Origin: Acidobacteriota bacterium | Lineage (GTDB): Bacteria; Acidobacteriota; UBA890; WLXD01 | NCBI GenBank assembly: GCA_012103255.1 | Contig: WLXD01000002.1 | Location: 496,001 to 560,000, forward strand | Direction of reading: 5' to 3' | Length of the DNA: 64,000 nt | In this document: positions 1 through 64,000 of the stretch, one piece after another | Position numbering within the stretch: the first letter of the stretch is position 1 | Layout of the letters: each line of letters begins with the position of its first letter | Translations under genes and position numbers: made by a program | The notes under the pieces: generated by a model | The model's database searches: none | Told to the model about the DNA's origin: nothing | Seen by the model: only the letters and a program-made list of their open reading frames with translations

Positions 1-936
1 CACCGCCGCGCGCTTGATCTCGGTATCGGGATCGTCGAGTGCGTTCTCCAGCGCTGCCGTCGCCCGTTCTCCGGCGCGATGTCCAAGCCACATCAACGCC
101 GAGCGGCGCGTTGGGATCGACTCGTCCTGGCGGGCGATCTGGATCAACAAATCAACCGCCTCCGGCTGCTCGGAGATGTGCGCTGCGAACACGGCGCGAT
201 CACGGATCGTGTCGTCGGGGTCGCTCCGCGCCAGCCGCGCAATGGTCGACCACCCCTCCTGACTGCGTTCCGCGCCGAGCCAGAAGATTGCCTGCTCGCG
301 GAGCTTGCGGGGATGCCTGCCTTCCGCCCAGCCCACAACGCGGGCTAGTGCGGCCGGCCCCGCGTGCATCGCCACCGCGGCGACGGCCCCATCTTCGTGT
401 TCTCCGCCGGTCTCCGCCACGTCGACCAACCACGCCAGGCTCTCGGCAGCGGCAACATCGTCCAACCAGGTTACGTTCTGTCCGGTCGCGTCGATCGTGC
501 AGCTCGACTTGAACGTGGCAACACGGTCGAGCTCTCCTCCCTCGAAACGGAGCATGACGCGAATCGCCGCCGGGGGCTCGAGCACAACCGCATCGTCCTC
601 GCGCGCCGTGTTCCAGTGAAAATTGCGCTCACGGTCCAGCGAACAAACGCCGCAAACCCGATCCCCATGATCGTCCTCGTGCATGCAGCACATGCCGCTG
701 TCGGCGGACACGGCCGGAACGGAGTAGCCGACCCAGATCACGTCTGCGTTGCGCCTGATCCGCTGCAGGGCCGCGGGCAGATCAGAGCCCGAACTGCGGC
801 TGACCGATCCGTTCTCGATGCCGTCCGGTCCGAGGAGCGGCCCGGCTTGCGGGATGGCGGCGTCGGCCACCATCCCGCCGCCCAGCAACAGCGCCAGGCC
901 CACGACTCGTACCCATAGTGCTCGCGATGACGACAT
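1..936 (-). CDS. HEAT-repeat secreted protein (C-terminus beyond window start)
   Basis: Reverse-complement ATG at 936 gives MSSSRALWVRVVGLALLLGGGMVADA (signal peptide), later HEAT-like helices (SEQPEAVDLLIQIARQDESIPTRRSALMWLGHRAG); open to the window edge; 3 bp downstream of the 940..2172 gene on the same strand. Confidence 0.75.
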   Translation of the reverse strand, partial: MSSSRALWVRVVGLALLLGGGMVADAAIPQAGPLLGPDGIENGSVSRSSGSDLPAALQRIRRNADVIWVGYSVPAVSADSGMCCMHEDDHGDRVCGVCSLDRERNFHWNTAREDDAVVLEPPAAIRVMLRFEGGELDRVATFKSSCTIDATGQNVTWLDDVAAAESLAWLVDVAETGGEHEDGAVAAVAMHAGPAALARVVGWAEGRHPRKLREQAIFWLGAERSQEGWSTIARLARSDPDDTIRDRAVFAAHISEQPEAVDLLIQIARQDESIPTRRSALMWLGHRAGERATAALENALDDPDTEIKRAAV

Positions 937-939
937 CGG

Positions 940-2172
940 CTACTGCTCGATGATGCGGATCAGGAAATCGACAGCTTCGTCACTGTCCACCATCGACAGC
1001 ATCTGAACGATCCGGCGCCGGTTGTCCACGTCTTCGGTCTGGTCGTATAGATCGATCAGGGCGGTCGCGTCGCCGCGCATCATGAACGCGCTCAGAATCG
1101 AGCCACGGATCTCCTGATCCTGATTGGCTCGATAGAGGTCGAGCAGCGCCGCCTGGACCTCCGCGTCATCTACGCCACCGTCCTCGTCGTGCTCGCCATG
1201 CACCATCCCAAGGCCCTGGATCGCCGTTCGCTTGAGTTCAATGTCCGGCTCGGTCCGAGCGATTTCGATCAGGCGGGACGAGTGCCCGGTCATGAACATG
1301 ACCCCGAGAATCGCCTTCCGCGCCTCGACCGACTCCTCAGCGTCGTACAGCTGCCAAAGCTCTTCGGCCCCGCCCGTCATCGCCAGATGCCGGATCGCGA
1401 GGACCCGCAACTCGTCATCGGCCTCGGTCCGAGCGATCTCGTAGAGCCGCTCAGCGTGCCCGCTCATCATGTAGCCCGAGATGATCGCGCCCTTCACCTC
1501 GCGGTCCGTCGTGCCCGCGTAGATCTCGTCCATCAGCCCCTGAACCCGATCGCCACCGAACATCCCTAGGTGCCGCAGTGCGTACATCTGCATCTCGGGA
1601 TCCGAGTCGTCCCGCGCGATCTCCGCGATCAGATCAACGGCGTTCTCACTGTGTCCCTGGAGGAGAATGAACAACGCCCGCTGCCGCATCTCGATGTCTT
1701 CGTCGGTGCGAATGATCCGCTCGAGCAATGGGAGCGCCCTTTCAGGCTCCACATGCAGGAGGGCGTTGAGCGCGTACAAGCGCATGTCCTCCGGCTCGTC
1801 GCTGCGCTCGACCTGACCACGCGCGCCTCGGATCTCGGCCGCGAGGTGGTCAGCGTCGTCAATCCACGCACTTTCCGGATAGGAGTTGCGTAGCTCCCCG
1901 ATCAACTCGAGGGCTTCGGCGGGGTTGCCGCGGCGTTCCTGGGCATAGGCCATCCAGTACATGGCCGCGGCCGCCCGGCTTCCACCACCCTCGACGACCT
2001 CGGAATAGAGCTCGACGGCCCGGGCGTAGTCCGCCTGCTCGAGCGCTGCTGTCGCGGCGTCGTATACCTCGCTCACCTGACTGGCCGACGGGCCTGACTG
2101 CGCCGTGAGGGGCAGCGCCAGGATCAGCGCAGCTGCCAACAAACTGCTCGTTGCGGTTTTGGAAATCCTCAT
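940..2172 (-). CDS. Secreted TPR/HEAT-repeat protein
   Basis: ORF with signal peptide (SLLAAALILALPLTAQS), N-terminal TPR-like helices, then regular ~29-aa HEAT-like units (SGHAERLYEIARTEADDELRVLAIRHLAM / TGGAEELWQLYDAEESVEARKAILGVMFM). Confidence 0.85.
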   Translation of the reverse strand: MRISKTATSSLLAAALILALPLTAQSGPSASQVSEVYDAATAALEQADYARAVELYSEVVEGGGSRAAAAMYWMAYAQERRGNPAEALELIGELRNSYPESAWIDDADHLAAEIRGARGQVERSDEPEDMRLYALNALLHVEPERALPLLERIIRTDEDIEMRQRALFILLQGHSENAVDLIAEIARDDSDPEMQMYALRHLGMFGGDRVQGLMDEIYAGTTDREVKGAIISGYMMSGHAERLYEIARTEADDELRVLAIRHLAMTGGAEELWQLYDAEESVEARKAILGVMFMTGHSSRLIEIARTEPDIELKRTAIQGLGMVHGEHDEDGGVDDAEVQAALLDLYRANQDQEIRGSILSAFMMRGDATALIDLYDQTEDVDNRRRIVQMLSMVDSDEAVDFLIRIIEQ

Positions 2173-2182
2173 ATCACTCTCC

Positions 2183-2956
2183 TCAGATGTTGTCCCCGTC
2201 GGCGGGAGTTAGCGCCGCCCGGGCTTGTCCTTCGATTACGTTCACCTTGAAAAGCAGATCGCCCGCGGCAATCCGTTCGCGTAGCCAGTCGAGCTCTTCG
2301 GCTGGCACCTGCCCCGAGGTCCGCGCAACCTCGAGCAGAACTCTTTCCAGATCCGACAGCACATCCGCCACCGCCGTCTGGCCGGTGAGCTGCGCGGTTT
2401 GGCGATAAAGCCGGTTGTTCGCCAGGAGCGCCTCTGCACGCACCTGTTGTGCGGTGATATCGACCTCGCCCGCTTCGTCAGCGTTCACGAGTTCAACCAG
2501 AACCATCTTCGCGCTCTGCAGGTGATCGCCCATCGCAACGAACAGGATTCGATCGCGGCTCGGGGCTTGGTCCTCGGGAACGATCTGGGTTCCCGGAGGT
2601 GCGTTGTAGAGGCCTGCCAGGAACGCGACCAGTAGCATCGCCGCGATGGCGCCGACACTCATGACGCGCTGTACGTTCCAGAACGGCACGACGTTCGTAG
2701 CCATCGCCACGCCCTCCGGCTCTGAAGAACGGCCCTCGCGCGCCAGCGCATCACGCTGTCTCGCCCAGATCCGCGCCTCGAAGTCGCTATCCGGCTCGGG
2801 CACAGCGACCTTTGCGGTCGCCTCGAGCACGTGCTGCAGAGAACTCTCCTGTGCCCGGCATTCCGCGCAATCGGAGAGGTGCTGTCGCACCGAACCGGAA
2901 TCCGCGCTGTCCCCCAGCACGTACATCACCAGTTCCTGCTCATCGGGGTGTTTCAT
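2183..2956 (-). CDS. Zinc-finger anti-sigma factor (ZAS type), membrane protein
   Basis: N-terminal H-x3-C-x2-C (HLSDCAEC), one TM segment (VGAIAAMLLVAFLAGLY), 4-bp overlap with the upstream sigma factor gene. Confidence 0.85.
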   Translation of the reverse strand: MKHPDEQELVMYVLGDSADSGSVRQHLSDCAECRAQESSLQHVLEATAKVAVPEPDSDFEARIWARQRDALAREGRSSEPEGVAMATNVVPFWNVQRVMSVGAIAAMLLVAFLAGLYNAPPGTQIVPEDQAPSRDRILFVAMGDHLQSAKMVLVELVNADEAGEVDITAQQVRAEALLANNRLYRQTAQLTGQTAVADVLSDLERVLLEVARTSGQVPAEELDWLRERIAAGDLLFKVNVIEGQARAALTPADGDNI

Positions 2957-3525
2957 GACATCTCACTCGCGAAGGGCGCCAGTTCGCGGCGCATCTTCTG
3001 AACGGCTCTGAAAATGGCGTTCTTGACGGCATTCGTCTGCATATCGAGTGCCTCCCCGATCTCTTTGATCGACAGTCCCTGCAGATGACGCAAGGTGAAC
3101 GCCGCGCGCTCCCCTGGCGTGAGGCGATCGAGGGCGCCCGCGATGTGGTCGGTAATCTGTCCGCCCTCGGCGACGCGCTCTGGCCCGGGCGTGGCCGCGG
3201 CAAATGGCAGCAGATCTCCTGTGGCGTCCTCGAGCGTCGACTCCCGCGTGGCGTGGCGCTGGCGTTTGCGCACGACATCCATGGCGGCGTTGGCCGCGAC
3301 TCGATACAGCCATGTACTGAAGCGGGCGCGCTCCTCGAATCCGTCGAGACGTTTGAACACTCGGAGGAACGTCTCCTGCACGGCTTCCTCGGCATCCGCG
3401 GGGTTCCCCACGATCCGGTAGGCCACATTGAACACACTTCGGCTGTGCTGCTCGACGAGCATCTTGAAAGCCTCTTGTTCGCCCGCCTGTGCGCGGGCTA
3501 TGAGTGCGGGAGTGTTCGCGTCCAT
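2953..3525 (-). CDS. ECF RNA polymerase sigma factor
   Basis: Sigma70 region 2 (VFNVAYRIVGNPADAEEAVQETFLRVFKRLDGFEERARFSTWLYRVAANAA) and region 4 (LTPGERAAFTLRHLQGLSIKEIGEALDMQTNAVKNAIFRAVQKMRR). Confidence 0.95.
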   Translation of the reverse strand: MDANTPALIARAQAGEQEAFKMLVEQHSRSVFNVAYRIVGNPADAEEAVQETFLRVFKRLDGFEERARFSTWLYRVAANAAMDVVRKRQRHATRESTLEDATGDLLPFAAATPGPERVAEGGQITDHIAGALDRLTPGERAAFTLRHLQGLSIKEIGEALDMQTNAVKNAIFRAVQKMRRELAPFASEMS

Positions 3526-3548
3526 ACCTGCTTCTTAAGACGGACGGT

Positions 3549-3570
3549 CCAGGCGGGCGGTTAGGCCCGC
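3549..3570 (-). other. Hairpin in the putative 5' leader of the ECF sigma gene
   Basis: Perfect 8-bp arms AGGCGGGC-ggttag-GCCCGCCT, about 25 nt upstream of the sigma factor start codon. Confidence 0.4.
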
Positions 3571-3631
3571 CTGCGAGAAAAAAGAGACCGCTGCGTTAGC
3601 CCCGACCATCGTGCGCTGGCTCGAGCAGGAT

Positions 3632-3660
3632 GAAACTTCTTGACGCTTTCCTACGTTTCT
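3632..3660 (+). promoter_or_regulatory. Candidate ECF-type promoter P1
   Basis: GAAACTT (3632-3638)-N15-CGTTTCT (3654-3660), resembling an ECF -35 AAC and -10 CGT signature. Confidence 0.45.
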
Positions 3661-3672
3661 TCCTGCAGGCAC

Positions 3673-3701
3673 GAAACCTGGGCCACCAGGCAGCCGTAGA
3701 G
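3673..3701 (+). promoter_or_regulatory. Candidate ECF-type promoter P2
   Basis: GAAACCT (3673-3679)-N15-CGTAGAG (3695-3701), same spacing as P1. Confidence 0.4.
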
Positions 3702-3752
3702 CCACTTAACAGGATGCTTTCCAACTACTCCAGCGATCATCCGGAGGACGAA

Positions 3753-4334
3753 ATGACTCGCAAGGTACTGACTCTCGCTCTAGGCGCCATTCTGGTTCTG
3801 GCAGCCGGCACTCCGGCGCTCGGCCAGACGGCCGAATGGATCCATATCCGCGTAACCGAGGACGAGGGCACCAACGTCAACGTCAATCTCCCGATGTCGC
3901 TCATCACGGTCGCCATGGAAATCGCCCAACAACACGTGTCCGACGAGGCCATGGACTTCGGTGACGATTTCGACGGCCGCATCAGCTTCGGCCGCCACCA
4001 CGACATGGAGGTCGAGGATCTCCGCAAGATGTGGCAGGAATTGCGTGACGCTGGCGATGCTGACTACGTCCAGGTCGAGGATGGCGACGAGACGGTGAAC
4101 ATCTACCGTCGCGGTGAGCGCGTATTCATCGAAGTTGACGAGGACGGTGACGAGAAGGTACGCATGCAGGTACCCTTCTCCGTGGTCGACGTTCTCCTGG
4201 ACGGCGAAGGCAATGAACTCAATCTCGTCGGCGCGCTCAACGAAATGGCGCAGAACAACGACGGCGAGGTTCTCCAGGTGAACGACGGCGACACCACCGT
4301 TCGCATCTGGATCGACGACAACCCCCAGGGCTAA
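3753..4334 (+). CDS. Secreted protein of unknown function, two copies of a shared module
   Basis: Start at 3753 (MTRKVLTLALGAILVLAAGTPALGQ signal peptide, GGAGGA upstream) preferred over the tracker start at 3630; contains VNVNLPMSL...DGDETVNIY and VRMQVPFSV...DGDTTVRIW. Confidence 0.75.
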   Translation: MTRKVLTLALGAILVLAAGTPALGQTAEWIHIRVTEDEGTNVNVNLPMSLITVAMEIAQQHVSDEAMDFGDDFDGRISFGRHHDMEVEDLRKMWQELRDAGDADYVQVEDGDETVNIYRRGERVFIEVDEDGDEKVRMQVPFSVVDVLLDGEGNELNLVGALNEMAQNNDGEVLQVNDGDTTVRIWIDDNPQG

Positions 4335-4339
4335 AAGTC

Positions 4340-4873
4340 ATGTTCCTGACCAAGGTAGCCGCACTGACCCTCCTCCCCGTCGCCCTCATGGGCGGCGTGG
4401 TGGCCAACTCTTCGATCATGCTGGTCGAGGTCGATGCCGACGATGTCCACATCATGGTGCCGGTGCCCCTGTCGCTGGCCCAGGTTGCGGTCGCTTTCGC
4501 GCCGGACGAAGCCAAGTACGTGGATGTCGAGGAAGCCGGCCAGTACATCCCGTACCTCGCTGACTTCGTAGACGCCCTCCGCGACGTGCCGGAAAACGTC
4601 ATGCTCGTCGAGGTGATCGACGGCGACGACCACGTGCAGGTCTTCCTGGAAGACGACAACCTGCGCGTCAGTGTTGACGAGGGTCACGACCGTGGCGCTA
4701 CCGTGAACGTGCGGGTGCCGCTCGCTTCGGTGGCGGCGATGGTCGATGCCTACGACGCCGACACCAACACGCTCCGCACCTCGCGACTGGTCGGAGCACT
4801 ACGCGCCGCGCCGAGTGGCGATCTCGTCCATGTCATCGACGGCGACGAAGAGGTTCGGATTCGCATGTGGTAG
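4340..4873 (+). CDS. Secreted/anchored protein of unknown function, paralogous modules to upstream gene
   Basis: Hydrophobic N-terminus; VHIMVPVPLSL...DGDDHVQVF and VNVRVPLASV...DGDEEVRIRMW; 5 bp after the preceding stop. Confidence 0.75.
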   Translation: MFLTKVAALTLLPVALMGGVVANSSIMLVEVDADDVHIMVPVPLSLAQVAVAFAPDEAKYVDVEEAGQYIPYLADFVDALRDVPENVMLVEVIDGDDHVQVFLEDDNLRVSVDEGHDRGATVNVRVPLASVAAMVDAYDADTNTLRTSRLVGALRAAPSGDLVHVIDGDEEVRIRMW

Positions 4874-4901
4874 ACGGCCGACAGGGTGCTACACTTCAGG
4901 C

Positions 4902-4960
4902 ACCCCACGGCTGGGGTATTGAGGGCTCGGAGAGCTTCGGCTTTCCGGGCCCTCTTCTTT
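4902..4960. terminator. Tandem-hairpin intrinsic terminator between convergent genes
   Basis: ACCCCACGGCTGGGGT (4902-4917), then a 15-bp stem with a C(UUCG)G tetraloop, GAGGGCTCGGAGAGC-TTCG-GCTTTCCGGGCCCTC (4921-4954, two G-T pairs), followed by TTCTTT. Confidence 0.8.
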
Positions 4961-4977
4961 CTGCCTAGGCGTCCTGT

Positions 4978-6018
4978 CTACAGCCGGAAGAGCTTCGTGA
5001 TCTTCAGGATCAGCGCCCGATCGATCAACGCCGGATTCTCGGTCAACCTCGACTCGTTGTACACGAGGAAGATGTCCGACAGCGGCTCGTAGTTGTAGCG
5101 CAGGCGCACATTCGACAGGAACTGATCCGTCAGGTTGTCGTACTGGAACAGCCCCGACAACGCCAACTTGGTGTTGAAGTCGTAGGCAAGACGCGAGCTC
5201 ACCAGTGTCGTCTTGAAGGCGCCACCCGAAAGGGTGATGTCGTTGAGGTTCACCGAAACGGCGGCGTTGAAGCGCGCCCCGAGCCGGAAGCCACTACCGA
5301 ATTCCCAGTTCTTCTTCCGGCCGTCCCAGAACGAGCCCCACGTGTACAGGGCCGAGACCCAGACAACCCGGCTCTGGTCGGACCTGAATTCGAGCTGCAC
5401 CTCGTCGGTCATCTCTCCGGCTGCCTCCCACGAGGCGTCCCAATCGTCGTTGAAGGTAGAGCCGCTGCCGCCGCCTGGCCCCGAAGTACCGCCCTCGCCG
5501 ATGATTTGGGCGTCGAACAAGGCTCCATGGGCGTTGGTTTCGAAGAAGAAGCCGTTACGGTGGTCGTGGTACGTGTCGAGCGTCACGGCAAAGGCGTCGT
5601 TGTCATCGTGACTCTCGTCGCGTCGGAGCACCGTTGCCACCATCTGATCGGGCTCGCTGTCCCACAACATCGCGGAGATATAGAGGTACTCGGCGTCGTA
5701 CAGCACGCGGACTTCGCTTCGTTCGGTGGCCGGTGCGCCCTCATTCGGTTGCGACTGCACGAATTCCGTGATCGGGATCGCGACCCGCCAGGCAGCATCG
5801 TCCAGACGGCCATCGATCTGCGGCCGTGTGTTGGTGAAGGTCGCGGCCGCGACAAATGCACGGTCAGGGTCCGTCGATGCCGCCGCCGCCGCGGCCTGTC
5901 TCTGCGCCGCAGTAAGAGCGGCCCGCGACTCCTGCGCGCGGGCGACGCCCTGCGCCCCGGCAAGCAAGAGCACGAGTGCGCACGAAACCCGCGAGACAAG
6001 CGTTCGAGAGACCAGCAT
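4978..6018 (-). CDS. CBM9-like / DUF5916-like outer-membrane protein, apparently shortened
   Basis: Signal peptide; DGRLDDAAWRVAIPITEFVQSQPNEGAPATERSEVRVLYDAEYLYISAMLWDSEPD (CBM9-like); ends with beta-barrel-like strands LRYNYEPLSDIFLVYNESR...RALILKITKLFRL. Confidence 0.75.
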   Translation of the reverse strand: MLVSRTLVSRVSCALVLLLAGAQGVARAQESRAALTAAQRQAAAAAASTDPDRAFVAAATFTNTRPQIDGRLDDAAWRVAIPITEFVQSQPNEGAPATERSEVRVLYDAEYLYISAMLWDSEPDQMVATVLRRDESHDDNDAFAVTLDTYHDHRNGFFFETNAHGALFDAQIIGEGGTSGPGGGSGSTFNDDWDASWEAAGEMTDEVQLEFRSDQSRVVWVSALYTWGSFWDGRKKNWEFGSGFRLGARFNAAVSVNLNDITLSGGAFKTTLVSSRLAYDFNTKLALSGLFQYDNLTDQFLSNVRLRYNYEPLSDIFLVYNESRLTENPALIDRALILKITKLFRL

Positions 6019-6295
6019 CTAGGAGCCTTTGGCGATCACTGAGCATGGGGCGATCTGCATCAACCTAACCGATCTGGAGCCCCGGCGCTTGTCGCCGTCA
6101 GGTACGCCACGGGCAGTCCGAGAGCCCCGAATGATCGCGAGCAGGCACCGCTGGTTCGCATGCCGGGCCTCCGGTAAGTTCTGTGTCTCGAGATCGGAGG
6201 GTGATCGATCTAGTCGCCCCGATTGAGGCGGACAACAACTCACCGCGGATCCCTTCAGCGCTGTCCGGACAGCGGAGACGACGAGCCACACGACG

Positions 6296-7735
6296 ATGAC
6301 GATCTGGCTGGCTTTCATCGCCTACGCAGCGCTTGCGATCGGGCTCGGATGGCGGGCGTCTCGACATGGCGACCCGGCGAGCGCCGACTACTGGACCGCC
6401 GGCCGCGGACTCAGCGGCTGGGAAGTCGGCGCGTCGCTGTCAGCCGGCTTCCTGTCGATCTCATGGTCGTGCGTGTACGCCGTACAGCTGTTCTACTGGT
6501 ACGGCCTGGGCGCGCTGTGGTTGATGACGATTCCCTGGCTGATCGCCCTCGGTGGAATCTACTGGCTCAGTCGCCGCTACCACGACCTCCCGGCCTTCAG
6601 TCAGCCCGAGATGGTCGGGCAGCGATTTGGAGCCTCGGCTCGTCGCCGCGTGGCGCTGGCGCTCGCCTTCGTGTTTCTTGTCTGGGGAGGCGCCGAGATC
6701 TATGTCGCGGCGAACCTGCTGGCGCCCCAGATGGGGATTCCGCGCGAAGCCCTCGTGTTATCGATCGCCCTTGTGGTCGGCATCTACTCCGTCCTCGGCG
6801 GATTCCGTGCCGTCATCGACACGGACAAGGTTCAGTACGGAATCGTCGCGCTCTACATCGGCGCGATGGCCTGGCTCGCCCAGCGCGGGCTCACGGCGGT
6901 CCGCGCGGAGACTGGAAGCGACGCGGCACCGGCCTCGTTGCTCCTCGAACTCCCGCTCCGCGGAGCACTCTCAGACGCGCCCTGGACCGACCTTCTCGCT
7001 GGCGGGCTCGTGACGATCGCGCTCACTTTCGTGGCCTACCTGCCAGGCTGGCTCTTCGAGACCGATCTCTGGCTCCGTGTGCAGGCCGCAAGGGATGCAC
7101 GAGCGGCGCGCCAGGGCGTTCTGTTCGCCGCAATCAACCTGGTCCTGTTCCCCATGAACGGCGCCGAATTCCCCACGGCGATCGGCAACGACGCCGACGG
7201 GATCTTCGCCGCACTGGTGACGACCTACGCGCCGGCGTGGCTCGCGGCCGCCGTAGCCGTTGGCCTGGTAGCCGCCGCGATGAGCACCATCGATACTTGC
7301 ACACACGTCATTGCGGTTTCGGTCGGCTACGACATGCTGGAGGCCCATCGACGCGAACCTGAAACTGCGCGCCGCTTGTCACGCAACACGACGATCGCAG
7401 CGCTGGCCGGCGCCACTCTGTTTGCGCTCGCAACGGAGTCCCTCTGGGACATCTTCTATCTGTCCTCAGGCGTTCTCACGGCCGCGGTCGCGCTTCCCGT
7501 GGCCGCAGTTCTCTGGACCTGGGCAACTACGCGCATGGTCGAGTGGTCCACGAGTGCGGGATTCGCGGGAACGATCACGGCCTACTTCCTCGAAACCTAT
7601 GGCCCGCTGAACGCAGCGGAGCCGGCCTGGCTGGCCGGCTCCGGACTTGGCTTCATTGTTTGGGGCGTCGTCGCAGCTCTCGTCGGTGCGATAGCCGGAT
7701 GGGCCACCACGCCAACAGCGGCGAAGCTAGTCTGA
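6296..7735 (+). CDS. Sodium:solute symporter family (SSS) transporter
   Basis: Multi-TM; DYWTAGRGLSGWEVGASLSAGFLSISW...GGFRAVIDTDKVQYGIV...AAAMSTIDTCTHVIAVSVGYDML. Confidence 0.88.
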   Translation: MTIWLAFIAYAALAIGLGWRASRHGDPASADYWTAGRGLSGWEVGASLSAGFLSISWSCVYAVQLFYWYGLGALWLMTIPWLIALGGIYWLSRRYHDLPAFSQPEMVGQRFGASARRRVALALAFVFLVWGGAEIYVAANLLAPQMGIPREALVLSIALVVGIYSVLGGFRAVIDTDKVQYGIVALYIGAMAWLAQRGLTAVRAETGSDAAPASLLLELPLRGALSDAPWTDLLAGGLVTIALTFVAYLPGWLFETDLWLRVQAARDARAARQGVLFAAINLVLFPMNGAEFPTAIGNDADGIFAALVTTYAPAWLAAAVAVGLVAAAMSTIDTCTHVIAVSVGYDMLEAHRREPETARRLSRNTTIAALAGATLFALATESLWDIFYLSSGVLTAAVALPVAAVLWTWATTRMVEWSTSAGFAGTITAYFLETYGPLNAAEPAWLAGSGLGFIVWGVVAALVGAIAGWATTPTAAKLV

Positions 7736-7736
7736 G

Positions 7737-8498
7737 TTACTCCGCGGGCTTGCGGAACTTCAGCAGCATGCGATCCGTCTGGTAGCGCGTCTGTCCTTCG
7801 AGGCTGTAGACGGTGTAGTCATCGTCATCTCGACGCAGGATGTCGGAGGCCTCGACGTACTCAAAGCCGGCCGCTGCGAAATCGTCGATCACCGTTTGCT
7901 CGCCGAGGCGATGCGTTTCCATGTTGTGACCGGACTCTTCGTTCAGACGGACCTCGACCACACCAACCACTCCGCCTGGCTTCATGGCGCGAAAGATCTC
8001 GCCCAACTGCACCGGAACGTCCGGGAAGAGGTGATACGCGCGAATGGCGAGCGCAGCGTCCACCGAACCATCCTGCAATTCGGCCACGTCACCGATGAAC
8101 TGAAAGTTGTAGTCGGAAAGATCACCGCCTACCGCGCGCTCCTGGAACTGCTCTTGCGCGCGCTCGGCAATCACCGTCCCGCTGGTGCCAACCACGGGCG
8201 CTACGCGCTCCGCGTTGTAGCCGCCTCCCGCCAGTAGATCGACCACCGTCTGGCCTTCAGCGATCTCGAGGAAAGCGTAGACCTGGTCGGGCATCGAGTA
8301 CTCGGCGCGCTCGTCGCCCGCCATCCCGTGGCCATCGCCACCATCACCGTCCTCGCCGTCGCCGTGATCTTCACCGCCGTCCTCATCGTGGCCGGCTTCA
8401 GCGGCGGTCTCGGACTCGAGCGAGTCGTCGTAGTTGGAGCAGCCGAACGCGAGTGCGGCGACGAACATGAGGACGAGAGCGAGCAAACGGTGGCGCAT
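7737..8498 (-). CDS. Lipoprotein-type class I SAM-dependent methyltransferase-like protein
   Basis: Lipobox-like MRHRLLALVLMFVAALAFGCS; His/Asp/Gly-rich linker; motif I VVDLLAGGGYNAERVAPVVG and IFRAMKPGGVVGVVEV. Confidence 0.8.
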   Translation of the reverse strand: MRHRLLALVLMFVAALAFGCSNYDDSLESETAAEAGHDEDGGEDHGDGEDGDGGDGHGMAGDERAEYSMPDQVYAFLEIAEGQTVVDLLAGGGYNAERVAPVVGTSGTVIAERAQEQFQERAVGGDLSDYNFQFIGDVAELQDGSVDAALAIRAYHLFPDVPVQLGEIFRAMKPGGVVGVVEVRLNEESGHNMETHRLGEQTVIDDFAAAGFEYVEASDILRRDDDDYTVYSLEGQTRYQTDRMLLKFRKPAE

Positions 8499-8605
8499 TG
8501 AGAACTCCGTGAGAGGTACGCAGGCTTCCGAGGACCGGAGATGATCCTCCAGGCGACCGAAACTGTAGCCGGCCGACCCCGGCCGTCACAAGTTGCAGCG
8601 CCGCG

Positions 8606-11600
8606 TCAGCTCTCGCCGAAACGCTCCGCCGCCAGGCGCTTCACGCCGCCCAGATCGGTCTTGCCGGTGCCGAGCATCGGGATCTCGGCGACCGTGATGA
8701 AGTCGTCCCGCCGCGGTACGAACAGGTTCGGCAGCCCCTGGGTGCCGAACCGCTCGAGCGCCGCCGGCACGTCGTCAACTTCGAGAGTCGTCACCACGAT
8801 GATGCGTTCGCCCTTCCGTGCATCCGGTACGGAGGTCACCGCGAATGCGCGTTCTTCACCGTCGTGGCACTGCTCCAGTGCCTCCTCGATTACGCCGTGC
8901 GGCACCATCTCTCCGGCAATCTTGGAGAATCGGGAGTAGCGGTCGGTGATGCGAAGGAACCCATCTTCATCGAAGACGCCTATGTCTCCGGTGACGTACC
9001 AGCCGTCATGGAACGCAGCCTCGGTAAGATCGCCTCGCCCGAGGTAACCCGCCATCACATTCGGCCCGCGCACGATGATCATGCCCTCCTCGCCCGGCGG
9101 GAGCGTGGCGTAGGTCTCTGGATCGACCGTGCGGACCGAGACGCCTGGAATCGCCCGTCCCACCGTGCCTCGACGCCAACCCGGCTGATAGAGGCCGGCC
9201 GCGCGAAAGTCAGGGACGTTTACCGCGATCACCGGTGAGGTCTCTGTAACACCGTAGCCCTCCATAGGATCGATTCCGAAGTGATCACGGAAGGCATCCG
9301 CTACGGGCGCCTGTAGCTTCTCTGCGCCGGCAACGACCAGTCGTAGCGAGCCGAACTGACCCGGGGTGATACGGCGGGTATACAGCGACAGGAACGTCGG
9401 CGTAGCGAACATCATCGTCGCGCGGTACTTGCGTACAAGGTCCCCAATCGCCGCCGTGTCGAGCGGATTGGGATGGTAGACCGCGGGCACTCCAACGTTC
9501 GCAACCAGCCAGAGCGTCGCCATGTAGCCGAAGGAGTGGAACAGGGGCAACATTCCAAGCAGACAGTCGTCCTTGGTGATCGGCACCACCTGCAAACAAG
9601 ATCGCAGGTTCGAGTCCACGTTGAAGTGAGTCAGCGGCACACCTTTCGGTTCGCCGGTACTGCCTGAAGAGAAGATGATCGTCGCAAGATCATCCGATTT
9701 CACCGGCGCCTCGGCGCCACATGCGCGCTCGACTGTTCGTACCGGCCCCAGAAGGGCTAGCAACATCGCAGAGAGACGGCTGCCTGTGCCGATTTCCTTG
9801 GCGAACTCTTCCAGGAACACCGGCTCGACTCCGCCTGGCAACTCGAGTTCCGCCTTCGCGAGGAACACGCCGCTCGTCACCACCGTCTTGAGGCCCGCCT
9901 GCCGGGCCGCCGACTCCATCCCAAGCCGACCCGTGGTGAAGTTCAGATTTACCGCGACCCGGCCGGCCAATGCCGCGGCAATATTCACCAGTGCTCCGGC
10001 CGACGTGGACGGCAACAGAATCCCGACGTTCCTCTGATCGGCCCAATGGGTGCGCAACGCCCGCGCCAGGGCTATTGCGCCCACAAGAGCCTTGAACCGA
10101 CTGAGATCACCGCGGGTCGCATCCGCGAACCCGAGCTTCCAGGGTTGTCGTCGGAATCGTCGGATGAAGTTGTGATGCAGCGGCAAGCTCTCCTCTGCAC
10201 GAGATGTCCAGGCATCGGTACCCAGCTCGCGCACCGCTCGGCGAACGTCGTGCAGGGGCGTGTCCGCCCGAAGCGGGCTGCCGACAGAGATGGTTACCGG
10301 GTAAGGGATCCGCGCCGGGATTTTGGTGAAGAAACGCCCGTCTGACCGGGAGAAGATGCTCCCCCACACCTGGTCTAGATATACGGGCACGATCGGCACA
10401 TTGCGCCCCTTCACGATGCGCTGGAACCCGCGCTGGAACGGCAACATCATCCCTATTCGCGTGATCTGCCCTTCCGGGAACACACAGACCACCTCGCCGC
10501 GCTCGATCGCGTCGCCGGCCGCCCGCATCGCCTTGAGTATGAGTTTTGGCCCCGATGATGTTGAGATCGGGATCGCGCCCAGCGAGCGCATGAACGGTCG
10601 CAGCAACCAGTGGTTGTAGTACGTCTCGTCGGCCAGAAAACGGATGGGCCGATCAGTAGAGGCCAGCAACAGAAACGCATCGACGAACGAGACGTGGTTC
10701 GGCACGAGTAGCGCGCCGCCCTCCTCCGGGATGTTCTCCCCGCCCTCTACCCTCAGCCTGTAGAAGGTGTTGGTCGACAACAGCAGAAAGAACCGCAGCA
10801 ATGCGTCCGGCAGCAGATAGATCGCCCACACCGTGCCCGCGGCGATCGCCACCGCCGTGCCAACGATCAACCACTGAGTCGAAACTCCGGCTGCTGCCGC
10901 TGCCCCGGCGCCAAGCGACCCGATCAGGATGCCAACGTAGCTGAGAATGTTCCCGACGGCGAGCACCGCTCCACGCCGCTCCTCCGGGGCCTGCCACTGC
11001 TTGAGCGCGTTGAGCGGAACGTTGAGCAGCCCGGCCGAGAAGCCGAGCAGAGCCAGGAGAGCAACAGTGCCGTAGAAACCGGGAAGCCAGAATCCGAAGA
11101 CTGCGGCGAACACCGTCATCAGGATTGCGCCGGCGGGCATGAGTCCGAACTCCACGCGATCGCGTGAGAGCCGTCCCGCCGCCACGCTCCCCACCGCGAT
11201 TCCTGCCATCAGCACACCGAGCGCCACACTCGCGAGTCGCTCGCTCAGGCCGAGACGAGTCGTAACGTAGACCACGACAACCTGGAACAGAACGCTGGCC
11301 ACCAGCCAGAAAGCCGCGGAGCCAACCACCGCCAGCCACAGCGCTCGGTTAGCCCGAGCCGCGCGCCAGCCCTCGACCACCGTGGTGACCATTCCGCCAG
11401 GCGTTCGCGCGGCCGGCACCGTGGGAATCCGCAGGGCCACGACAGCCCCGGCGACGGCGAACGCCATCAGCAGCGCCCCGGCGACCCAGGTAGCGGCACC
11501 CACGGCATCGAGCACAAGGCCGCCCGCGACCGTGCCGGCGATGATGGCGAGAGTCGAGTACATCTCGAGCAGACCGTTGCCCATGGACAAGCGCTGGTGC

Positions 11601-12019
11601 GGCAGCAGTTCCGGGATGATCCCGTACTTGGCTGGCGAGAAGAGCGCGCTCTGGGCGCCCATTGCCGCGAGCACTACCCAGGCCAGACTGCCGCCCGCGG
11701 GACTCAGCCAAAGCGCGTACGTCGCCAGGCCCATGAGGCCGAGTTCCACGAACTTCATCGCGACGATCACGTGACGCTTCGAAAACCGATCCGAGAAGAC
11801 GCCGGCAGGAAACGAGAAGAGGATCAACGGAACCGTCAGTGCGACGGTAGCGAGAGTCGTCTGCCCCTGAGCATCGGCCTCGGTCGCCCCTGGCCCGAGC
11901 GCTCGGATTGCCAGGAAGGTAACGATCAGTCGCCATGCGTTGTCGTTGAACGCGCCGAGAAACTGCGTGGTCAGCAGCGCGCCGAAGCCACGACCGTCCT
12001 TTCCGGAGGGACCGTTCAT
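8606..12019 (-). CDS. LplT-like MFS transporter / PlsC acyltransferase / AMP-dependent acyl-ACP(CoA) ligase fusion (Aas-like)
   Basis: N-terminal MFS (LLTTQFLGAFNDNAWRL), PlsC HX4D (NHVSFVDAF) and FPEGQITR, AMP-binding TIIFSSGSTGEPKGVPLTH; ATG at 12019 overlaps the upstream stop by 4 bp. Confidence 0.9.
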   Translation of the reverse strand: MNGPSGKDGRGFGALLTTQFLGAFNDNAWRLIVTFLAIRALGPGATEADAQGQTTLATVALTVPLILFSFPAGVFSDRFSKRHVIVAMKFVELGLMGLATYALWLSPAGGSLAWVVLAAMGAQSALFSPAKYGIIPELLPHQRLSMGNGLLEMYSTLAIIAGTVAGGLVLDAVGAATWVAGALLMAFAVAGAVVALRIPTVPAARTPGGMVTTVVEGWRAARANRALWLAVVGSAAFWLVASVLFQVVVVYVTTRLGLSERLASVALGVLMAGIAVGSVAAGRLSRDRVEFGLMPAGAILMTVFAAVFGFWLPGFYGTVALLALLGFSAGLLNVPLNALKQWQAPEERRGAVLAVGNILSYVGILIGSLGAGAAAAAGVSTQWLIVGTAVAIAAGTVWAIYLLPDALLRFFLLLSTNTFYRLRVEGGENIPEEGGALLVPNHVSFVDAFLLLASTDRPIRFLADETYYNHWLLRPFMRSLGAIPISTSSGPKLILKAMRAAGDAIERGEVVCVFPEGQITRIGMMLPFQRGFQRIVKGRNVPIVPVYLDQVWGSIFSRSDGRFFTKIPARIPYPVTISVGSPLRADTPLHDVRRAVRELGTDAWTSRAEESLPLHHNFIRRFRRQPWKLGFADATRGDLSRFKALVGAIALARALRTHWADQRNVGILLPSTSAGALVNIAAALAGRVAVNLNFTTGRLGMESAARQAGLKTVVTSGVFLAKAELELPGGVEPVFLEEFAKEIGTGSRLSAMLLALLGPVRTVERACGAEAPVKSDDLATIIFSSGSTGEPKGVPLTHFNVDSNLRSCLQVVPITKDDCLLGMLPLFHSFGYMATLWLVANVGVPAVYHPNPLDTAAIGDLVRKYRATMMFATPTFLSLYTRRITPGQFGSLRLVVAGAEKLQAPVADAFRDHFGIDPMEGYGVTETSPVIAVNVPDFRAAGLYQPGWRRGTVGRAIPGVSVRTVDPETYATLPPGEEGMIIVRGPNVMAGYLGRGDLTEAAFHDGWYVTGDIGVFDEDGFLRITDRYSRFSKIAGEMVPHGVIEEALEQCHDGEERAFAVTSVPDARKGERIIVVTTLEVDDVPAALERFGTQGLPNLFVPRRDDFITVAEIPMLGTGKTDLGGVKRLAAERFGES

Positions 12020-14193
12020 TCCAGCGCCTCCGCCAGGAGTTCGATCGGATGTCGCACCGTCGCACCTCCGAGTTCCTTGATCTGCGCGCGACACGAGGTC
12101 CCGCACGAAGCTACCTCGGACCGACCTGACCTCTCTCCAGAGATCTGCGCAATCTCCCCGACGAGGCGCTGCCCGAGCTCATGGCTCACAGCGTAGGTGG
12201 CGGACTTGTAGCCGTACGAGCCAGCCATGCCACAACACTCCGCGGTCGTCGGGTCGATTCTCACCCCTGGCAGCAAGCCGAGAACGGCCTCGACCGACGC
12301 CAACCAGCCCTCTGTCTTTTGCTGGCAGTGTCCGTGCAAGACCACCTGTCGGCCATCGGCCGATTCGGCCGCGCTCGATATCAGAGCTTCGAGTTCACCC
12401 GCGCGTTCCGTCAGAAACTCAAAGATATCCTGCACCCGCACGGCGATCAGCGTGGCACCCGAATCGTCCGGCAGCAGGCGTTCCGACTCCGTGACGACGC
12501 ATGAGACGCACGATGGCTCCAGACCAACGATAGTGAGCCCGGCTTCCGCCAGGGGTTCGAGTAGTCCGAGCAGTTCGCCGGCCTGCCGGGCAGCTCCAGC
12601 AAGATCGCCCTGCGACAGCGCGGCGCGGCCACAGCACGATCCCGTCGCCACAATGACGTCATGACCGAGTCTCTCGAGGACGCCCACCGCGGCCTGGCCC
12701 GCTGGAACCTCCACATGATCGGTGTGGCAGTCGGCCCACAGGACGAGCGTCTGGGGTCCGAAGTCGACGCGATCGCCCGGATCGCCTGCTCGTAGCACGG
12801 TGCCGCCACGGGACACATGCCAGTCGGACACGGTCGTGGGCGGCAACTGGGGCAGTGCACGGCGCCTGTCCAGGCCCGCGGAACGCTCCAGATACCACCG
12901 CACGGGAGGCAGATCCGCGAGCCAGCTGGATCCCGGCACGCTGCGCGCTCGCTCGTAGAGCAGTCGCGGCTCCCGCAATAGCGCGGTCATCAAACCGTCG
13001 CTGTCTGGCGCCGCGTCCTGCTGGCGGCCCCGGATGTTCGAGTTCATCCACGGGATGTCGATGCGGACGGGACACACCTCTTCGCAGCGCGAACATGTCG
13101 AACACATATGCCCGAACTCGGCGGCATCCAGGCCTCGAATCCCCGCCTCCCACGCTGCTCCGATACCGGACTGGTAGGTCTCGCCCCCGAACACGTGCCC
13201 GCCCACAGCCTGATACGGCGGGCACACGTTGAGGCACGCTCCGCAGCGGACGCAGTACAGCGCCTCGCGCAGCACGGGATCGTCCCGCATCGCCATACGG
13301 CCGTTGTCGAGCAGCACGAGGTCGAAGGTGCGCTCGCCGTCAACCAGTGGTGACCCACCCCAGCCGGGCCCGGTGATGATCGACAGGTACACGCTCAGGA
13401 TCTGTCCGGTTGCTGACCGCGGCAGCAGTTCCATGAACGGCTGCAGCTCGTGGATCGTAGGCAAGAGCTTCTCGACTCCCGCCAGGGCGACGTGAACCCG
13501 CGGCACCTGCGTGCAGAGACGCGCGTTCCCCTCGTTTTCGACGATTGCCAACGCTCCGCTGTCGGCGATCACGAAGTTCGCGCCGGTGATTCCCATGTCG
13601 GCCGCCAGGAAATCTGTGCGCAGTCTCTCTCTGGCAAGCTGCGTCAGCGCCTCGGGAGTTTCAGGAACTTCATCCAGTCCAAGTCCTTCACGGAATGTGC
13701 GCCGCACCTCATCGAGGCTCTTGTGGAGAATCGGCGCGATGATGTGCGATGGGCGATCATCGTCGAGCTGCGCGATGTACTCCCCCAGATCGGTCTCGCG
13801 CACGTGGATCCCGGCATTTTCCAGCGCCGCGTTCAAGTGGACCTCCTCGGAGGTCATGGATTTGGATTTCACCGCGCGCTCACACCCTTCGCGCCGGGCG
13901 ATCTCCACGATGATCCGGCAGGCCTCGGCGGCGTCCTCGGCCAGATGCACCCGTCCCCCGGTCATCTCGACGGCGCTCTGCACCGTCTCGATCAGTTCGG
14001 GCAAGCGTTCGATTGCGCGTTCTTTGATCGCTCGGCTTCGATCGCGCGCAGCTTCGTAGCCGTCGAAGTCGGCCACGGCCTTGCGGCGCATGGAGGCAAC
14101 GGCCCGAGTGGCCGGGCCGACGGCGCTCTGGATCGACGGATCCGTGAGCGCCGCTTCGATCTCTGCGTCGAAATCGCGCCGGTCACTGCTCAT
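12016..14193 (-). CDS. LutB-LutA fusion: LUD/4Fe-4S iron-sulfur protein with C-terminal CCG (cysteine-rich) domains
   Basis: N-terminal LUD domain (MGITGANFVIADSGALAIVENEGNARLCTQVPRVHVALAGVEKL), CVRCGACLNVCPPY and CSTCSRCEEVCPV, then GSCCGRAALS...EPSCVSCV...GHCQQK...ECCGMAGSYGYK. Confidence 0.9.
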   Translation of the reverse strand: MSSDRRDFDAEIEAALTDPSIQSAVGPATRAVASMRRKAVADFDGYEAARDRSRAIKERAIERLPELIETVQSAVEMTGGRVHLAEDAAEACRIIVEIARREGCERAVKSKSMTSEEVHLNAALENAGIHVRETDLGEYIAQLDDDRPSHIIAPILHKSLDEVRRTFREGLGLDEVPETPEALTQLARERLRTDFLAADMGITGANFVIADSGALAIVENEGNARLCTQVPRVHVALAGVEKLLPTIHELQPFMELLPRSATGQILSVYLSIITGPGWGGSPLVDGERTFDLVLLDNGRMAMRDDPVLREALYCVRCGACLNVCPPYQAVGGHVFGGETYQSGIGAAWEAGIRGLDAAEFGHMCSTCSRCEEVCPVRIDIPWMNSNIRGRQQDAAPDSDGLMTALLREPRLLYERARSVPGSSWLADLPPVRWYLERSAGLDRRRALPQLPPTTVSDWHVSRGGTVLRAGDPGDRVDFGPQTLVLWADCHTDHVEVPAGQAAVGVLERLGHDVIVATGSCCGRAALSQGDLAGAARQAGELLGLLEPLAEAGLTIVGLEPSCVSCVVTESERLLPDDSGATLIAVRVQDIFEFLTERAGELEALISSAAESADGRQVVLHGHCQQKTEGWLASVEAVLGLLPGVRIDPTTAECCGMAGSYGYKSATYAVSHELGQRLVGEIAQISGERSGRSEVASCGTSCRAQIKELGGATVRHPIELLAEALE

Positions 14194-14753
14194 CCAGGCT
14201 CTCCCACAACGAGCACCTCGAGTGCGTTCGGACCATGCACACCTGTCACCAGCTGCATCGCAATGTCCGCGGTCTTCGACGGCCCGCTAATCCAGACCCA
14301 GTTCTTCTTGCCCTTGGCGAACTGTTCGGCGAAACGCGGGAAGGCTGCCGAAAGTTCTGGCTCGATATCTGCTTCGCGCACGAGAGCAATGTGGACACGA
14401 GGCAGCGCCGCCGCCAGTCCCCAACCGCCTGGCTCCCCGCCGACCAGCAGCGTGCCGGATCGGGCCACCGCGAGTTCCGCGCAGGTGAGTCCAACTGTGA
14501 GCTCGCCGGCGTCGCCCGCATCCGCAACATCAACGAGCGACACACCTCGCGCACTCAGAGCCAATGGCAAGCCCAGTGAACTGATGAGAGGGTCGGGCTC
14601 AAACAGCAAGCGTCGAGTCTCCGAATGCGCCCGGACGATCTCCTCGATCGCATCGGCCGCCGCCGCCGTGTCTGCGACATGACGCGAACGCCCGCCCAGA
14701 CCCGTCAGGGCATCGGCGAATTGCTGTGCGGGGGGCTGTGCGGACTGCGGCAT
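14190..14753 (-). CDS. lutC: LutC/YkgG-family LUD domain protein
   Basis: GVSLVDVADAGDAGELTVGLTCAELAVARSGTLLV...LPRVHIALV...KNWVWISGPSKTADI; 4-bp overlap with the lutBA-type gene; MPQSAQ start preferred over 14795. Confidence 0.85.
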   Translation of the reverse strand: MPQSAQPPAQQFADALTGLGGRSRHVADTAAAADAIEEIVRAHSETRRLLFEPDPLISSLGLPLALSARGVSLVDVADAGDAGELTVGLTCAELAVARSGTLLVGGEPGGWGLAAALPRVHIALVREADIEPELSAAFPRFAEQFAKGKKNWVWISGPSKTADIAMQLVTGVHGPNALEVLVVGEPG

Positions 14754-14836
14754 GGGCCTAACATTGATCAGCGTCCGCCCTGAGGTCAAACGCATCCAGG
14801 GTGCGCCCCGCTCCGAAGACCCTGTCAGGAGGAACC

Positions 14837-15742
14837 ATGCGAATACTCATCACTGGAGCCACGGGGTTCATCGGATCTCGTCTCACACGCGACTTGACGG
14901 CCGAGGGACACGAGATCTGGGCCCTCTCGCGTGGCGGCGACAGCGCCCTGCAACGCGTACCCGAGATCAAACAGGCGTTCGCGTGGAATCCGCGTATCGA
15001 GGCCGCGCCAGCCGAGGCCTTTGAGGGTGTGGAGGCTGTGGTGCACCTCGCGGGCGAGTCTGTGGCGGGCCGTTGGGGCGCCGCGCACCGCGAAGCGATC
15101 GAGCAGAGCAGGACCCAAGGCACCCGCAACCTGGTTGCCGGGATGGCCGCTGTGGAGGCCCGACCGCGAATCCTCGCCTCATCGAGCGCCATCGGCTACT
15201 ACGGCGACCGCGGCGACGATCTCCTCGACGAGTCCTCCTCACCCGGCTCGGACTTCCTGGCCGAGGTCGGCAAGGGGTGGGAGTCGGCAGCTCGCGAAGC
15301 CGAGTCACTCGGTGTCACCGTGGTGCGATTCAGGACCGGAGTCGTTCTGGGCAACGGCGGCGGGGCCATGAAGGAGATGCTGCTGCCTGCGAAGCTCGGA
15401 CTCGGCGGCCCGCTGGGCTCGGGTAGGCAATGGTGGTCCTGGGTGCATCTCGACGATGCGGTGGGTGTGATCAAGCACGCCATCCAACAGGAAGCTCACT
15501 GCGTACTCAACAACACCGCCCCCGAGCCGGTCCGGCAACGCGATTTCGCCCGCACGATGGGCAAGGTGCTCAGGCGACCCGCTTTCGCCCCGGCACCGGC
15601 CTTCATGCTGCGCCTCATCCTGGGCGGGTTCGCGAACGAACTCCTGACCAGCAAGAGAGTCATCCCCGAGGCCACCCGGGCCAGCGGATACCAGTTCCGC
15701 TTCCCCACCCTCGAAGCCGCGCTCCGCGACCTGCTGGGCTAG
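14837..15742 (+). CDS. TIGR01777 / SDR39U1-family NAD-dependent epimerase-like protein
   Basis: MRILITGATGFIGSRL, ASSSAIGYYGDRGDDLLDE, WVHLDDAV; AGGAGG upstream of ATG 14837. Confidence 0.9.
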   Translation: MRILITGATGFIGSRLTRDLTAEGHEIWALSRGGDSALQRVPEIKQAFAWNPRIEAAPAEAFEGVEAVVHLAGESVAGRWGAAHREAIEQSRTQGTRNLVAGMAAVEARPRILASSSAIGYYGDRGDDLLDESSSPGSDFLAEVGKGWESAAREAESLGVTVVRFRTGVVLGNGGGAMKEMLLPAKLGLGGPLGSGRQWWSWVHLDDAVGVIKHAIQQEAHCVLNNTAPEPVRQRDFARTMGKVLRRPAFAPAPAFMLRLILGGFANELLTSKRVIPEATRASGYQFRFPTLEAALRDLLG

Positions 15743-15807
15743 TGCCGGCGCCAGGTCGAGTGCCCGCTAGAAGTCGGTAGTATTCCGGGGCCGATGCATG
15801 TCGCGCC

Positions 15808-15834
15808 GAACTTCCCCCGGAAACTGGTCGTGAG
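15808..15834 (+). promoter_or_regulatory. Candidate ECF-type promoter upstream of sigma factor 2
   Basis: GAACTT (15808-15813)-N15-CGTGAG (15829-15834); same AACYT-N15-CGT geometry as the elements at 3632 and 3673. Confidence 0.45.
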
Positions 15835-15903
15835 CGTTCAAACCCTCGAATCCCGGTCGCTGTCTAAGTATTCGAGACAGCAAAACTTCTTTTCGGGATC
15901 AAG

Positions 15904-16470
15904 ATGCAGGCATTCGCAACAGGCAGCATGGCTTTGAATCGCGCCGAAGCCGCTGAACTCGCAACTCGCGCCGCAAGTGGCGACACGACCGCGTTCGAGG
16001 CGCTCTACAGCGCCAACGTGGGTCGTATCTACGCTCTGTGCCTGCGTATGACTTCCAACGTCGCGGAAGCCGAGGAGCTCACCCAGGAGGCGTTTATTCG
16101 CGCCTGGCAGAAACTCGACACCTTCCGCGGCACGGCAAACTTCTCCACCTGGATGCACCGAGTCGCCGCTAACGTGGTGCTCAGTCGCCGCCGCAAGTAC
16201 GCCCGCGAGCGCGAGCGCACGGTGCACCAGGAAGACCTGTCGTACCACGCCTCGGTCGGAGATCGCACCAATCGCAGCGCCACGGTGGATCTCGACGAGG
16301 CCATCGCCAAGCTCCCCGAGCGAGCGCGCGAGGTATTCGTTCTCTACGACATCGAAGGCTACCAACATCAAGAGATTGCGGACCTGATGGGTATCGCTCC
16401 TGGAACCTGCAAGGCGCAGCTGCACCGTGCACGCCAGCTCCTGCAGGAGGCACTGAACCATGACGCATGA
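15904..16470 (+). CDS. ECF RNA polymerase sigma factor
   Basis: RIYALCLRMTSNVAEAEELTQEAFIRAWQKLDTFRGTANFSTWMHRVAANVVLSRRRK and LPERAREVFVLYDIEGYQHQEIADLMGIAPGTCKAQLHRARQLL; start may be 15928. Confidence 0.95.
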   Translation: MQAFATGSMALNRAEAAELATRAASGDTTAFEALYSANVGRIYALCLRMTSNVAEAEELTQEAFIRAWQKLDTFRGTANFSTWMHRVAANVVLSRRRKYARERERTVHQEDLSYHASVGDRTNRSATVDLDEAIAKLPERAREVFVLYDIEGYQHQEIADLMGIAPGTCKAQLHRARQLLQEALNHDA

Positions 16471-17059
16471 CGAACTGAACGACGAAATCAAGAATCGCCT
16501 CGACGAACTACCTCGCGAGATTCAGCCGGAGCGGAACCTCTGGTCTGATATCGAGACGGCTATCGCCGACAGCAAGATCATGCGCCCGGACTTCAAGTCC
16601 GAGCGTGTGACGCCCCCTGCCGGCAAGGCGACGGTTATCGAGCGCGCAGCGGTGAACTGGCAACGTGTCGGTGTGATTGCTGCGGCCGCAATGCTGCTCG
16701 TCGCATTCTCTTCAGGCATCACGGCGTACCTGGTACGCGTACCGGCGGTGCCAGCTGACGGGATCGTCGAGCCCCAGCGCACCGAGTTCGAGACCGTGGC
16801 CTGGGAAGGTTTCCTCGCCGCCGAGCGTTCGTACCAGTCCGTTACGGACGAGCTGCTCGCTGAACTCGATGCTCAGCGCGAAGAACTCCTGCCGGAAACC
16901 GTTGAGATCGTGGAGGAGAACCTCCGATTGATCGACGACGCAATCACTCGGGCCCGTGAGGCGCTCGAACTCGACCCGGCCAATACGCGACTCGTGAACA
17001 AGCTGACTGGAATGTATCGAACCAAAGTGGAGTTCCTGGAAGGCATGAGCCGCCTCTAG
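16460..17059 (+). CDS. Putative membrane anti-sigma factor / sigma-coupled protein (non-zinc)
   Basis: Overlaps the sigma gene; one TM (VGVIAAAAMLLVAFSSGITAYLV) and a helical extracytoplasmic domain; no HxxxCxxC. Confidence 0.65.
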   Translation: MTHDELNDEIKNRLDELPREIQPERNLWSDIETAIADSKIMRPDFKSERVTPPAGKATVIERAAVNWQRVGVIAAAAMLLVAFSSGITAYLVRVPAVPADGIVEPQRTEFETVAWEGFLAAERSYQSVTDELLAELDAQREELLPETVEIVEENLRLIDDAITRAREALELDPANTRLVNKLTGMYRTKVEFLEGMSRL

Positions 17060-17091
17060 GCGACGCGTCCAGGGATTCCTTTGAACTACGA

Positions 17092-17946
17092 ATGAATGGA
17101 GCCAACGTCATGAAATCACGGCACAAGCACATGCTGGCCGCGCTCGTCTCGGCAGCCGTCCTGACCAGCTCGGGCACGGCACTCGCGCAGCAACAGGTGG
17201 ACGACCGCCGCACGGTCTCCGCGAATGTCCAAGTCGAGATCGAGGACATCATCGTCGGCAGTGTGCGCGTGATCGGCACCGACAGCAACGAAATGACGGT
17301 AACCGGTACGATCGGACCGGATGTCGACGAATTCGTCATCGAGGGCGGCCCGGAGTACGTAGAGATCTACGTCGAGTTCGAAGACTGGGACGACGATCAC
17401 AACGATGGCAACCGCCGCCGCTGGCGCGGGCGTGAACGCCACGACGTGGACGTTGACCTCGAGATCCACGTCCCGCGTGGGGCAACGCTCGACATTGAAG
17501 GTGTCACCGCCTCGTTCACTGTCGAGAACGTCGACGGCAACATCGAAATCGAGTCGGTCACCGGTGACATCGTCTACTCGGGCAACGCGTCGATGATCGA
17601 GCTCAACAACGTAACCGGCTCGGTTACCGCGACGGCCGGCAATCCGATGGAAGTCGATATCGAGAGCGTCAACGGCCACGTCACCTACACGGGGAGTGTC
17701 GGACCTCAGGGCGAGATCAGCATCGAGAACGTGAATGGATCGATCGATCTGTTCGTGCCGGGCAGCATCGACGCCACCTTCTATATCGAGACGATGATGG
17801 GCGGGATCGAGAACGATTTCGGTCAGGAGCCAGAGCGCGAGAGCCGCTGGGTTCCCTCGCAGGAGCTACGGTTCAGGAATGGCTCCGGCAGCGGCGAAGT
17901 CCACGTGGAAACCCTGCAGGGCGGAGTCAACATCCGGCGCCAGTAG
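17092..17946 (+). CDS. DUF4097-like beta-strand repeat secreted protein
   Basis: Signal peptide, then repeating strands IEGVTASFTVENVDGNIEIESVTGDIVYSGNASMIELNNVTGSVTATAG...IESVNGHVTYTG...IENVNGSIDLFV. Confidence 0.8.
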   Translation: MNGANVMKSRHKHMLAALVSAAVLTSSGTALAQQQVDDRRTVSANVQVEIEDIIVGSVRVIGTDSNEMTVTGTIGPDVDEFVIEGGPEYVEIYVEFEDWDDDHNDGNRRRWRGRERHDVDVDLEIHVPRGATLDIEGVTASFTVENVDGNIEIESVTGDIVYSGNASMIELNNVTGSVTATAGNPMEVDIESVNGHVTYTGSVGPQGEISIENVNGSIDLFVPGSIDATFYIETMMGGIENDFGQEPERESRWVPSQELRFRNGSGSGEVHVETLQGGVNIRRQ

Positions 17947-17972
17947 AGCCACGGCAGCACGGTACGGCAACG

Positions 17973-18005
17973 AGCCGGGAGTCCTCAGGGCTCCCGGCTT
18001 TTGCT
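17973..18005 (+). terminator. Intrinsic terminator between convergent genes
   Basis: AGCCGGGAG (17973-17981)/CTCCCGGCT (17991-17999) stem followed by a short T-rich stretch. Confidence 0.75.
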
Positions 18006-18011
18006 TGGCCC

Positions 18012-20558
18012 CTACCCGACCTCGCCCTTGATGACGCGTACGCGACGCAAGAGCATGTTGGTCAGGTAGAACACCAGCGCGATAACGGCGAGTAGCGGCC
18101 AGAGGCGCGTAGGCCGCACCACCGTTTGGTCACCCGCGTCGAGCACCGCATCGACGCTCGCGTCGTAGGCGCCGGCCGTTGTTTCCGCGAGCCACTGGAG
18201 CCGCGCCACGTCCGGCGGTAGGTACCGATCTTCTGCATTGGGTGCCGGCAGCAGATGACGCTCGATTGAGGTGTCGTCGCCGCTCCAACGGATGGCCGCC
18301 TCGGCCTCAGCAGCAAGAGGCGTGCGGGCCTCGTACGTTCCTGGTGCGATCTGGTGGAGACTGATCTCCAGTTCCTCACCGCCAACATCCACGGTCACGG
18401 TCGGCCGCTCCGAATTGCGGAACTGCCCGCGGCTGTCGAGCAGACCGAGAGTCACCCGAGCCTCGCGGTCCTCACGGACGACCTCGAAGCGCGGCTCGCG
18501 GAAATCCTCTACACGGGCGGCTTCGCGCACGAGCTGGGTCCACAACTTGCCGAAGCCATCCCACTCAAGCCAGTCCGAGGCCCAGCGATTCTTGGCATCG
18601 GAGGCGAAGAAAACCGCCTGGCCGAGCCCGTACTGCCAGCGGGCCAGGATGGGATCTGGCTCGTCAGCGCCGCTATCCATCACGATTTCGGCGTTGTCTT
18701 TGGGCATTGTCCGGACGTACCCAGCCAGTTCCGGCATGTCTTCGCGCGTAATCCCGGCGAAGGCCTCCACCGTCTTGGTCCAGGCCGGCACGAAGGGCTC
18801 GTCTTCCTCGAGAGTGATGCCCTGAGCCATCTGGGTCTCATCCACGAAGATCTCTGGTACGCGGCTTGGATCCGAGATGAAGTAGCTGCGCCCGCCGCCC
18901 CAGTCGGCGATGGAGCCCAACAGGTCCCGATCCGCCTTGTCGCCCACAGCGACAGCGGAGACAGTGATCTCGTCCTCGCGCATCTGCGTCACGAGCGTCT
19001 CGTAGTCGTCCTCGTAGGTCTTGCCATCGGACAGCAGGATGACGTGTTTGACCTCTGCATCCGTGTTCTGGAGCGCGAGATAGACGTCTTCCAACGCCGG
19101 ATAGATGTTCGTCGGCGAACTCGCTTCGATACTCGCAATCCGTTCGTTGATGCGATCACGAGTCCGCGCCAGTTGGACCGGCACGGGCCAGTAGAAGTGG
19201 TAGTCGAATGCCAACAGCCCGAACTGCTGTTCATCTTCGAGCAGCGCGACGGCTGCCTTGCTGGCTTCCTTCGCCATCGCCATCTTGTCGCCGACCATGC
19301 TGTACGACTTGTCGAGCGCGATGACCAGAGCCAGATCCTTCGGCTCCCGCTCCGCCTTGAACCAGACAGGCATCGTGCGCTCGATCGCCGTGTCCTGATA
19401 GCCCTCTTCACCGAAAACCGACTCCCCGCCAACGACGATCAAGCCGCCGCCGAAGGTGGAGACCCAACTCTCCAGCGAGATCATCGCTCCGCGGTCGATC
19501 ATCCGAGCATCGACATCGCTGAGTATTACGGCGTCAAAGTCCTCGTAGCCGAGCGCGCTCGTCGGGAGATTGAACGGCGCGGCGGTGACGATGTCGAAGC
19601 CGCCTTCCGCAAGCGCGGTGAGTAGGTAGGCATTGCGATCCGGAACGCCTTCTACAAAGAGAACTCGAACCTTGGGCCGGGCAACCGTTGAGGCTCGGCC
19701 AACGTTGTTCTCGGTCACCGGATCGCCATCCAGGACCAGAGTCACATCAAGGTCGGCCACGCCCGCGTCATCCACGATCGGCAGCAGCACGATGTCCTGT
19801 ACCCCACCGGTGAGATCGACGTCTTCGGACAGGAGCAAGAGATCACGCGTAGTAACACGCAGGGTCGCGGGCGTCGGGTTCCGCGAGAACACGCGCACGG
19901 TCATCTCGAACGGCGCGCCAGCCGTTACAGACGCCGGGGTCGTTGCCGAGTCGATCCAGGCGCCGTCGCCGCCGCGTGCGGCCGCCGGGCGCGTAAAAAA
20001 TCGCACGCCATCGAGCGCGAGCCGTTCGACCGCCGCGTCCAGGTCACCAGAATTGTCGCGACCGTCAGTGAGCACAACGACGCGGGGCACGTGGTGGGGC
20101 GGGAGAGCCGCCACAGCACGATCAAGCGCGCCAGCAAGATCGGTCGCCGACCGATCGACCGCGCCAGCCACAGCTCCGTCCGACACGCGGAGAGTGCGGA
20201 AGGCGTCCGGGTCCTCGGCGCTCACGACGTTGTCGCCGAAGGCCACGAAACGCGTACTGTCCCCATCTCCCTGTTCGACGGCGTCTTCAACCCAGCGGAT
20301 GCCCTCTTCAATGGCGCGCGGATCGATGCTCTGCGAGACGTCGAGAACATAGGCAACAGCCAACCACGAGCCAGCGTTGGACAGCACGGGCTGCGCCATG
20401 GCCAGAACGGCCGCAACGAAGGCGATGATCCGCGCTCCCACCATCAGATCGACCTGGCGCGGATGGAACTCGATGAGGCTCGTGCGACGAGCCCACCAGA
20501 GCAGCAAGACGCCCGGTAGCAGGAACAGCGGCCAGGTATGGGTGAGCGAAAGACTCAT
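18012..20558 (-). CDS. Membrane protein with two VWA domains and a GATase1-like domain
   Basis: VWA MIDAS motifs AYVLDVSQSID and VIALDKSYSMVGDK; VRVLFVEGVPDRNAYLLTAL...GGGLIVVGGESVFG; C-terminal TM; ATG 20558 overlaps the upstream stop by 4 bp. Confidence 0.85.
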   Translation of the reverse strand: MSLSLTHTWPLFLLPGVLLLWWARRTSLIEFHPRQVDLMVGARIIAFVAAVLAMAQPVLSNAGSWLAVAYVLDVSQSIDPRAIEEGIRWVEDAVEQGDGDSTRFVAFGDNVVSAEDPDAFRTLRVSDGAVAGAVDRSATDLAGALDRAVAALPPHHVPRVVVLTDGRDNSGDLDAAVERLALDGVRFFTRPAAARGGDGAWIDSATTPASVTAGAPFEMTVRVFSRNPTPATLRVTTRDLLLLSEDVDLTGGVQDIVLLPIVDDAGVADLDVTLVLDGDPVTENNVGRASTVARPKVRVLFVEGVPDRNAYLLTALAEGGFDIVTAAPFNLPTSALGYEDFDAVILSDVDARMIDRGAMISLESWVSTFGGGLIVVGGESVFGEEGYQDTAIERTMPVWFKAEREPKDLALVIALDKSYSMVGDKMAMAKEASKAAVALLEDEQQFGLLAFDYHFYWPVPVQLARTRDRINERIASIEASSPTNIYPALEDVYLALQNTDAEVKHVILLSDGKTYEDDYETLVTQMREDEITVSAVAVGDKADRDLLGSIADWGGGRSYFISDPSRVPEIFVDETQMAQGITLEEDEPFVPAWTKTVEAFAGITREDMPELAGYVRTMPKDNAEIVMDSGADEPDPILARWQYGLGQAVFFASDAKNRWASDWLEWDGFGKLWTQLVREAARVEDFREPRFEVVREDREARVTLGLLDSRGQFRNSERPTVTVDVGGEELEISLHQIAPGTYEARTPLAAEAEAAIRWSGDDTSIERHLLPAPNAEDRYLPPDVARLQWLAETTAGAYDASVDAVLDAGDQTVVRPTRLWPLLAVIALVFYLTNMLLRRVRVIKGEVG

Positions 20559-22318
20559 ACCGTGATCCGACGGTGATAGGTAAGGCCTTCCAGAAGCAGC
20601 AGAACCGCTGCGACCGCGAGTAGGACCGGCCACAACGATCGAGCTGCCGGCGGCGAATCGAGTTCTGCGTCGGACCCTTCGAATATCGAAGCGTTCACGG
20701 CCGATCGGCCGCGACCGTCGAGGCGGGCAGCGTACGGCACTGCGCGTCCGCCACTTGAGGCCATGTAAAGACCCGGCCTGTTGATCTCGAACACTGTCCT
20801 GTCTCCAATCGCCCGGGCGTCCACGCGCTCTCCGCTATTTACTTCCGTCACGGAGGCATTGGGAATCTCCACCGCCACGGTACCGAGCCCGACCGACTGT
20901 GCGGGCGCGTCATCACGCAACCATTCCACAAGGTTGGTGGCAAGGATTGGGTAGCTCACCGACTGCGCCAAATCGGTTTCGTCGAGAGCAAACGTGAACA
21001 GCAGCCAGCGAACCGGCTGCAGCCCCGTGACGATCAGTGGCACCTCGGGCGTACCGGCGAGAACGATGGCATCAAGCGGATCGACAACAGTCGCCCGCGC
21101 GATTGCCACATCGTGCAGGTCGACGTAGCGAAGCAGAGGCGCGTCTCCGTCGAAGGGGAACCCGCCGACATCGGTCGCTTCGCCCGACTGAGCAGGCAAC
21201 CAGGACACCGTCGAGGGCGCGATTACAACCGCGTCGCGCTGGGGCACCGCCTGGGGTGCCCAGCCCTCGAAGAGAAACGCGTCCACGGCCGCAAGGTCCA
21301 CCGTCGGGTAGTCCGCCGGCGTGATCGTTGTCAGGTCCAGGTGAGGGACAGCGCCGAGCACCTGATTCAGGCCACCAGTTTCTGTGACGTACGTGAGACG
21401 CACATCGGACGTTCGCGGGAGCCAGACATGCGCCTGATCGTCCATCGGATAGCCATCACCGTCGACACTTGCCTCTGCCCTGAGCGGCCCGCCCTCGAGG
21501 GGCGTGAGGTCGAATGTGTTCCGATAGAGACCACCCGGCTGCAGATCGACGGGGCGGCGGAACTGAACGCCCGACCTGTCGCGCAGCGTGATGGTCACGG
21601 TCTGCGGGTCGTTCGAGAAGTTGCCAACTTCGAGGAATGCCTCGTAACGGTACGGATCGGTAGGTTGAGGTCGAATCTCGAACGCCGTCACGCCGGCATT
21701 GGTAACGGACTCGTAGACCCCCACCACCCGGACCGACGCCGGCACGGAGGCCGCGCCCACGCCGTCCGTGAGCAGCCACGTCTGGACGCCTTCGTCGGCC
21801 AACGGCAACTGCAGATTGCGGGCGGTCGGCTGGATATCAACGAGCGCGTCGCGAACCGCGTCACGATCGCGCGTTGCCGTGGCGACTACAGTCCCCATCG
21901 CGTCGAACACCGTGAAGCGATCGGCCGAAGATCCGCCCGCCAGAAGTTCGCCGGCCCGGTCCAACGCGTGGGCAAGCCGCGTGCGTCCGTCGCTCATGAC
22001 TGCCGCCATGGTCGGACGATTATCCACAACAAGCTGAATGTCGCGGGGCTCGCGGCCGGAGCGCCCCATCTCGGCCTCGCCAAATGCCGCCGCGAGCGAC
22101 AGACCGATAGCGAGTGCGATCAAGAGCGAGATCAGGCGCCGGAGCCATTCAACGAGCGATCGCCGCTTCTTGCGCTCGAGCACTCGCTCCCAGAGAAGCG
22201 ATGAAGACACGAGCGCACGGCGGTGCTGGATGCGCAGAAAAAAGATCACGAGAATCGCGGTAGCCGTAGCGCCCAGCAGCGCCCAGCCCATCGCTTGCGA
22301 CATGCCCAGGAAAGTCAT
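20555..22318 (-). CDS. BatA-like N-terminal / VWA domain membrane protein
   Basis: N-terminal BatA-type TM segment (WALLGATATAILVIFFLRIQHRRALVSSSLLWERVLERKKRRSLVEWLRRLISLLIALAIGLSLAAAF), DIQLVVDNRPTMAA, C-terminal TM. Confidence 0.8.
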   Translation of the reverse strand: MTFLGMSQAMGWALLGATATAILVIFFLRIQHRRALVSSSLLWERVLERKKRRSLVEWLRRLISLLIALAIGLSLAAAFGEAEMGRSGREPRDIQLVVDNRPTMAAVMSDGRTRLAHALDRAGELLAGGSSADRFTVFDAMGTVVATATRDRDAVRDALVDIQPTARNLQLPLADEGVQTWLLTDGVGAASVPASVRVVGVYESVTNAGVTAFEIRPQPTDPYRYEAFLEVGNFSNDPQTVTITLRDRSGVQFRRPVDLQPGGLYRNTFDLTPLEGGPLRAEASVDGDGYPMDDQAHVWLPRTSDVRLTYVTETGGLNQVLGAVPHLDLTTITPADYPTVDLAAVDAFLFEGWAPQAVPQRDAVVIAPSTVSWLPAQSGEATDVGGFPFDGDAPLLRYVDLHDVAIARATVVDPLDAIVLAGTPEVPLIVTGLQPVRWLLFTFALDETDLAQSVSYPILATNLVEWLRDDAPAQSVGLGTVAVEIPNASVTEVNSGERVDARAIGDRTVFEINRPGLYMASSGGRAVPYAARLDGRGRSAVNASIFEGSDAELDSPPAARSLWPVLLAVAAVLLLLEGLTYHRRITV

Positions 22319-23220
22319 GACAGGAACCGCCCGGATCGCATGACCTGCATGATGAGGTCCTCAAACGGGAAATTCGTGATCGTGCGCATGTAGCCGAAGC
22401 CGTAGAGCGTGCAGTAGCGTTCGATCTCTTCGCAGTACTCGTCGAAGACGTCACAGTAGGCGCTGAGCAGCGCCGGTGTGATGGTGATGTCCTGATTCCA
22501 CTCGGTCTCGGAATCCACGAGCGTGATCTCGCCGTTCAGCGGTGGCACGGCGTCCTCGGGCGTCACCACGTGAACAGCCAACAGGTCCTGGCGCTGATAC
22601 CGGACGATATCGAACGAGTGCCCGACCCCATGCGGGTCGAAGAAGTCCGAGATCACCACGGTGATGCCGCGCCGGCGGCTTGCGCCGAAGAACCGATGAA
22701 ACGCTCGGCCCGCGTGGGTCTCGTGACTCGAAGATACGCCGTTCAAGAAGCGAAAGATGTTGAAGATCTGACTCTTGGTGCGCTGCGCCGGGAGCTCCTC
22801 GATGACGCCGTCGGCGTAAACGACCATGTGAACCTTGTCGAGATTCGACAAGCCGACGTAGGCCAATGCCGCCGCGACGCGCTTTGCGTAGTCGAGCTTG
22901 CGCTTCCCCATCGACTTGCTGGCATCCACGAAGATGTAGACCGGCAGATCGGTCTCTTCCTCGAAGAGTCGCAGGATGAGTCGGTCGAGACGCATGTACG
23001 CGCGCCAGTCGACGGCCCGGAAGTCGTCGCCGGGAACGTAGCCGCGGTAATCAGCGAACTCGATCCCGGAGCCGACCTTCTTGGCCCGACGTTCGGCTTT
23101 GAATTGACCCGCGAGCAGGCGTTTGGACACCACGCTCAGGAGTTCGAGCTTACGCAGGAACTCCTCATCAAACGGCCCGGCGTCGTGCCGGTCCGCCGCG
23201 GTTTTTGCGGCAGTGCTCAT
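22315..23220 (-). CDS. DUF58 domain-containing protein
   Basis: GSGIEFADYRGYVPGDDFRAVDWRAYMRLDRLILRLFEEETDLPVYIFVDASKSMGKRK. Confidence 0.92.
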   Translation of the reverse strand: MSTAAKTAADRHDAGPFDEEFLRKLELLSVVSKRLLAGQFKAERRAKKVGSGIEFADYRGYVPGDDFRAVDWRAYMRLDRLILRLFEEETDLPVYIFVDASKSMGKRKLDYAKRVAAALAYVGLSNLDKVHMVVYADGVIEELPAQRTKSQIFNIFRFLNGVSSSHETHAGRAFHRFFGASRRRGITVVISDFFDPHGVGHSFDIVRYQRQDLLAVHVVTPEDAVPPLNGEITLVDSETEWNQDITITPALLSAYCDVFDEYCEEIERYCTLYGFGYMRTITNFPFEDLIMQVMRSGRFLS

Positions 23221-23238
23221 CGTCCGTACCCTGGGGCG

Positions 23239-24234
23239 CTAGTTCTCGCGCGGGCCGGGGAGGTTGTCGAGAATCGCCTGCAGAATCGTGTCGGGGTCGA
23301 CGCGGTCGGCCTCCCCCTCGAAGTTCAGCAGGACGCGATGCCGCAAGGCCGGCAACGCCACGCGCCGGACGTCCTCGGCGGACACATGGACGCGATCGTC
23401 CATGAGGGCACGAATCTTCCCGGCCAGGACCAGTGCCTGGATTGCACGCGGCCCGGCGCCGTAGCGCACGTAGCGACGTGTCTCGTCCACCGCTTCATCG
23501 AAATCAGGGTGCGTCGCCAGTACGAGGCGGATCGCGTAGTCCTGAATCGGCCGCGCGATCGGCACCGAGCGGACCGTAGACCGCATCTCGAGAATCTCAT
23601 CACCCGTCAGCACCGTGCCGACCTCTGGTGATTCGACCTGTGTCGTGCGATCCATGATGTCGTGCAGATCGTCCACCGACGGGAAGTCGAGCTTCAGCTT
23701 GAACAGGAACCGATCCAGCTGCGCTTCCGGCAGAGGGTAGGTCCCCTCCATCTCGAGCGGGTTCTGGGTAGCGAGCACGAAGAACGGCTGGTCGAGCATG
23801 AACGTGTCGTTGCCCACCGACACGCTGCCTTCCTGCATCGCCTCTAGAAGTGCCGACTGCGTCTTCGGGGTAGCGCGATTGATCTCGTCCGCCAAGACGA
23901 TTTGCGCGAAGATCGGCCCACGCTGGAAATCAAGATAGCGGTCACCCTCTGCATTCTCGTGCACGACGTTCGTGCCGATGATGTCGGCAGGCATCAGATC
24001 GGGCGTGAACTGGATCCGATGGAAATCCAGATGCAAGACGTCGGCGAGGGTGTGCACCAACTTGGTCTTCCCGAGCCCGGGAATCCCTTCGAGCAGCGCG
24101 TGGCCACCGGCCAACATCGCAATCAAGATACCTTCGATGACATCGTCGTTTCCGACAATGACTTTGCCAATCTCATTCTGTACGCGGCTGAACCGGTCTT
24201 GAAAGGTCCCGATTTGCTGCTCGGCTTCGATCAT
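23239..24234 (-). CDS. MoxR-family AAA+ ATPase
   Basis: Walker A-like AMLAGGHALLEGIPGLGKTKLVHTLA, LADEINRATPKTQSALLEAMQEG; ATG 24234 (MIEAEQQIGTF) overlaps the upstream stop by 4 bp. Confidence 0.95.
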   Translation of the reverse strand: MIEAEQQIGTFQDRFSRVQNEIGKVIVGNDDVIEGILIAMLAGGHALLEGIPGLGKTKLVHTLADVLHLDFHRIQFTPDLMPADIIGTNVVHENAEGDRYLDFQRGPIFAQIVLADEINRATPKTQSALLEAMQEGSVSVGNDTFMLDQPFFVLATQNPLEMEGTYPLPEAQLDRFLFKLKLDFPSVDDLHDIMDRTTQVESPEVGTVLTGDEILEMRSTVRSVPIARPIQDYAIRLVLATHPDFDEAVDETRRYVRYGAGPRAIQALVLAGKIRALMDDRVHVSAEDVRRVALPALRHRVLLNFEGEADRVDPDTILQAILDNLPGPREN

Positions 24235-25544
24235 GGGCGTTCGCCTTCTTCTTCGTCTTTCTGGTTGTCCAGTTCGCGCTGCGCTTTGAAATAGGCGAGC
24301 ACCAACTGCCGGTATTCCCAAGGAACGGATGCAGACTGGAGGAGGTCCTGAAGCGCGGCTTCGTCTGGACGAGCGACGTCGCGGAACTCAATCCGCGACT
24401 GCTCGGCCTTGGTTACCAGCTCTTCCTTCTCCTCTTCCTCGGGCTCCTCGGGATCCTCAGGAGGATCCTCCGCGGCCAGTAGCTCGCGCTGGAGTTGAAC
24501 CTCCAGCGTCTCGAGTTCGCCCAACTCAAGATCGAGTTCCTCACCACCGTCACGTGTCGCGTGCCCGACTTCCTCCTCGCCGAGCTCCATCTGCTCTATC
24601 TCTTCTCCGCCTTCCTGCAAGAAAACTTCTTCGCCAGCGGGCAGAGTTTGACCACTCTCTTCGGTTGACTCGCCCTGGCCGTCTTGCTGGCTCTGGTTGG
24701 GGTCGGGTTCCTGTTCGCCCTCGGACTCGGGCAGATCTTCAGGGTTGTCGACCTGCATCTCCTGCGGCTCGCCTTCCTGCTCGCCCTGGTCCCCTTCCTC
24801 TGCCTCCATGAACGATCCCTCGGGATCCTCGGGTGGCTCTTCGCCCTCGCCTTCCGGCTGCTGTTCCTCGAGAGCATTCTGGCCCTCGGCATCTTCGGAG
24901 TCGGGCTCGGGCAGCATGAGACGATCCTCGCGGGCCTGGTCCTCAAGAGGATCCGGCTCGCGTTCGGTGGTCTCTTCAAGCTCGGCGACGAGTTCGCCGC
25001 TGTCATCCTGCCCCAGTTCCGCGGCCAACTCCCCGAGCCGGTCCACCATGGGTTCGAAGACTCGCGGCACGGGCAAGAGGAGCAAAGCCGCCGCACCCAT
25101 GGCGCAGCCAAACACCACGCCCAATCGTTGTGGGCGTCGATTCGGAACGATCTCGCGCGGGTTCACACCAGCCGCCGTTTCGCCCGCTCGCCCCAGATGA
25201 AGGTCGACTAGTCCTCCTTCTTCCGGATGGCGCTCGAACCAGTAGGCCGACGTCAACTCGTCGAAGAGCCCGTCGCCCTCGTCCGCGCTGCGCGCGGCAC
25301 GCCAGAGCGGATACGCGGCACGCATTCGCGTCACCGCCCGGACAACCGCTGCCACCACCAACGGCACGAGCCAGAACCAGCTCACACTCCAGGCGCTTGG
25401 CAGAGTGGCATTCCAGAGCGACAGGAGCAGTGTCCCAGCACCGATGAGCAAGGCAGCGTCGGCGACCTCCTGCTTGAACGCATTGCTGCGCACGCGCGCG
25501 CGCAGCGCACGTAGCAAAGGGGTCACTGAGTGGTGCTCGGACAT
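24231..25544 (-). CDS. Membrane protein with a long acidic low-complexity region (first gene of MoxR operon)
   Basis: ATG 25544 (MSEHHSVTPLLRALRARVRSNAFKQEV), hydrophobic segments, then a Glu/Asp/Gln/Pro-rich region of roughly 200 aa; the tracker start at 26192 would run over the opposite-strand gene. Confidence 0.7.
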   Translation of the reverse strand: MSEHHSVTPLLRALRARVRSNAFKQEVADAALLIGAGTLLLSLWNATLPSAWSVSWFWLVPLVVAAVVRAVTRMRAAYPLWRAARSADEGDGLFDELTSAYWFERHPEEGGLVDLHLGRAGETAAGVNPREIVPNRRPQRLGVVFGCAMGAAALLLLPVPRVFEPMVDRLGELAAELGQDDSGELVAELEETTEREPDPLEDQAREDRLMLPEPDSEDAEGQNALEEQQPEGEGEEPPEDPEGSFMEAEEGDQGEQEGEPQEMQVDNPEDLPESEGEQEPDPNQSQQDGQGESTEESGQTLPAGEEVFLQEGGEEIEQMELGEEEVGHATRDGGEELDLELGELETLEVQLQRELLAAEDPPEDPEEPEEEEKEELVTKAEQSRIEFRDVARPDEAALQDLLQSASVPWEYRQLVLAYFKAQRELDNQKDEEEGERP

Positions 25545-25757
25545 GAGACTTCCGGGGCGATGGCCGGACAAAGTGGCGTAAACCGTAGCATAACGAGGCA
25601 TGTCGTTCGGATTCACGTCGGGAGCCTCGCCGAGGCCGTGTGCGCGGGCCGGCGCGGGCATCGCGCGGATGTCGAAGAAGGCGACAAAGCATTTGCAGGG
25701 CATGGTCGAATGGGGCACATTTTCGGTGCCCTGAAACTCCTCCCGGACCTCTTCCAT

Positions 25758-28169
25758 ATGCGCATCGTTCGTCGCCTTCAGCTCACCGCGACCCTCGCGC
25801 TGGCCACTACCGTCGTGGCCTGCTCCGCGCCACCGCCTGCCAGCGTACTCTGGGACGAACTGCTTCCGGTGTCGGGAACGTTCCGGGGCACCGATCTGAT
25901 CAGCCGCGCCGCCCCTGAATCGCTCAAGGCACTCGGCAAGGGCTGGACCATCGACACGGACACAACGATCGATCGCGGCTTCTGGGCGATTGGGCTCGAA
26001 GCTCAGCTCGACATGGTGGTGGTCCGCGATGGCGACCACGAACTCGTCTTCGACGTGATGCCGCCCGATGGGATGCAGAGCCAGTTGCTGAGTCTCCGAG
26101 TCAACGGCGCGCTGATGGAACCCGTCGCGCTTGGGCCTGGGTGGAGCCGACAGGCCGTGCTCCTTCCCGAAGATGCGGTGATTCGGGGCCACAACCGCGT
26201 CGAGCTCACTTTCCGCGGTGTATCGCGACCTAGCGACCTCGACCCGAACAACAACGACGACCGGCCGCTGGCGGCGCGCTTTCGCTTCTTGCAGCTGTTG
26301 CCGGTCGGCGCCGATCGGGCGCTCGGCGAAGACGATCCCGACGCTGTGGCCTCGGGCTCCACCCCGGCGCCGACAGAGACACTGCCGATTCCCGACTCAC
26401 CGCGCGTCGCCCACACATGGAATCCCACTTCGCTCGAGACCGATACGGGTACTCAGCTCGTCTTCGAAGCCGACAGCATCGTCCAGTTCGCGCTTGCGGT
26501 CCCCGAAGAGGCCAGGCTGGTGGGACAGGCGACTGTCGTTGCCGAGAGCGGCGAACGCGTGGCCTGGGTTGCCGACGCCATCGACGCCGACGGCGTCGTG
26601 CACGAGCTCGGACGCGGAGGCGCCGGATCGCTTAACGCGGATCTCGGCGCGTTCGCCGGGCAGCACACTCTCCTGCGGCTCCGCACCATCGGTTCGCGTC
26701 GCGCAGCGGTTGTCTGGGAAGGCCTCGGCCTGAGTGATCCTCAAGGCGAGTTCGACAGGGCGGCACTGACTCCGCCTGCCCCGCCGGCCGTGGCGCGAAG
26801 CGGCCGTTTCACCGACGCCAACGTCGTGATCGTGATGCTGGACGCGCTCCGGCCGGACTTCATCACCACCTATCGCGGTATCGCACCCACGCCAGCGATC
26901 GACGCGCTGGCGCTCGACGGGACGCGATTCGAGGACGCCCGGGCCGTTGCCCCGTGGACGAATCAGTCCGTGTATTCCCTGCTCACCGGCCGCTACCCAG
27001 AAGGTCATGGAGTCGCAGGGTGGCGCGACGCGCCAGCTCGAGACCTCAGAACACTGTTTCAGACCGCCTATGCGGCCGGCTACCACACGGCGCTGTGGAG
27101 TGAACACCCGCTCTATCGGCTGGCGCGCGCGCTGCGCTACGACCTTGACAGCTATATCGACACGAGGCCTCGGCTCCGCGAGGAGATGCGCGAATATCTC
27201 AACCAGACGTCGGTGATGACCGAGGACGACGGTCGCGTCGACGTCTTCCGCAACGACAAGCCGAACTTCGTCATGTACCACCTGCTCCCGCCGCACGCTC
27301 CTTATGAGCCAGATCCGGACGGCATTGGTTGGGGTGGCCCGTCACCACGCTGGGCCGATTCGATGAACAAGGGGTTCAGGACCGACCTCGACATCACACC
27401 CGCCTCACTGCAGGGCTTCTCCCGGCACGTCGGCGACAATCCACCGGATCAAGCCGACATCGACTACGTGACGGCGCGATACCAGGACAACATCCGGTAC
27501 GCGGATGAACTCGTCGGAAAGATCGTCGACGGCCTCAAACGCTCCGGCCGCTACGACGACACCATGATCATCCTGCTCTCAGATCACGGCGAGGCCTTCT
27601 ACGAGCACGGGCACTTCCTGCACACCTGGCCGCTGTACGACGAGATGCTGCGGATCCCGTTGGTGATCAAGTGGCCCGAATCTGACGACACCTACCAGCG
27701 AGCGGTGACGCGCCCCGTCACCACGGTAGACATCGCACCCACCGTCCTCGACGCTCTGGGGATGGCCGACGAGGACCCCGGATACCAGGGAGAGAGCCTC
27801 CTACCGCTCGTGTTCGACGGGTTCTTTCCATCCCGCGCGGTATACGCATCGACGGTGGGCGTGGCCAACGGAGCCGGCGACGACGAGCCGCTCGCTCCGA
27901 TGACGAGTCTCATCGAGATGCCCTACAAGGTCATCCACGACAAGCGTTCAGGGCACCTGGAACTCTACGACCTGGAAAGCGACCCGGGCGAACTCATCGA
28001 CCTCGCCGGCTCGCAGCCGTTGCTCGCGCAGCAGATGTTCCAGGCCCTGCTGCTGCAAGAGCTTGCCAACGTGGCGCTCAACACCGGCGCGGACCCCGCG
28101 GAGATCGAGACGGAGATGGACCCCGAGCTAGTAGAGCGCCTGTGCAGCCTGGGCTACATCCGGTGCTAG
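25758..28169 (+). CDS. Alkaline phosphatase/sulfatase superfamily lipoprotein
   Basis: Lipobox-like ATTVVACSAPP; NVVIVMLDALRPDF, APWTNQSVYSLLTGRYPEGHGV, IILLSDHGEAFYEHGHFLH. Confidence 0.88.
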   Translation: MRIVRRLQLTATLALATTVVACSAPPPASVLWDELLPVSGTFRGTDLISRAAPESLKALGKGWTIDTDTTIDRGFWAIGLEAQLDMVVVRDGDHELVFDVMPPDGMQSQLLSLRVNGALMEPVALGPGWSRQAVLLPEDAVIRGHNRVELTFRGVSRPSDLDPNNNDDRPLAARFRFLQLLPVGADRALGEDDPDAVASGSTPAPTETLPIPDSPRVAHTWNPTSLETDTGTQLVFEADSIVQFALAVPEEARLVGQATVVAESGERVAWVADAIDADGVVHELGRGGAGSLNADLGAFAGQHTLLRLRTIGSRRAAVVWEGLGLSDPQGEFDRAALTPPAPPAVARSGRFTDANVVIVMLDALRPDFITTYRGIAPTPAIDALALDGTRFEDARAVAPWTNQSVYSLLTGRYPEGHGVAGWRDAPARDLRTLFQTAYAAGYHTALWSEHPLYRLARALRYDLDSYIDTRPRLREEMREYLNQTSVMTEDDGRVDVFRNDKPNFVMYHLLPPHAPYEPDPDGIGWGGPSPRWADSMNKGFRTDLDITPASLQGFSRHVGDNPPDQADIDYVTARYQDNIRYADELVGKIVDGLKRSGRYDDTMIILLSDHGEAFYEHGHFLHTWPLYDEMLRIPLVIKWPESDDTYQRAVTRPVTTVDIAPTVLDALGMADEDPGYQGESLLPLVFDGFFPSRAVYASTVGVANGAGDDEPLAPMTSLIEMPYKVIHDKRSGHLELYDLESDPGELIDLAGSQPLLAQQMFQALLLQELANVALNTGADPAEIETEMDPELVERLCSLGYIRC

Positions 28170-28182
28170 CCAGCGTACGGCG

Positions 28183-29103
28183 CTACGGCGCTATATCCGC
28201 CCGGTAGCTACGAAGGAACACCAGTATCGACGCCGCTTCGATCATGTCGGCGGCGTCATACTCCACTGCGTGGGCGTCGATGCGATCGAACCACGGCAGA
28301 TAGGCCAGCAGCTGGCTGGGTTGGTAGTGCTTGAAGCGCACCGTGACCCGCACCGGACTGCTCACGACATAGGGCTGCGCTCGCCCCAGGTTCCGGACGG
28401 CGCGCTCCGCGGCGTCACGAATCACGCGTTGTCCGGCGGCTGGCGTGAGCGTTGTCGCGGAGTGGAACGAATGGGCCCACTTCACCACCGCCTCCTCGAA
28501 ACCGGCGCCGAGTGAAGCTCGCGCTTCAGCAATCGTGGCGTCGTCGCCGGAAATCGCGATGACAGGCACCCCAAGCGCCCCGGCCACTGCGGCGTTCCAC
28601 ACGGTCTCGTTGGACGAGTGATCGTTGATTCGGATGTCGGTCAGGGTTGCGCTCGACATGGTGTGCGCGCGAACACCCTCCGGATTGGTAGTACCGGCGT
28701 GGTAGCCAATGAAGATCGCGCCGTCAAACGACTCGTCAAGGCCCGCCATCATCGTGAGATCCCGTGGCCACGACCGCACTATCTTGATGTCGTCGGGCAG
28801 CATCTCGAGTACGAGATTCTGTCCGTTGCCGTGCGAGTCGGAGACGAGGATCTCGCCAGCACCGGCAGCGCGCGCCCCCTCGATTGCAGCCAGCACCTCT
28901 TCAGTCATGAAGCGGCGGAAGCGTTCGTACTCGAAGCCACCGGGACCGAGTTGTTCGCCGGTGACAGCGCCCGTCACACCTTCCAGATCCGCGGAGATGT
29001 AGATCTTCGGGCCATTCTGTGGTGAAGCGTCGACCCCGGCGGCCAGGGAGCCGCCGATCATCACCGCCACCAGCAATAGAAGTCCACAACGCGATCGGTT
29101 CAT
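28183..29103 (-). CDS. Secreted M55 family (DppA-like) D-aminopeptidase
   Basis: Signal peptide, then KIYISADLEGVTGAVTGEQ...GAGEILVSDSHGNGQNL...DGAIFIGYHAGTTNPEGVRAHTMS. Confidence 0.9.
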   Translation of the reverse strand: MNRSRCGLLLLVAVMIGGSLAAGVDASPQNGPKIYISADLEGVTGAVTGEQLGPGGFEYERFRRFMTEEVLAAIEGARAAGAGEILVSDSHGNGQNLVLEMLPDDIKIVRSWPRDLTMMAGLDESFDGAIFIGYHAGTTNPEGVRAHTMSSATLTDIRINDHSSNETVWNAAVAGALGVPVIAISGDDATIAEARASLGAGFEEAVVKWAHSFHSATTLTPAAGQRVIRDAAERAVRNLGRAQPYVVSSPVRVTVRFKHYQPSQLLAYLPWFDRIDAHAVEYDAADMIEAASILVFLRSYRADIAP

Positions 29104-29222
29104 CTCGCTTCTCCGTTCTGCCCTGGGGGTCTCACCGTGCACGGCCGCCACGGCCCAGGACTGTCATCGCCGTGGCGCGGCCCAGATGTTAACTTTGTTT
29201 CACCGCGTATCGCCCCGTACTC

Positions 29223-31958
29223 ATGACGATGCGCCCGGTGCGCCCCTCTCCGAGCGCCGGCGTACCAAACCCCGCAAGAGCACCGATGAGCCCGAAGACT
29301 ACCCGTCTAGCCTTCACTTTGTTCCTGGCCGCGCTCGCCTTTCCGTTGTCGGCGCAAACGCCTGCCGAAGGCACGATCACCGTGCGCGTGAGCGATCGCG
29401 ATGGCGCTGCGCTTTCAGGCCTATCGGTGCAGCTGCTCGGCCCTTCCAGGCAGGTAGTGCGCGAAGACGACACCGATGAGATGGGCGTGGCCACTCTGGA
29501 GGCCATGCCGCGCGGCACGTACGAGCTACGGGTATTGAGCACTCTCTACTCGGACGTCTACCAAGTGGTCGAACTGTCCGCCCCCACGCTCGAGGTCATC
29601 GTGGTCATGTTCGCGACGGGCGTCGAAGAGCGCGTCACAGTGACCGCGTCGCGCGGCGCGGTACTGGCGGAGAACAAGATCCCGGCCACAGTGCGATCGC
29701 TCGATGAGGCGCAACTCCGAGCGCGAGCCACCGACCTGCTGCCACGCATGCTCGACGAGGAGCCGGGAATTCTCACGCAGCAGACAACCCCGGGACAAGG
29801 CTCGCCCATCCTCCGCGGCCAGAGCGCCCAAGCAGTGCTCTACCTCCTCGACGGCGTGCGCTACAACAACGCTACCTACCGCGCGGGCAATACTCAGTAC
29901 CTCGCCTGGATCCCGGATGTCGGCGTTGAGTCCGTCGAGACATTGCTAGGCCCAGCCGGCGTGAACTACGGGTCGGACGCGCTCGGCGGCGCGATCAACG
30001 TACTCACAAAGCCAACACCTGCATTCACGGCGCCGGGCGCATCGCGGATGAGCGGCGGTGTCCGAGCATTTGGCGAGTCAGCCTCGAGCGGTGGCGGCAT
30101 GCACGCCACGGTTGGCGGTAGCGGCAACTCGGTGGGCGGGTTCGTCTCTGGTTCGCTCACTCGACACAGCAACATTCGCACCGGCGGCGCGCGCGACTCG
30201 CATCATTCGACCGTCCGCTTTCTGGGCTTCACCGACGATCAGGTGACAGATGCGTTCGGCAGCCGTCTCGTCGATACGGGCTACGGCCAGGGTGGGCTCG
30301 TGGCCAAGGGCAGCCTGCGTACGGATGCAACCAGCTCGCTGGACGCCTTCTTCACCCGTTCAGAACAACACGATGTGCGCCGCTATGACCGACTCCTCGG
30401 CGGCGACGGGCGCGTACGCGCCGAGTTCACCCCACAGCGCCTCACGTTCGGCTACGTCCGCTACGAGAAGTTCTTCAACAACACGTTCGTTGAAGCCAAG
30501 GTGTCGTTGAACACGCAGACTGACGGCCGGATCGACCAGCGCCGACCCACCAGCACACTACGTGAGGAACGCAATTCCGACACGGTGTGGGGCCTCGACT
30601 TCAGCGGATCTCATACCTTCGGCCGGCATCTCGTGACCGCGGGCGTCGACTTCTATCGCGACAATGTAGACGCGAGCAGGACCGAGATTCGCGACTCCGG
30701 CGAAACCGCGGTTCGGCCCCGCATTCCGAATGGTGCCACCTACCAATCGTTCGGATTCTTTGTGCTCGACGAGTTCACCGCTATGGACGGGCGGCTGCGG
30801 CTCTCCGGCGGACTCCGGTACTCGGGATTCAAGTATCGGGCGCTGGCCGCCGACAACATCATCGACGGCGAGCCTGTGGTGCCGGACACGCGCTCGGACT
30901 TCACCGACCTGACCTTCAACCTCGGGGTCAACTACAACATCACAGACGCCATCGGCGTCTGGGGACGTCTCGCGCGCGGCTTCCGCGCACCGTCGATCTT
31001 CGACTTCGGAGAGATCGGCCTCACAGGGGGCGGTTTCGAGGTAGCACCTGACGAAGCTGTCGGGATCGGCGCCGAGATCGGTGATTCGGCGAGCTCGACC
31101 GCTTTCAGCACCGGTGCGAGCTGGACAAATCTCCAGCCGGAGACTGTCTGGAGCTACGAGGGCGGCTTGCGCTACTCGACGCGCGAGACCCGCATCGAAG
31201 CGACCGCGTTCATGTCGAACTTCGGCAACAACATCAACCGCCGGACGCTGATCGTGCCGACCAATGTCGTCGGGCAGGAGATCGGCGGCCAAACGATCGT
31301 CGCGCAGGATAGCGCGGGCAGGATCTACATCGCCGGCGAAACAGATCCGATTGTGTCGAGAGTCAACATCAGCGAATTGCGCGTCTGGGGTCTCGAGGCT
31401 CTGCTGCAGCAGTCTATTGGTGATCGCTGGCTTGCCACGATGAAGGCGTCGTTGCAGCGCGGCGACGAGATCGACACCGGTTTCTTCGCTCGCAAGATCT
31501 CGCCCGACAACCTCACTGCGATTCTGCGCTGGCGGAGCAACACCGGCCGCCTCTGGCTGGAAGGCGTGGTCAAAGGCGCTGCGCGTCAAAGCCGGTTGAA
31601 CCCGGCGGACTTCGAAGATGCGCGTATCGGTGCGTTTCGAGATCCCAGCGACATCGCGGACTTCTTCGTGAGCCAGGGCCCTCGGCTAGGACTGGTCGAC
31701 AACGGCATCCTGCTCGCCACCGGCGAAACCCTGGATCAGGTTATTGCCCGTGTGCTGCCTGGTGGGGTCGGCGCTCCGCTGTTCACGTCGACAGCCGGGT
31801 GGATGACGCTCGGAATCCGTGGAAACTACTCTCTTGCCGATAATCAGAGCCTGACATTCGCTCTGAACAACTTCACCGACGCCAACTACCGCTTGCACGG
31901 TTCAGGCTTCGACGGTCGCGGCATTAACGCGACACTCGCCTACGCCCTGGACTTCTAG
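29223..31958 (+). CDS. TonB-dependent receptor
   Basis: N-terminal carboxypeptidase-regulatory-like domain, plug (PATVRSLDEAQLRARATDLLPRMLDEEPGILTQQ...LRGQSAQAVLYLLDGVRYNNATYR), barrel to the C-terminal aromatic; start may be 29286. Confidence 0.92.
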   Translation: MTMRPVRPSPSAGVPNPARAPMSPKTTRLAFTLFLAALAFPLSAQTPAEGTITVRVSDRDGAALSGLSVQLLGPSRQVVREDDTDEMGVATLEAMPRGTYELRVLSTLYSDVYQVVELSAPTLEVIVVMFATGVEERVTVTASRGAVLAENKIPATVRSLDEAQLRARATDLLPRMLDEEPGILTQQTTPGQGSPILRGQSAQAVLYLLDGVRYNNATYRAGNTQYLAWIPDVGVESVETLLGPAGVNYGSDALGGAINVLTKPTPAFTAPGASRMSGGVRAFGESASSGGGMHATVGGSGNSVGGFVSGSLTRHSNIRTGGARDSHHSTVRFLGFTDDQVTDAFGSRLVDTGYGQGGLVAKGSLRTDATSSLDAFFTRSEQHDVRRYDRLLGGDGRVRAEFTPQRLTFGYVRYEKFFNNTFVEAKVSLNTQTDGRIDQRRPTSTLREERNSDTVWGLDFSGSHTFGRHLVTAGVDFYRDNVDASRTEIRDSGETAVRPRIPNGATYQSFGFFVLDEFTAMDGRLRLSGGLRYSGFKYRALAADNIIDGEPVVPDTRSDFTDLTFNLGVNYNITDAIGVWGRLARGFRAPSIFDFGEIGLTGGGFEVAPDEAVGIGAEIGDSASSTAFSTGASWTNLQPETVWSYEGGLRYSTRETRIEATAFMSNFGNNINRRTLIVPTNVVGQEIGGQTIVAQDSAGRIYIAGETDPIVSRVNISELRVWGLEALLQQSIGDRWLATMKASLQRGDEIDTGFFARKISPDNLTAILRWRSNTGRLWLEGVVKGAARQSRLNPADFEDARIGAFRDPSDIADFFVSQGPRLGLVDNGILLATGETLDQVIARVLPGGVGAPLFTSTAGWMTLGIRGNYSLADNQSLTFALNNFTDANYRLHGSGFDGRGINATLAYALDF

Positions 31959-32019
31959 CCGACCGGAGACTCCCCCTAGGGTCGCGGCCTTCCGCCGCGC
32001 TTGCCCAGCCCCCCGAGCC

Positions 32020-32931
32020 ATGCGCACCACACGACTGCCTGAACTCACCCGCGCCGTGACCATCCTCGCCGCCGTTCTCTGCTTCACGCAGCCCGCACAG
32101 GCTCAGGACGAAGAAGGCACCGCGGCAGCGCCAAAAATCTGGGCCAATCAGGCCGACATCGGCGTGGTGATTACGGGCGGCAACTCCCGCAACCAGACGA
32201 TCTCGTTCGACAACCAGCTGCGCGGAGAATGGATCGACCGTCGGTTCACCCTACGGCTTGGCGCCTATCGGCAGACCAGCGATGACATCACGCATCTCGC
32301 GTATCTCGATGGCACCGGCGAGCCCGTTCCTGGCGAGCTCTCGATCGCCGAACTCGATCAGCTGCGGCTCTACATCAACGGCGCCTATCGGAGGAATTTC
32401 AGCGACGCCTTCTTCTGGACAACCGGTCTGGGATGGGATCGCGACGTCGACGCCGGGATCAACAGCCGATTCATAGGATTTGTCGGTGTGGGTAACACCT
32501 GGATCGCCCGCGATCGGACTGCGTTCTCCACGGAATACACGTTCGCCTACGAGTACCGCGATGACGAGATCGAAGATCCTGATCTCGGCAAAGCGCGACC
32601 GTCGGTTCGTCTCGCCTGGGACTACATGAACATGCTGTTCGACAGCAAGACCAACACGCTAACGAACACGATGGACTTCTTCTTCAATCTGAAAGAAGCG
32701 TCGGCATACCGATTCGTCAACATGACTGCATTGACGGTCGGACTCAGCGAGCTGCTGTCGTTGCGTACCAGCCTCGAATTCCGCTACGACAACGTCCCCG
32801 GCCTCGAAGAGGTCGACCTCTGGAGTGCGGATCCCAATCTCGATCCCAACGCATCAATCATCGGCAGCACCAACATCCGCAAGCAGAAGCTCGACACGAT
32901 CTTCAAGCTCACGGTGATGTTCAACCTGTAG
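32020..32931 (+). CDS. DUF481-family outer-membrane beta-barrel protein
   Basis: Signal peptide; WANQADIGVVITGGNSRNQTISFDNQLRGEWIDRRFTLRLGAYRQTSDD...DTIFKLTVMFNL. Confidence 0.85.
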   Translation: MRTTRLPELTRAVTILAAVLCFTQPAQAQDEEGTAAAPKIWANQADIGVVITGGNSRNQTISFDNQLRGEWIDRRFTLRLGAYRQTSDDITHLAYLDGTGEPVPGELSIAELDQLRLYINGAYRRNFSDAFFWTTGLGWDRDVDAGINSRFIGFVGVGNTWIARDRTAFSTEYTFAYEYRDDEIEDPDLGKARPSVRLAWDYMNMLFDSKTNTLTNTMDFFFNLKEASAYRFVNMTALTVGLSELLSLRTSLEFRYDNVPGLEEVDLWSADPNLDPNASIIGSTNIRKQKLDTIFKLTVMFNL

Positions 32932-32945
32932 CGGCTCAAGTTGGT

Positions 32946-32973
32946 GAAACTCGGCCGCGCAACGGCCGTAGTA
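32946..32973 (+). promoter_or_regulatory. Weak candidate ECF-type promoter
   Basis: GAAACTC-N14-CGTAGTA; spacing 1 nt shorter than the better candidates. Confidence 0.25.
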
Positions 32974-32994
32974 ATGCTGTAGGAACGTGCCCCC

Positions 32995-33657
32995 GTGCCC
33001 GGAGATCCCATGCGCAGAATGATCAAGGTATTCGCACTCGCAGCGGCTATCGCTATCGCACTCCCCGTGACTGCCGAGGAAGTGCGTACGTTTAGCGCGA
33101 ATTTCGACGGGTCGGCGCTCGATGAGCTCTACGTTGACTTCCCAATCGGCGAATTGAGGGTCGAAGGCACGCGGAGCGAGCGCATCATGGTGGAGGTCAC
33201 TATCGAATGCTCGAGCCGACGGTCGCTCGATGCGTGCATTGATCGCGCCGAGGCAATCGAGCTCGAGTCCAGGGAGCGATCTGACCGGCTCGATCTCTGG
33301 GTCGAGGGGTTCAGCAAGTGGCGCAGCCGCGGAATGCATCTGGAAATGAAGGTCCTGGTGCCCGAGAACCTCGATGTCCGCATTGACATGAGCATCGGCG
33401 AACTCGAACTCGAACAGCTCTACGGCAACGTGGCGGTGGACATGAGCATCGGCGAAGTCTCCCTACGCAGTGCCGAGGAGATGATCAGCCGAGTGAGCAT
33501 CGACACGGGCATCGGCGAAGCGTCCCTCTCGACGCACCGCGGACGCAACAGCAGCGCCGGGCTGTTCACTCGAGAGGTGCTCTGGACCGAGGGTAACGGC
33601 GACTCCGAGGTCCGCATCGAGCTCGGCATCGGCGAGATCTCCGTCCGCCTGCGCTAG
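32995..33657 (+). CDS. Secreted beta-solenoid-like protein with IGE repeats (DUF4097-like)
   Basis: Signal peptide; five IGE motifs: FPIGELRV, MSIGELEL, MSIGEVSL, TGIGEASL, LGIGEISV; start may be 33010. Confidence 0.7.
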   Translation: MPGDPMRRMIKVFALAAAIAIALPVTAEEVRTFSANFDGSALDELYVDFPIGELRVEGTRSERIMVEVTIECSSRRSLDACIDRAEAIELESRERSDRLDLWVEGFSKWRSRGMHLEMKVLVPENLDVRIDMSIGELELEQLYGNVAVDMSIGEVSLRSAEEMISRVSIDTGIGEASLSTHRGRNSSAGLFTREVLWTEGNGDSEVRIELGIGEISVRLR

Positions 33658-33773
33658 CCGGCATTCGCACCCGATCACTGGTGCTGCGATAGGATTTTCG
33701 AGCATTCCAGTCACGCCGCCCAGCGCCGTGGCTGCCCGGACTCCACCTCAGACACCCTTCAGGTCGGCACTGC

Positions 33774-35381
33774 ATGGACCCGATCCGCTCTCAGATCTCG
33801 CCGTCGAGTGCCGAGGCCCAGGCCAACGCCGAGCACCATCGCGGCCTCGCCGCCGAACTACGCGACCGTCTCGCAACCACGCGACAGGGTGGCGGTCCCA
33901 AGTATCAGGAGCGTCACCGCTCGCAGGGCAAGCTGTTCGTGCGCGACCGCATCGACGAACTGCTCGATCCGGACACCCCGTTCCTCGAGCTATCGCCACT
34001 CGCTGCTGACGGGCTCTACAAGGGTGCTGCCCCGTCGGCGGGGGTAGTCACCGGTATCGGTCGGGTGCACGGGCAGGAAGTAATGGTTGTCGCCAACGAC
34101 GCCACCGTGAAAGGCGGTACCTACTTCCCGATGACGGTGAAGAAGCACCTACGAGCGCAGCGCGTCGCCCTGGAGAACCGGCTCCCATGCGTTTATCTCG
34201 TCGACTCCGGCGGCGCGTTCTTGCCACTGCAGGACGAGGTGTTCCCCGACCGCGAGCACTTCGGCCGAATCTTCTACAACCAGGCTCGCATGAGCGCGGC
34301 GCGCATCCCTCAGATCGCGATCGTGATGGGGAGTTGCACGGCGGGCGGTGCCTACGTGCCGGCCATGAGCGACGAGGTTGTGATCGTGCGCAACCAGGGC
34401 ACGATTTTCCTTGGTGGCCCGCCGCTGGTGAAGGCAGCCACCGGCGAAGAAATCAGCGCCGAGGATCTGGGCGGCGGCGATGTTCACGCACGCCACAGTG
34501 GAGTTGCCGATCACCTGGCCGACGACGATCACCATGCGCTGCGCATCGGCCGCGACATTATCGAGAACCTCAATCGCACGAAGGAAGTCGCCGCGGACCT
34601 CGCCGTCCCGGAGGAGCCGCTTTACGCGACCGAGGAGATTTACTCGGTACTCCCGGCGGACCTTCGTAAGCCCTACGACGCTCGGGAGGTCATCGCCCGG
34701 CTCGTGGACGGCTCACGCTTCCACGAGTTCAAAGCCAACTGCGGCACCACGCTCGTTACGGGCTTCGCGCGGCTGCACGGGTATCCCGTCGGGATCCTGG
34801 CGAACAACGGCGTGCTGTTTTCCGAGTCAGCACTCAAGGCCACACACTTCATCGAGATGTGCGATCTCCGCCGGACTCCACTGCTGTTCCTGCAGAACAT
34901 CACCGGGTTCATGGTGGGCGGCAAGTACGAGTCCGGCGGCATTGCCAAGGATGGCGCCAAGATGGTGCATGCGGTGGCCAACGCCACAGTGCCCAAGCTG
35001 ACGGTGATCGTGGGCGGTTCGTTTGGTGCCGGCAACTACGGGATGTGCGGCCGCGGCTACGACCCTCGCTTCCTTTTCTCGTGGCCGAATTCCCGCATCA
35101 GCGTGATGGGCGGCGAGCAGGCGGGAATGGTCCTCGGCCAGGTCAAACGCGACCAGCTGGCTCGCGAAGGCTCCGACTGGTCTGACGAAGCTGAGGCCGA
35201 GTTCAAGCAGCCCATCCTCGACAAGTACGAAACCGAAGGCAGCCCCTACTACGCCACGGCGCGGCTCTGGGACGACGGCATTATCGATCCGGCCGAGACA
35301 CGCGACATTCTCGGCCTTTCCCTTTCCGCCACCTACAACGCACCGATGGTCGAGCCCCGCATGGGCGTCTTCCGGATGTAG
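33774..35381 (+). CDS. liuB: Acyl-CoA carboxylase carboxyltransferase (beta) subunit, probably methylcrotonyl-CoA carboxylase
   Basis: [131 protein letters not shown]. Confidence 0.88.
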
Positions 35382-35418
35382 CGCTAGTTCGACCACGCCT
35401 GAACGGGTAGAGCGACAC

Positions 35419-36216
35419 ATGAACGAGTCATTCACACGTCTGAAGATCGAGCGTGACGGAGCCGTCACGTCCGTCGTCCTGAACCGCCCTGAGGTCCACG
35501 ACGCGTTCGACGACGTCACGATCGCCGAACTGACGGAGACCTTTACGGCACTGGATACGGACGCGGCGACACGGGCGGTGCTACTGCGTAGCACGGGAAA
35601 ACACTTCTCGGCAGGCGCAGACCTCAACTGGATGCGACGCATGGCCGACTACTCGGAGGCCGAGAGCCGCGAGGACGCGCAAAGGCTCGAGAAGATGTTC
35701 CGGGCGATCGCCACGTGCTCGAAGCCAGTGGTGGCTCGCGTTCAGGGAGCCGCGCTCGGTGGAGGATCTGGCCTTGTAGCGACGGCTGACATTGCGATTG
35801 CCACGAGCCGAGCGAGCTTCGGCTTCACAGAAGCCAAGCTCGGGATCCTGCCGGCAGTGATCTCCCCATACGTCTTGAAGAAGCTTCACTGGGGTCAGGC
35901 CCAGGCCCTTTTCCTCACGGGTGAGCGATTCCGCGCTGACAAGGCCCTTCGACTCGGACTCATCGCCGACGTTGTCGAGGAAGATGATCTCGACACGGCC
36001 GTCGCCGCGGTGATCCAGGAACTTCTCGGGTGCAGCCCGGCGTCGCAGGCGCGCATCAAGGCGCTGATCCCGGCCATTGCGAACTTGGAACTTGGGCCCG
36101 CGTCTGTTCCTACGGTCGAATCGATCGTCGACGCGCGATCTTCCGACGACGGCAAGGCCGGCATGGCCGCGTTCCTCAACAAGGCGAAGCCACCCTGGGT
36201 AGAGGGCGCCGAGTGA
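35419..36216 (+). CDS. liuC: Enoyl-CoA hydratase/isomerase family, likely methylglutaconyl-CoA hydratase
   Basis: RAVLLRSTGKHFSAGADLNWMRRM, VARVQGAALGGGSGLVATADIAIATSRASFGFTEAKLGILPAVISPYV; genomic context. Confidence 0.85.
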   Translation: MNESFTRLKIERDGAVTSVVLNRPEVHDAFDDVTIAELTETFTALDTDAATRAVLLRSTGKHFSAGADLNWMRRMADYSEAESREDAQRLEKMFRAIATCSKPVVARVQGAALGGGSGLVATADIAIATSRASFGFTEAKLGILPAVISPYVLKKLHWGQAQALFLTGERFRADKALRLGLIADVVEEDDLDTAVAAVIQELLGCSPASQARIKALIPAIANLELGPASVPTVESIVDARSSDDGKAGMAAFLNKAKPPWVEGAE

Positions 36217-37709
36217 CTTTGCCCGAGCGTGTTCTGATCGCGAACCGCGGCGAGATCGCGATTCGAGTGGCTCGCACCTGCCGCGCCGCGGGAGTGGAAG
36301 TGGTGACGGTGTGCACCGCTGAGGACGCGGAGTCACCCCACCTGCACGCGGGTCACTGGAGCCGCGAGATCGGCAGCTACACCGACCCCACCGCGCTCTG
36401 CGATGCGGCCACCGAGACGGGCTGCGATGCCATTCACCCCGGCTACGGATTCTTGTCTGAGAATCCGACCTTCGTCCGGGCTGCGAACGATGCCGGACTG
36501 ACCTTCATCGGCCCCCCAGCGGAGGCCATGGAGGTAATGGGGAGCAAGACGGCAGCACGCGCGGCGATGCAGGCCGCCGGAGTACCCGTGGTGCCGGGCA
36601 CGGAGCCGGGGGACGCAGACACTCTACGTGCGGCCGCGGACGAACTCGGGTACCCGGTATTTCTCAAAGCCGTCGCCGGCGGTGGCGGCAAGGGGATGTC
36701 GATCGTCGACGACCCCGACGAACTCGAACGCGTCTTTCGGCAGGCAACCGCGGAAGCGGCTAAGTCGTTCGGCAACGGTGACATTTACCTTGAGCGCGTC
36801 GTGCTGCGCCCCCGACACATCGAAATCCAGGTATTCGCCGACACGCACGGCAACACTGTCGCGTTCGGTGAGCGCGAGTGTTCAATCCAGCGACGCCATC
36901 AGAAGATAGTGGAAGAAGCGCCATCCCCTGCCGTCTCGCCCGAGTTGCGAGAGGAAATGTCCGCTGCCGCGATCGCCGCAGCCGAGGCGGTGAAATACGT
37001 GGGCGCCGGTACGGTCGAGTTTCTCCTCGGGGACAGCGGTGAGTTCTACTTTCTGGAGATGAACACTCGACTGCAGGTAGAGCACCCAGTCACCGAGTGG
37101 ATCACGGGCCTTGATCTCGTTCGGCTCCAACTCGAGGTAGCAGCGGGCTCGACATTGCCTCCTGAAGCCCTGAACCCCACATTCCTGGGGCATGCCATCG
37201 AGTGTCGGATCTACGCCGAGGACCCGGGTATCGGCCATCTGCCGCAGACGGGCAAATTGCTCCTGATGCGCGAGCCCGCAGGCCCCGGGGTTCGCATCGA
37301 CTCGGCACTGCGCGAAGGACAGGAAATCGGCATGCAGTTCGACCCTATGCTCGCGAAGCTCTCATGCTGGGGCCCCGACCGCGCGACGGCGATCGACCGC
37401 ACCCTCCAGGCACTCCGCAACTACGTGCTGCTCGGCGTCCGGACCAACCTGGATCATCTGCAGGACGTCGTGGCCACCGAGGCGTTCCGCGCCGGAGACG
37501 TGACCACGGCGTTTCTCGATGAGCACATGTCGGAATGGCCGCAGTCCGATGAGATCCCCGCACTGGCGGCAGCCGCGACTGCTCTCGCGCGAAGTGCCGG
37601 GAGTTCAGGCGCCGGGTCGACGAGCGGCACCACCCTGGATCGGCTTGCTAGCGACCCGTGGCGCACGCTGGGCGGGTTCCGCGTTGCTGACCCCGAGGCA
37701 AACTCGTGA
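36213..37709 (+). CDS. liuD: Biotin carboxylase subunit (MCC alpha, lacking BCCP)
   Basis: GTG 36213: VTLPERVLIANRGEIAIRVARTCRAAG...GYGFLSENPTFVRA...AGGGGKGMSIVDD...FLEMNTRLQVEHPVTEWITGLDLV; overlaps the preceding stop by 4 bp. Confidence 0.92.
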   Translation: MTLPERVLIANRGEIAIRVARTCRAAGVEVVTVCTAEDAESPHLHAGHWSREIGSYTDPTALCDAATETGCDAIHPGYGFLSENPTFVRAANDAGLTFIGPPAEAMEVMGSKTAARAAMQAAGVPVVPGTEPGDADTLRAAADELGYPVFLKAVAGGGGKGMSIVDDPDELERVFRQATAEAAKSFGNGDIYLERVVLRPRHIEIQVFADTHGNTVAFGERECSIQRRHQKIVEEAPSPAVSPELREEMSAAAIAAAEAVKYVGAGTVEFLLGDSGEFYFLEMNTRLQVEHPVTEWITGLDLVRLQLEVAAGSTLPPEALNPTFLGHAIECRIYAEDPGIGHLPQTGKLLLMREPAGPGVRIDSALREGQEIGMQFDPMLAKLSCWGPDRATAIDRTLQALRNYVLLGVRTNLDHLQDVVATEAFRAGDVTTAFLDEHMSEWPQSDEIPALAAAATALARSAGSSGAGSTSGTTLDRLASDPWRTLGGFRVADPEANS

Positions 37710-38209
37710 GCGAGCGCAAGTTCCGTCACCGCGAGCGTGAGCTGAGTGTCCGAGCACGGCGGGACGGCGCCGCGCTCGAGGCGACGATCGACGGCGAGAC
37801 CAATACCTGGTCGCTCATACGAACCGGCGCCCATGAGTTCGTCGTCCGAGACGCCAACTCCGCCGGCCCGTCGAGACGAGTGTTCGCCGTCCGTAGTGCC
37901 GGTGTGTGGTGGACGCACGTTGATGGGCGTACCTACCGATTCGATGCGGTGCTCGATGACGCTGGCGGTGATGTCGCATCGGGAGGTTTGACTGCCCCCA
38001 TTCCAGCCACGGTGGTGGAGGTGCTCGTAGAAGACGGCGCCGAAGTCGAAGCTGATGCCGTGTTGCTCGTGCTCTCCGCGATGAAGATGCAGCTGGAGAT
38101 CCGTGCCCCACACGCCGGCATAGTGGCCGATCTGTCGCTGCAGGCGGAGGATCAGGTTGATGGCGGCCAGCAACTGCTTACCATTACCGCGCCCGAGTCG
38201 GAGTCCTAA
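37706..38209 (+). CDS. Biotin carboxyl carrier protein domain (separate ORF)
   Basis: Biotinylation motif VLSAMKMQLEIRAPHAGIV; GTG start overlaps the biotin carboxylase stop by 4 bp. Confidence 0.88.
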   Translation: MSERKFRHRERELSVRARRDGAALEATIDGETNTWSLIRTGAHEFVVRDANSAGPSRRVFAVRSAGVWWTHVDGRTYRFDAVLDDAGGDVASGGLTAPIPATVVEVLVEDGAEVEADAVLLVLSAMKMQLEIRAPHAGIVADLSLQAEDQVDGGQQLLTITAPESES

Positions 38210-38225
38210 CAGCCTGGAGTCATCC

Positions 38226-39296
38226 GTGAACCGCCGCGATTTCCTGACGACCACCGCGGCTGGCGCCGCGGCCACCGCACTCCCGTTTCGTTCCGCCGCC
38301 GCGAGCCTGCAGGGCGAGCAACTCGTCATGGACGCCATGGGCGAACTGCGCACCGTGTACGACCGGGCGCTGATCCAGCAGATGCTCGACAGCGGCATGG
38401 ACTCGATCACGATCACACTCTGCGACCCGAAGCCGCTGGGTGCCGAAGCGCTTGAGCTCGCGCTTGACTCCGTACTCGAACACGATCGATTCATCGACAG
38501 CAACGGCCAACAGCTCGTCAAGGCAACCACCATCGCCGATGTCGAGGCCGCCCGGCGCGACGGCCGCCTCGCCGTCTTCTATCTCTTCCAGAACACGGTG
38601 CAATTCGGGACGAGCCTCGACCGCGTCGACATGTTCTACCGCCTGGGCCTGCGGAGTTGCCAACTGACGTACAACGAGCGCAACGACGTGGGCGTGGGAT
38701 GCCGCGAAGAGGGTGACGATGGTGGGCTCACCGAATTCGGCCGCGAGTTGATCGACCACATGAACAGCATCGGGATGCTCGTCGACCTCTCACACGCCAA
38801 CATGCCCACCATGGCCGAGGCTATCGAGCACTCCGCTGCGCCTGTGCATGTCTCGCACACGGCGTGCAATGACCTCTATCCGCATGTGCGGAACACATCG
38901 GACGAAAACCTACGTGCCCTCGCTGACAACGGCGGCCTCGTCGGCGTCTGCCAACTGCGACCGTTCCTCACCGAACTGAAGCAGGACAACCTTCATACCT
39001 ACTTCGACCACATCGACCATGCCGTGAACGTCGCGGGGGTGGAAGCGGTCTGCATCGGTAGCGACCGCGACCATCGCGTGATCGAGATGACCGACGAGTA
39101 TTTGGCCGAGCTCCGCTCCGAGGAGGGCAGCCAGGTCGTGAACCACGAGCTGCCCTACTTCATCGACGAACTCAACGGGCCGAGCAGGATGACCGTGGTC
39201 CGCGATGGCCTCGAGCGTCGCGGCTACTCGAGTGGCGACATCGACCGGATCATGGGCACCAACCTGTACCGCCTCTACGCCGACGTGATCGGCTAG
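38226..39296 (+). CDS. Membrane dipeptidase (peptidase M19 family), TAT-exported
   Basis: NRRDFLTTTAAGAAATALP TAT-type signal; VDLSHANMPTMAEAIEHSAAPVHVSHTACNDLYPHVRNTSDENLRALADNGGLVGV. Confidence 0.88.
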   Translation: MNRRDFLTTTAAGAAATALPFRSAAASLQGEQLVMDAMGELRTVYDRALIQQMLDSGMDSITITLCDPKPLGAEALELALDSVLEHDRFIDSNGQQLVKATTIADVEAARRDGRLAVFYLFQNTVQFGTSLDRVDMFYRLGLRSCQLTYNERNDVGVGCREEGDDGGLTEFGRELIDHMNSIGMLVDLSHANMPTMAEAIEHSAAPVHVSHTACNDLYPHVRNTSDENLRALADNGGLVGVCQLRPFLTELKQDNLHTYFDHIDHAVNVAGVEAVCIGSDRDHRVIEMTDEYLAELRSEEGSQVVNHELPYFIDELNGPSRMTVVRDGLERRGYSSGDIDRIMGTNLYRLYADVIG

Positions 39297-39309
39297 CGCT
39301 CGATCGACG

Positions 39310-40239
39310 TCAGGCGGGGATCAGGGCCCGCTGCTGCGCCCTCAGCGCCTCGAATGCCCGGGACGGCATGCGAAGTCCCGTGCTGGCGGCGAGCGCGCTC
39401 GTCGCTGCGACCAGTGCTGTGAGGTCGATGCCAGTCCGGATGTTCATCTGATCGAGCATGGCGACCAGATCTTCCGTGGCGAGGTTGCCGGTGGCGCCCC
39501 GCGCGTACGGGCAACCACCCAACCCGCCGGCGGCGGAGTCGAAAGTGCGAACGCCAGCCTCGAGCCCCGCAACGACGTTGGCCAGGCCGCGCCCGTACGT
39601 ATCGTGCAGGTGGAGTGCGATGCCGCCTAGATCGAAGTGCCGCTGCAACTGCGCAACCACGGAGTGCACCTGGGCCGGGTCTGCGACTCCGATCGTGTCC
39701 CCAATCGACACCTCGGAACATCCGACCTCAAACAGATCTCCGGTGACCCGAACCACAGCCCCGGGATCGACATCACCCTGGTAGGGACACCCGAATGCGG
39801 TGGATACGTAGCCACGCACGCGAAGCCCCATCGAGGCGGCACGTGCCATCACCGGCCGAAAGCGATCGATCGACTCGTCGATGGTGGCGTTGATGTTGCG
39901 GCGGTTGAAAGTCTCGGAAGCTGCCGTGAACACGGCGATTTCCCGAACGTCCGTATCCAGCGCTCGTTCCAGACCGGTGAGATTCGGGACGAGCACGGGA
40001 TAGCGAATCCCCTGCCCTCTCTCGATCCCTTCCATGACTTCGCGGGCATCGGCAAGCTGCGGCACCCACTGCGGCGAAACGAAACTCGTGGCCTCGATCG
40101 CCGGCAGACCCGCCGCGCTCAGCGCGTTGATGAATGCGATCTTGCTATCGGTGGGCACAAAACGAGCGAGGTTCTGGAACCCATCGCGGGGACCAACCTC
40201 GTAAACCGTCACTCGTTCGGGCAACTGCATCACTTCCAC
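39310..40239 (-). CDS. liuE: Hydroxymethylglutaryl-CoA lyase
   Basis: VTVYEVGPRDGFQNLARFVPTDSKIAFINALSAAGLPAIEATSFVSPQWVPQLAD...SIGDTIGVADPAQV...HLHDTYGRGLANVVAGLEAGVRTFDSAAGGLGGCPYARGATGNLATEDLV. Confidence 0.95.
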   Translation of the reverse strand: MEVMQLPERVTVYEVGPRDGFQNLARFVPTDSKIAFINALSAAGLPAIEATSFVSPQWVPQLADAREVMEGIERGQGIRYPVLVPNLTGLERALDTDVREIAVFTAASETFNRRNINATIDESIDRFRPVMARAASMGLRVRGYVSTAFGCPYQGDVDPGAVVRVTGDLFEVGCSEVSIGDTIGVADPAQVHSVVAQLQRHFDLGGIALHLHDTYGRGLANVVAGLEAGVRTFDSAAGGLGGCPYARGATGNLATEDLVAMLDQMNIRTGIDLTALVAATSALAASTGLRMPSRAFEALRAQQRALIPA

Positions 40240-40301
40240 CGTGGATTCCCTACCTGGCCGGCGAGCCCTCCAGCAGGCTCTTGAATCTGCGTCCTATTAT
40301 C

Positions 40302-40313
40302 AAACAAATGTTT
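40302..40313. promoter_or_regulatory. Candidate TetR-family operator
   Basis: AAACAAATGTTT, 12-bp near-palindrome in an AT-rich segment between divergent liuE and tetR starts. Confidence 0.4.
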
Positions 40314-40354
40314 AGTTAGGACAATGATTGCCGCCGACGGTGTACATTTAAGGC

Positions 40355-41002
40355 ATGTCTGACAAGAGCATCGACAAGAAGAAGCGCGACAAGGCGTCCA
40401 CGCGCGAGGCGCTGATCGGCGCCGCGACGGAGTTATTCGCCGAACGCGGTTTCGACGGCACCCGTGTGGACCAGATCGCTCAGTCGGCTGGCGTCAACAA
40501 GGCGATGATCAGCTACCACTTCGGCGGCAAGAAACGGCTCTACAACGAGATCCTGGCGGCCACGCTCAACGATGCCCACGAGCGCTTCCACGAGATCCGG
40601 TACTCGAAGGAGTCAGCGGACCGCCGTCTTCGCGACTTCATCTTCGCCTTCGCCGACCTGGCGGCCACCCAGCCGGCGCTGCCGGTGATGGTGATCCGCG
40701 AGGTGCTCTCCGGCGGGCTGCATATTGATGAGGACTTGCTGCCGCGGTTCCTTGAGCTGTTCAAGCTCGTGCAGGGAATCATCGACCAGGGCATCCGGGA
40801 AGGCACGTTCACGAACGTCAACTCGTATGTGACGCACTTGAGCCTGCTAGGCAGCCTGGTGTTCTTCTTCGCGACGAAGCAGATGCGTGAGCTGCTCGCC
40901 GGCTCCCCCCTGCCCTCGCGGGTTCCGGAAGTCCGCGAGTTCGTTCGAGACCTCGAACGCACTATGCGGCGTGGCCTGGCAGCCGGCCCGGCCGAGGCCT
41001 GA
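40355..41002 (+). CDS. TetR/AcrR family transcriptional regulator
   Basis: TREALIGAATELFAERGFDGTRVDQIAQSAGVNKAMISYHFGGKKRLYNEIL. Confidence 0.93.
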   Translation: MSDKSIDKKKRDKASTREALIGAATELFAERGFDGTRVDQIAQSAGVNKAMISYHFGGKKRLYNEILAATLNDAHERFHEIRYSKESADRRLRDFIFAFADLAATQPALPVMVIREVLSGGLHIDEDLLPRFLELFKLVQGIIDQGIREGTFTNVNSYVTHLSLLGSLVFFFATKQMRELLAGSPLPSRVPEVREFVRDLERTMRRGLAAGPAEA

Positions 41003-41008
41003 TCGGAA

Positions 41009-42223
41009 CTACTCTCCGCCCCCCCGGCGATCGTCCAGCCATCGTTCGAAGATCGTCTCGGATTCCCCATCGCCAACCTCGATCACTCGCAGCCCAATGC
41101 GGCCGTCGGTGTGAACATCGAGGACCATCAGGCCAAGCGCCGCACGCTTGAACACCGTGCCACCGCGATGGCCGGTCGCCTCCGTCTTTGCGCCGGATCC
41201 GCTGACCAGATACCAGATCGAGTCGGCCGGGTCGTCAAATACCTGCAGCGAGTGCTCATGCCCTGAAGCCACGATCGGCGAGCTATCTGCTGTCCGCAAA
41301 GCCGCCTCGATCGAGGCAACCATCTGCTGATTGCGACCGCCCCCGAGATCCTGGTCAGATCTTACGATCCAGGTGCGAAGGGCCGGGTAGAGGAACGGCA
41401 CCGGCAGGTAGAGCCAACTCGCCACATGGGTAAGCGGGAACAGGTAGTCCTTCGCGGAGTAGCGCCCACCATGCGATCCCAATGTCTTGAGCGGATGATG
41501 CGTCGTCAGGAGAACCCGGCGGGTGCCGGCACCCGCGATTGCCTCGTTCAGCGCAGCATAGACAGCAGCATTGGTTTCCCCTGCCAGGGGATCAGACGCT
41601 GCGGGATCACCCCAGGTACAAGACGTCTCCTTCGGCAGCTCGTCGCGCAGGAGCCACTCGGTGTCGAGCACGATCAGCCGCACGTAATCCCCCACGTCCA
41701 GAACGGTCGGTCCGGGGCAACCTGCCGGTGGGTACATGACCGCATTCTTTGAAGAAGCCAGCACGTCAGCCTGCGCCTGAATTCTTCCGAGGCCACGAAC
41801 GCCCGACCGATCCCAGTCGTGATTGCCGGGAACAAACACTGAGCGCACTCCCGCGCGCTCGATGACCTCCACTTGCTGTTGCAGGATCCGCAGCGCCTGC
41901 TCGGCCTCGTCCGTATCTGGATCCGCCACTTCGCCGGGGGCGGGCAATCCGCGTGGATAGATGTTGTCGCCGAGAAACACAGCAATGGTCCGACCCGGAT
42001 CGCGCCCTGCCTCACTCGCAAACGCGGCGAGCGCCGGCTGTGCGTCGTCGAGTTCACCCGTATCGCCGATCAGAATGAGACGCTGGTCGAGTCGACTCGA
42101 AGTCGCCAAGCATTCCGGGCACGACGGCACCTCGCCGGGCCTGACATAGAGAGCTCGGTCCGCGCAGGCGCCAAGCACAGTCAGCGCTGATGCCAACAGA
42201 AGCGCACACAGTCGGTTTCGCAT
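41009..42223 (-). CDS. Calcineurin-like metallophosphoesterase, lipoprotein
   Basis: Lipobox-like LTVLGACADRALY; LILIGDTGELDD, VFLGDNIYPRG, FVPGNHDWDR, VLLTTHHPLKTLGSHGG, SGHEHSLQVF. Confidence 0.87.
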   Translation of the reverse strand: MRNRLCALLLASALTVLGACADRALYVRPGEVPSCPECLATSSRLDQRLILIGDTGELDDAQPALAAFASEAGRDPGRTIAVFLGDNIYPRGLPAPGEVADPDTDEAEQALRILQQQVEVIERAGVRSVFVPGNHDWDRSGVRGLGRIQAQADVLASSKNAVMYPPAGCPGPTVLDVGDYVRLIVLDTEWLLRDELPKETSCTWGDPAASDPLAGETNAAVYAALNEAIAGAGTRRVLLTTHHPLKTLGSHGGRYSAKDYLFPLTHVASWLYLPVPFLYPALRTWIVRSDQDLGGGRNQQMVASIEAALRTADSSPIVASGHEHSLQVFDDPADSIWYLVSGSGAKTEATGHRGGTVFKRAALGLMVLDVHTDGRIGLRVIEVGDGESETIFERWLDDRRGGGE

Positions 42224-42237
42224 ACCGGGAGCTGGGT

Positions 42238-43764
42238 TCAGGTGATGCTCGGGAAGGCGACGGCAAGTACCCAACCAAGATACGCCCCACAGCCCACCCC
42301 GTATGCCCACGGCCGCCGGACCTTGCTGCCGACGTATACGAAAACAGCGAAGTACAGCGGCAGCACCGGCAGGAACGAGAATCCAAGCCCGGGGTGGAAA
42401 CGGTCGAGCAGTACGAGGCCGGCAATCACGGTCACGCTCTGCGCTGCCCACCACGCCCAACGTGAGGTGCCACGAGGATCCCCCTGGCCCAGTTCGGTGG
42501 CCACGAACCACGGGATACAGGCGAGCGCAAAGACCGGCCAACGCAGCAAACGAGCCTCGGTGGGCGCGAAGTTCATCCATGTGAGGTGGCCGGCCGCGCC
42601 GAGTGCGACTGCCAGAAACAGGAACAGGCCCACGCCGCGCACCATATCGTCGAATCGCGGCATCGGAGCGCGATAGGCGACGAGGATGTAGGCCACACCC
42701 GAGATGAGAAACCAGAATGCGAGCGCGCCCCCGGCGACGATCCCGCCGAGACCGACAAGGTCAATGACGCCTCCCAGCGCCAGCGCAACGGCTGTCGCAA
42801 CGAGCGGACCGACCGCGAGCCCGGCCCACTGCATCGGGCGACGCATGAGGTCTTTCTCTCGACTGGGCTCACGCAGGAAGTTGGGCGCCAGAGCGGAAAC
42901 GATGAGCATCCACCCCAACACATGCAGCAAGAATCCAACGATGCGCCAGTCAGACAGGCTATGGACACCTGCCGCTTGAAACTCGAAGGCACGATCGAAC
43001 CAGTCGCGGGCCGCGTGGTGGCTCGCCTGTCGGAACACGATGCCAACATGGTCAGCACGGGGAATGGTCCGTGCCTCCCGAGCGCGGCCACTCCTGAAGT
43101 CCTGGTTCGCACCACCGGCCTCCGCCAGAATCGCGTTCGCGTTGGCGAGGAAGTCACTCTCCCATCCCCCGGCCTGCAGGAGCAGATTCCGCGGGGTCGC
43201 CGCGGAAACGGGTTCGGGTGTCGGTGAAACGGCGACCGTCGCACCGTAGCGCTCCGGCGCTGCCATCGCGGCGCGAATGACCGCGCCGGCGCCCATCGAG
43301 TGCCCCAACAGGCCGACTCGCGATGCATCCACTTCAGGCTGCTGGCGCAGAACCTCGTAGGCATCGTGAATGGCCTGAACCTGAGCGCCTCGATCGAAAC
43401 TCAGCTCGCTCTGCCCGAGGCCGGGCAGATCGATCAGCATGACCGTGTAGCCGGCGTGCGCGAGCGTGTAGCCGTAGCCAGTCATCATGGGGCGCGAGCC
43501 GGCAAACCCGTGCACCACGATCACCGCAGGGGTCGGCTCACCCGGATGCGTAAGCAGCGCGTCGGACGCCTCGTCCTCGTGCTCGCGTGCGTGACGTTCG
43601 ACGCGCCATTGAGGGTCGAGCATCAACAACGTCATCGGAGTGCCGCCTCGACTCAGCTCCCGAGTGATAACGGAGTTGCCCGCCTGTCCGATCGGAACCA
43701 GATACAGCACCAACAAGACGAAGCCGAGCGTGATGCGCACCGTCGGCGAGAAGATCCTCCTCAC
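42238..43764 (-). CDS. Alpha/beta hydrolase with C-terminal multi-TM domain
   Basis: PAVIVVHGFAGSRPMM, VGLLGHSMGAGAVIRAAMAAPERYG, followed by several hydrophobic helices; GTG 43764 overlaps the upstream stop. Confidence 0.8.
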   Translation of the reverse strand: MRRIFSPTVRITLGFVLLVLYLVPIGQAGNSVITRELSRGGTPMTLLMLDPQWRVERHAREHEDEASDALLTHPGEPTPAVIVVHGFAGSRPMMTGYGYTLAHAGYTVMLIDLPGLGQSELSFDRGAQVQAIHDAYEVLRQQPEVDASRVGLLGHSMGAGAVIRAAMAAPERYGATVAVSPTPEPVSAATPRNLLLQAGGWESDFLANANAILAEAGGANQDFRSGRAREARTIPRADHVGIVFRQASHHAARDWFDRAFEFQAAGVHSLSDWRIVGFLLHVLGWMLIVSALAPNFLREPSREKDLMRRPMQWAGLAVGPLVATAVALALGGVIDLVGLGGIVAGGALAFWFLISGVAYILVAYRAPMPRFDDMVRGVGLFLFLAVALGAAGHLTWMNFAPTEARLLRWPVFALACIPWFVATELGQGDPRGTSRWAWWAAQSVTVIAGLVLLDRFHPGLGFSFLPVLPLYFAVFVYVGSKVRRPWAYGVGCGAYLGWVLAVAFPSIT

Positions 43765-44171
43765 CAGCGATCCTCCAGCCGGTACACGAACTTGAGTCCG
43801 GACCAATCGTCGTCCACCGCGCAGATCTTCACGTCCACCAGGCCGGCGTGGATACCGGCGGAGCGGATATCGGCCTCGGCAACTTCCGTGCTAAGGCTCG
43901 ACGCCTTCTTCGGCCATGACATCCAGAGCATGCCCTGCGGCCCCAGCGACGATTTGAGGGCCGGCAGCCGGTCGCGGAGTCGGCGAGCGCGGCGCACGAA
44001 GAAATGAACGAAGTCCATATCACCACCCGGCCGCTTCAGGAGACTCAACGGCTCCGGCAACGGACCCAACAGATCTCCGTAGTGGGCGGGCGCGTTGACG
44101 AAGCACGCTTTCATGCCCGACTTGAGCCCGAGCTTCTTGATGAGCGGTGTTCCCGAATATCCTGCTGGCAA
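43761..44171 (-). CDS. DUF3052-like protein
   Basis: MPAGYSGTPLIKKLGLKSGMKACFVNAPAHYGDLLGPLP...MDFVHFFVRRARRL...LWMSWPKKASSLSTEVAEADIRSAGIHAGLVDVKICAVDDDWSGLKFVYR. Confidence 0.75.
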   Translation of the reverse strand: MPAGYSGTPLIKKLGLKSGMKACFVNAPAHYGDLLGPLPEPLSLLKRPGGDMDFVHFFVRRARRLRDRLPALKSSLGPQGMLWMSWPKKASSLSTEVAEADIRSAGIHAGLVDVKICAVDDDWSGLKFVYRLEDRW

Positions 44172-44260
44172 CGGACCCTCCGACTTCGGCGCGGCGTTGT
44201 GGAAGAATAGTGCGGCCCCTTAGATTTGGGAACCTGAATCGTCGGACCACGGGAGTTCCA

Positions 44261-46693
44261 ATGCACCCTGATCCCGCCGCCTTCGAGAAACTCGGCGCCT
44301 TCTACCTCGGCCGCCAGTACGACCTTCAGGCGGATCGCCTGCTGGACGACCTCCTTCTGTACGACAGCAAGGACCTGACGACCCACGCCATGTGTGTCGG
44401 CATGACCGGCAGCGGCAAGACCGGGCTGTGCGTGTCCTTGCTGGAGGAGGCGGCCCTCGACGGCGTGCCTGCTCTGGTGATCGACCCGAAGGGCGATCTC
44501 ACGAATCTGCTGCTCACCTTTCCTCAGCTACGTGCCAACGACTTCCAGCCCTGGGTTGATCCGTCGGAGGCTCAGCGGCGTGGACAGACCGTCAAGGAAT
44601 TTGCGGGGGCTCAGGCCAAGCTCTGGCGCGAGGGGCTGGCGGACTGGGGTCAGACAGGCGACCGCATCGCACGGCTCCGGGAGGCTGCCGACTTCAATAT
44701 CTACACGCCAGGCTCCGAGGCTGGCCGACCGCTGTCCATTCTGTCCTCGTTCGGCGCGCCGCCCGAAGCCGTGCGCAACGACCTGGACGCTTTCCGCGAA
44801 CAGGTTTCGAGCGCCGCGACTGGGCTTCTCGCCCTCCTCGGGCTCGAAGCAGACCCGCTCCGTTCCCGTGAGCACATCCTCGTGTCGACGCTCATCGAAA
44901 CACTCTGGCGAGCGGGTACCGATGTGGATCTCGGGCGCCTGATCCAACTCATTCAATCGCCGCCGATTGATCGGATTGGGGCTCTCGATCTGGAATCGTT
45001 CTATCCCGCCGACGACCGCTTCGAGCTGGCGTTGCGGCTCAACAACCTGCTGGCGGCGCCAGGCTTTGCAAGCTGGATGACGGGTGAGCCATTCGACATC
45101 CAACACCTGCTCTATTCACCCGACGGCAAGCCTCGGGTCTCGGTGTTGTACATCGCCCACCTTCCGGAATCAGAGCGCATGTTCGTGGTGACGCAGGCGC
45201 TCAATCGCATGCTCGCGTGGATGCGATCGCGGTCGGGAACCTCGAGTCTGCGCGCGCTGCTCTATATGGACGAGATTTTCGGGTACATGCCGCCGGTCGC
45301 TGAGCCACCGTCGAAACGACCGTTGCTCACGCTGCTGAAACAGGCTCGCGCCTTCGGCATTGGCACCGTGCTGGCGACGCAGAATCCTGTCGATCTCGAC
45401 TACAAGGGCCTGTCCAACATGGGGACGTGGTTCCTCGGACGCCTCCAAACCGAACGCGACAAGCGCCGCGTGCTCGACGGCCTCGAGGGCGTCGCGGCCA
45501 CGGCGAGTGGGAGTTTCGATCGCGGCGCGATGGAGGAGACTCTGGCGGGTCTCGGCAAGCGGCGATTTCTGATGCACAACGTCCACGAATCGGCACCGGT
45601 CGTCTTCCATACGCGGTGGGCTATGTCATACCTCCGTGGGCCGCTCACGCGCAATCAGATCAAGGGGCTGCAACCGCAGGCCGCGGCTACAGCAGCGCCG
45701 GCGGGCCCATCGCCATCCACGCCGCCGCCGGCGCCTGTCGCGGCGCCCGCCCCGCCCAAGGCCGCGAAGCCGGTGCTGGAACCCGGCATCAAGCAAGTCT
45801 TCGTCCCGGCACGGCTGCCTGCGACCGGTGCAAACGTCACGAACGTGCCGCACCTGATCTCGGTGGCCGAGGTTCACTTCGTAGACACGCGGAAAGGTCT
45901 GCAGGCGTCAGAGGAAATCACTGCGCTGGTCGAACTCGAGCCGGACGTCGAACGTCCCGAATGGGACTCTGCACGACTCCTGGATCTCGGAGCGCGTGAC
46001 CTGCGGAAACGAGGAACGGCCGGTGCTGCCTTTGGCGAATTGCCCGCAGCGGCAGCGCGGCCGCGCACGTACGCCAGCTGGCAGAAGCAATTCCGCGACT
46101 GGGCCTATCGGACCCGTCGGTACGATCTGCACCACTGCGCCGAGCTCGAAGCCTATTCCGAACCCGGCGAAGGCGGCGCAGAGTTCAGGATTCGGCTCTC
46201 AGAGAAGGCGCGCGAGGCCCGCGACCTCGCGGTCTCCAAGCTCCGTACGAAATACGACAAGCGATTCGCCACCCTCCGCGAGCGTATTCGCAAGGCAGAA
46301 CAGACCGTGGACCGGGAAAAGGAGCAAGCATCGGGTGCGGCCATGCAGACGGCCATCAACCTCGGCTCCACGCTGCTGTCGGCCGTCCTCGGCCGGAGTG
46401 CACTGGGTCGCGCTTCGTCGACCGCGCGCGGCGCCGGCTACGCCATGCGGCAGCGTCAGGACGTCGGCCGCGCGCGAGAGAACCTGTCGCGCTACGAGGC
46501 TGATCTGGCCGATCTCGAAACGGAGTTCGACGACGCCGTGGCCGATGTCCGTGACCAGTACGATCCATCGCGGCTCGAACTCACCACCTTCGAGTTGAAG
46601 CCTCGGCGGACCGACATCGATGTCCGCGCGTTCGCGCTGGCATGGATCCCCTGCGAGGAAAGCGAGGGCGGACGGCTGACGCCGCTGGTCTAG
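44261..46693 (+). CDS. HerA-like / DUF87 ATPase with C-terminal coiled-coil
   Basis: Walker A CVGMTGSGKTGLCVSLLEEAALDGVPALVIDPKGDL; LLYMDEIFGYMP, IGTVLATQNPVDLDYKGLSNMGTWFLGRLQTERDKRRVLDGL; C-terminal coiled-coil. Confidence 0.85.
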   Translation: MHPDPAAFEKLGAFYLGRQYDLQADRLLDDLLLYDSKDLTTHAMCVGMTGSGKTGLCVSLLEEAALDGVPALVIDPKGDLTNLLLTFPQLRANDFQPWVDPSEAQRRGQTVKEFAGAQAKLWREGLADWGQTGDRIARLREAADFNIYTPGSEAGRPLSILSSFGAPPEAVRNDLDAFREQVSSAATGLLALLGLEADPLRSREHILVSTLIETLWRAGTDVDLGRLIQLIQSPPIDRIGALDLESFYPADDRFELALRLNNLLAAPGFASWMTGEPFDIQHLLYSPDGKPRVSVLYIAHLPESERMFVVTQALNRMLAWMRSRSGTSSLRALLYMDEIFGYMPPVAEPPSKRPLLTLLKQARAFGIGTVLATQNPVDLDYKGLSNMGTWFLGRLQTERDKRRVLDGLEGVAATASGSFDRGAMEETLAGLGKRRFLMHNVHESAPVVFHTRWAMSYLRGPLTRNQIKGLQPQAAATAAPAGPSPSTPPPAPVAAPAPPKAAKPVLEPGIKQVFVPARLPATGANVTNVPHLISVAEVHFVDTRKGLQASEEITALVELEPDVERPEWDSARLLDLGARDLRKRGTAGAAFGELPAAAARPRTYASWQKQFRDWAYRTRRYDLHHCAELEAYSEPGEGGAEFRIRLSEKAREARDLAVSKLRTKYDKRFATLRERIRKAEQTVDREKEQASGAAMQTAINLGSTLLSAVLGRSALGRASSTARGAGYAMRQRQDVGRARENLSRYEADLADLETEFDDAVADVRDQYDPSRLELTTFELKPRRTDIDVRAFALAWIPCEESEGGRLTPLV

Positions 46694-48183
46694 TCGCTGC
46701 CGTCCACGGGACGCCAGGTCTTGTCCATCATCGGGTGGAGCTTGAGGCTGGTGGAGTCCACCACAGCCCCATCGCGCATCAATTCCACGAGAACCTCATC
46801 GCCGGCACGCCCGGCCACGGTCACCTCTGCGGGCGCGGGGCCAGCGTAGCGACCGTCGACCCGCAGCCAGCCCGCGCGCTCAACCTGCACGGAAAAATCC
46901 CACTGCGGGACGACGCGCTCACCCCACTCCTGCTCATCGAGCGTCGATTGCTCAGCATTGCCGCGCCATTCGGCGAGATAGGCCTCGCGCATCATGTGGG
47001 CAGGCACACGCTCCGGTGAGCGTCCACGCAGATAGCTAAGAAACCGTCCAATCCTGTCCCGCATACGCGGCGACGTCGGTGCGGCGAGAGCCTCGGCCGA
47101 GCTCATCGGGTCGGGCATGGTCACCGGGCGGGGCTCGGGCGTATCGGTGGAGACGTCGCTGACTGGGAGCCGCAGGGGCTCGGGCTCGGGCTCGGGCTCG
47201 ACAGGATCCGGATCGGGCACCGACGTCAACGCGGGGCGCGGAGCGTCGGCCTCCTCGAGCGGCGGTTGAGGCTTGATCTCGAAGACCTGGTGTCCAGGCC
47301 GGAACCACTGCAACACAGGCTCAGCGGAAGCTGGAGGCACATTGAGTTCATCGTTGGCGACCACGCGGAGCGCAGCTACAAGCTGCGCACAGTTCGAGTA
47401 GCGATCGTCGGGTTCGGTCGCAAGCGCTCTGGCGAACACCACGTCCCACCCCTCGGGCAGGCCTGGCTCTTGGGAACTGAGCGTGGCGGGCTCGCCGTAG
47501 ACGGTCGCGTAGGCGTACTCGGTCGCGGTCGTGGCGGTGTGCGGCCAGGCGCCGGTCAGAATCCGATACCCCATGGCAGCGAGCGAGTACTGGTTCGACG
47601 CCGCGCGCTGTCGCAGCCCCAGGACCACCTCGGGTGCTACGCACGCCATTTCTTCGATCGAGAACGACGAGGCCATCACTGCCTCGGCGGATCGCCCAAG
47701 CAGCAGCGTGTCCGCGAAGCGAATCTCTCCGTCCTCGGTTACCAGGACGGTTTCGGGGCGGAGCGCTCGATGCACCAGATCGTTGGCGTGCAGGGTATCC
47801 AGCGCCACCGCGATCTCCGTTAGTAGCTCCATCGCGAAGTCCGGAGGCAAGGCCTGCCGAGCGATCAACTCGGAGAGCGCGCACGCCGGAAGCTCCTCGC
47901 TTACTACCCAGGCATGATCGCCCGCGCGGCCGCTACGGCAGATCGGCACGATGTGCGGCGAACTCGCCCGATGTCGTCGCACATCCTCTTCGAACTCGGA
48001 GAACCAGCGATCGAGCTGTTCTGTAGTGGGCGCCCCCGTAGGCGAATACATGCGGGCGCGCAGCGGTCTGCTTTCGCTGGGCGCGCGTACCGAGCACACC
48101 CCTCCGTGAGCGTTCACACGGGGCTCGTCGAATACGCGGAAGCCACGCAGTGCGTCCCAATCGGGATCTAGATGGTTACTCAT
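46690..48183 (-). CDS. Predicted pseudokinase (Ser/Thr kinase fold) with possible PEGA-like C-terminal domain
   Basis: Kinase-like fold with HRALRPETVLV in place of HRDLKPEN, RFADTLLLG in place of DFG, and an APE motif (VAPEVVLGLRQRAASNQYSLAAMGYRILTG); C-terminal GWLRVDGRYAGPAPAEVTVAGRAGDEVLVELMRDG. Confidence 0.8.
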   Translation of the reverse strand: MSNHLDPDWDALRGFRVFDEPRVNAHGGVCSVRAPSESRPLRARMYSPTGAPTTEQLDRWFSEFEEDVRRHRASSPHIVPICRSGRAGDHAWVVSEELPACALSELIARQALPPDFAMELLTEIAVALDTLHANDLVHRALRPETVLVTEDGEIRFADTLLLGRSAEAVMASSFSIEEMACVAPEVVLGLRQRAASNQYSLAAMGYRILTGAWPHTATTATEYAYATVYGEPATLSSQEPGLPEGWDVVFARALATEPDDRYSNCAQLVAALRVVANDELNVPPASAEPVLQWFRPGHQVFEIKPQPPLEEADAPRPALTSVPDPDPVEPEPEPEPLRLPVSDVSTDTPEPRPVTMPDPMSSAEALAAPTSPRMRDRIGRFLSYLRGRSPERVPAHMMREAYLAEWRGNAEQSTLDEQEWGERVVPQWDFSVQVERAGWLRVDGRYAGPAPAEVTVAGRAGDEVLVELMRDGAVVDSTSLKLHPMMDKTWRPVDGSD

Positions 48184-48358
48184 AGGTCTCTACCTGGCAC
48201 AGAGGGTGACAACTCCCGGGAGAAGTGACAAGGGTTGTGCCCGGATGTCCGCTCCAGTCCACGTCCAGGAGCGGCAACCAGGTGACAACTCGGCCCGCGC
48301 CCGCATGCGGCGGCGATCCGATACAATCGCCCGGTTCCCAAGACGCCACGAGAGACGC

Positions 48359-49093
48359 ATGACCCTCGCCGAAATCACCGCAATCGACGTCGGCTACCAA
48401 ACCGCCGTCGGACGAGTCCGCGATCACAACGAGGACTCGCTGAAGGTAGTGCGCGACCACTCCCTGTTTGCTGTCGCGGACGGCATGGGCGGCCATCTGG
48501 CGGGCGAGCGCGCCAGCGCTCTGGCAGTGGAAGTTCTGCAGGAGCAGGTCACCGCAATCGAAACGGCGGTGGACGGCGAGACGATGCACACCGCGCTGAC
48601 CGAGGCCAACGCGGCCATTTTTCGTGAGTCAGTGGAGAAGCCCGAGCGCCGCGGTATGGGCACCACGATGACTGCTCTTTATCTCGGGCCCACTGCCTAC
48701 TGGATCGGACACGTAGGGGACTCGCGCGCGTGGCGAATTCGAAACAACGTGGGCGAACAGATCACGGAAGACCACTCCGTTGTATGGGAACAGATGCGCG
48801 CTGGACTGATAACGGCGGAGCAGGCTGAGCGGCACCCGATGCGCAACGTGCTCACACGGAGCGTCGGGAACCTCCCGGAAGTGGAGGTCGACGTGTTGAC
48901 TGGTGGAATCCAGCGTGGAGATATCTGGGTGCTCGGGACCGACGGCATGACTCAGGTATTCGACCAGAATCGAATCGCCGAGGTCGTTGCCGCTTCGAGT
49001 AACGCCCAACAGGCCGCCGAGCAGATGGTCGACATCGCCGTGGCCGAAGACGGCAGCGACAACGTTAGTGTCGTCGTCGTTCACTGCGGCTGA
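48359..49093 (+). CDS. PP2C-family protein phosphatase
   Basis: VGRVRDHNEDSLKV, LFAVADGMGGHLAGERASALAVEVL, GTTMTALYLGPTAYWIGHVGDSRAWRI, VLGTDGMTQVF, DGSDNVSVVVV. Confidence 0.93.
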   Translation: MTLAEITAIDVGYQTAVGRVRDHNEDSLKVVRDHSLFAVADGMGGHLAGERASALAVEVLQEQVTAIETAVDGETMHTALTEANAAIFRESVEKPERRGMGTTMTALYLGPTAYWIGHVGDSRAWRIRNNVGEQITEDHSVVWEQMRAGLITAEQAERHPMRNVLTRSVGNLPEVEVDVLTGGIQRGDIWVLGTDGMTQVFDQNRIAEVVAASSNAQQAAEQMVDIAVAEDGSDNVSVVVVHCG

Positions 49094-49094
49094 C

Positions 49095-50750
49095 TCAGCT
49101 CCGCTCTCCCGCCTCCACTGAATCGGCGCCGACCGCACTTTCCTGCCGAGCAAGTCTTGCGTTGATCTCCTCGGTGAGCCGCTCGAAATCCACGCCGAGC
49201 CGACGTGCGGTCTCCGTCGCCATCGAAGTGTTGGCCACCCCGTCGATGAACTGATACGTCGACGTTTCGCCTTCCATCTGTACTTGCAGAAAGTGCGTCG
49301 CCTCGACACTCCCGTTGGCGGCGAGTTCGCGAGCGAGGTCGAGGAAGTGCGTGGTGATGAACGCGCGCGGTGACAACTGCACTAGCAAACGCAGCACCAT
49401 CAGCACAATCTCGGCGGCCTCCGACGGATTCGTACCGGAGCAAAGCTCGTCGAGCAGCACCATCGAGTTCGGACGGATGTGCTCGAACAACGATCGGATG
49501 CGCAAGAGCTCGGTGCCGAGCCGACCCTCAACCTGGTCGGCTCGATCACTTTGCACGAGCGACGCAAACTCGCCCTGGACCATCGGCACTTCTGCCGAAC
49601 TGGCCGGCACGTAGAGGCCGTTCTGCGCAAGAAGTTGAGACAAGCCCACGCCCTGCAAGAGGCGCGTCTTGCCGCCGGAGTTCGGCCCGGTCACCACGCA
49701 TACCGACGCCGAAGTCTCGAGGCTGAGGTCACACGGCACGGGCGACTCGTCCTGCGCCAGAAGCAGAGGATTAAACAACCGGTCGTAGCGCAGCGGCCCG
49801 GTTTCCGTGACTTCTGCGAGGCTCACGTCGAGGCCTCTTTGTCGCGCCGTATCGGCGAACGACCGAGCGGTGAGATACACCTCCAGGTGTCCCACCAGCA
49901 GTGACACCTGGGCCAGTGCCGGCGCGTTCTTGAGGTAGACGTCCACGATCACGCGATTCACGACCTCGCGTGCACTCATCGGATATCCACGCCAGAACAG
50001 GCTGGCCATCTCACGCCAACGCGTCAGGGGGCGCTTGTAGAACCGGTTGTCCCGAGCTTCTTCAAACTCGTCAATTTGCAGGTTCTTGATCCGACCGTCC
50101 GCGCCCAGACGCATCGAAAGCCGCACGGAGGCGAGGTCGTCTTCGAACGACAAGAGGTCCGAGAGGATCCGGTACTGACGCGTCTTCTTGATTGCCGCGC
50201 CGGCCTCGTGGATACGCCGGAGTCCGGACGAGCACGACCCAAAGTCGCTCTCCATCATCTCGATCACGGTGGCGCATTGAGCCAGCACCCGCAGGCGGTC
50301 CGGGGTGTTGTCGACACTCCGCTGCGTGTGCGCAGACTTGATCAGATCGAGAAGGTAGATCAGCTCCTGGTAGAGCTTCTCCGTATGCACCCGAATGTCA
50401 TCGTCCGACTCAAGCTCGCGCAGAATCTCCTGACGGAAACGAATCGTTTCGAGATCACCAGGCGGATTACCCAATACTCTGGCGAGGAATTCGCCGTGGG
50501 CGTTGTACCGCCGCCCGCCGAAGCGCAGCCGACTGAACCCGGCCACGAACTCCTCCAGAAAGATCTCGCTCGCATAAAGGTCGGCGTCCCAGGTGGACGT
50601 CTCCAGCGGTGCATCGCCCAGATTACGGTGGATCCGGGCCGTCTCATTGCTACCGAGGAATGCGAGACCGAGCAGTTCTTCGAGCAGCGCGTGATCGGGC
50701 GTCGCACGCTCCTGACCATGCAGGAGATCGGGGAGCGGAATCGTTGACAT
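49095..50750 (-). CDS. MutS-family ATPase-like protein without recognisable mismatch-recognition domain
   Basis: VTGPNSGGKTRLLQGVGLSQLLAQNGLYVPASSAEVPM, MVLLDELCSGTNPSEAAEI, AFITTHFLDLAREL; no MutS I-type N-terminal domain visible. Confidence 0.82.
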   Translation of the reverse strand: MSTIPLPDLLHGQERATPDHALLEELLGLAFLGSNETARIHRNLGDAPLETSTWDADLYASEIFLEEFVAGFSRLRFGGRRYNAHGEFLARVLGNPPGDLETIRFRQEILRELESDDDIRVHTEKLYQELIYLLDLIKSAHTQRSVDNTPDRLRVLAQCATVIEMMESDFGSCSSGLRRIHEAGAAIKKTRQYRILSDLLSFEDDLASVRLSMRLGADGRIKNLQIDEFEEARDNRFYKRPLTRWREMASLFWRGYPMSAREVVNRVIVDVYLKNAPALAQVSLLVGHLEVYLTARSFADTARQRGLDVSLAEVTETGPLRYDRLFNPLLLAQDESPVPCDLSLETSASVCVVTGPNSGGKTRLLQGVGLSQLLAQNGLYVPASSAEVPMVQGEFASLVQSDRADQVEGRLGTELLRIRSLFEHIRPNSMVLLDELCSGTNPSEAAEIVLMVLRLLVQLSPRAFITTHFLDLARELAANGSVEATHFLQVQMEGETSTYQFIDGVANTSMATETARRLGVDFERLTEEINARLARQESAVGADSVEAGERS

Positions 50751-50777
50751 GGGTCTCACAGGGTTGAGCTACGCTCC

Positions 50778-50807
50778 GGAACCAGGTCCCCGGAGTACAC
50801 CGTAGAG
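50778..50807 (+). promoter_or_regulatory. Candidate ECF-type promoter upstream of RND operon
   Basis: GGAACCA (50778-50784)-N16-CGTAGAG (50801-50807); -10 identical to P2 at 3695. Confidence 0.3.
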
Positions 50808-50996
50808 CGAAAAGACGCAGGAATCACGCTATCAAGATCAATAGGCTGTCGTCGAGTTCAGGGGGAAATGACTCTTAGTAGTTAGCGGAAACGCGTTCCG
50901 TCCCCGTAAACTCGCCGACAACTGGGTTTCTTGAGCATGAGCAGCGCGCTGTTCTGCACAGAACCACGACAACTCCCCTAAGGAACGTCAGCACCC

Positions 50997-53900
50997 ATGC
51001 GCTGGCTTATCGACTTTTCGGTGCGTCGCCCCGTGGCGATCGCCATGACGTACTGCGCGCTCGCGCTCCTTGCGTGGGCGTCATGGACGAACCTGCCCGT
51101 CGACGTGGTTCCGGAAGGGGAGTTCCCCGAACTCATCGTGAACACGTCCTGGGCGGGGGCGTCGCCGGAATCGATCCAGAGTCTCATCACGAGCCCCGTC
51201 GAGACGGTGGCGGTCACAATTCCCGGTGTCCACAAGGTTCTGTCGCAATCACGGCGCGGTGGCTCGGCGGTAACCGTTCAGTTCCTGGAAGACGCTGACC
51301 TGGACCTTGCACGCTTCGAACTCGCCGATCGGCTGAGTCTTCTCCAGGACGACCTTCCTCCCGCAGTTCAGGCGCCGCAGATCAGCACGATTCTGCCTTC
51401 GCAGTTTCAGGAACTCGCCGGCGGCGAGTTCTTCAGCTTCACGCTCAGAGCCCCTCGGTCGATCAACGAACTCCGCGTGGTCGCGAAAGAGGAGGTCCGC
51501 GATGCGCTGATCTCGGTGGCCGGCGTCGCGGACGTGAACGTGACCGGTGGCCAGGATCCTCACCTGCGTGTCACGTTGGACCCAGAGGCGCTGGAACTCT
51601 ACGGACTGACCGCCTGGCAGGTCGCCGGTGCGGTGCGCGAAGTGGAAGGCGAGTGGCCGGTGGGCCAGATCGACGTGGGCGGCACTGCCTTCACGTTGCG
51701 GATCGATCAGAAGCTCGAGAATCTTGATCCGCTCCGTCGACTTCCGTTGCAGCTGTACGGTGATCGCCTGGTGCTGCTCGACGACGTGGCCGACGTTCAG
51801 TTCGGATATGCAGAGGTGGAACAATTCAGCCGGGTGGACGGTGAACCGCTCATTTCCGTGCGGGTCGGGCGCAAACCCGGGACCGATGTGCTCGGCGTGG
51901 CCCGCGCTGTGCGCGCCGAACTCGCTGCGCTTCAGACCACCCTGCCGGCGGACATCACGTTCGAGGTCGTTACCGACGAGGCTGCCGACCTGGAGCAGGA
52001 GCTCGATCTGGTATCCCGGCGACTCATGGTCGTGCTCATTCTCGTTGCCGCCCTCCTCATCATCCTGCTCCGTGACCTCAGAAGCGCGCCGCTGCTGTTC
52101 ACATCGATCGGCGCGGCACTGGCGATCACCATCACCGCGCTCTATCACCTCGAAATTCCGGTAAATGTGCTCACGCTCACCGGCCTTGCGCTGGCGTTCG
52201 GCATGCTCGTCGACAATGCCGTGGTGGTGCTCGAGAACATCATGCGGCACCGGGAAAACGGCGAGGACTCCCAGACGGCCGCCCGACGTGGCACTTCAGA
52301 GGTGATCGTTCCGGTGCTCGCGGCGACGTTGACCACCGTCGGCGTCTTCTTCCCGTTTGTCTATTTCCAGGGCCGCATGCGCGACTACTTCACGCCGATG
52401 GCTCTGGCGATCACGTTCGCTCTCGGCGCGTCGCTGATCGTGGCCCTGACACTCACGCCCGCTGCCGCGGGGCGCGGATGGGTGGCCAAACGTGTTCGCG
52501 CCGGCTCCACTCGCCTCCCCTGGTTCCGATCCGGCCTCGGGCTCGGCCTTCGGCACCCGTACATCGTCGTACTGCTCGCGGTTGGTGCTCTCTACGGCAG
52601 CTATCACCTGTTCAACGAGAACGTCGCGCGTGGCAGCTTCTTCGGCTTCTGGGGCAATCGTGAACAGATCACGGTGAACGTGACATTGCAATCAGGCGCC
52701 GAGGCCACACGCACGGAACAGGCTATGCGGCCGTTCGAGGAGTACGTCCTCGGGCTACCAGACATCGAACGGGTCGAGCTCATCGTCAACAACAACCGGG
52801 GCACGATGCAGGTCAAGTTCCCTGCGGAGATGGAGGTGACCCAGTATCCGCTGGTGGTCAAGGACGAGATCATCACGATCGCGTCGCGCTACGCCGGCCT
52901 AAGGGTCTCGGTGTTCGGCTTCGACCAGAACGGCTATTCGTCGGGATTCAGCGGATCGAGCTGGATGAGCAGCCGCATCAAGCTATACGGCTACAACTAC
53001 GAGCAACTCGGCCTGATCGGTGAGGAGGTTGCCCGCATCGCCCGCCGGAGCGCCCGCGTCCGGGATTCTCAAGTGACGGCCGGCGGTTTCGGCTTCTGGC
53101 GCGACGAAGGCGGCGAGCTTGTGATGCGGGTACGCCGCGACATGCTCGCGCAGCACGGCCTCACGGTTACTGATCTACGCGCACAACTCGAGAGTTTGCT
53201 GTCCGGCAGAACGACGGCGGATCGACTCCGGGTCGGTGCGGACGAGTGGGATACTGCGATCAAGGTCGCCGGCGTGGAGCGTCGGGCCCTCAATGATGTG
53301 CTGCGAGCACCATTGCGCGGGGACAACAGTGGAACGCGGATCGGCGATTTCGTGACGGTGGGGATCCAGTCAGTCCCCGGCGTGATTACCCGCGAGGATC
53401 AGCGCTACGACCGCTATGTCCAGTGGGACTACCGAGGTTCGGGTCGAGCGGCGGAGGCCTATCGCAAGGCCATCTTCGAATCGCTCGAACTACCACCCGG
53501 CTACTCCGCTTCGCTCGAAGACGATCGCGCCTTCACCGATGAGGAGCGCGCCCAGACCCAGCAGGTTGCGACCTTGGCGCTGATCATCATCTTCATGGTG
53601 CTCGCGTCCTTGTATGAGTCTCTCTGGCAGCCCTTCATCGTCCTCCTCTCCGTGCCCGCCGCGATGATCGGCGTTTTCCTGATCTACTACCTAACGGAGG
53701 AACCGTTCGATGCGGCTGCCTCCATCGGGGTCGTGCTACTTGGAGGTATCGTCGTGAACAACGCGATTCTCCTCGTCGACCACATCAACCTTCGCCGGAA
53801 GGAGATGCCACTCGTCGAGGCGATCGTCGCCGGCACGGCCGAGCGCGTCCGACCCATCCTCATCACGTCGATCACGACCATCGGCGGCATGCTGCCGCTC

Positions 53901-54104
53901 GTTCTGATCGAGGCCGAGGTCGAGATGCGCAGCAACGACATCTGGGGAACGCTGGCGCTGTCGACCATTGGTGGACTCACTGCGTCTACTCTTCTGACAC
54001 TCACCCTCACTCCGGTTCTCTTTCTACTGGCTGAACGATGGCGTGCCCGCGCGCAGAACTTCGGCCGCCGCGTCGTAGGCATCTGGCGTTCGCTGCCAGC
54101 GTGA
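50997..54104 (+). CDS. RND-family efflux permease subunit 1
   Basis: ~1035 aa, N-terminal SVRRPVAIAMTYCALALLAW, LTLTGLALAFGMLVDNAVVVLENIMRHRENG, GGIVVNNAILLVDHINLRRKEM. Confidence 0.93.
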   Translation: MRWLIDFSVRRPVAIAMTYCALALLAWASWTNLPVDVVPEGEFPELIVNTSWAGASPESIQSLITSPVETVAVTIPGVHKVLSQSRRGGSAVTVQFLEDADLDLARFELADRLSLLQDDLPPAVQAPQISTILPSQFQELAGGEFFSFTLRAPRSINELRVVAKEEVRDALISVAGVADVNVTGGQDPHLRVTLDPEALELYGLTAWQVAGAVREVEGEWPVGQIDVGGTAFTLRIDQKLENLDPLRRLPLQLYGDRLVLLDDVADVQFGYAEVEQFSRVDGEPLISVRVGRKPGTDVLGVARAVRAELAALQTTLPADITFEVVTDEAADLEQELDLVSRRLMVVLILVAALLIILLRDLRSAPLLFTSIGAALAITITALYHLEIPVNVLTLTGLALAFGMLVDNAVVVLENIMRHRENGEDSQTAARRGTSEVIVPVLAATLTTVGVFFPFVYFQGRMRDYFTPMALAITFALGASLIVALTLTPAAAGRGWVAKRVRAGSTRLPWFRSGLGLGLRHPYIVVLLAVGALYGSYHLFNENVARGSFFGFWGNREQITVNVTLQSGAEATRTEQAMRPFEEYVLGLPDIERVELIVNNNRGTMQVKFPAEMEVTQYPLVVKDEIITIASRYAGLRVSVFGFDQNGYSSGFSGSSWMSSRIKLYGYNYEQLGLIGEEVARIARRSARVRDSQVTAGGFGFWRDEGGELVMRVRRDMLAQHGLTVTDLRAQLESLLSGRTTADRLRVGADEWDTAIKVAGVERRALNDVLRAPLRGDNSGTRIGDFVTVGIQSVPGVITREDQRYDRYVQWDYRGSGRAAEAYRKAIFESLELPPGYSASLEDDRAFTDEERAQTQQVATLALIIIFMVLASLYESLWQPFIVLLSVPAAMIGVFLIYYLTEEPFDAAASIGVVLLGGIVVNNAILLVDHINLRRKEMPLVEAIVAGTAERVRPILITSITTIGGMLPLVLIEAEVEMRSNDIWGTLALSTIGGLTASTLLTLTLTPVLFLLAERWRARAQNFGRRVVGIWRSLPA

Positions 54105-54134
54105 CCCGGTTGCCCCACTGACAGGAAGCGAGAC

Positions 54135-55400
54135 GTGCAAGACAACGACACCGAACCACGCCCCAAGCCGTTGCGAATCATCATCAGCACCGTGCTGTTG
54201 ATCGCACTGGCGGGCGCGGCCTATGTGGCACTGAATGGCATGCCCGTCATCGCGGCCGCAGACGATCCCGCAGAGACCGCGTCTGAAGAGCCGAGCGACG
54301 AAGGGCAGAGCATTCAAGCGCCCGCGTCAGTCCCGGTGCCGGTCGTAACTGCAGATGCCGACCGCCGCGAGATGATCATGAAGATCACGGCAACCGGGAA
54401 CGCCGAGGCCACCCGTCAACTCGAACTACAGACGGCGTCGACGGGCGACGTACTGAGTGTCGACGTGGTCGAGGGGCAGATTGTCGAAGCCGGTGATCCC
54501 ATCGCCCGACTCGACGACACCGAACTCCGGCTCGAGGTTGGCAAAGCTCGCGAAGCACTGGTGAAGGCGATCGCCAACTTCAGCGGCGACCTGACCTACC
54601 TCAAGGACTACGGTGGCGACGACCCCTCGGAGATGGAAGCCCGAGCATTCTCGTCGCTGCTGGAAGCAGACGACTTCGCGGCGTTTATCAACGATCCGGA
54701 GTTCGACGAACTCTTCAACACGATTACCCGCGAAGAGGTGATCGCCGCTCGTGACAACCTGGTCACGCAGCGCGCGAACTTCGAACAGGCCGAACTCAAC
54801 CTCGCGCGCGCTCAGATCCTCGCACCGTTCGGCGGCCAGATCGCCGAACTCGAGGTCGTTGTCGGACAACGTCTTAGCCCCGACACCAAGGTTGCCACTC
54901 TCGTCGACGCGAGCCCGATCCGGGTTCGTGTGGAGGTCCTCGAATCCGACGCCGGGCTCGCTCGCGTCGGCCGCCGCGCGGAGGTTCACTTCGCCGCGTA
55001 TCCCGGCGAAACTTTCGTCGGCGTCGTTGAAGCGATCAGCCCGCTTGTTGACCCGGAGGAGCGCACCCTCGAGGTGCTGGTCTCCCTCCCCAACGACGGT
55101 CTCCGGCTGAAGCCCGGCATGTTCGCCCAGATCACGCTCGACACCCAGATCTTCGACGATCGACTCCTCGTGCCGGCAGACGCGGTGTTGTTGCGCAGCG
55201 ACCGGCCGATGGTGTTCCGCGTGATCAACGGCCGCAGTGACTGGGTTTACATCACGAAGGGACTCGAAAACACGGAGTGGGTCGAAGTCATCGAGGGCAT
55301 CGAGCCCGGCGACGAAGTGATCGTCTCGGGCCACTACAGCCTCGCTCACGACGCCGCGATTCGCGTGGTGGACCCGGAGGCTGACGCTGAGTCCGAATAG
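54135..55400 (+). CDS. RND periplasmic adaptor (membrane fusion) subunit
   Basis: N-terminal TM; ATRQLELQTASTGDVLSVDVVEGQIVEAGDPIARLDDTEL, FEQAELNLARAQILAPFGGQIAELEVVVGQRLSPDTKVATLVD. Confidence 0.92.
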   Translation: MQDNDTEPRPKPLRIIISTVLLIALAGAAYVALNGMPVIAAADDPAETASEEPSDEGQSIQAPASVPVPVVTADADRREMIMKITATGNAEATRQLELQTASTGDVLSVDVVEGQIVEAGDPIARLDDTELRLEVGKAREALVKAIANFSGDLTYLKDYGGDDPSEMEARAFSSLLEADDFAAFINDPEFDELFNTITREEVIAARDNLVTQRANFEQAELNLARAQILAPFGGQIAELEVVVGQRLSPDTKVATLVDASPIRVRVEVLESDAGLARVGRRAEVHFAAYPGETFVGVVEAISPLVDPEERTLEVLVSLPNDGLRLKPGMFAQITLDTQIFDDRLLVPADAVLLRSDRPMVFRVINGRSDWVYITKGLENTEWVEVIEGIEPGDEVIVSGHYSLAHDAAIRVVDPEADAESE

Positions 55401-55416
55401 CTCACGTCGCCCGTCG

Positions 55417-58400
55417 GTGAGTCTGCCGGGCGTCGCCATCAAGCGACCTGTGACCGTCCTGATGGGCTGCGTCGCCGTGCTCCTGCTGGGCTCTGTCTCG
55501 TTCGGCGGGCTCAGCGTGGACCTGCTGCCCGATATCGGCACCCCGCGGGTCACTCTGCTAACCACCGCTGACACCAGCGCGCTGGCACCGCAGGAGATCG
55601 AGCGTCTCGTCACGGCTCCGCTGGAGAACCAGGTGCAGACGGTGTCGGGAGTGCGCCGCGTGACCTCGACGTCGCGCGAGGGCATGTCGGTGATCACCGT
55701 GGAGTTCCCGTGGGGCACGAACCTCGACATCGCGACGCTACACATCCGCGAAGCCGTCGATAAGGTGCGACAACAGCTGCCCGAGGATGTAGAACGACCC
55801 GCCGTGCTGCGCTGGGACCCGGGCAGTGAGCCGGTGATGGGAATGGCCGTCGCCGGTACTGGGAGCCTTGGTGCGCTCCGCGAGATGGTCGAGGCCATTA
55901 TCGTGCCCCGGATGGAACAGGTGCAGGGCATCGCTGGCGCGCAGGTAACTGGTGGCGCTCAGCGCGAGATTCAGGTGAATCTCGAACCCGACAAGCTCGC
56001 GCTCTACGGGCTAACCGTGGCGAACATCGAGGACGCGCTCGAGCGGTCCAACGTAAGCCTCCAGTCCGGGAACGTATTGCAGGGAGCGCTCCGCTATCAG
56101 GTTCGAGCCCTGGGTGAGTTCGCATCCGTTGACGAGATCCGTGACGTGATCATCTCGCGCAGTAGCGGGCGCACGATGGTGCGACTTGGCGACATCGGCG
56201 ACGTCGTCGAGGGCGTAAAACCGCGCACTGCCGGCGCACTCCTGGACGGTCAGCAGGCTATCGGCGTGTTGCTCTACCGGGAGGCTGGGAGCAATACGAT
56301 CGAAGCCGTAGCGGCGGCGGAAGAGGCCCTCGCTGAACTGCGCGCGCAGTATCCCGAGTTGACGCTCGAGATCGCATTCGAGAACGCGTCTTTCATCTCC
56401 GAGGCGATCCAGTCGGTTGTGCAGAACATCGGGCTCGGCAGCATCTTTGCCTTCGGGATCCTGTTTCTGTTCCTGCGCGACCCACGCAACCCCGTCCTCA
56501 TCGGCATAGCGATCCCGATCTCGATCATCGCAACCTTCGTTCTCTGCTACTTCGCCGACATCAGTCTCAACATCATGACCCTCGGTGGTCTCGCACTCGG
56601 TGCCGGACTCCTGGTCGACAACTCGATCGTTGTGCTCGAGAACATCTTCCGACACCGCCAACTCGGCGAGACAGCCGCTGACGCGGCTCGGCATGGCACG
56701 GAGCAGGTGGGCCTCGCGGTAGCGGCTGCGACCACAACAACGATCGCCGTCTTCTTGCCAATCGCATACGTCCACGGCGTGGCCGGCGAGCTATTTGCCG
56801 CACAGGCATGGACCGTCACTTTCGCGCTGATCGCATCGCTGATCGTGTCGCTCACGGTTCTTCCGATGCTCGCCTCGCGCTTCCTGCGGCTTGGCGAATC
56901 GACTTCGACAGGCTCCGGCCCCGACACGGGCGGAGACGATTTCGACCCGCTGCTCGCGGGGCGTGTGCGCCGGCTCCGACGCTGGCTCGGTGCGTTGCCC
57001 GGGCGCGGCGTGGACGGGCTGCTGACCATCATGCTGTTCTGGGTGCGCCTTGCCGTCAGGGCCACCGGGTGGCTGCTGTCGCCGCTGCTGGAAGCCTTCG
57101 CCGCCATCTACAACGGGTTCGCCGCCGTCTATCACCGGCTCCTGATCTTCTGCCTCGCGCACCGAGCCCTGACTCTGGTGGGGATCACCCTGCTGCTCGT
57201 CTGGGGCGCCACCGTGGCGCAACGGCTGCCGTGGGAATTGATGCCGCAGGTCAACACCGGCCGCTTCGAAGTGACGATCGACGTCGAGCCGGGCACCCCA
57301 TTCGCGCGGCTCGACCAGATCGTTCAAGAAACCGAAGCCGCCGCCCGAGCCGGTGACGGCGTCGCGCGAACCTTCGCGACACTCGGCGCGGACCCGGGAG
57401 CCATCACCTCCTCCGCCGCCGGGGCGCTTGAGCTGTCTCCGACGCGGGCTCGTCTGTCCGTGATCATGTCCGGCACGCGAACCCGGACGATGGCACCTGC
57501 CCTCGAGGCTGCAATCGAGCGTGTGCGTACCACCGCCGAGTCAATCCGCGGCGTCAGCGTGGTCATCGACCCGCAGTCCAATCCGTTGCAACGGAGTCTG
57601 GGGCTCAGCGACAGCGGCTTCCAGGTTCTTGTCCGCGGCGACGATCTCGATGTGCTGCAGGGGCTAGCCGACCAGGGCGCCAATATCCTCCAGTCGGTAG
57701 AAGGTCTCACCGATATCAACTCACGATCGACCCGGGGTAATCCGGAGATCCGGCTACGCGTGAAACGCGACGTGGCGGCGCTCTATGGGGTGACCGTGAG
57801 CGACGTGACTCGCGCCCTGCAAGCGGGGCTCCAAGGGACGATCCCGACACAGTTCGTGGAATTCGATCGGCGGATCGACATCCGCGTGGTGGCACTGAGC
57901 GAGCAGCAATCCGTGGAAGCGCTGTTGGATCAGCCGTATGAGACGCAATTGGGCCCCGTGCCGTTCCGCGAACTCGTCGACTTCGAGCGCGCCGTCGGCC
58001 CACAGGAGATCCAGCGTCGCGACCGCGTCCGTGAAGTGCCCATTACTGCCACTCTCACCGGAATCAGCCTGTCAGAGGCCGTCGCGGGCGCCGAGCTCGC
58101 CATGGCCGAACTGGATCTGCCCACGGGCTACCAGTGGCGGATCGGTGGCGAGCGCGAGGAAGTGCAGGCGTCGTTTCAGAGCCTGGCATGGGCACTCGCA
58201 CTGGCCGCAGCCCTGGTCTACATGGTGATGGCCGCACAATTCGAGTCGCTGCTCCACCCCTTCGTGATCCTCTCGACTCTGCCGCTCGGCTGGGTCGGCG
58301 TCGTCACAGGACTCTGGCTGGTGGGTCTGACGGTGAACGTTGTCGCCCTGATCGGGGCGGTAGTGCTCACCGGGATCGTTGTGAACGACGGCATCGTGAA

Positions 58401-58689
58401 AATCGACACCATCAACCGGCTGCGAGCCGAAGGGATGCCCCGACGCCAGGCGGTTCTGGAGGGCTCAGCGCTCCGCCTGCGCCCGATCCTGATGACGACC
58501 GTCACCACGATGTGCGCATTGATCCCGCTCGCGATGGGCCTCGGCGCCGGCGCGGAGCTGCAGCGTCCGCTGGCGGTTGCCGTGATTGGCGGCGAGTTCA
58601 CCGGCACGCTTCTCACCCTGATCGTGCTGCCGGTGATCTACGAGATCCTGGACTGGCGTCGCGACGCGCCGGCCGAAGTCAGAAGCTAG
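55417..58689 (+). CDS. RND-family efflux permease subunit 2
   Basis: ~1090 aa, [75 protein letters not shown]. Confidence 0.93.
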   Translation: [1090 protein letters not shown]

Positions 58690-58744
58690 GCTCCGCTGAA
58701 CGACACATGCAGTCACACGTTGGGTTTTTCTGTTGCCTTTAACT

Positions 58745-58811
58745 GACTAATAATGACTTTTAATATGTTTTAAAGATTCATAAACATTTTTAGACGCTAT
58801 TAACACGCTAT
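58745..58811 (+). promoter_or_regulatory. AT-rich promoter/operator region upstream of the RHH/HD-GYP gene
   Basis: Low-GC island with direct repeats TTTTAA (58758, 58768; 10-bp period) and ACGCTAT (58794, 58805; 11-bp period). Confidence 0.4.
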
Positions 58812-58899
58812 GTGCACTGGAATTACTTCGAACCTCGGTCTATATTCGGTTCTCTAGCGCGAAATCTTCGGACCACCTCTGACTGCGTGGGGGCGCCGC

Positions 58900-60642
58900 G
58901 TGGGCGACTACTGGAACAAGGACTCGGACACAACGTTGCCTGCCCGCCGATCGGAACTCGGCGTCGAGCGCAGCAACGACCACCCTCTCTACCCGACGGT
59001 TCATCAACCGCAGGAAACTCAGCCCGCGTCACCTGGCGCTGTGCCACTCCCCGAGTTCCTGAGCTTGACCTACACGCTGCCCTACCACCTCGTTGAGCAA
59101 ATCAACGACCTGGCGCGAGAAACGAACCGATCGCCGAGCGAACTCGTGGCGGATTCGATTCGCCTCTATCTCGAATCGCTCCGGGCGCACCGCGAACAGA
59201 GTCTTCTATATGGTGCCGGCGATGTGACCTTCCAGCAGGACGTGGTTCAGGACGTGACGCCCGAACACGATTCAGATCACGCCGAGTCGGCGCGAGAACC
59301 GTTTGTGGATCCGACGTCAGTTGCCGCCGAAGAGCAAGATTCGGCGGACGATGCCCGGCCGATGTCCTATATCGAGCGCCTTCGCGCACGCGGCAAGTCC
59401 CGAGAGTCGGAGGCGACCCAGGACGTAGCCCAAGACTCGAGTGCAGAGGAAGTCGCAGGCCCCGAGTCGCCGGAAGTCATCGTGCCTGAGATCGAAGTGC
59501 CTGAGATCGAAATTCCCGAGCCCGTCGCCAGCGCCGCTGAGCAGGCCGAAATTGTTGCCGAAGAGAGCACCGATGTGCCCGAGGCGATTGCAGACGAGCC
59601 CGCCGACGTCTCGCCCGCGGAGCCAGCAGCGGCGGCTACCTCACCCCCTGAACCGCCGGCACCCGATGTCATCGAAGCTGTAGCCGTGGCACCCGGCGTA
59701 GTCGAGTCAGAGCCGCCCGTGCCGGCCCCCGAGCCATCGCCGGACCCCGAGCAGCCACCAGTCGCGGAGTCGGAGTCCGACCCGCCTGGACCCGCAGACA
59801 TCGAGATCGAGGCGACCGCCGAGGTTGAGTCCGGCACCAAGCAAGTAAAGGTCACGCCAGCGGCCGAGACGCAGGAGTCAGCGCCCGCGGCTGAGCCAGA
59901 GGCTCAGAATGCGGCTGAAGCTGAACCCGCTGATGAGACCGCAGCCGTGCCCGACGACGGCATGTCCGCCGAGGATCGTGCACTCCAGGAAATCGCGGAT
60001 CCCGCAATCGACGTACGGCGCCGCCTCCAGGAGGTAGCCGCTGAGCCACTCGATAGCCGCAGGCTCGTTCGAGCTCTTCAGCAGATCATGCGCGAAGTCG
60101 ACCGCAAGGACTTCTCCCCTCCGGAGCACTCCATCAAGGTCGCCGACATGGCGATGGAACTCGCCAAGGCCAAAGGCTTCCGCGGCAATCGGCTCCACGC
60201 CATCTACGTTGCGGCGCTCGTGCACGACATCGGCAAGGCGTGTATTCCGGACGAGGTCATCAAGAAACCCAAGCCCTCGTCCGAGGAAATGGCGCTGATC
60301 CGCAAGTACCCGGAGTTCGGGGTCGATCTCCTCGAGCCAATTCCCGCGATGGCTCCGATACTGGGCGTGATTGCCGCCCATCAGGAGCGCTGGAACGGCT
60401 CGGGCTATCCGAACCGCCTGTCGCGCACGGACATTCCGGTGGGCGCCCAAATCATCGCGCTCTGCGATGTGTATGACGTTCTCATCACCGATCGACGTTA
60501 TCGGCCGGCGTATACGGACGAGCGGGCCCGTCAGATCATTCAGCAGAATGTCGGCACCCTCTGGAATCCCGAGATCGGACGGGCGCTTCTGACGCGAGTT
60601 CTAACGCCCGAAAAGAAGGCGGCGGTCGGGTCTCGCCGCTAA
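58900..60642 (+). CDS. Putative ribbon-helix-helix DNA-binding domain / acidic-proline linker / HD-GYP-like domain protein
   Basis: RHH-like LTYTLPYHLVEQINDLARETNRSPSELVADSIRLYLE; long Glu/Pro/Ala linker; HD domain LVHDIGKACIPDEVI and HQERWNGSGYPNRLSRTDIPVGAQIIALCDVYDVLITDRRYRPAY. Confidence 0.8.
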   Translation: MGDYWNKDSDTTLPARRSELGVERSNDHPLYPTVHQPQETQPASPGAVPLPEFLSLTYTLPYHLVEQINDLARETNRSPSELVADSIRLYLESLRAHREQSLLYGAGDVTFQQDVVQDVTPEHDSDHAESAREPFVDPTSVAAEEQDSADDARPMSYIERLRARGKSRESEATQDVAQDSSAEEVAGPESPEVIVPEIEVPEIEIPEPVASAAEQAEIVAEESTDVPEAIADEPADVSPAEPAAAATSPPEPPAPDVIEAVAVAPGVVESEPPVPAPEPSPDPEQPPVAESESDPPGPADIEIEATAEVESGTKQVKVTPAAETQESAPAAEPEAQNAAEAEPADETAAVPDDGMSAEDRALQEIADPAIDVRRRLQEVAAEPLDSRRLVRALQQIMREVDRKDFSPPEHSIKVADMAMELAKAKGFRGNRLHAIYVAALVHDIGKACIPDEVIKKPKPSSEEMALIRKYPEFGVDLLEPIPAMAPILGVIAAHQERWNGSGYPNRLSRTDIPVGAQIIALCDVYDVLITDRRYRPAYTDERARQIIQQNVGTLWNPEIGRALLTRVLTPEKKAAVGSRR

Positions 60643-62945
60643 GCGGAACGCCCCAAATACGGCCGTAACTTTGGAGGCAGGTCGCGCCGCACGAGAGCCG
60701 TCTCGTGCGCCCATCGCGTCTCGTTGTCGGCCGCCTCGAGATGGCGAACTGTGCCGGCCTCGCGAATCGCCACCGGTATCCCGTCGCGGTAGAGCACGCG
60801 ATTGTCGGTCACGGCCGGGAGCCGGCTGCCTGGCGTGACAATGCCGACCAGATTGAGCGGATCGACTGCTGACACCGAAACCAGCGCCCCGTCCGTCGGC
60901 TCGCGCCTGATTTGCCGCAGCCGCGGCACGGCGTCGGGTAGTGCGAACTGCTGTCCCTGGAAGCCAGCCACGAACCGGCCGCCGCGGATTTCGCCGCGAT
61001 CCTCCAGTCGGTAGAACGCTCGCAGGAGCTCGCGCCAGGGCGGCAAGTGGCTCTCACGGCGAACGAGCCTACGAAAGACAACCCCGTAGCGTCGCAGGAG
61101 AACGCGGGCGAGCGCTTCATGGTCTGCATTGTCGAGGCTCGCGTCCTCCAGTTCAGCATCGTCGGCGCGTGGCTCGTGCAATAGCGACCACCTGCCGGCG
61201 TTCTCCATTCCAAATACCGCGGTCGTGCCTTTGCGGCGTCCGCTGCGGCGCGGACGTCGGCGCGAGGACGGTACCAGCAGCGCTCGCAAGCCCGTGAAGC
61301 TGTCCGCCGTCACGAGTCCGGCGCCTACTAGCTCGCCGAGCGCGATTTCAACGTGGCTCTCCAGTAGACCTGACTGCTTCACCAGATCGGCGAAGAAGCT
61401 CGCCCCAGCCTCTTCGAGTACCTGGTGCACCGCCGCTGCTTCGCGTCCGAGCGTTTCCGGCTCGCGCACGCCGCACGTCCGGTCCCACAGGTCGAGTCGA
61501 TCACGTGTCAGCAAGGTCACCGGGCTGCTCTTGATCGGCGCCCCGCGCTGGTTCGATGGCCCCACCGGCGCCGACCGACGGCACCAGACCACGCGACCTG
61601 ACAGGCACAGCGCATCCAGCCAGACTGGGTCGTAGTCATCGAGCCGCGCGGGGAGGATCTCCGACTCCCAGGCGCCAGCTGCTGCCTCGTATCCCTCGAG
61701 GTTCTCCACCAGCGCTTCGAGGCTCTCGGGCCCGCGCGATCGCGAGTCCGCTGCCGCTCGCTGCCACTGCAGCTGAAAGCGCATGAAGTCCTGCGCGGTC
61801 ACCGGCTCGATCTCCGCACGCAACCTGTGCAGCGTGTAGCGATGTACGCGGGACAGGAGTCGGCGCTCACACCACTCGGTGTCGGGCGCGCCAGGCGAGA
61901 AGCGGCCACGGAACGCGAATCCCTCCCCTTCGAGGGCGAGCAAAGCGCCGTCCACCACGGTCTGCGGCACGCCGAATGACCGCGCAACCTCGACCGGTCG
62001 AACCGGACCGAGAGCCTGCAGGCGGCCGCGCACGACCTCTCTGCCGGCCTCGTCCGCGCTCCAGTCACGACGGATCGATCGCGGTGGAGCCTCGATCACG
62101 GGATCCATCTGAACGGTGAGCTCGGCCTGACCGGCAATTGCCTGCAGAAGCGGCAGGCGCTCGGCCGCGACCCACATCTCTGCACCCGCAAGCCGCATGC
62201 ACGTGGCACGTCCCGCCTCCGCAAGCTCGTTCGTGAGAGCGCTCCAAGCGACGCCATCGGCAGAGCTACCCGTATCGACCTCTGCCGCCGTCAAGAACCC
62301 ATGCAGGAGCAGCGCGTCATGCAACTCGTCAGCGTCGGCAGCATCCGGCCATGACTCGTTGCGCACGCGATCGATGGCCGACTGATCGAGCGCGCCAAGG
62401 TCATCGGCTGTCTGAGGGTCCACTCGGCGACGCGTCTGCACCGCCAGGGTGCGACGTTCTTCGGCAGGAGCGTCATCAAGAAACGCATAGGGACGCGCGC
62501 TCAGGATCTCGTGTGCAAGCGGCGAGGGCTCTCGCACGTCCAGGGCGACCAATTCCTTGGCTCCACTTGTCACGGCATGCAGCAGCTCGATGAACTCATC
62601 GAAGTCCATCGCTTCTTCGAGGCAGTCCGCGATCGTCTGATCCACCAGCGGATGATCCGGCACTTCTCTGGCGCCCTCGATGTTCTCGAAGCAGGCCAAC
62701 GAATCGGGAAAGATCACGGCCAGAAGATCTTCGGCATCCATGCGCTGCAGATGCGGAGCCAACCGTTTCCCCGACACCCATCGGCGCACGGCCAACGATC
62801 GGGTGGCGTTCCAGCGCCAGCGCACCGGGAACATCGGCGCGTCAAGAAACGCCTGGACGAGTTTGTCGCGCACTGTCTCCGGGTGCAGGTAGCCGAACAC
62901 CTCGTCCAGAGGGAAACTATGTGTGGGGCCGAGTGAAAGGACCAA
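60639..62945 (-). CDS. lhr: Lhr-family (large helicase-related) ATP-dependent helicase, C-terminal fragment
   Basis: [55 protein letters not shown]...; continues the upstream ORF after a 1-nt frameshift. Confidence 0.85.
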
Positions 62946-64000
62946 CGCGTCGTCGGTGGCTGCGGCCTGTTAGTTCGAAGTTGAAGGTCCGGCAGAACAC
63001 CTTACGAAGCGCCAGGCCCCAGGCGCGGTTCACTCGAGTACCGAACGGCGAGTGCAGCACGAGGTGCATGTCGCCCGCCTCGTCGAAGAAGCGCTCCATG
63101 ACGATCGTCTCGCGTGTCGGCATGGCCCCAAGGCTCAAGCGAGCGGCGGCCAGATAGTCGACCGTCTCCCGTGCGGCTACGGAATCGATAGCGGCCGTCT
63201 GCTCAAGCCATGCCGCGGTGGCCTCGATCGCGTCGGACGCGATCGGGCCGCCGGTAGCGCAGAGGTGCCGATCGACTTCAGCGCGCAGCGTCGAAACGGC
63301 CTCCGACAACTCACGCGTCCGTCCGGGAGCCTCGCCGAACCAGAACGGAATCGTGGGCGGCAACCCCTGCGCATCTTCAACACGTACGACGCCGGTCTCG
63401 ACCCTCAGGATCCGCCAGGAGCTATTGCCGAGCTGGAAGATGTCTCCGGGCAGGCTCTCGATCGAGAAATCCTCATCGAGCGTGCCCACCTGTAGCCCCT
63501 CCGGTTCGAGCAGCACCTTGAATTCGAAGTTGTCTGGAATCGCGCCGCCGCAGGTCACGGCGGTGAGGCGCGCTCCGCGGCGTCCCTTGATGCGACCGTT
63601 GACTGAATCCAGGTGCAGATAACGGCCGCGCTGGCCGCGTCGCGTCGAAAACCCGTCGGCCAGCATGTCGACGGTCGAGTCGAAATCCTCCCGCGACAAA
63701 TGGCGAAATGGATACGCGCTGACGCACAGATCGAAGAGTTCGTCCTCGCTCCACTCGCGAGACGCTGCGCATGCGACGATCTGCTGCGCCAGGATGTCGG
63801 TGGGTTTCTCCGGCATGATCAGCCGGTCGAGCTCACCCGATCGCGCCGCTCGGATCGCGGCCACTGACTCCACGAGATCGTCGCGCGACAACGGAAGCAC
63901 GCGCCCCTTCGGCACACCGCCCACGTGGTGACTGGCGCGTCCGACGCGCTGCATCAAGGCGTTGATCGATCGGGGCGAGCCTAGCTGGACCACGAGGTCG
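62917..64000 (-). CDS. lhr: Lhr-family helicase, upstream fragment (N-terminus beyond window end)
   Basis: [31 protein letters not shown] (helicase motif VI) through [30 protein letters not shown], then out-of-frame tail. Confidence 0.85.

Follow-up and report, generated by a model that had tools for sequence, protein, structure and literature searches.

Can a ribbon-helix-helix (RHH) domain be placed under the control of a cyclic dinucleotide by direct fusion to an HD-GYP domain? The question is raised by a single gene in the 64,000-nucleotide stretch of acidobacterial DNA analysed here (the window), whose 580-aa product carries, in this order, an RHH domain, a long acidic and proline-rich linker and an HD-GYP domain.

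The fused gene and its N-terminal fold

58900..60642, + strand: RHH-linker-HD-GYP gene, 580 aa, GTG start; ortholog with the same MGD start
59056..59175, + strand: ribbon-helix-helix domain, residues 53-92 (Pfam RHH_1, PDB profile, AF2 model, Foldseek)
59176..59997, + strand: acidic/proline/alanine-rich linker, residues 93-366 (274 aa), from composition; predicted disordered
59482..59511, + strand: tandem pair of identical 15-bp units (VPEIE VPEIE) within the linker, from sequence comparison
60052..60594, + strand: HD-GYP domain, residues ~385-565 (HD_5 and PDB HD-GYP matches)

The sole support for the GTG start is the MGD start shared with the ortholog. The reading frame, its coordinates and the HDIGK and HQERWNGSGYP motifs reported in a preliminary description of the window proved exact on re-checking, as did the tandem repeat at 59482-59511, a minor feature. 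That description had also recognised an RHH pattern near the N-terminus, and the comparisons made here bear it out rather than contradict it. The 580-aa protein gives a fragment match to Pfam RHH_1 (E=0.0012) at 19.1 bits, just under the curated cut-off of 20.5 bits, while the ortholog, and only the ortholog, exceeds it with 22.8 bits. Against the PDB, a profile built from five sequences matched a solved RHH protein of the CopG family (E=0.0011) and the antitoxin EndoAI (E=0.007). The AF2 model of the segment has a pLDDT of 86, and the leading Foldseek matches obtained with it (StnY, CopASO, CopG, CdbA, PutA, Arc and AmrZ) are all RHH proteins; the Foldseek E-values are weak (best 0.045, none <0.001) because the model chain has only 54 residues. 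With its predicted strand-helix-helix arrangement and its homology to known members, the segment belongs in the ribbon-helix-helix superfamily, and we consider its RHH fold well supported by profile and model comparisons.

A full-length AF2 model was built from a 2-row alignment and is of low confidence (pLDDT 49.6), so that it was used for the helices and for disorder only. It places the RHH strand at FLSLTYTLP and the helices at residues 62-75 and 79-97, and pLDDT falls below 50 across nearly all of residues 97-352. The linker carries a net charge of -56 over its 274 residues.

The HD-GYP domain and its active site

60223..60228, + strand: HD motif His442-Asp443 (PmGH H221, D222), kept in the alignment with PmGH
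60307..60309, + strand: Tyr470, replacing the metal ligand His250 of PmGH (alignment with PmGH)
60379..60384, + strand: His494-Gln495 (PmGH H276, H277); HQ is a common variant (alignment)
60403..60411, + strand: GYP motif Gly502-Tyr503-Pro504 (alignment); in PmGH this Tyr contacts the c-di-GMP phosphate

The C-terminal part is a member of the HD-GYP family by its HD_5/HD homology (HD_5, E=7.5e-31, residues 402-555) and by its HDxGK and HxExxxGxGYP motifs, and its solved relatives include V-cGAP3 (E=1.6e-23) and PmGH (E=1.2e-19). To compare active sites, 53 HD-GYP domains were aligned with PmGH, whose residue numbers are used below. The domain retains D183, H189, H221, D222, K225, H276, D305 and D308, while E185 is changed to Ser, H250 to Tyr and H277 to Gln. 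The residues that contact c-di-GMP are also kept (Y285 as Y503, R314 as R532, and K317 conservatively as Arg, R535), together with the structural I294, and these contacts mark the domain as a candidate cyclic-dinucleotide receptor. The set of seven metal ligands common to both HD-GYP groups and expected of a competent phosphodiesterase (H189, H221, D222, H250, H276, H277 and D305) is incomplete, with H250 replaced by Y470 and H277 by Q495. In PmGH, alanine at either H250 or H277 essentially abolishes hydrolysis and alanine at E185 reduces it (PMC4159591), and the G-site ligands are critical.

The preliminary description had suggested weakened catalysis or a sensor role for this domain on account of a Gln in place of the second His and an Asn in place of an Asp in the motif. 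That basis has to be given up: both changes occur in other HD-GYP domains of the phylum, and H277 to Gln is common where the site is otherwise complete, so the two residues are uninformative by themselves. The suggestion itself is supported on other grounds, since the distinctive change among the aligned sequences is the loss of H250 (to Tyr) together with that of E185 (to Ser). Tyrosine stands at H250 in all five RHH-HD-GYP proteins and in none of the 49 other domains compared. Two further domains, L006 and L014, have Val at this position and also lack a further conserved residue; L006 (G000:C2:342391-342927), from a GGDEF-HD-GYP protein of the genome to which the window belongs, has H276 changed to Thr as well. 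Loss of a metal ligand thus recurs in the aligned sequences within the wider HD-GYP clade to which L006 and L014 belong.

From these residues, the HD-GYP domain of the 580-aa protein would probably hold a nucleotide but, with its metal site incomplete, show little or no hydrolysis of it. Inactivity is nevertheless not certain: H277 to Gln alone is common in otherwise complete sites, and VCA0681 retains activity although one of its required residues is changed (PMC4212101).

Conservation, distribution and surroundings of the fusion

An ortholog is encoded on JAJCXS010000246.1 (Acidobacteriota bacterium isolate OFTM137), from the same genus, and was the sole find in a scan of named genomes. The two proteins are 46% identical overall, a figure that divides into 74% for the RHH domain, 66% for the HD-GYP domain and 31% for the linker. 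Mismatch fractions at codon positions 1, 2 and 3 are 0.24, 0.10 and 0.55 for RHH and 0.26, 0.17 and 0.55 for HD-GYP, against 0.47, 0.45 and 0.70 for the linker. The high identity and the third-position-biased change of the two domains relative to the linker indicate that both domains are under protein-level selection, while the linker appears, from its divergence, to be kept for length and composition only. The fusion of RHH to HD-GYP is therefore real and conserved.

A profile search revealed a second RHH-HD-GYP family, whose ~300-aa members have a short linker and occur in each of the three genomes sampled from the genus:

L047:1417-2334: short RHH-HD-GYP protein
L044:1438-2334: short RHH-HD-GYP protein
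L011:1495-2406 (minus strand): short RHH-HD-GYP protein

A small gene that looks by eye like a membrane methyltransferase precedes each short-family gene. Beyond the genus, the matches listed in other genomes of the phylum begin after the RHH part, and among the matches listed from 396 sampled phylum genomes the RHH part was found only in the three genomes of the genus; the fusion has thus been seen in one genus only. Other RHH matches in the phylum (L043, L045 and L046) were set aside as separate small CopG-type proteins that are not fused to HD-GYP. A plasmid search using the short protein as query gave 558 matching records, none of which covered 80% of it, and the matches listed start at residue 73 or later, past the RHH part.

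On the HD-GYP tree the five RHH-HD-GYP domains cluster (support 80/93), with the two paralogous families on long branches, and the well-supported clade that contains them (98/94) also takes in GGDEF-HD-GYP proteins from the genome of the window (C2:342391 and C4:260274). The simplest account of this tree would be a single origin of the five proteins followed by duplication.

The surroundings of the long gene include an efflux cluster:

50997..58689, + strand: RND-type efflux cluster (named by eye), with RND 50997-54104, membrane-fusion type 54135-55400 and RND 55417-58689

In each of the two species with the long form, this cluster lies upstream of the gene. In the sister genus (L090:1969-3727; L039:6213-9465) an acyl-CoA-ligase-like gene comes immediately after the RND gene, while genome G001 has a propeller-like gene and the fusion gene in between; because the sister genus lacks the gene there, it looks as if it had been inserted at, or lost from, this site. 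The contig of genome G002 ends inside the RND gene, so G002 may also have the long form. A functional tie between fusion and efflux cluster was considered and found unsupported, given this arrangement in the sister genus; a position that two close species have inherited from a common ancestor is weak evidence for such a link, and the cluster is probably not part of the system. Elsewhere in the window, a divergent pair at 46690-49093 consists of a Ser/Thr protein kinase-like gene (- strand) and a PPM-type phosphatase-like gene (+ strand), both named by eye.

A putative one-component switch, its alternatives and its relatives

We favour, tentatively and with somewhat less than even confidence, a reading of the 580-aa protein as a c-di-GMP-responsive regulator whose HD-GYP domain binds its ligand with poor hydrolysis or none. 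Five GGDEF and two EAL domains are encoded in the genome, whose GGDEF proteins would make the c-di-GMP. The C-terminal HD-GYP domain would bind c-di-GMP, or a cyclic dinucleotide related to it, in the conserved pocket with little or no hydrolysis. Binding would change how the HD-GYP dimer forms or packs, and the RHH dimer at the N-terminus would respond by binding or releasing DNA. The linker, acidic and predicted to be disordered, would act as a flexible tether and may, in addition, screen the RHH domain from DNA. In this scheme the binding of ligand and of DNA, the lack of turnover and the coupling of the domains are all inferred.

The step to DNA is where this reading meets its main competitor, that the RHH domain is a dimerisation or protein-binding module, which pairs chains or docks on a partner within a c-di-GMP-sensing or -degrading protein. 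We infer a transcription-factor role from a well-supported fold. Yet the domain carries a net negative charge (-1 to -3), and no operator was recognised: upstream alignment and inspection by eye gave no clear shared operator-like palindrome. The strand FLSLTYTLP offers Ser and Thr but no basic residue, and that of the short family, FVEQNIVLP (with Glu, Asn and Val), likewise lacks one; with a strand that is neutral or acidic in the two families, the domain may dimerise or dock instead. EndoAI, among the closest solved RHH relatives by sequence, belongs to a family that also binds partner proteins. Against docking stands the strand SLTYTLP, which is identical in the long proteins of two species though most of the protein has diverged; this suggests that the face does something specific, as expected of a specific binding face. 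Nor does a toxin-like ORF adjoin the gene, whose neighbours (named by eye) are the transport cluster and a helicase-like gene; the adjacent cognate toxin gene that would define a type II antitoxin of the CopG/MazE-like kind is thus missing. On balance we regard a purely dimerising or docking RHH domain as rather unlikely, if a serious contender. The intergenic stretch 58690-58899 upstream of the gene is AT-rich within a GC-rich region, and can be aligned only partly with the DNA upstream of the ortholog.

It is also conceivable that the reduced metal centre still cleaves c-di-GMP, cGAMP or pGpG, and that catalysis gates the RHH domain in the manner of the trigger phosphodiesterase PdeL, an HD-GYP version of which has been named as a possibility (PMC5052742). 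Such activity would fit the retention of the core equivalents of H189, H221, D222 and D305 along with K225, D183 and D308, and the wide occurrence of HQE domains with otherwise complete sites. Yet the ligand lost in all five members is the one whose replacement by alanine abolishes activity in PmGH, and the only other losses of H250, those to Val in L006 and L014, share the wider clade and come with loss of a further conserved residue; we consider an active enzyme unlikely. A recent, poorly constrained fusion without defined function, in effect a decaying paralog, would account for the restriction to one genus and for the absence from the matching site of the sister genus, but fits poorly with the long branches of the two paralogous families and with the strong conservation and third-position-biased substitution in both domains, and appears improbable.

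If the regulator reading is correct, the family would offer a natural HD-GYP domain turned receptor through loss of H250 with the HD motif kept, a milder route than that taken by DvhD, and the short paralogs (~300 aa) would be convenient for structural and binding studies. In its most specific form, which is possible but more doubtful, the proposal is that of the first HD-GYP-based one-component c-di-GMP transcriptional switch, in which a degenerate HD-GYP receptor gates an RHH domain and which evolved, as long acidic-tether and short-tether paralogs, in one Acidobacteriota genus from a GGDEF-HD-GYP clade. The preliminary description knew of no standard family joining RHH to HD-GYP; in keeping with this, the open literature searched (subscription papers lay outside its scope) yielded no paper describing such a protein.

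Several known systems nonetheless come close. PdeL of E. coli, an active HTH-EAL trigger phosphodiesterase and c-di-GMP sensor (PMC5052742), likewise joins an N-terminal domain of DNA-binding type to a domain of c-di-GMP phosphodiesterase type in one chain, as in the sensor and regulator proposed here, but it has a LuxR-type HTH in place of RHH and an EAL domain, of unrelated fold, in place of HD-GYP. CdbA of Myxococcus xanthus is a small protein that consists of an RHH domain only, and this domain itself binds c-di-GMP (PMC7156744); its structures are among the best Foldseek matches, whereas it lacks the HD-GYP domain present here. DvhD of Desulfovibrio vulgaris is a precedent for the receptor reading: its degenerate, metal-free HD-GYP domain serves as a receptor, binding c-di-GMP without cleaving it (PMC13090378). 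It resembles the present protein in having lost metal ligands, but it regulates adhesion, carries a PAS domain and has lost the HD motif that is kept here. PmGH and V-cGAP3 share the domain family and the nucleotide-contact residues, although our protein has Tyr, Gln and Ser where PmGH has H250, H277 and E185, and the GGDEF-HD-GYP proteins of the same genome fall in the same supported clade but bear GGDEF rather than RHH at the N-terminus. The RHH-HD-GYP protein is thus a new combination of known parts, of which PdeL, CdbA and DvhD each cover one.
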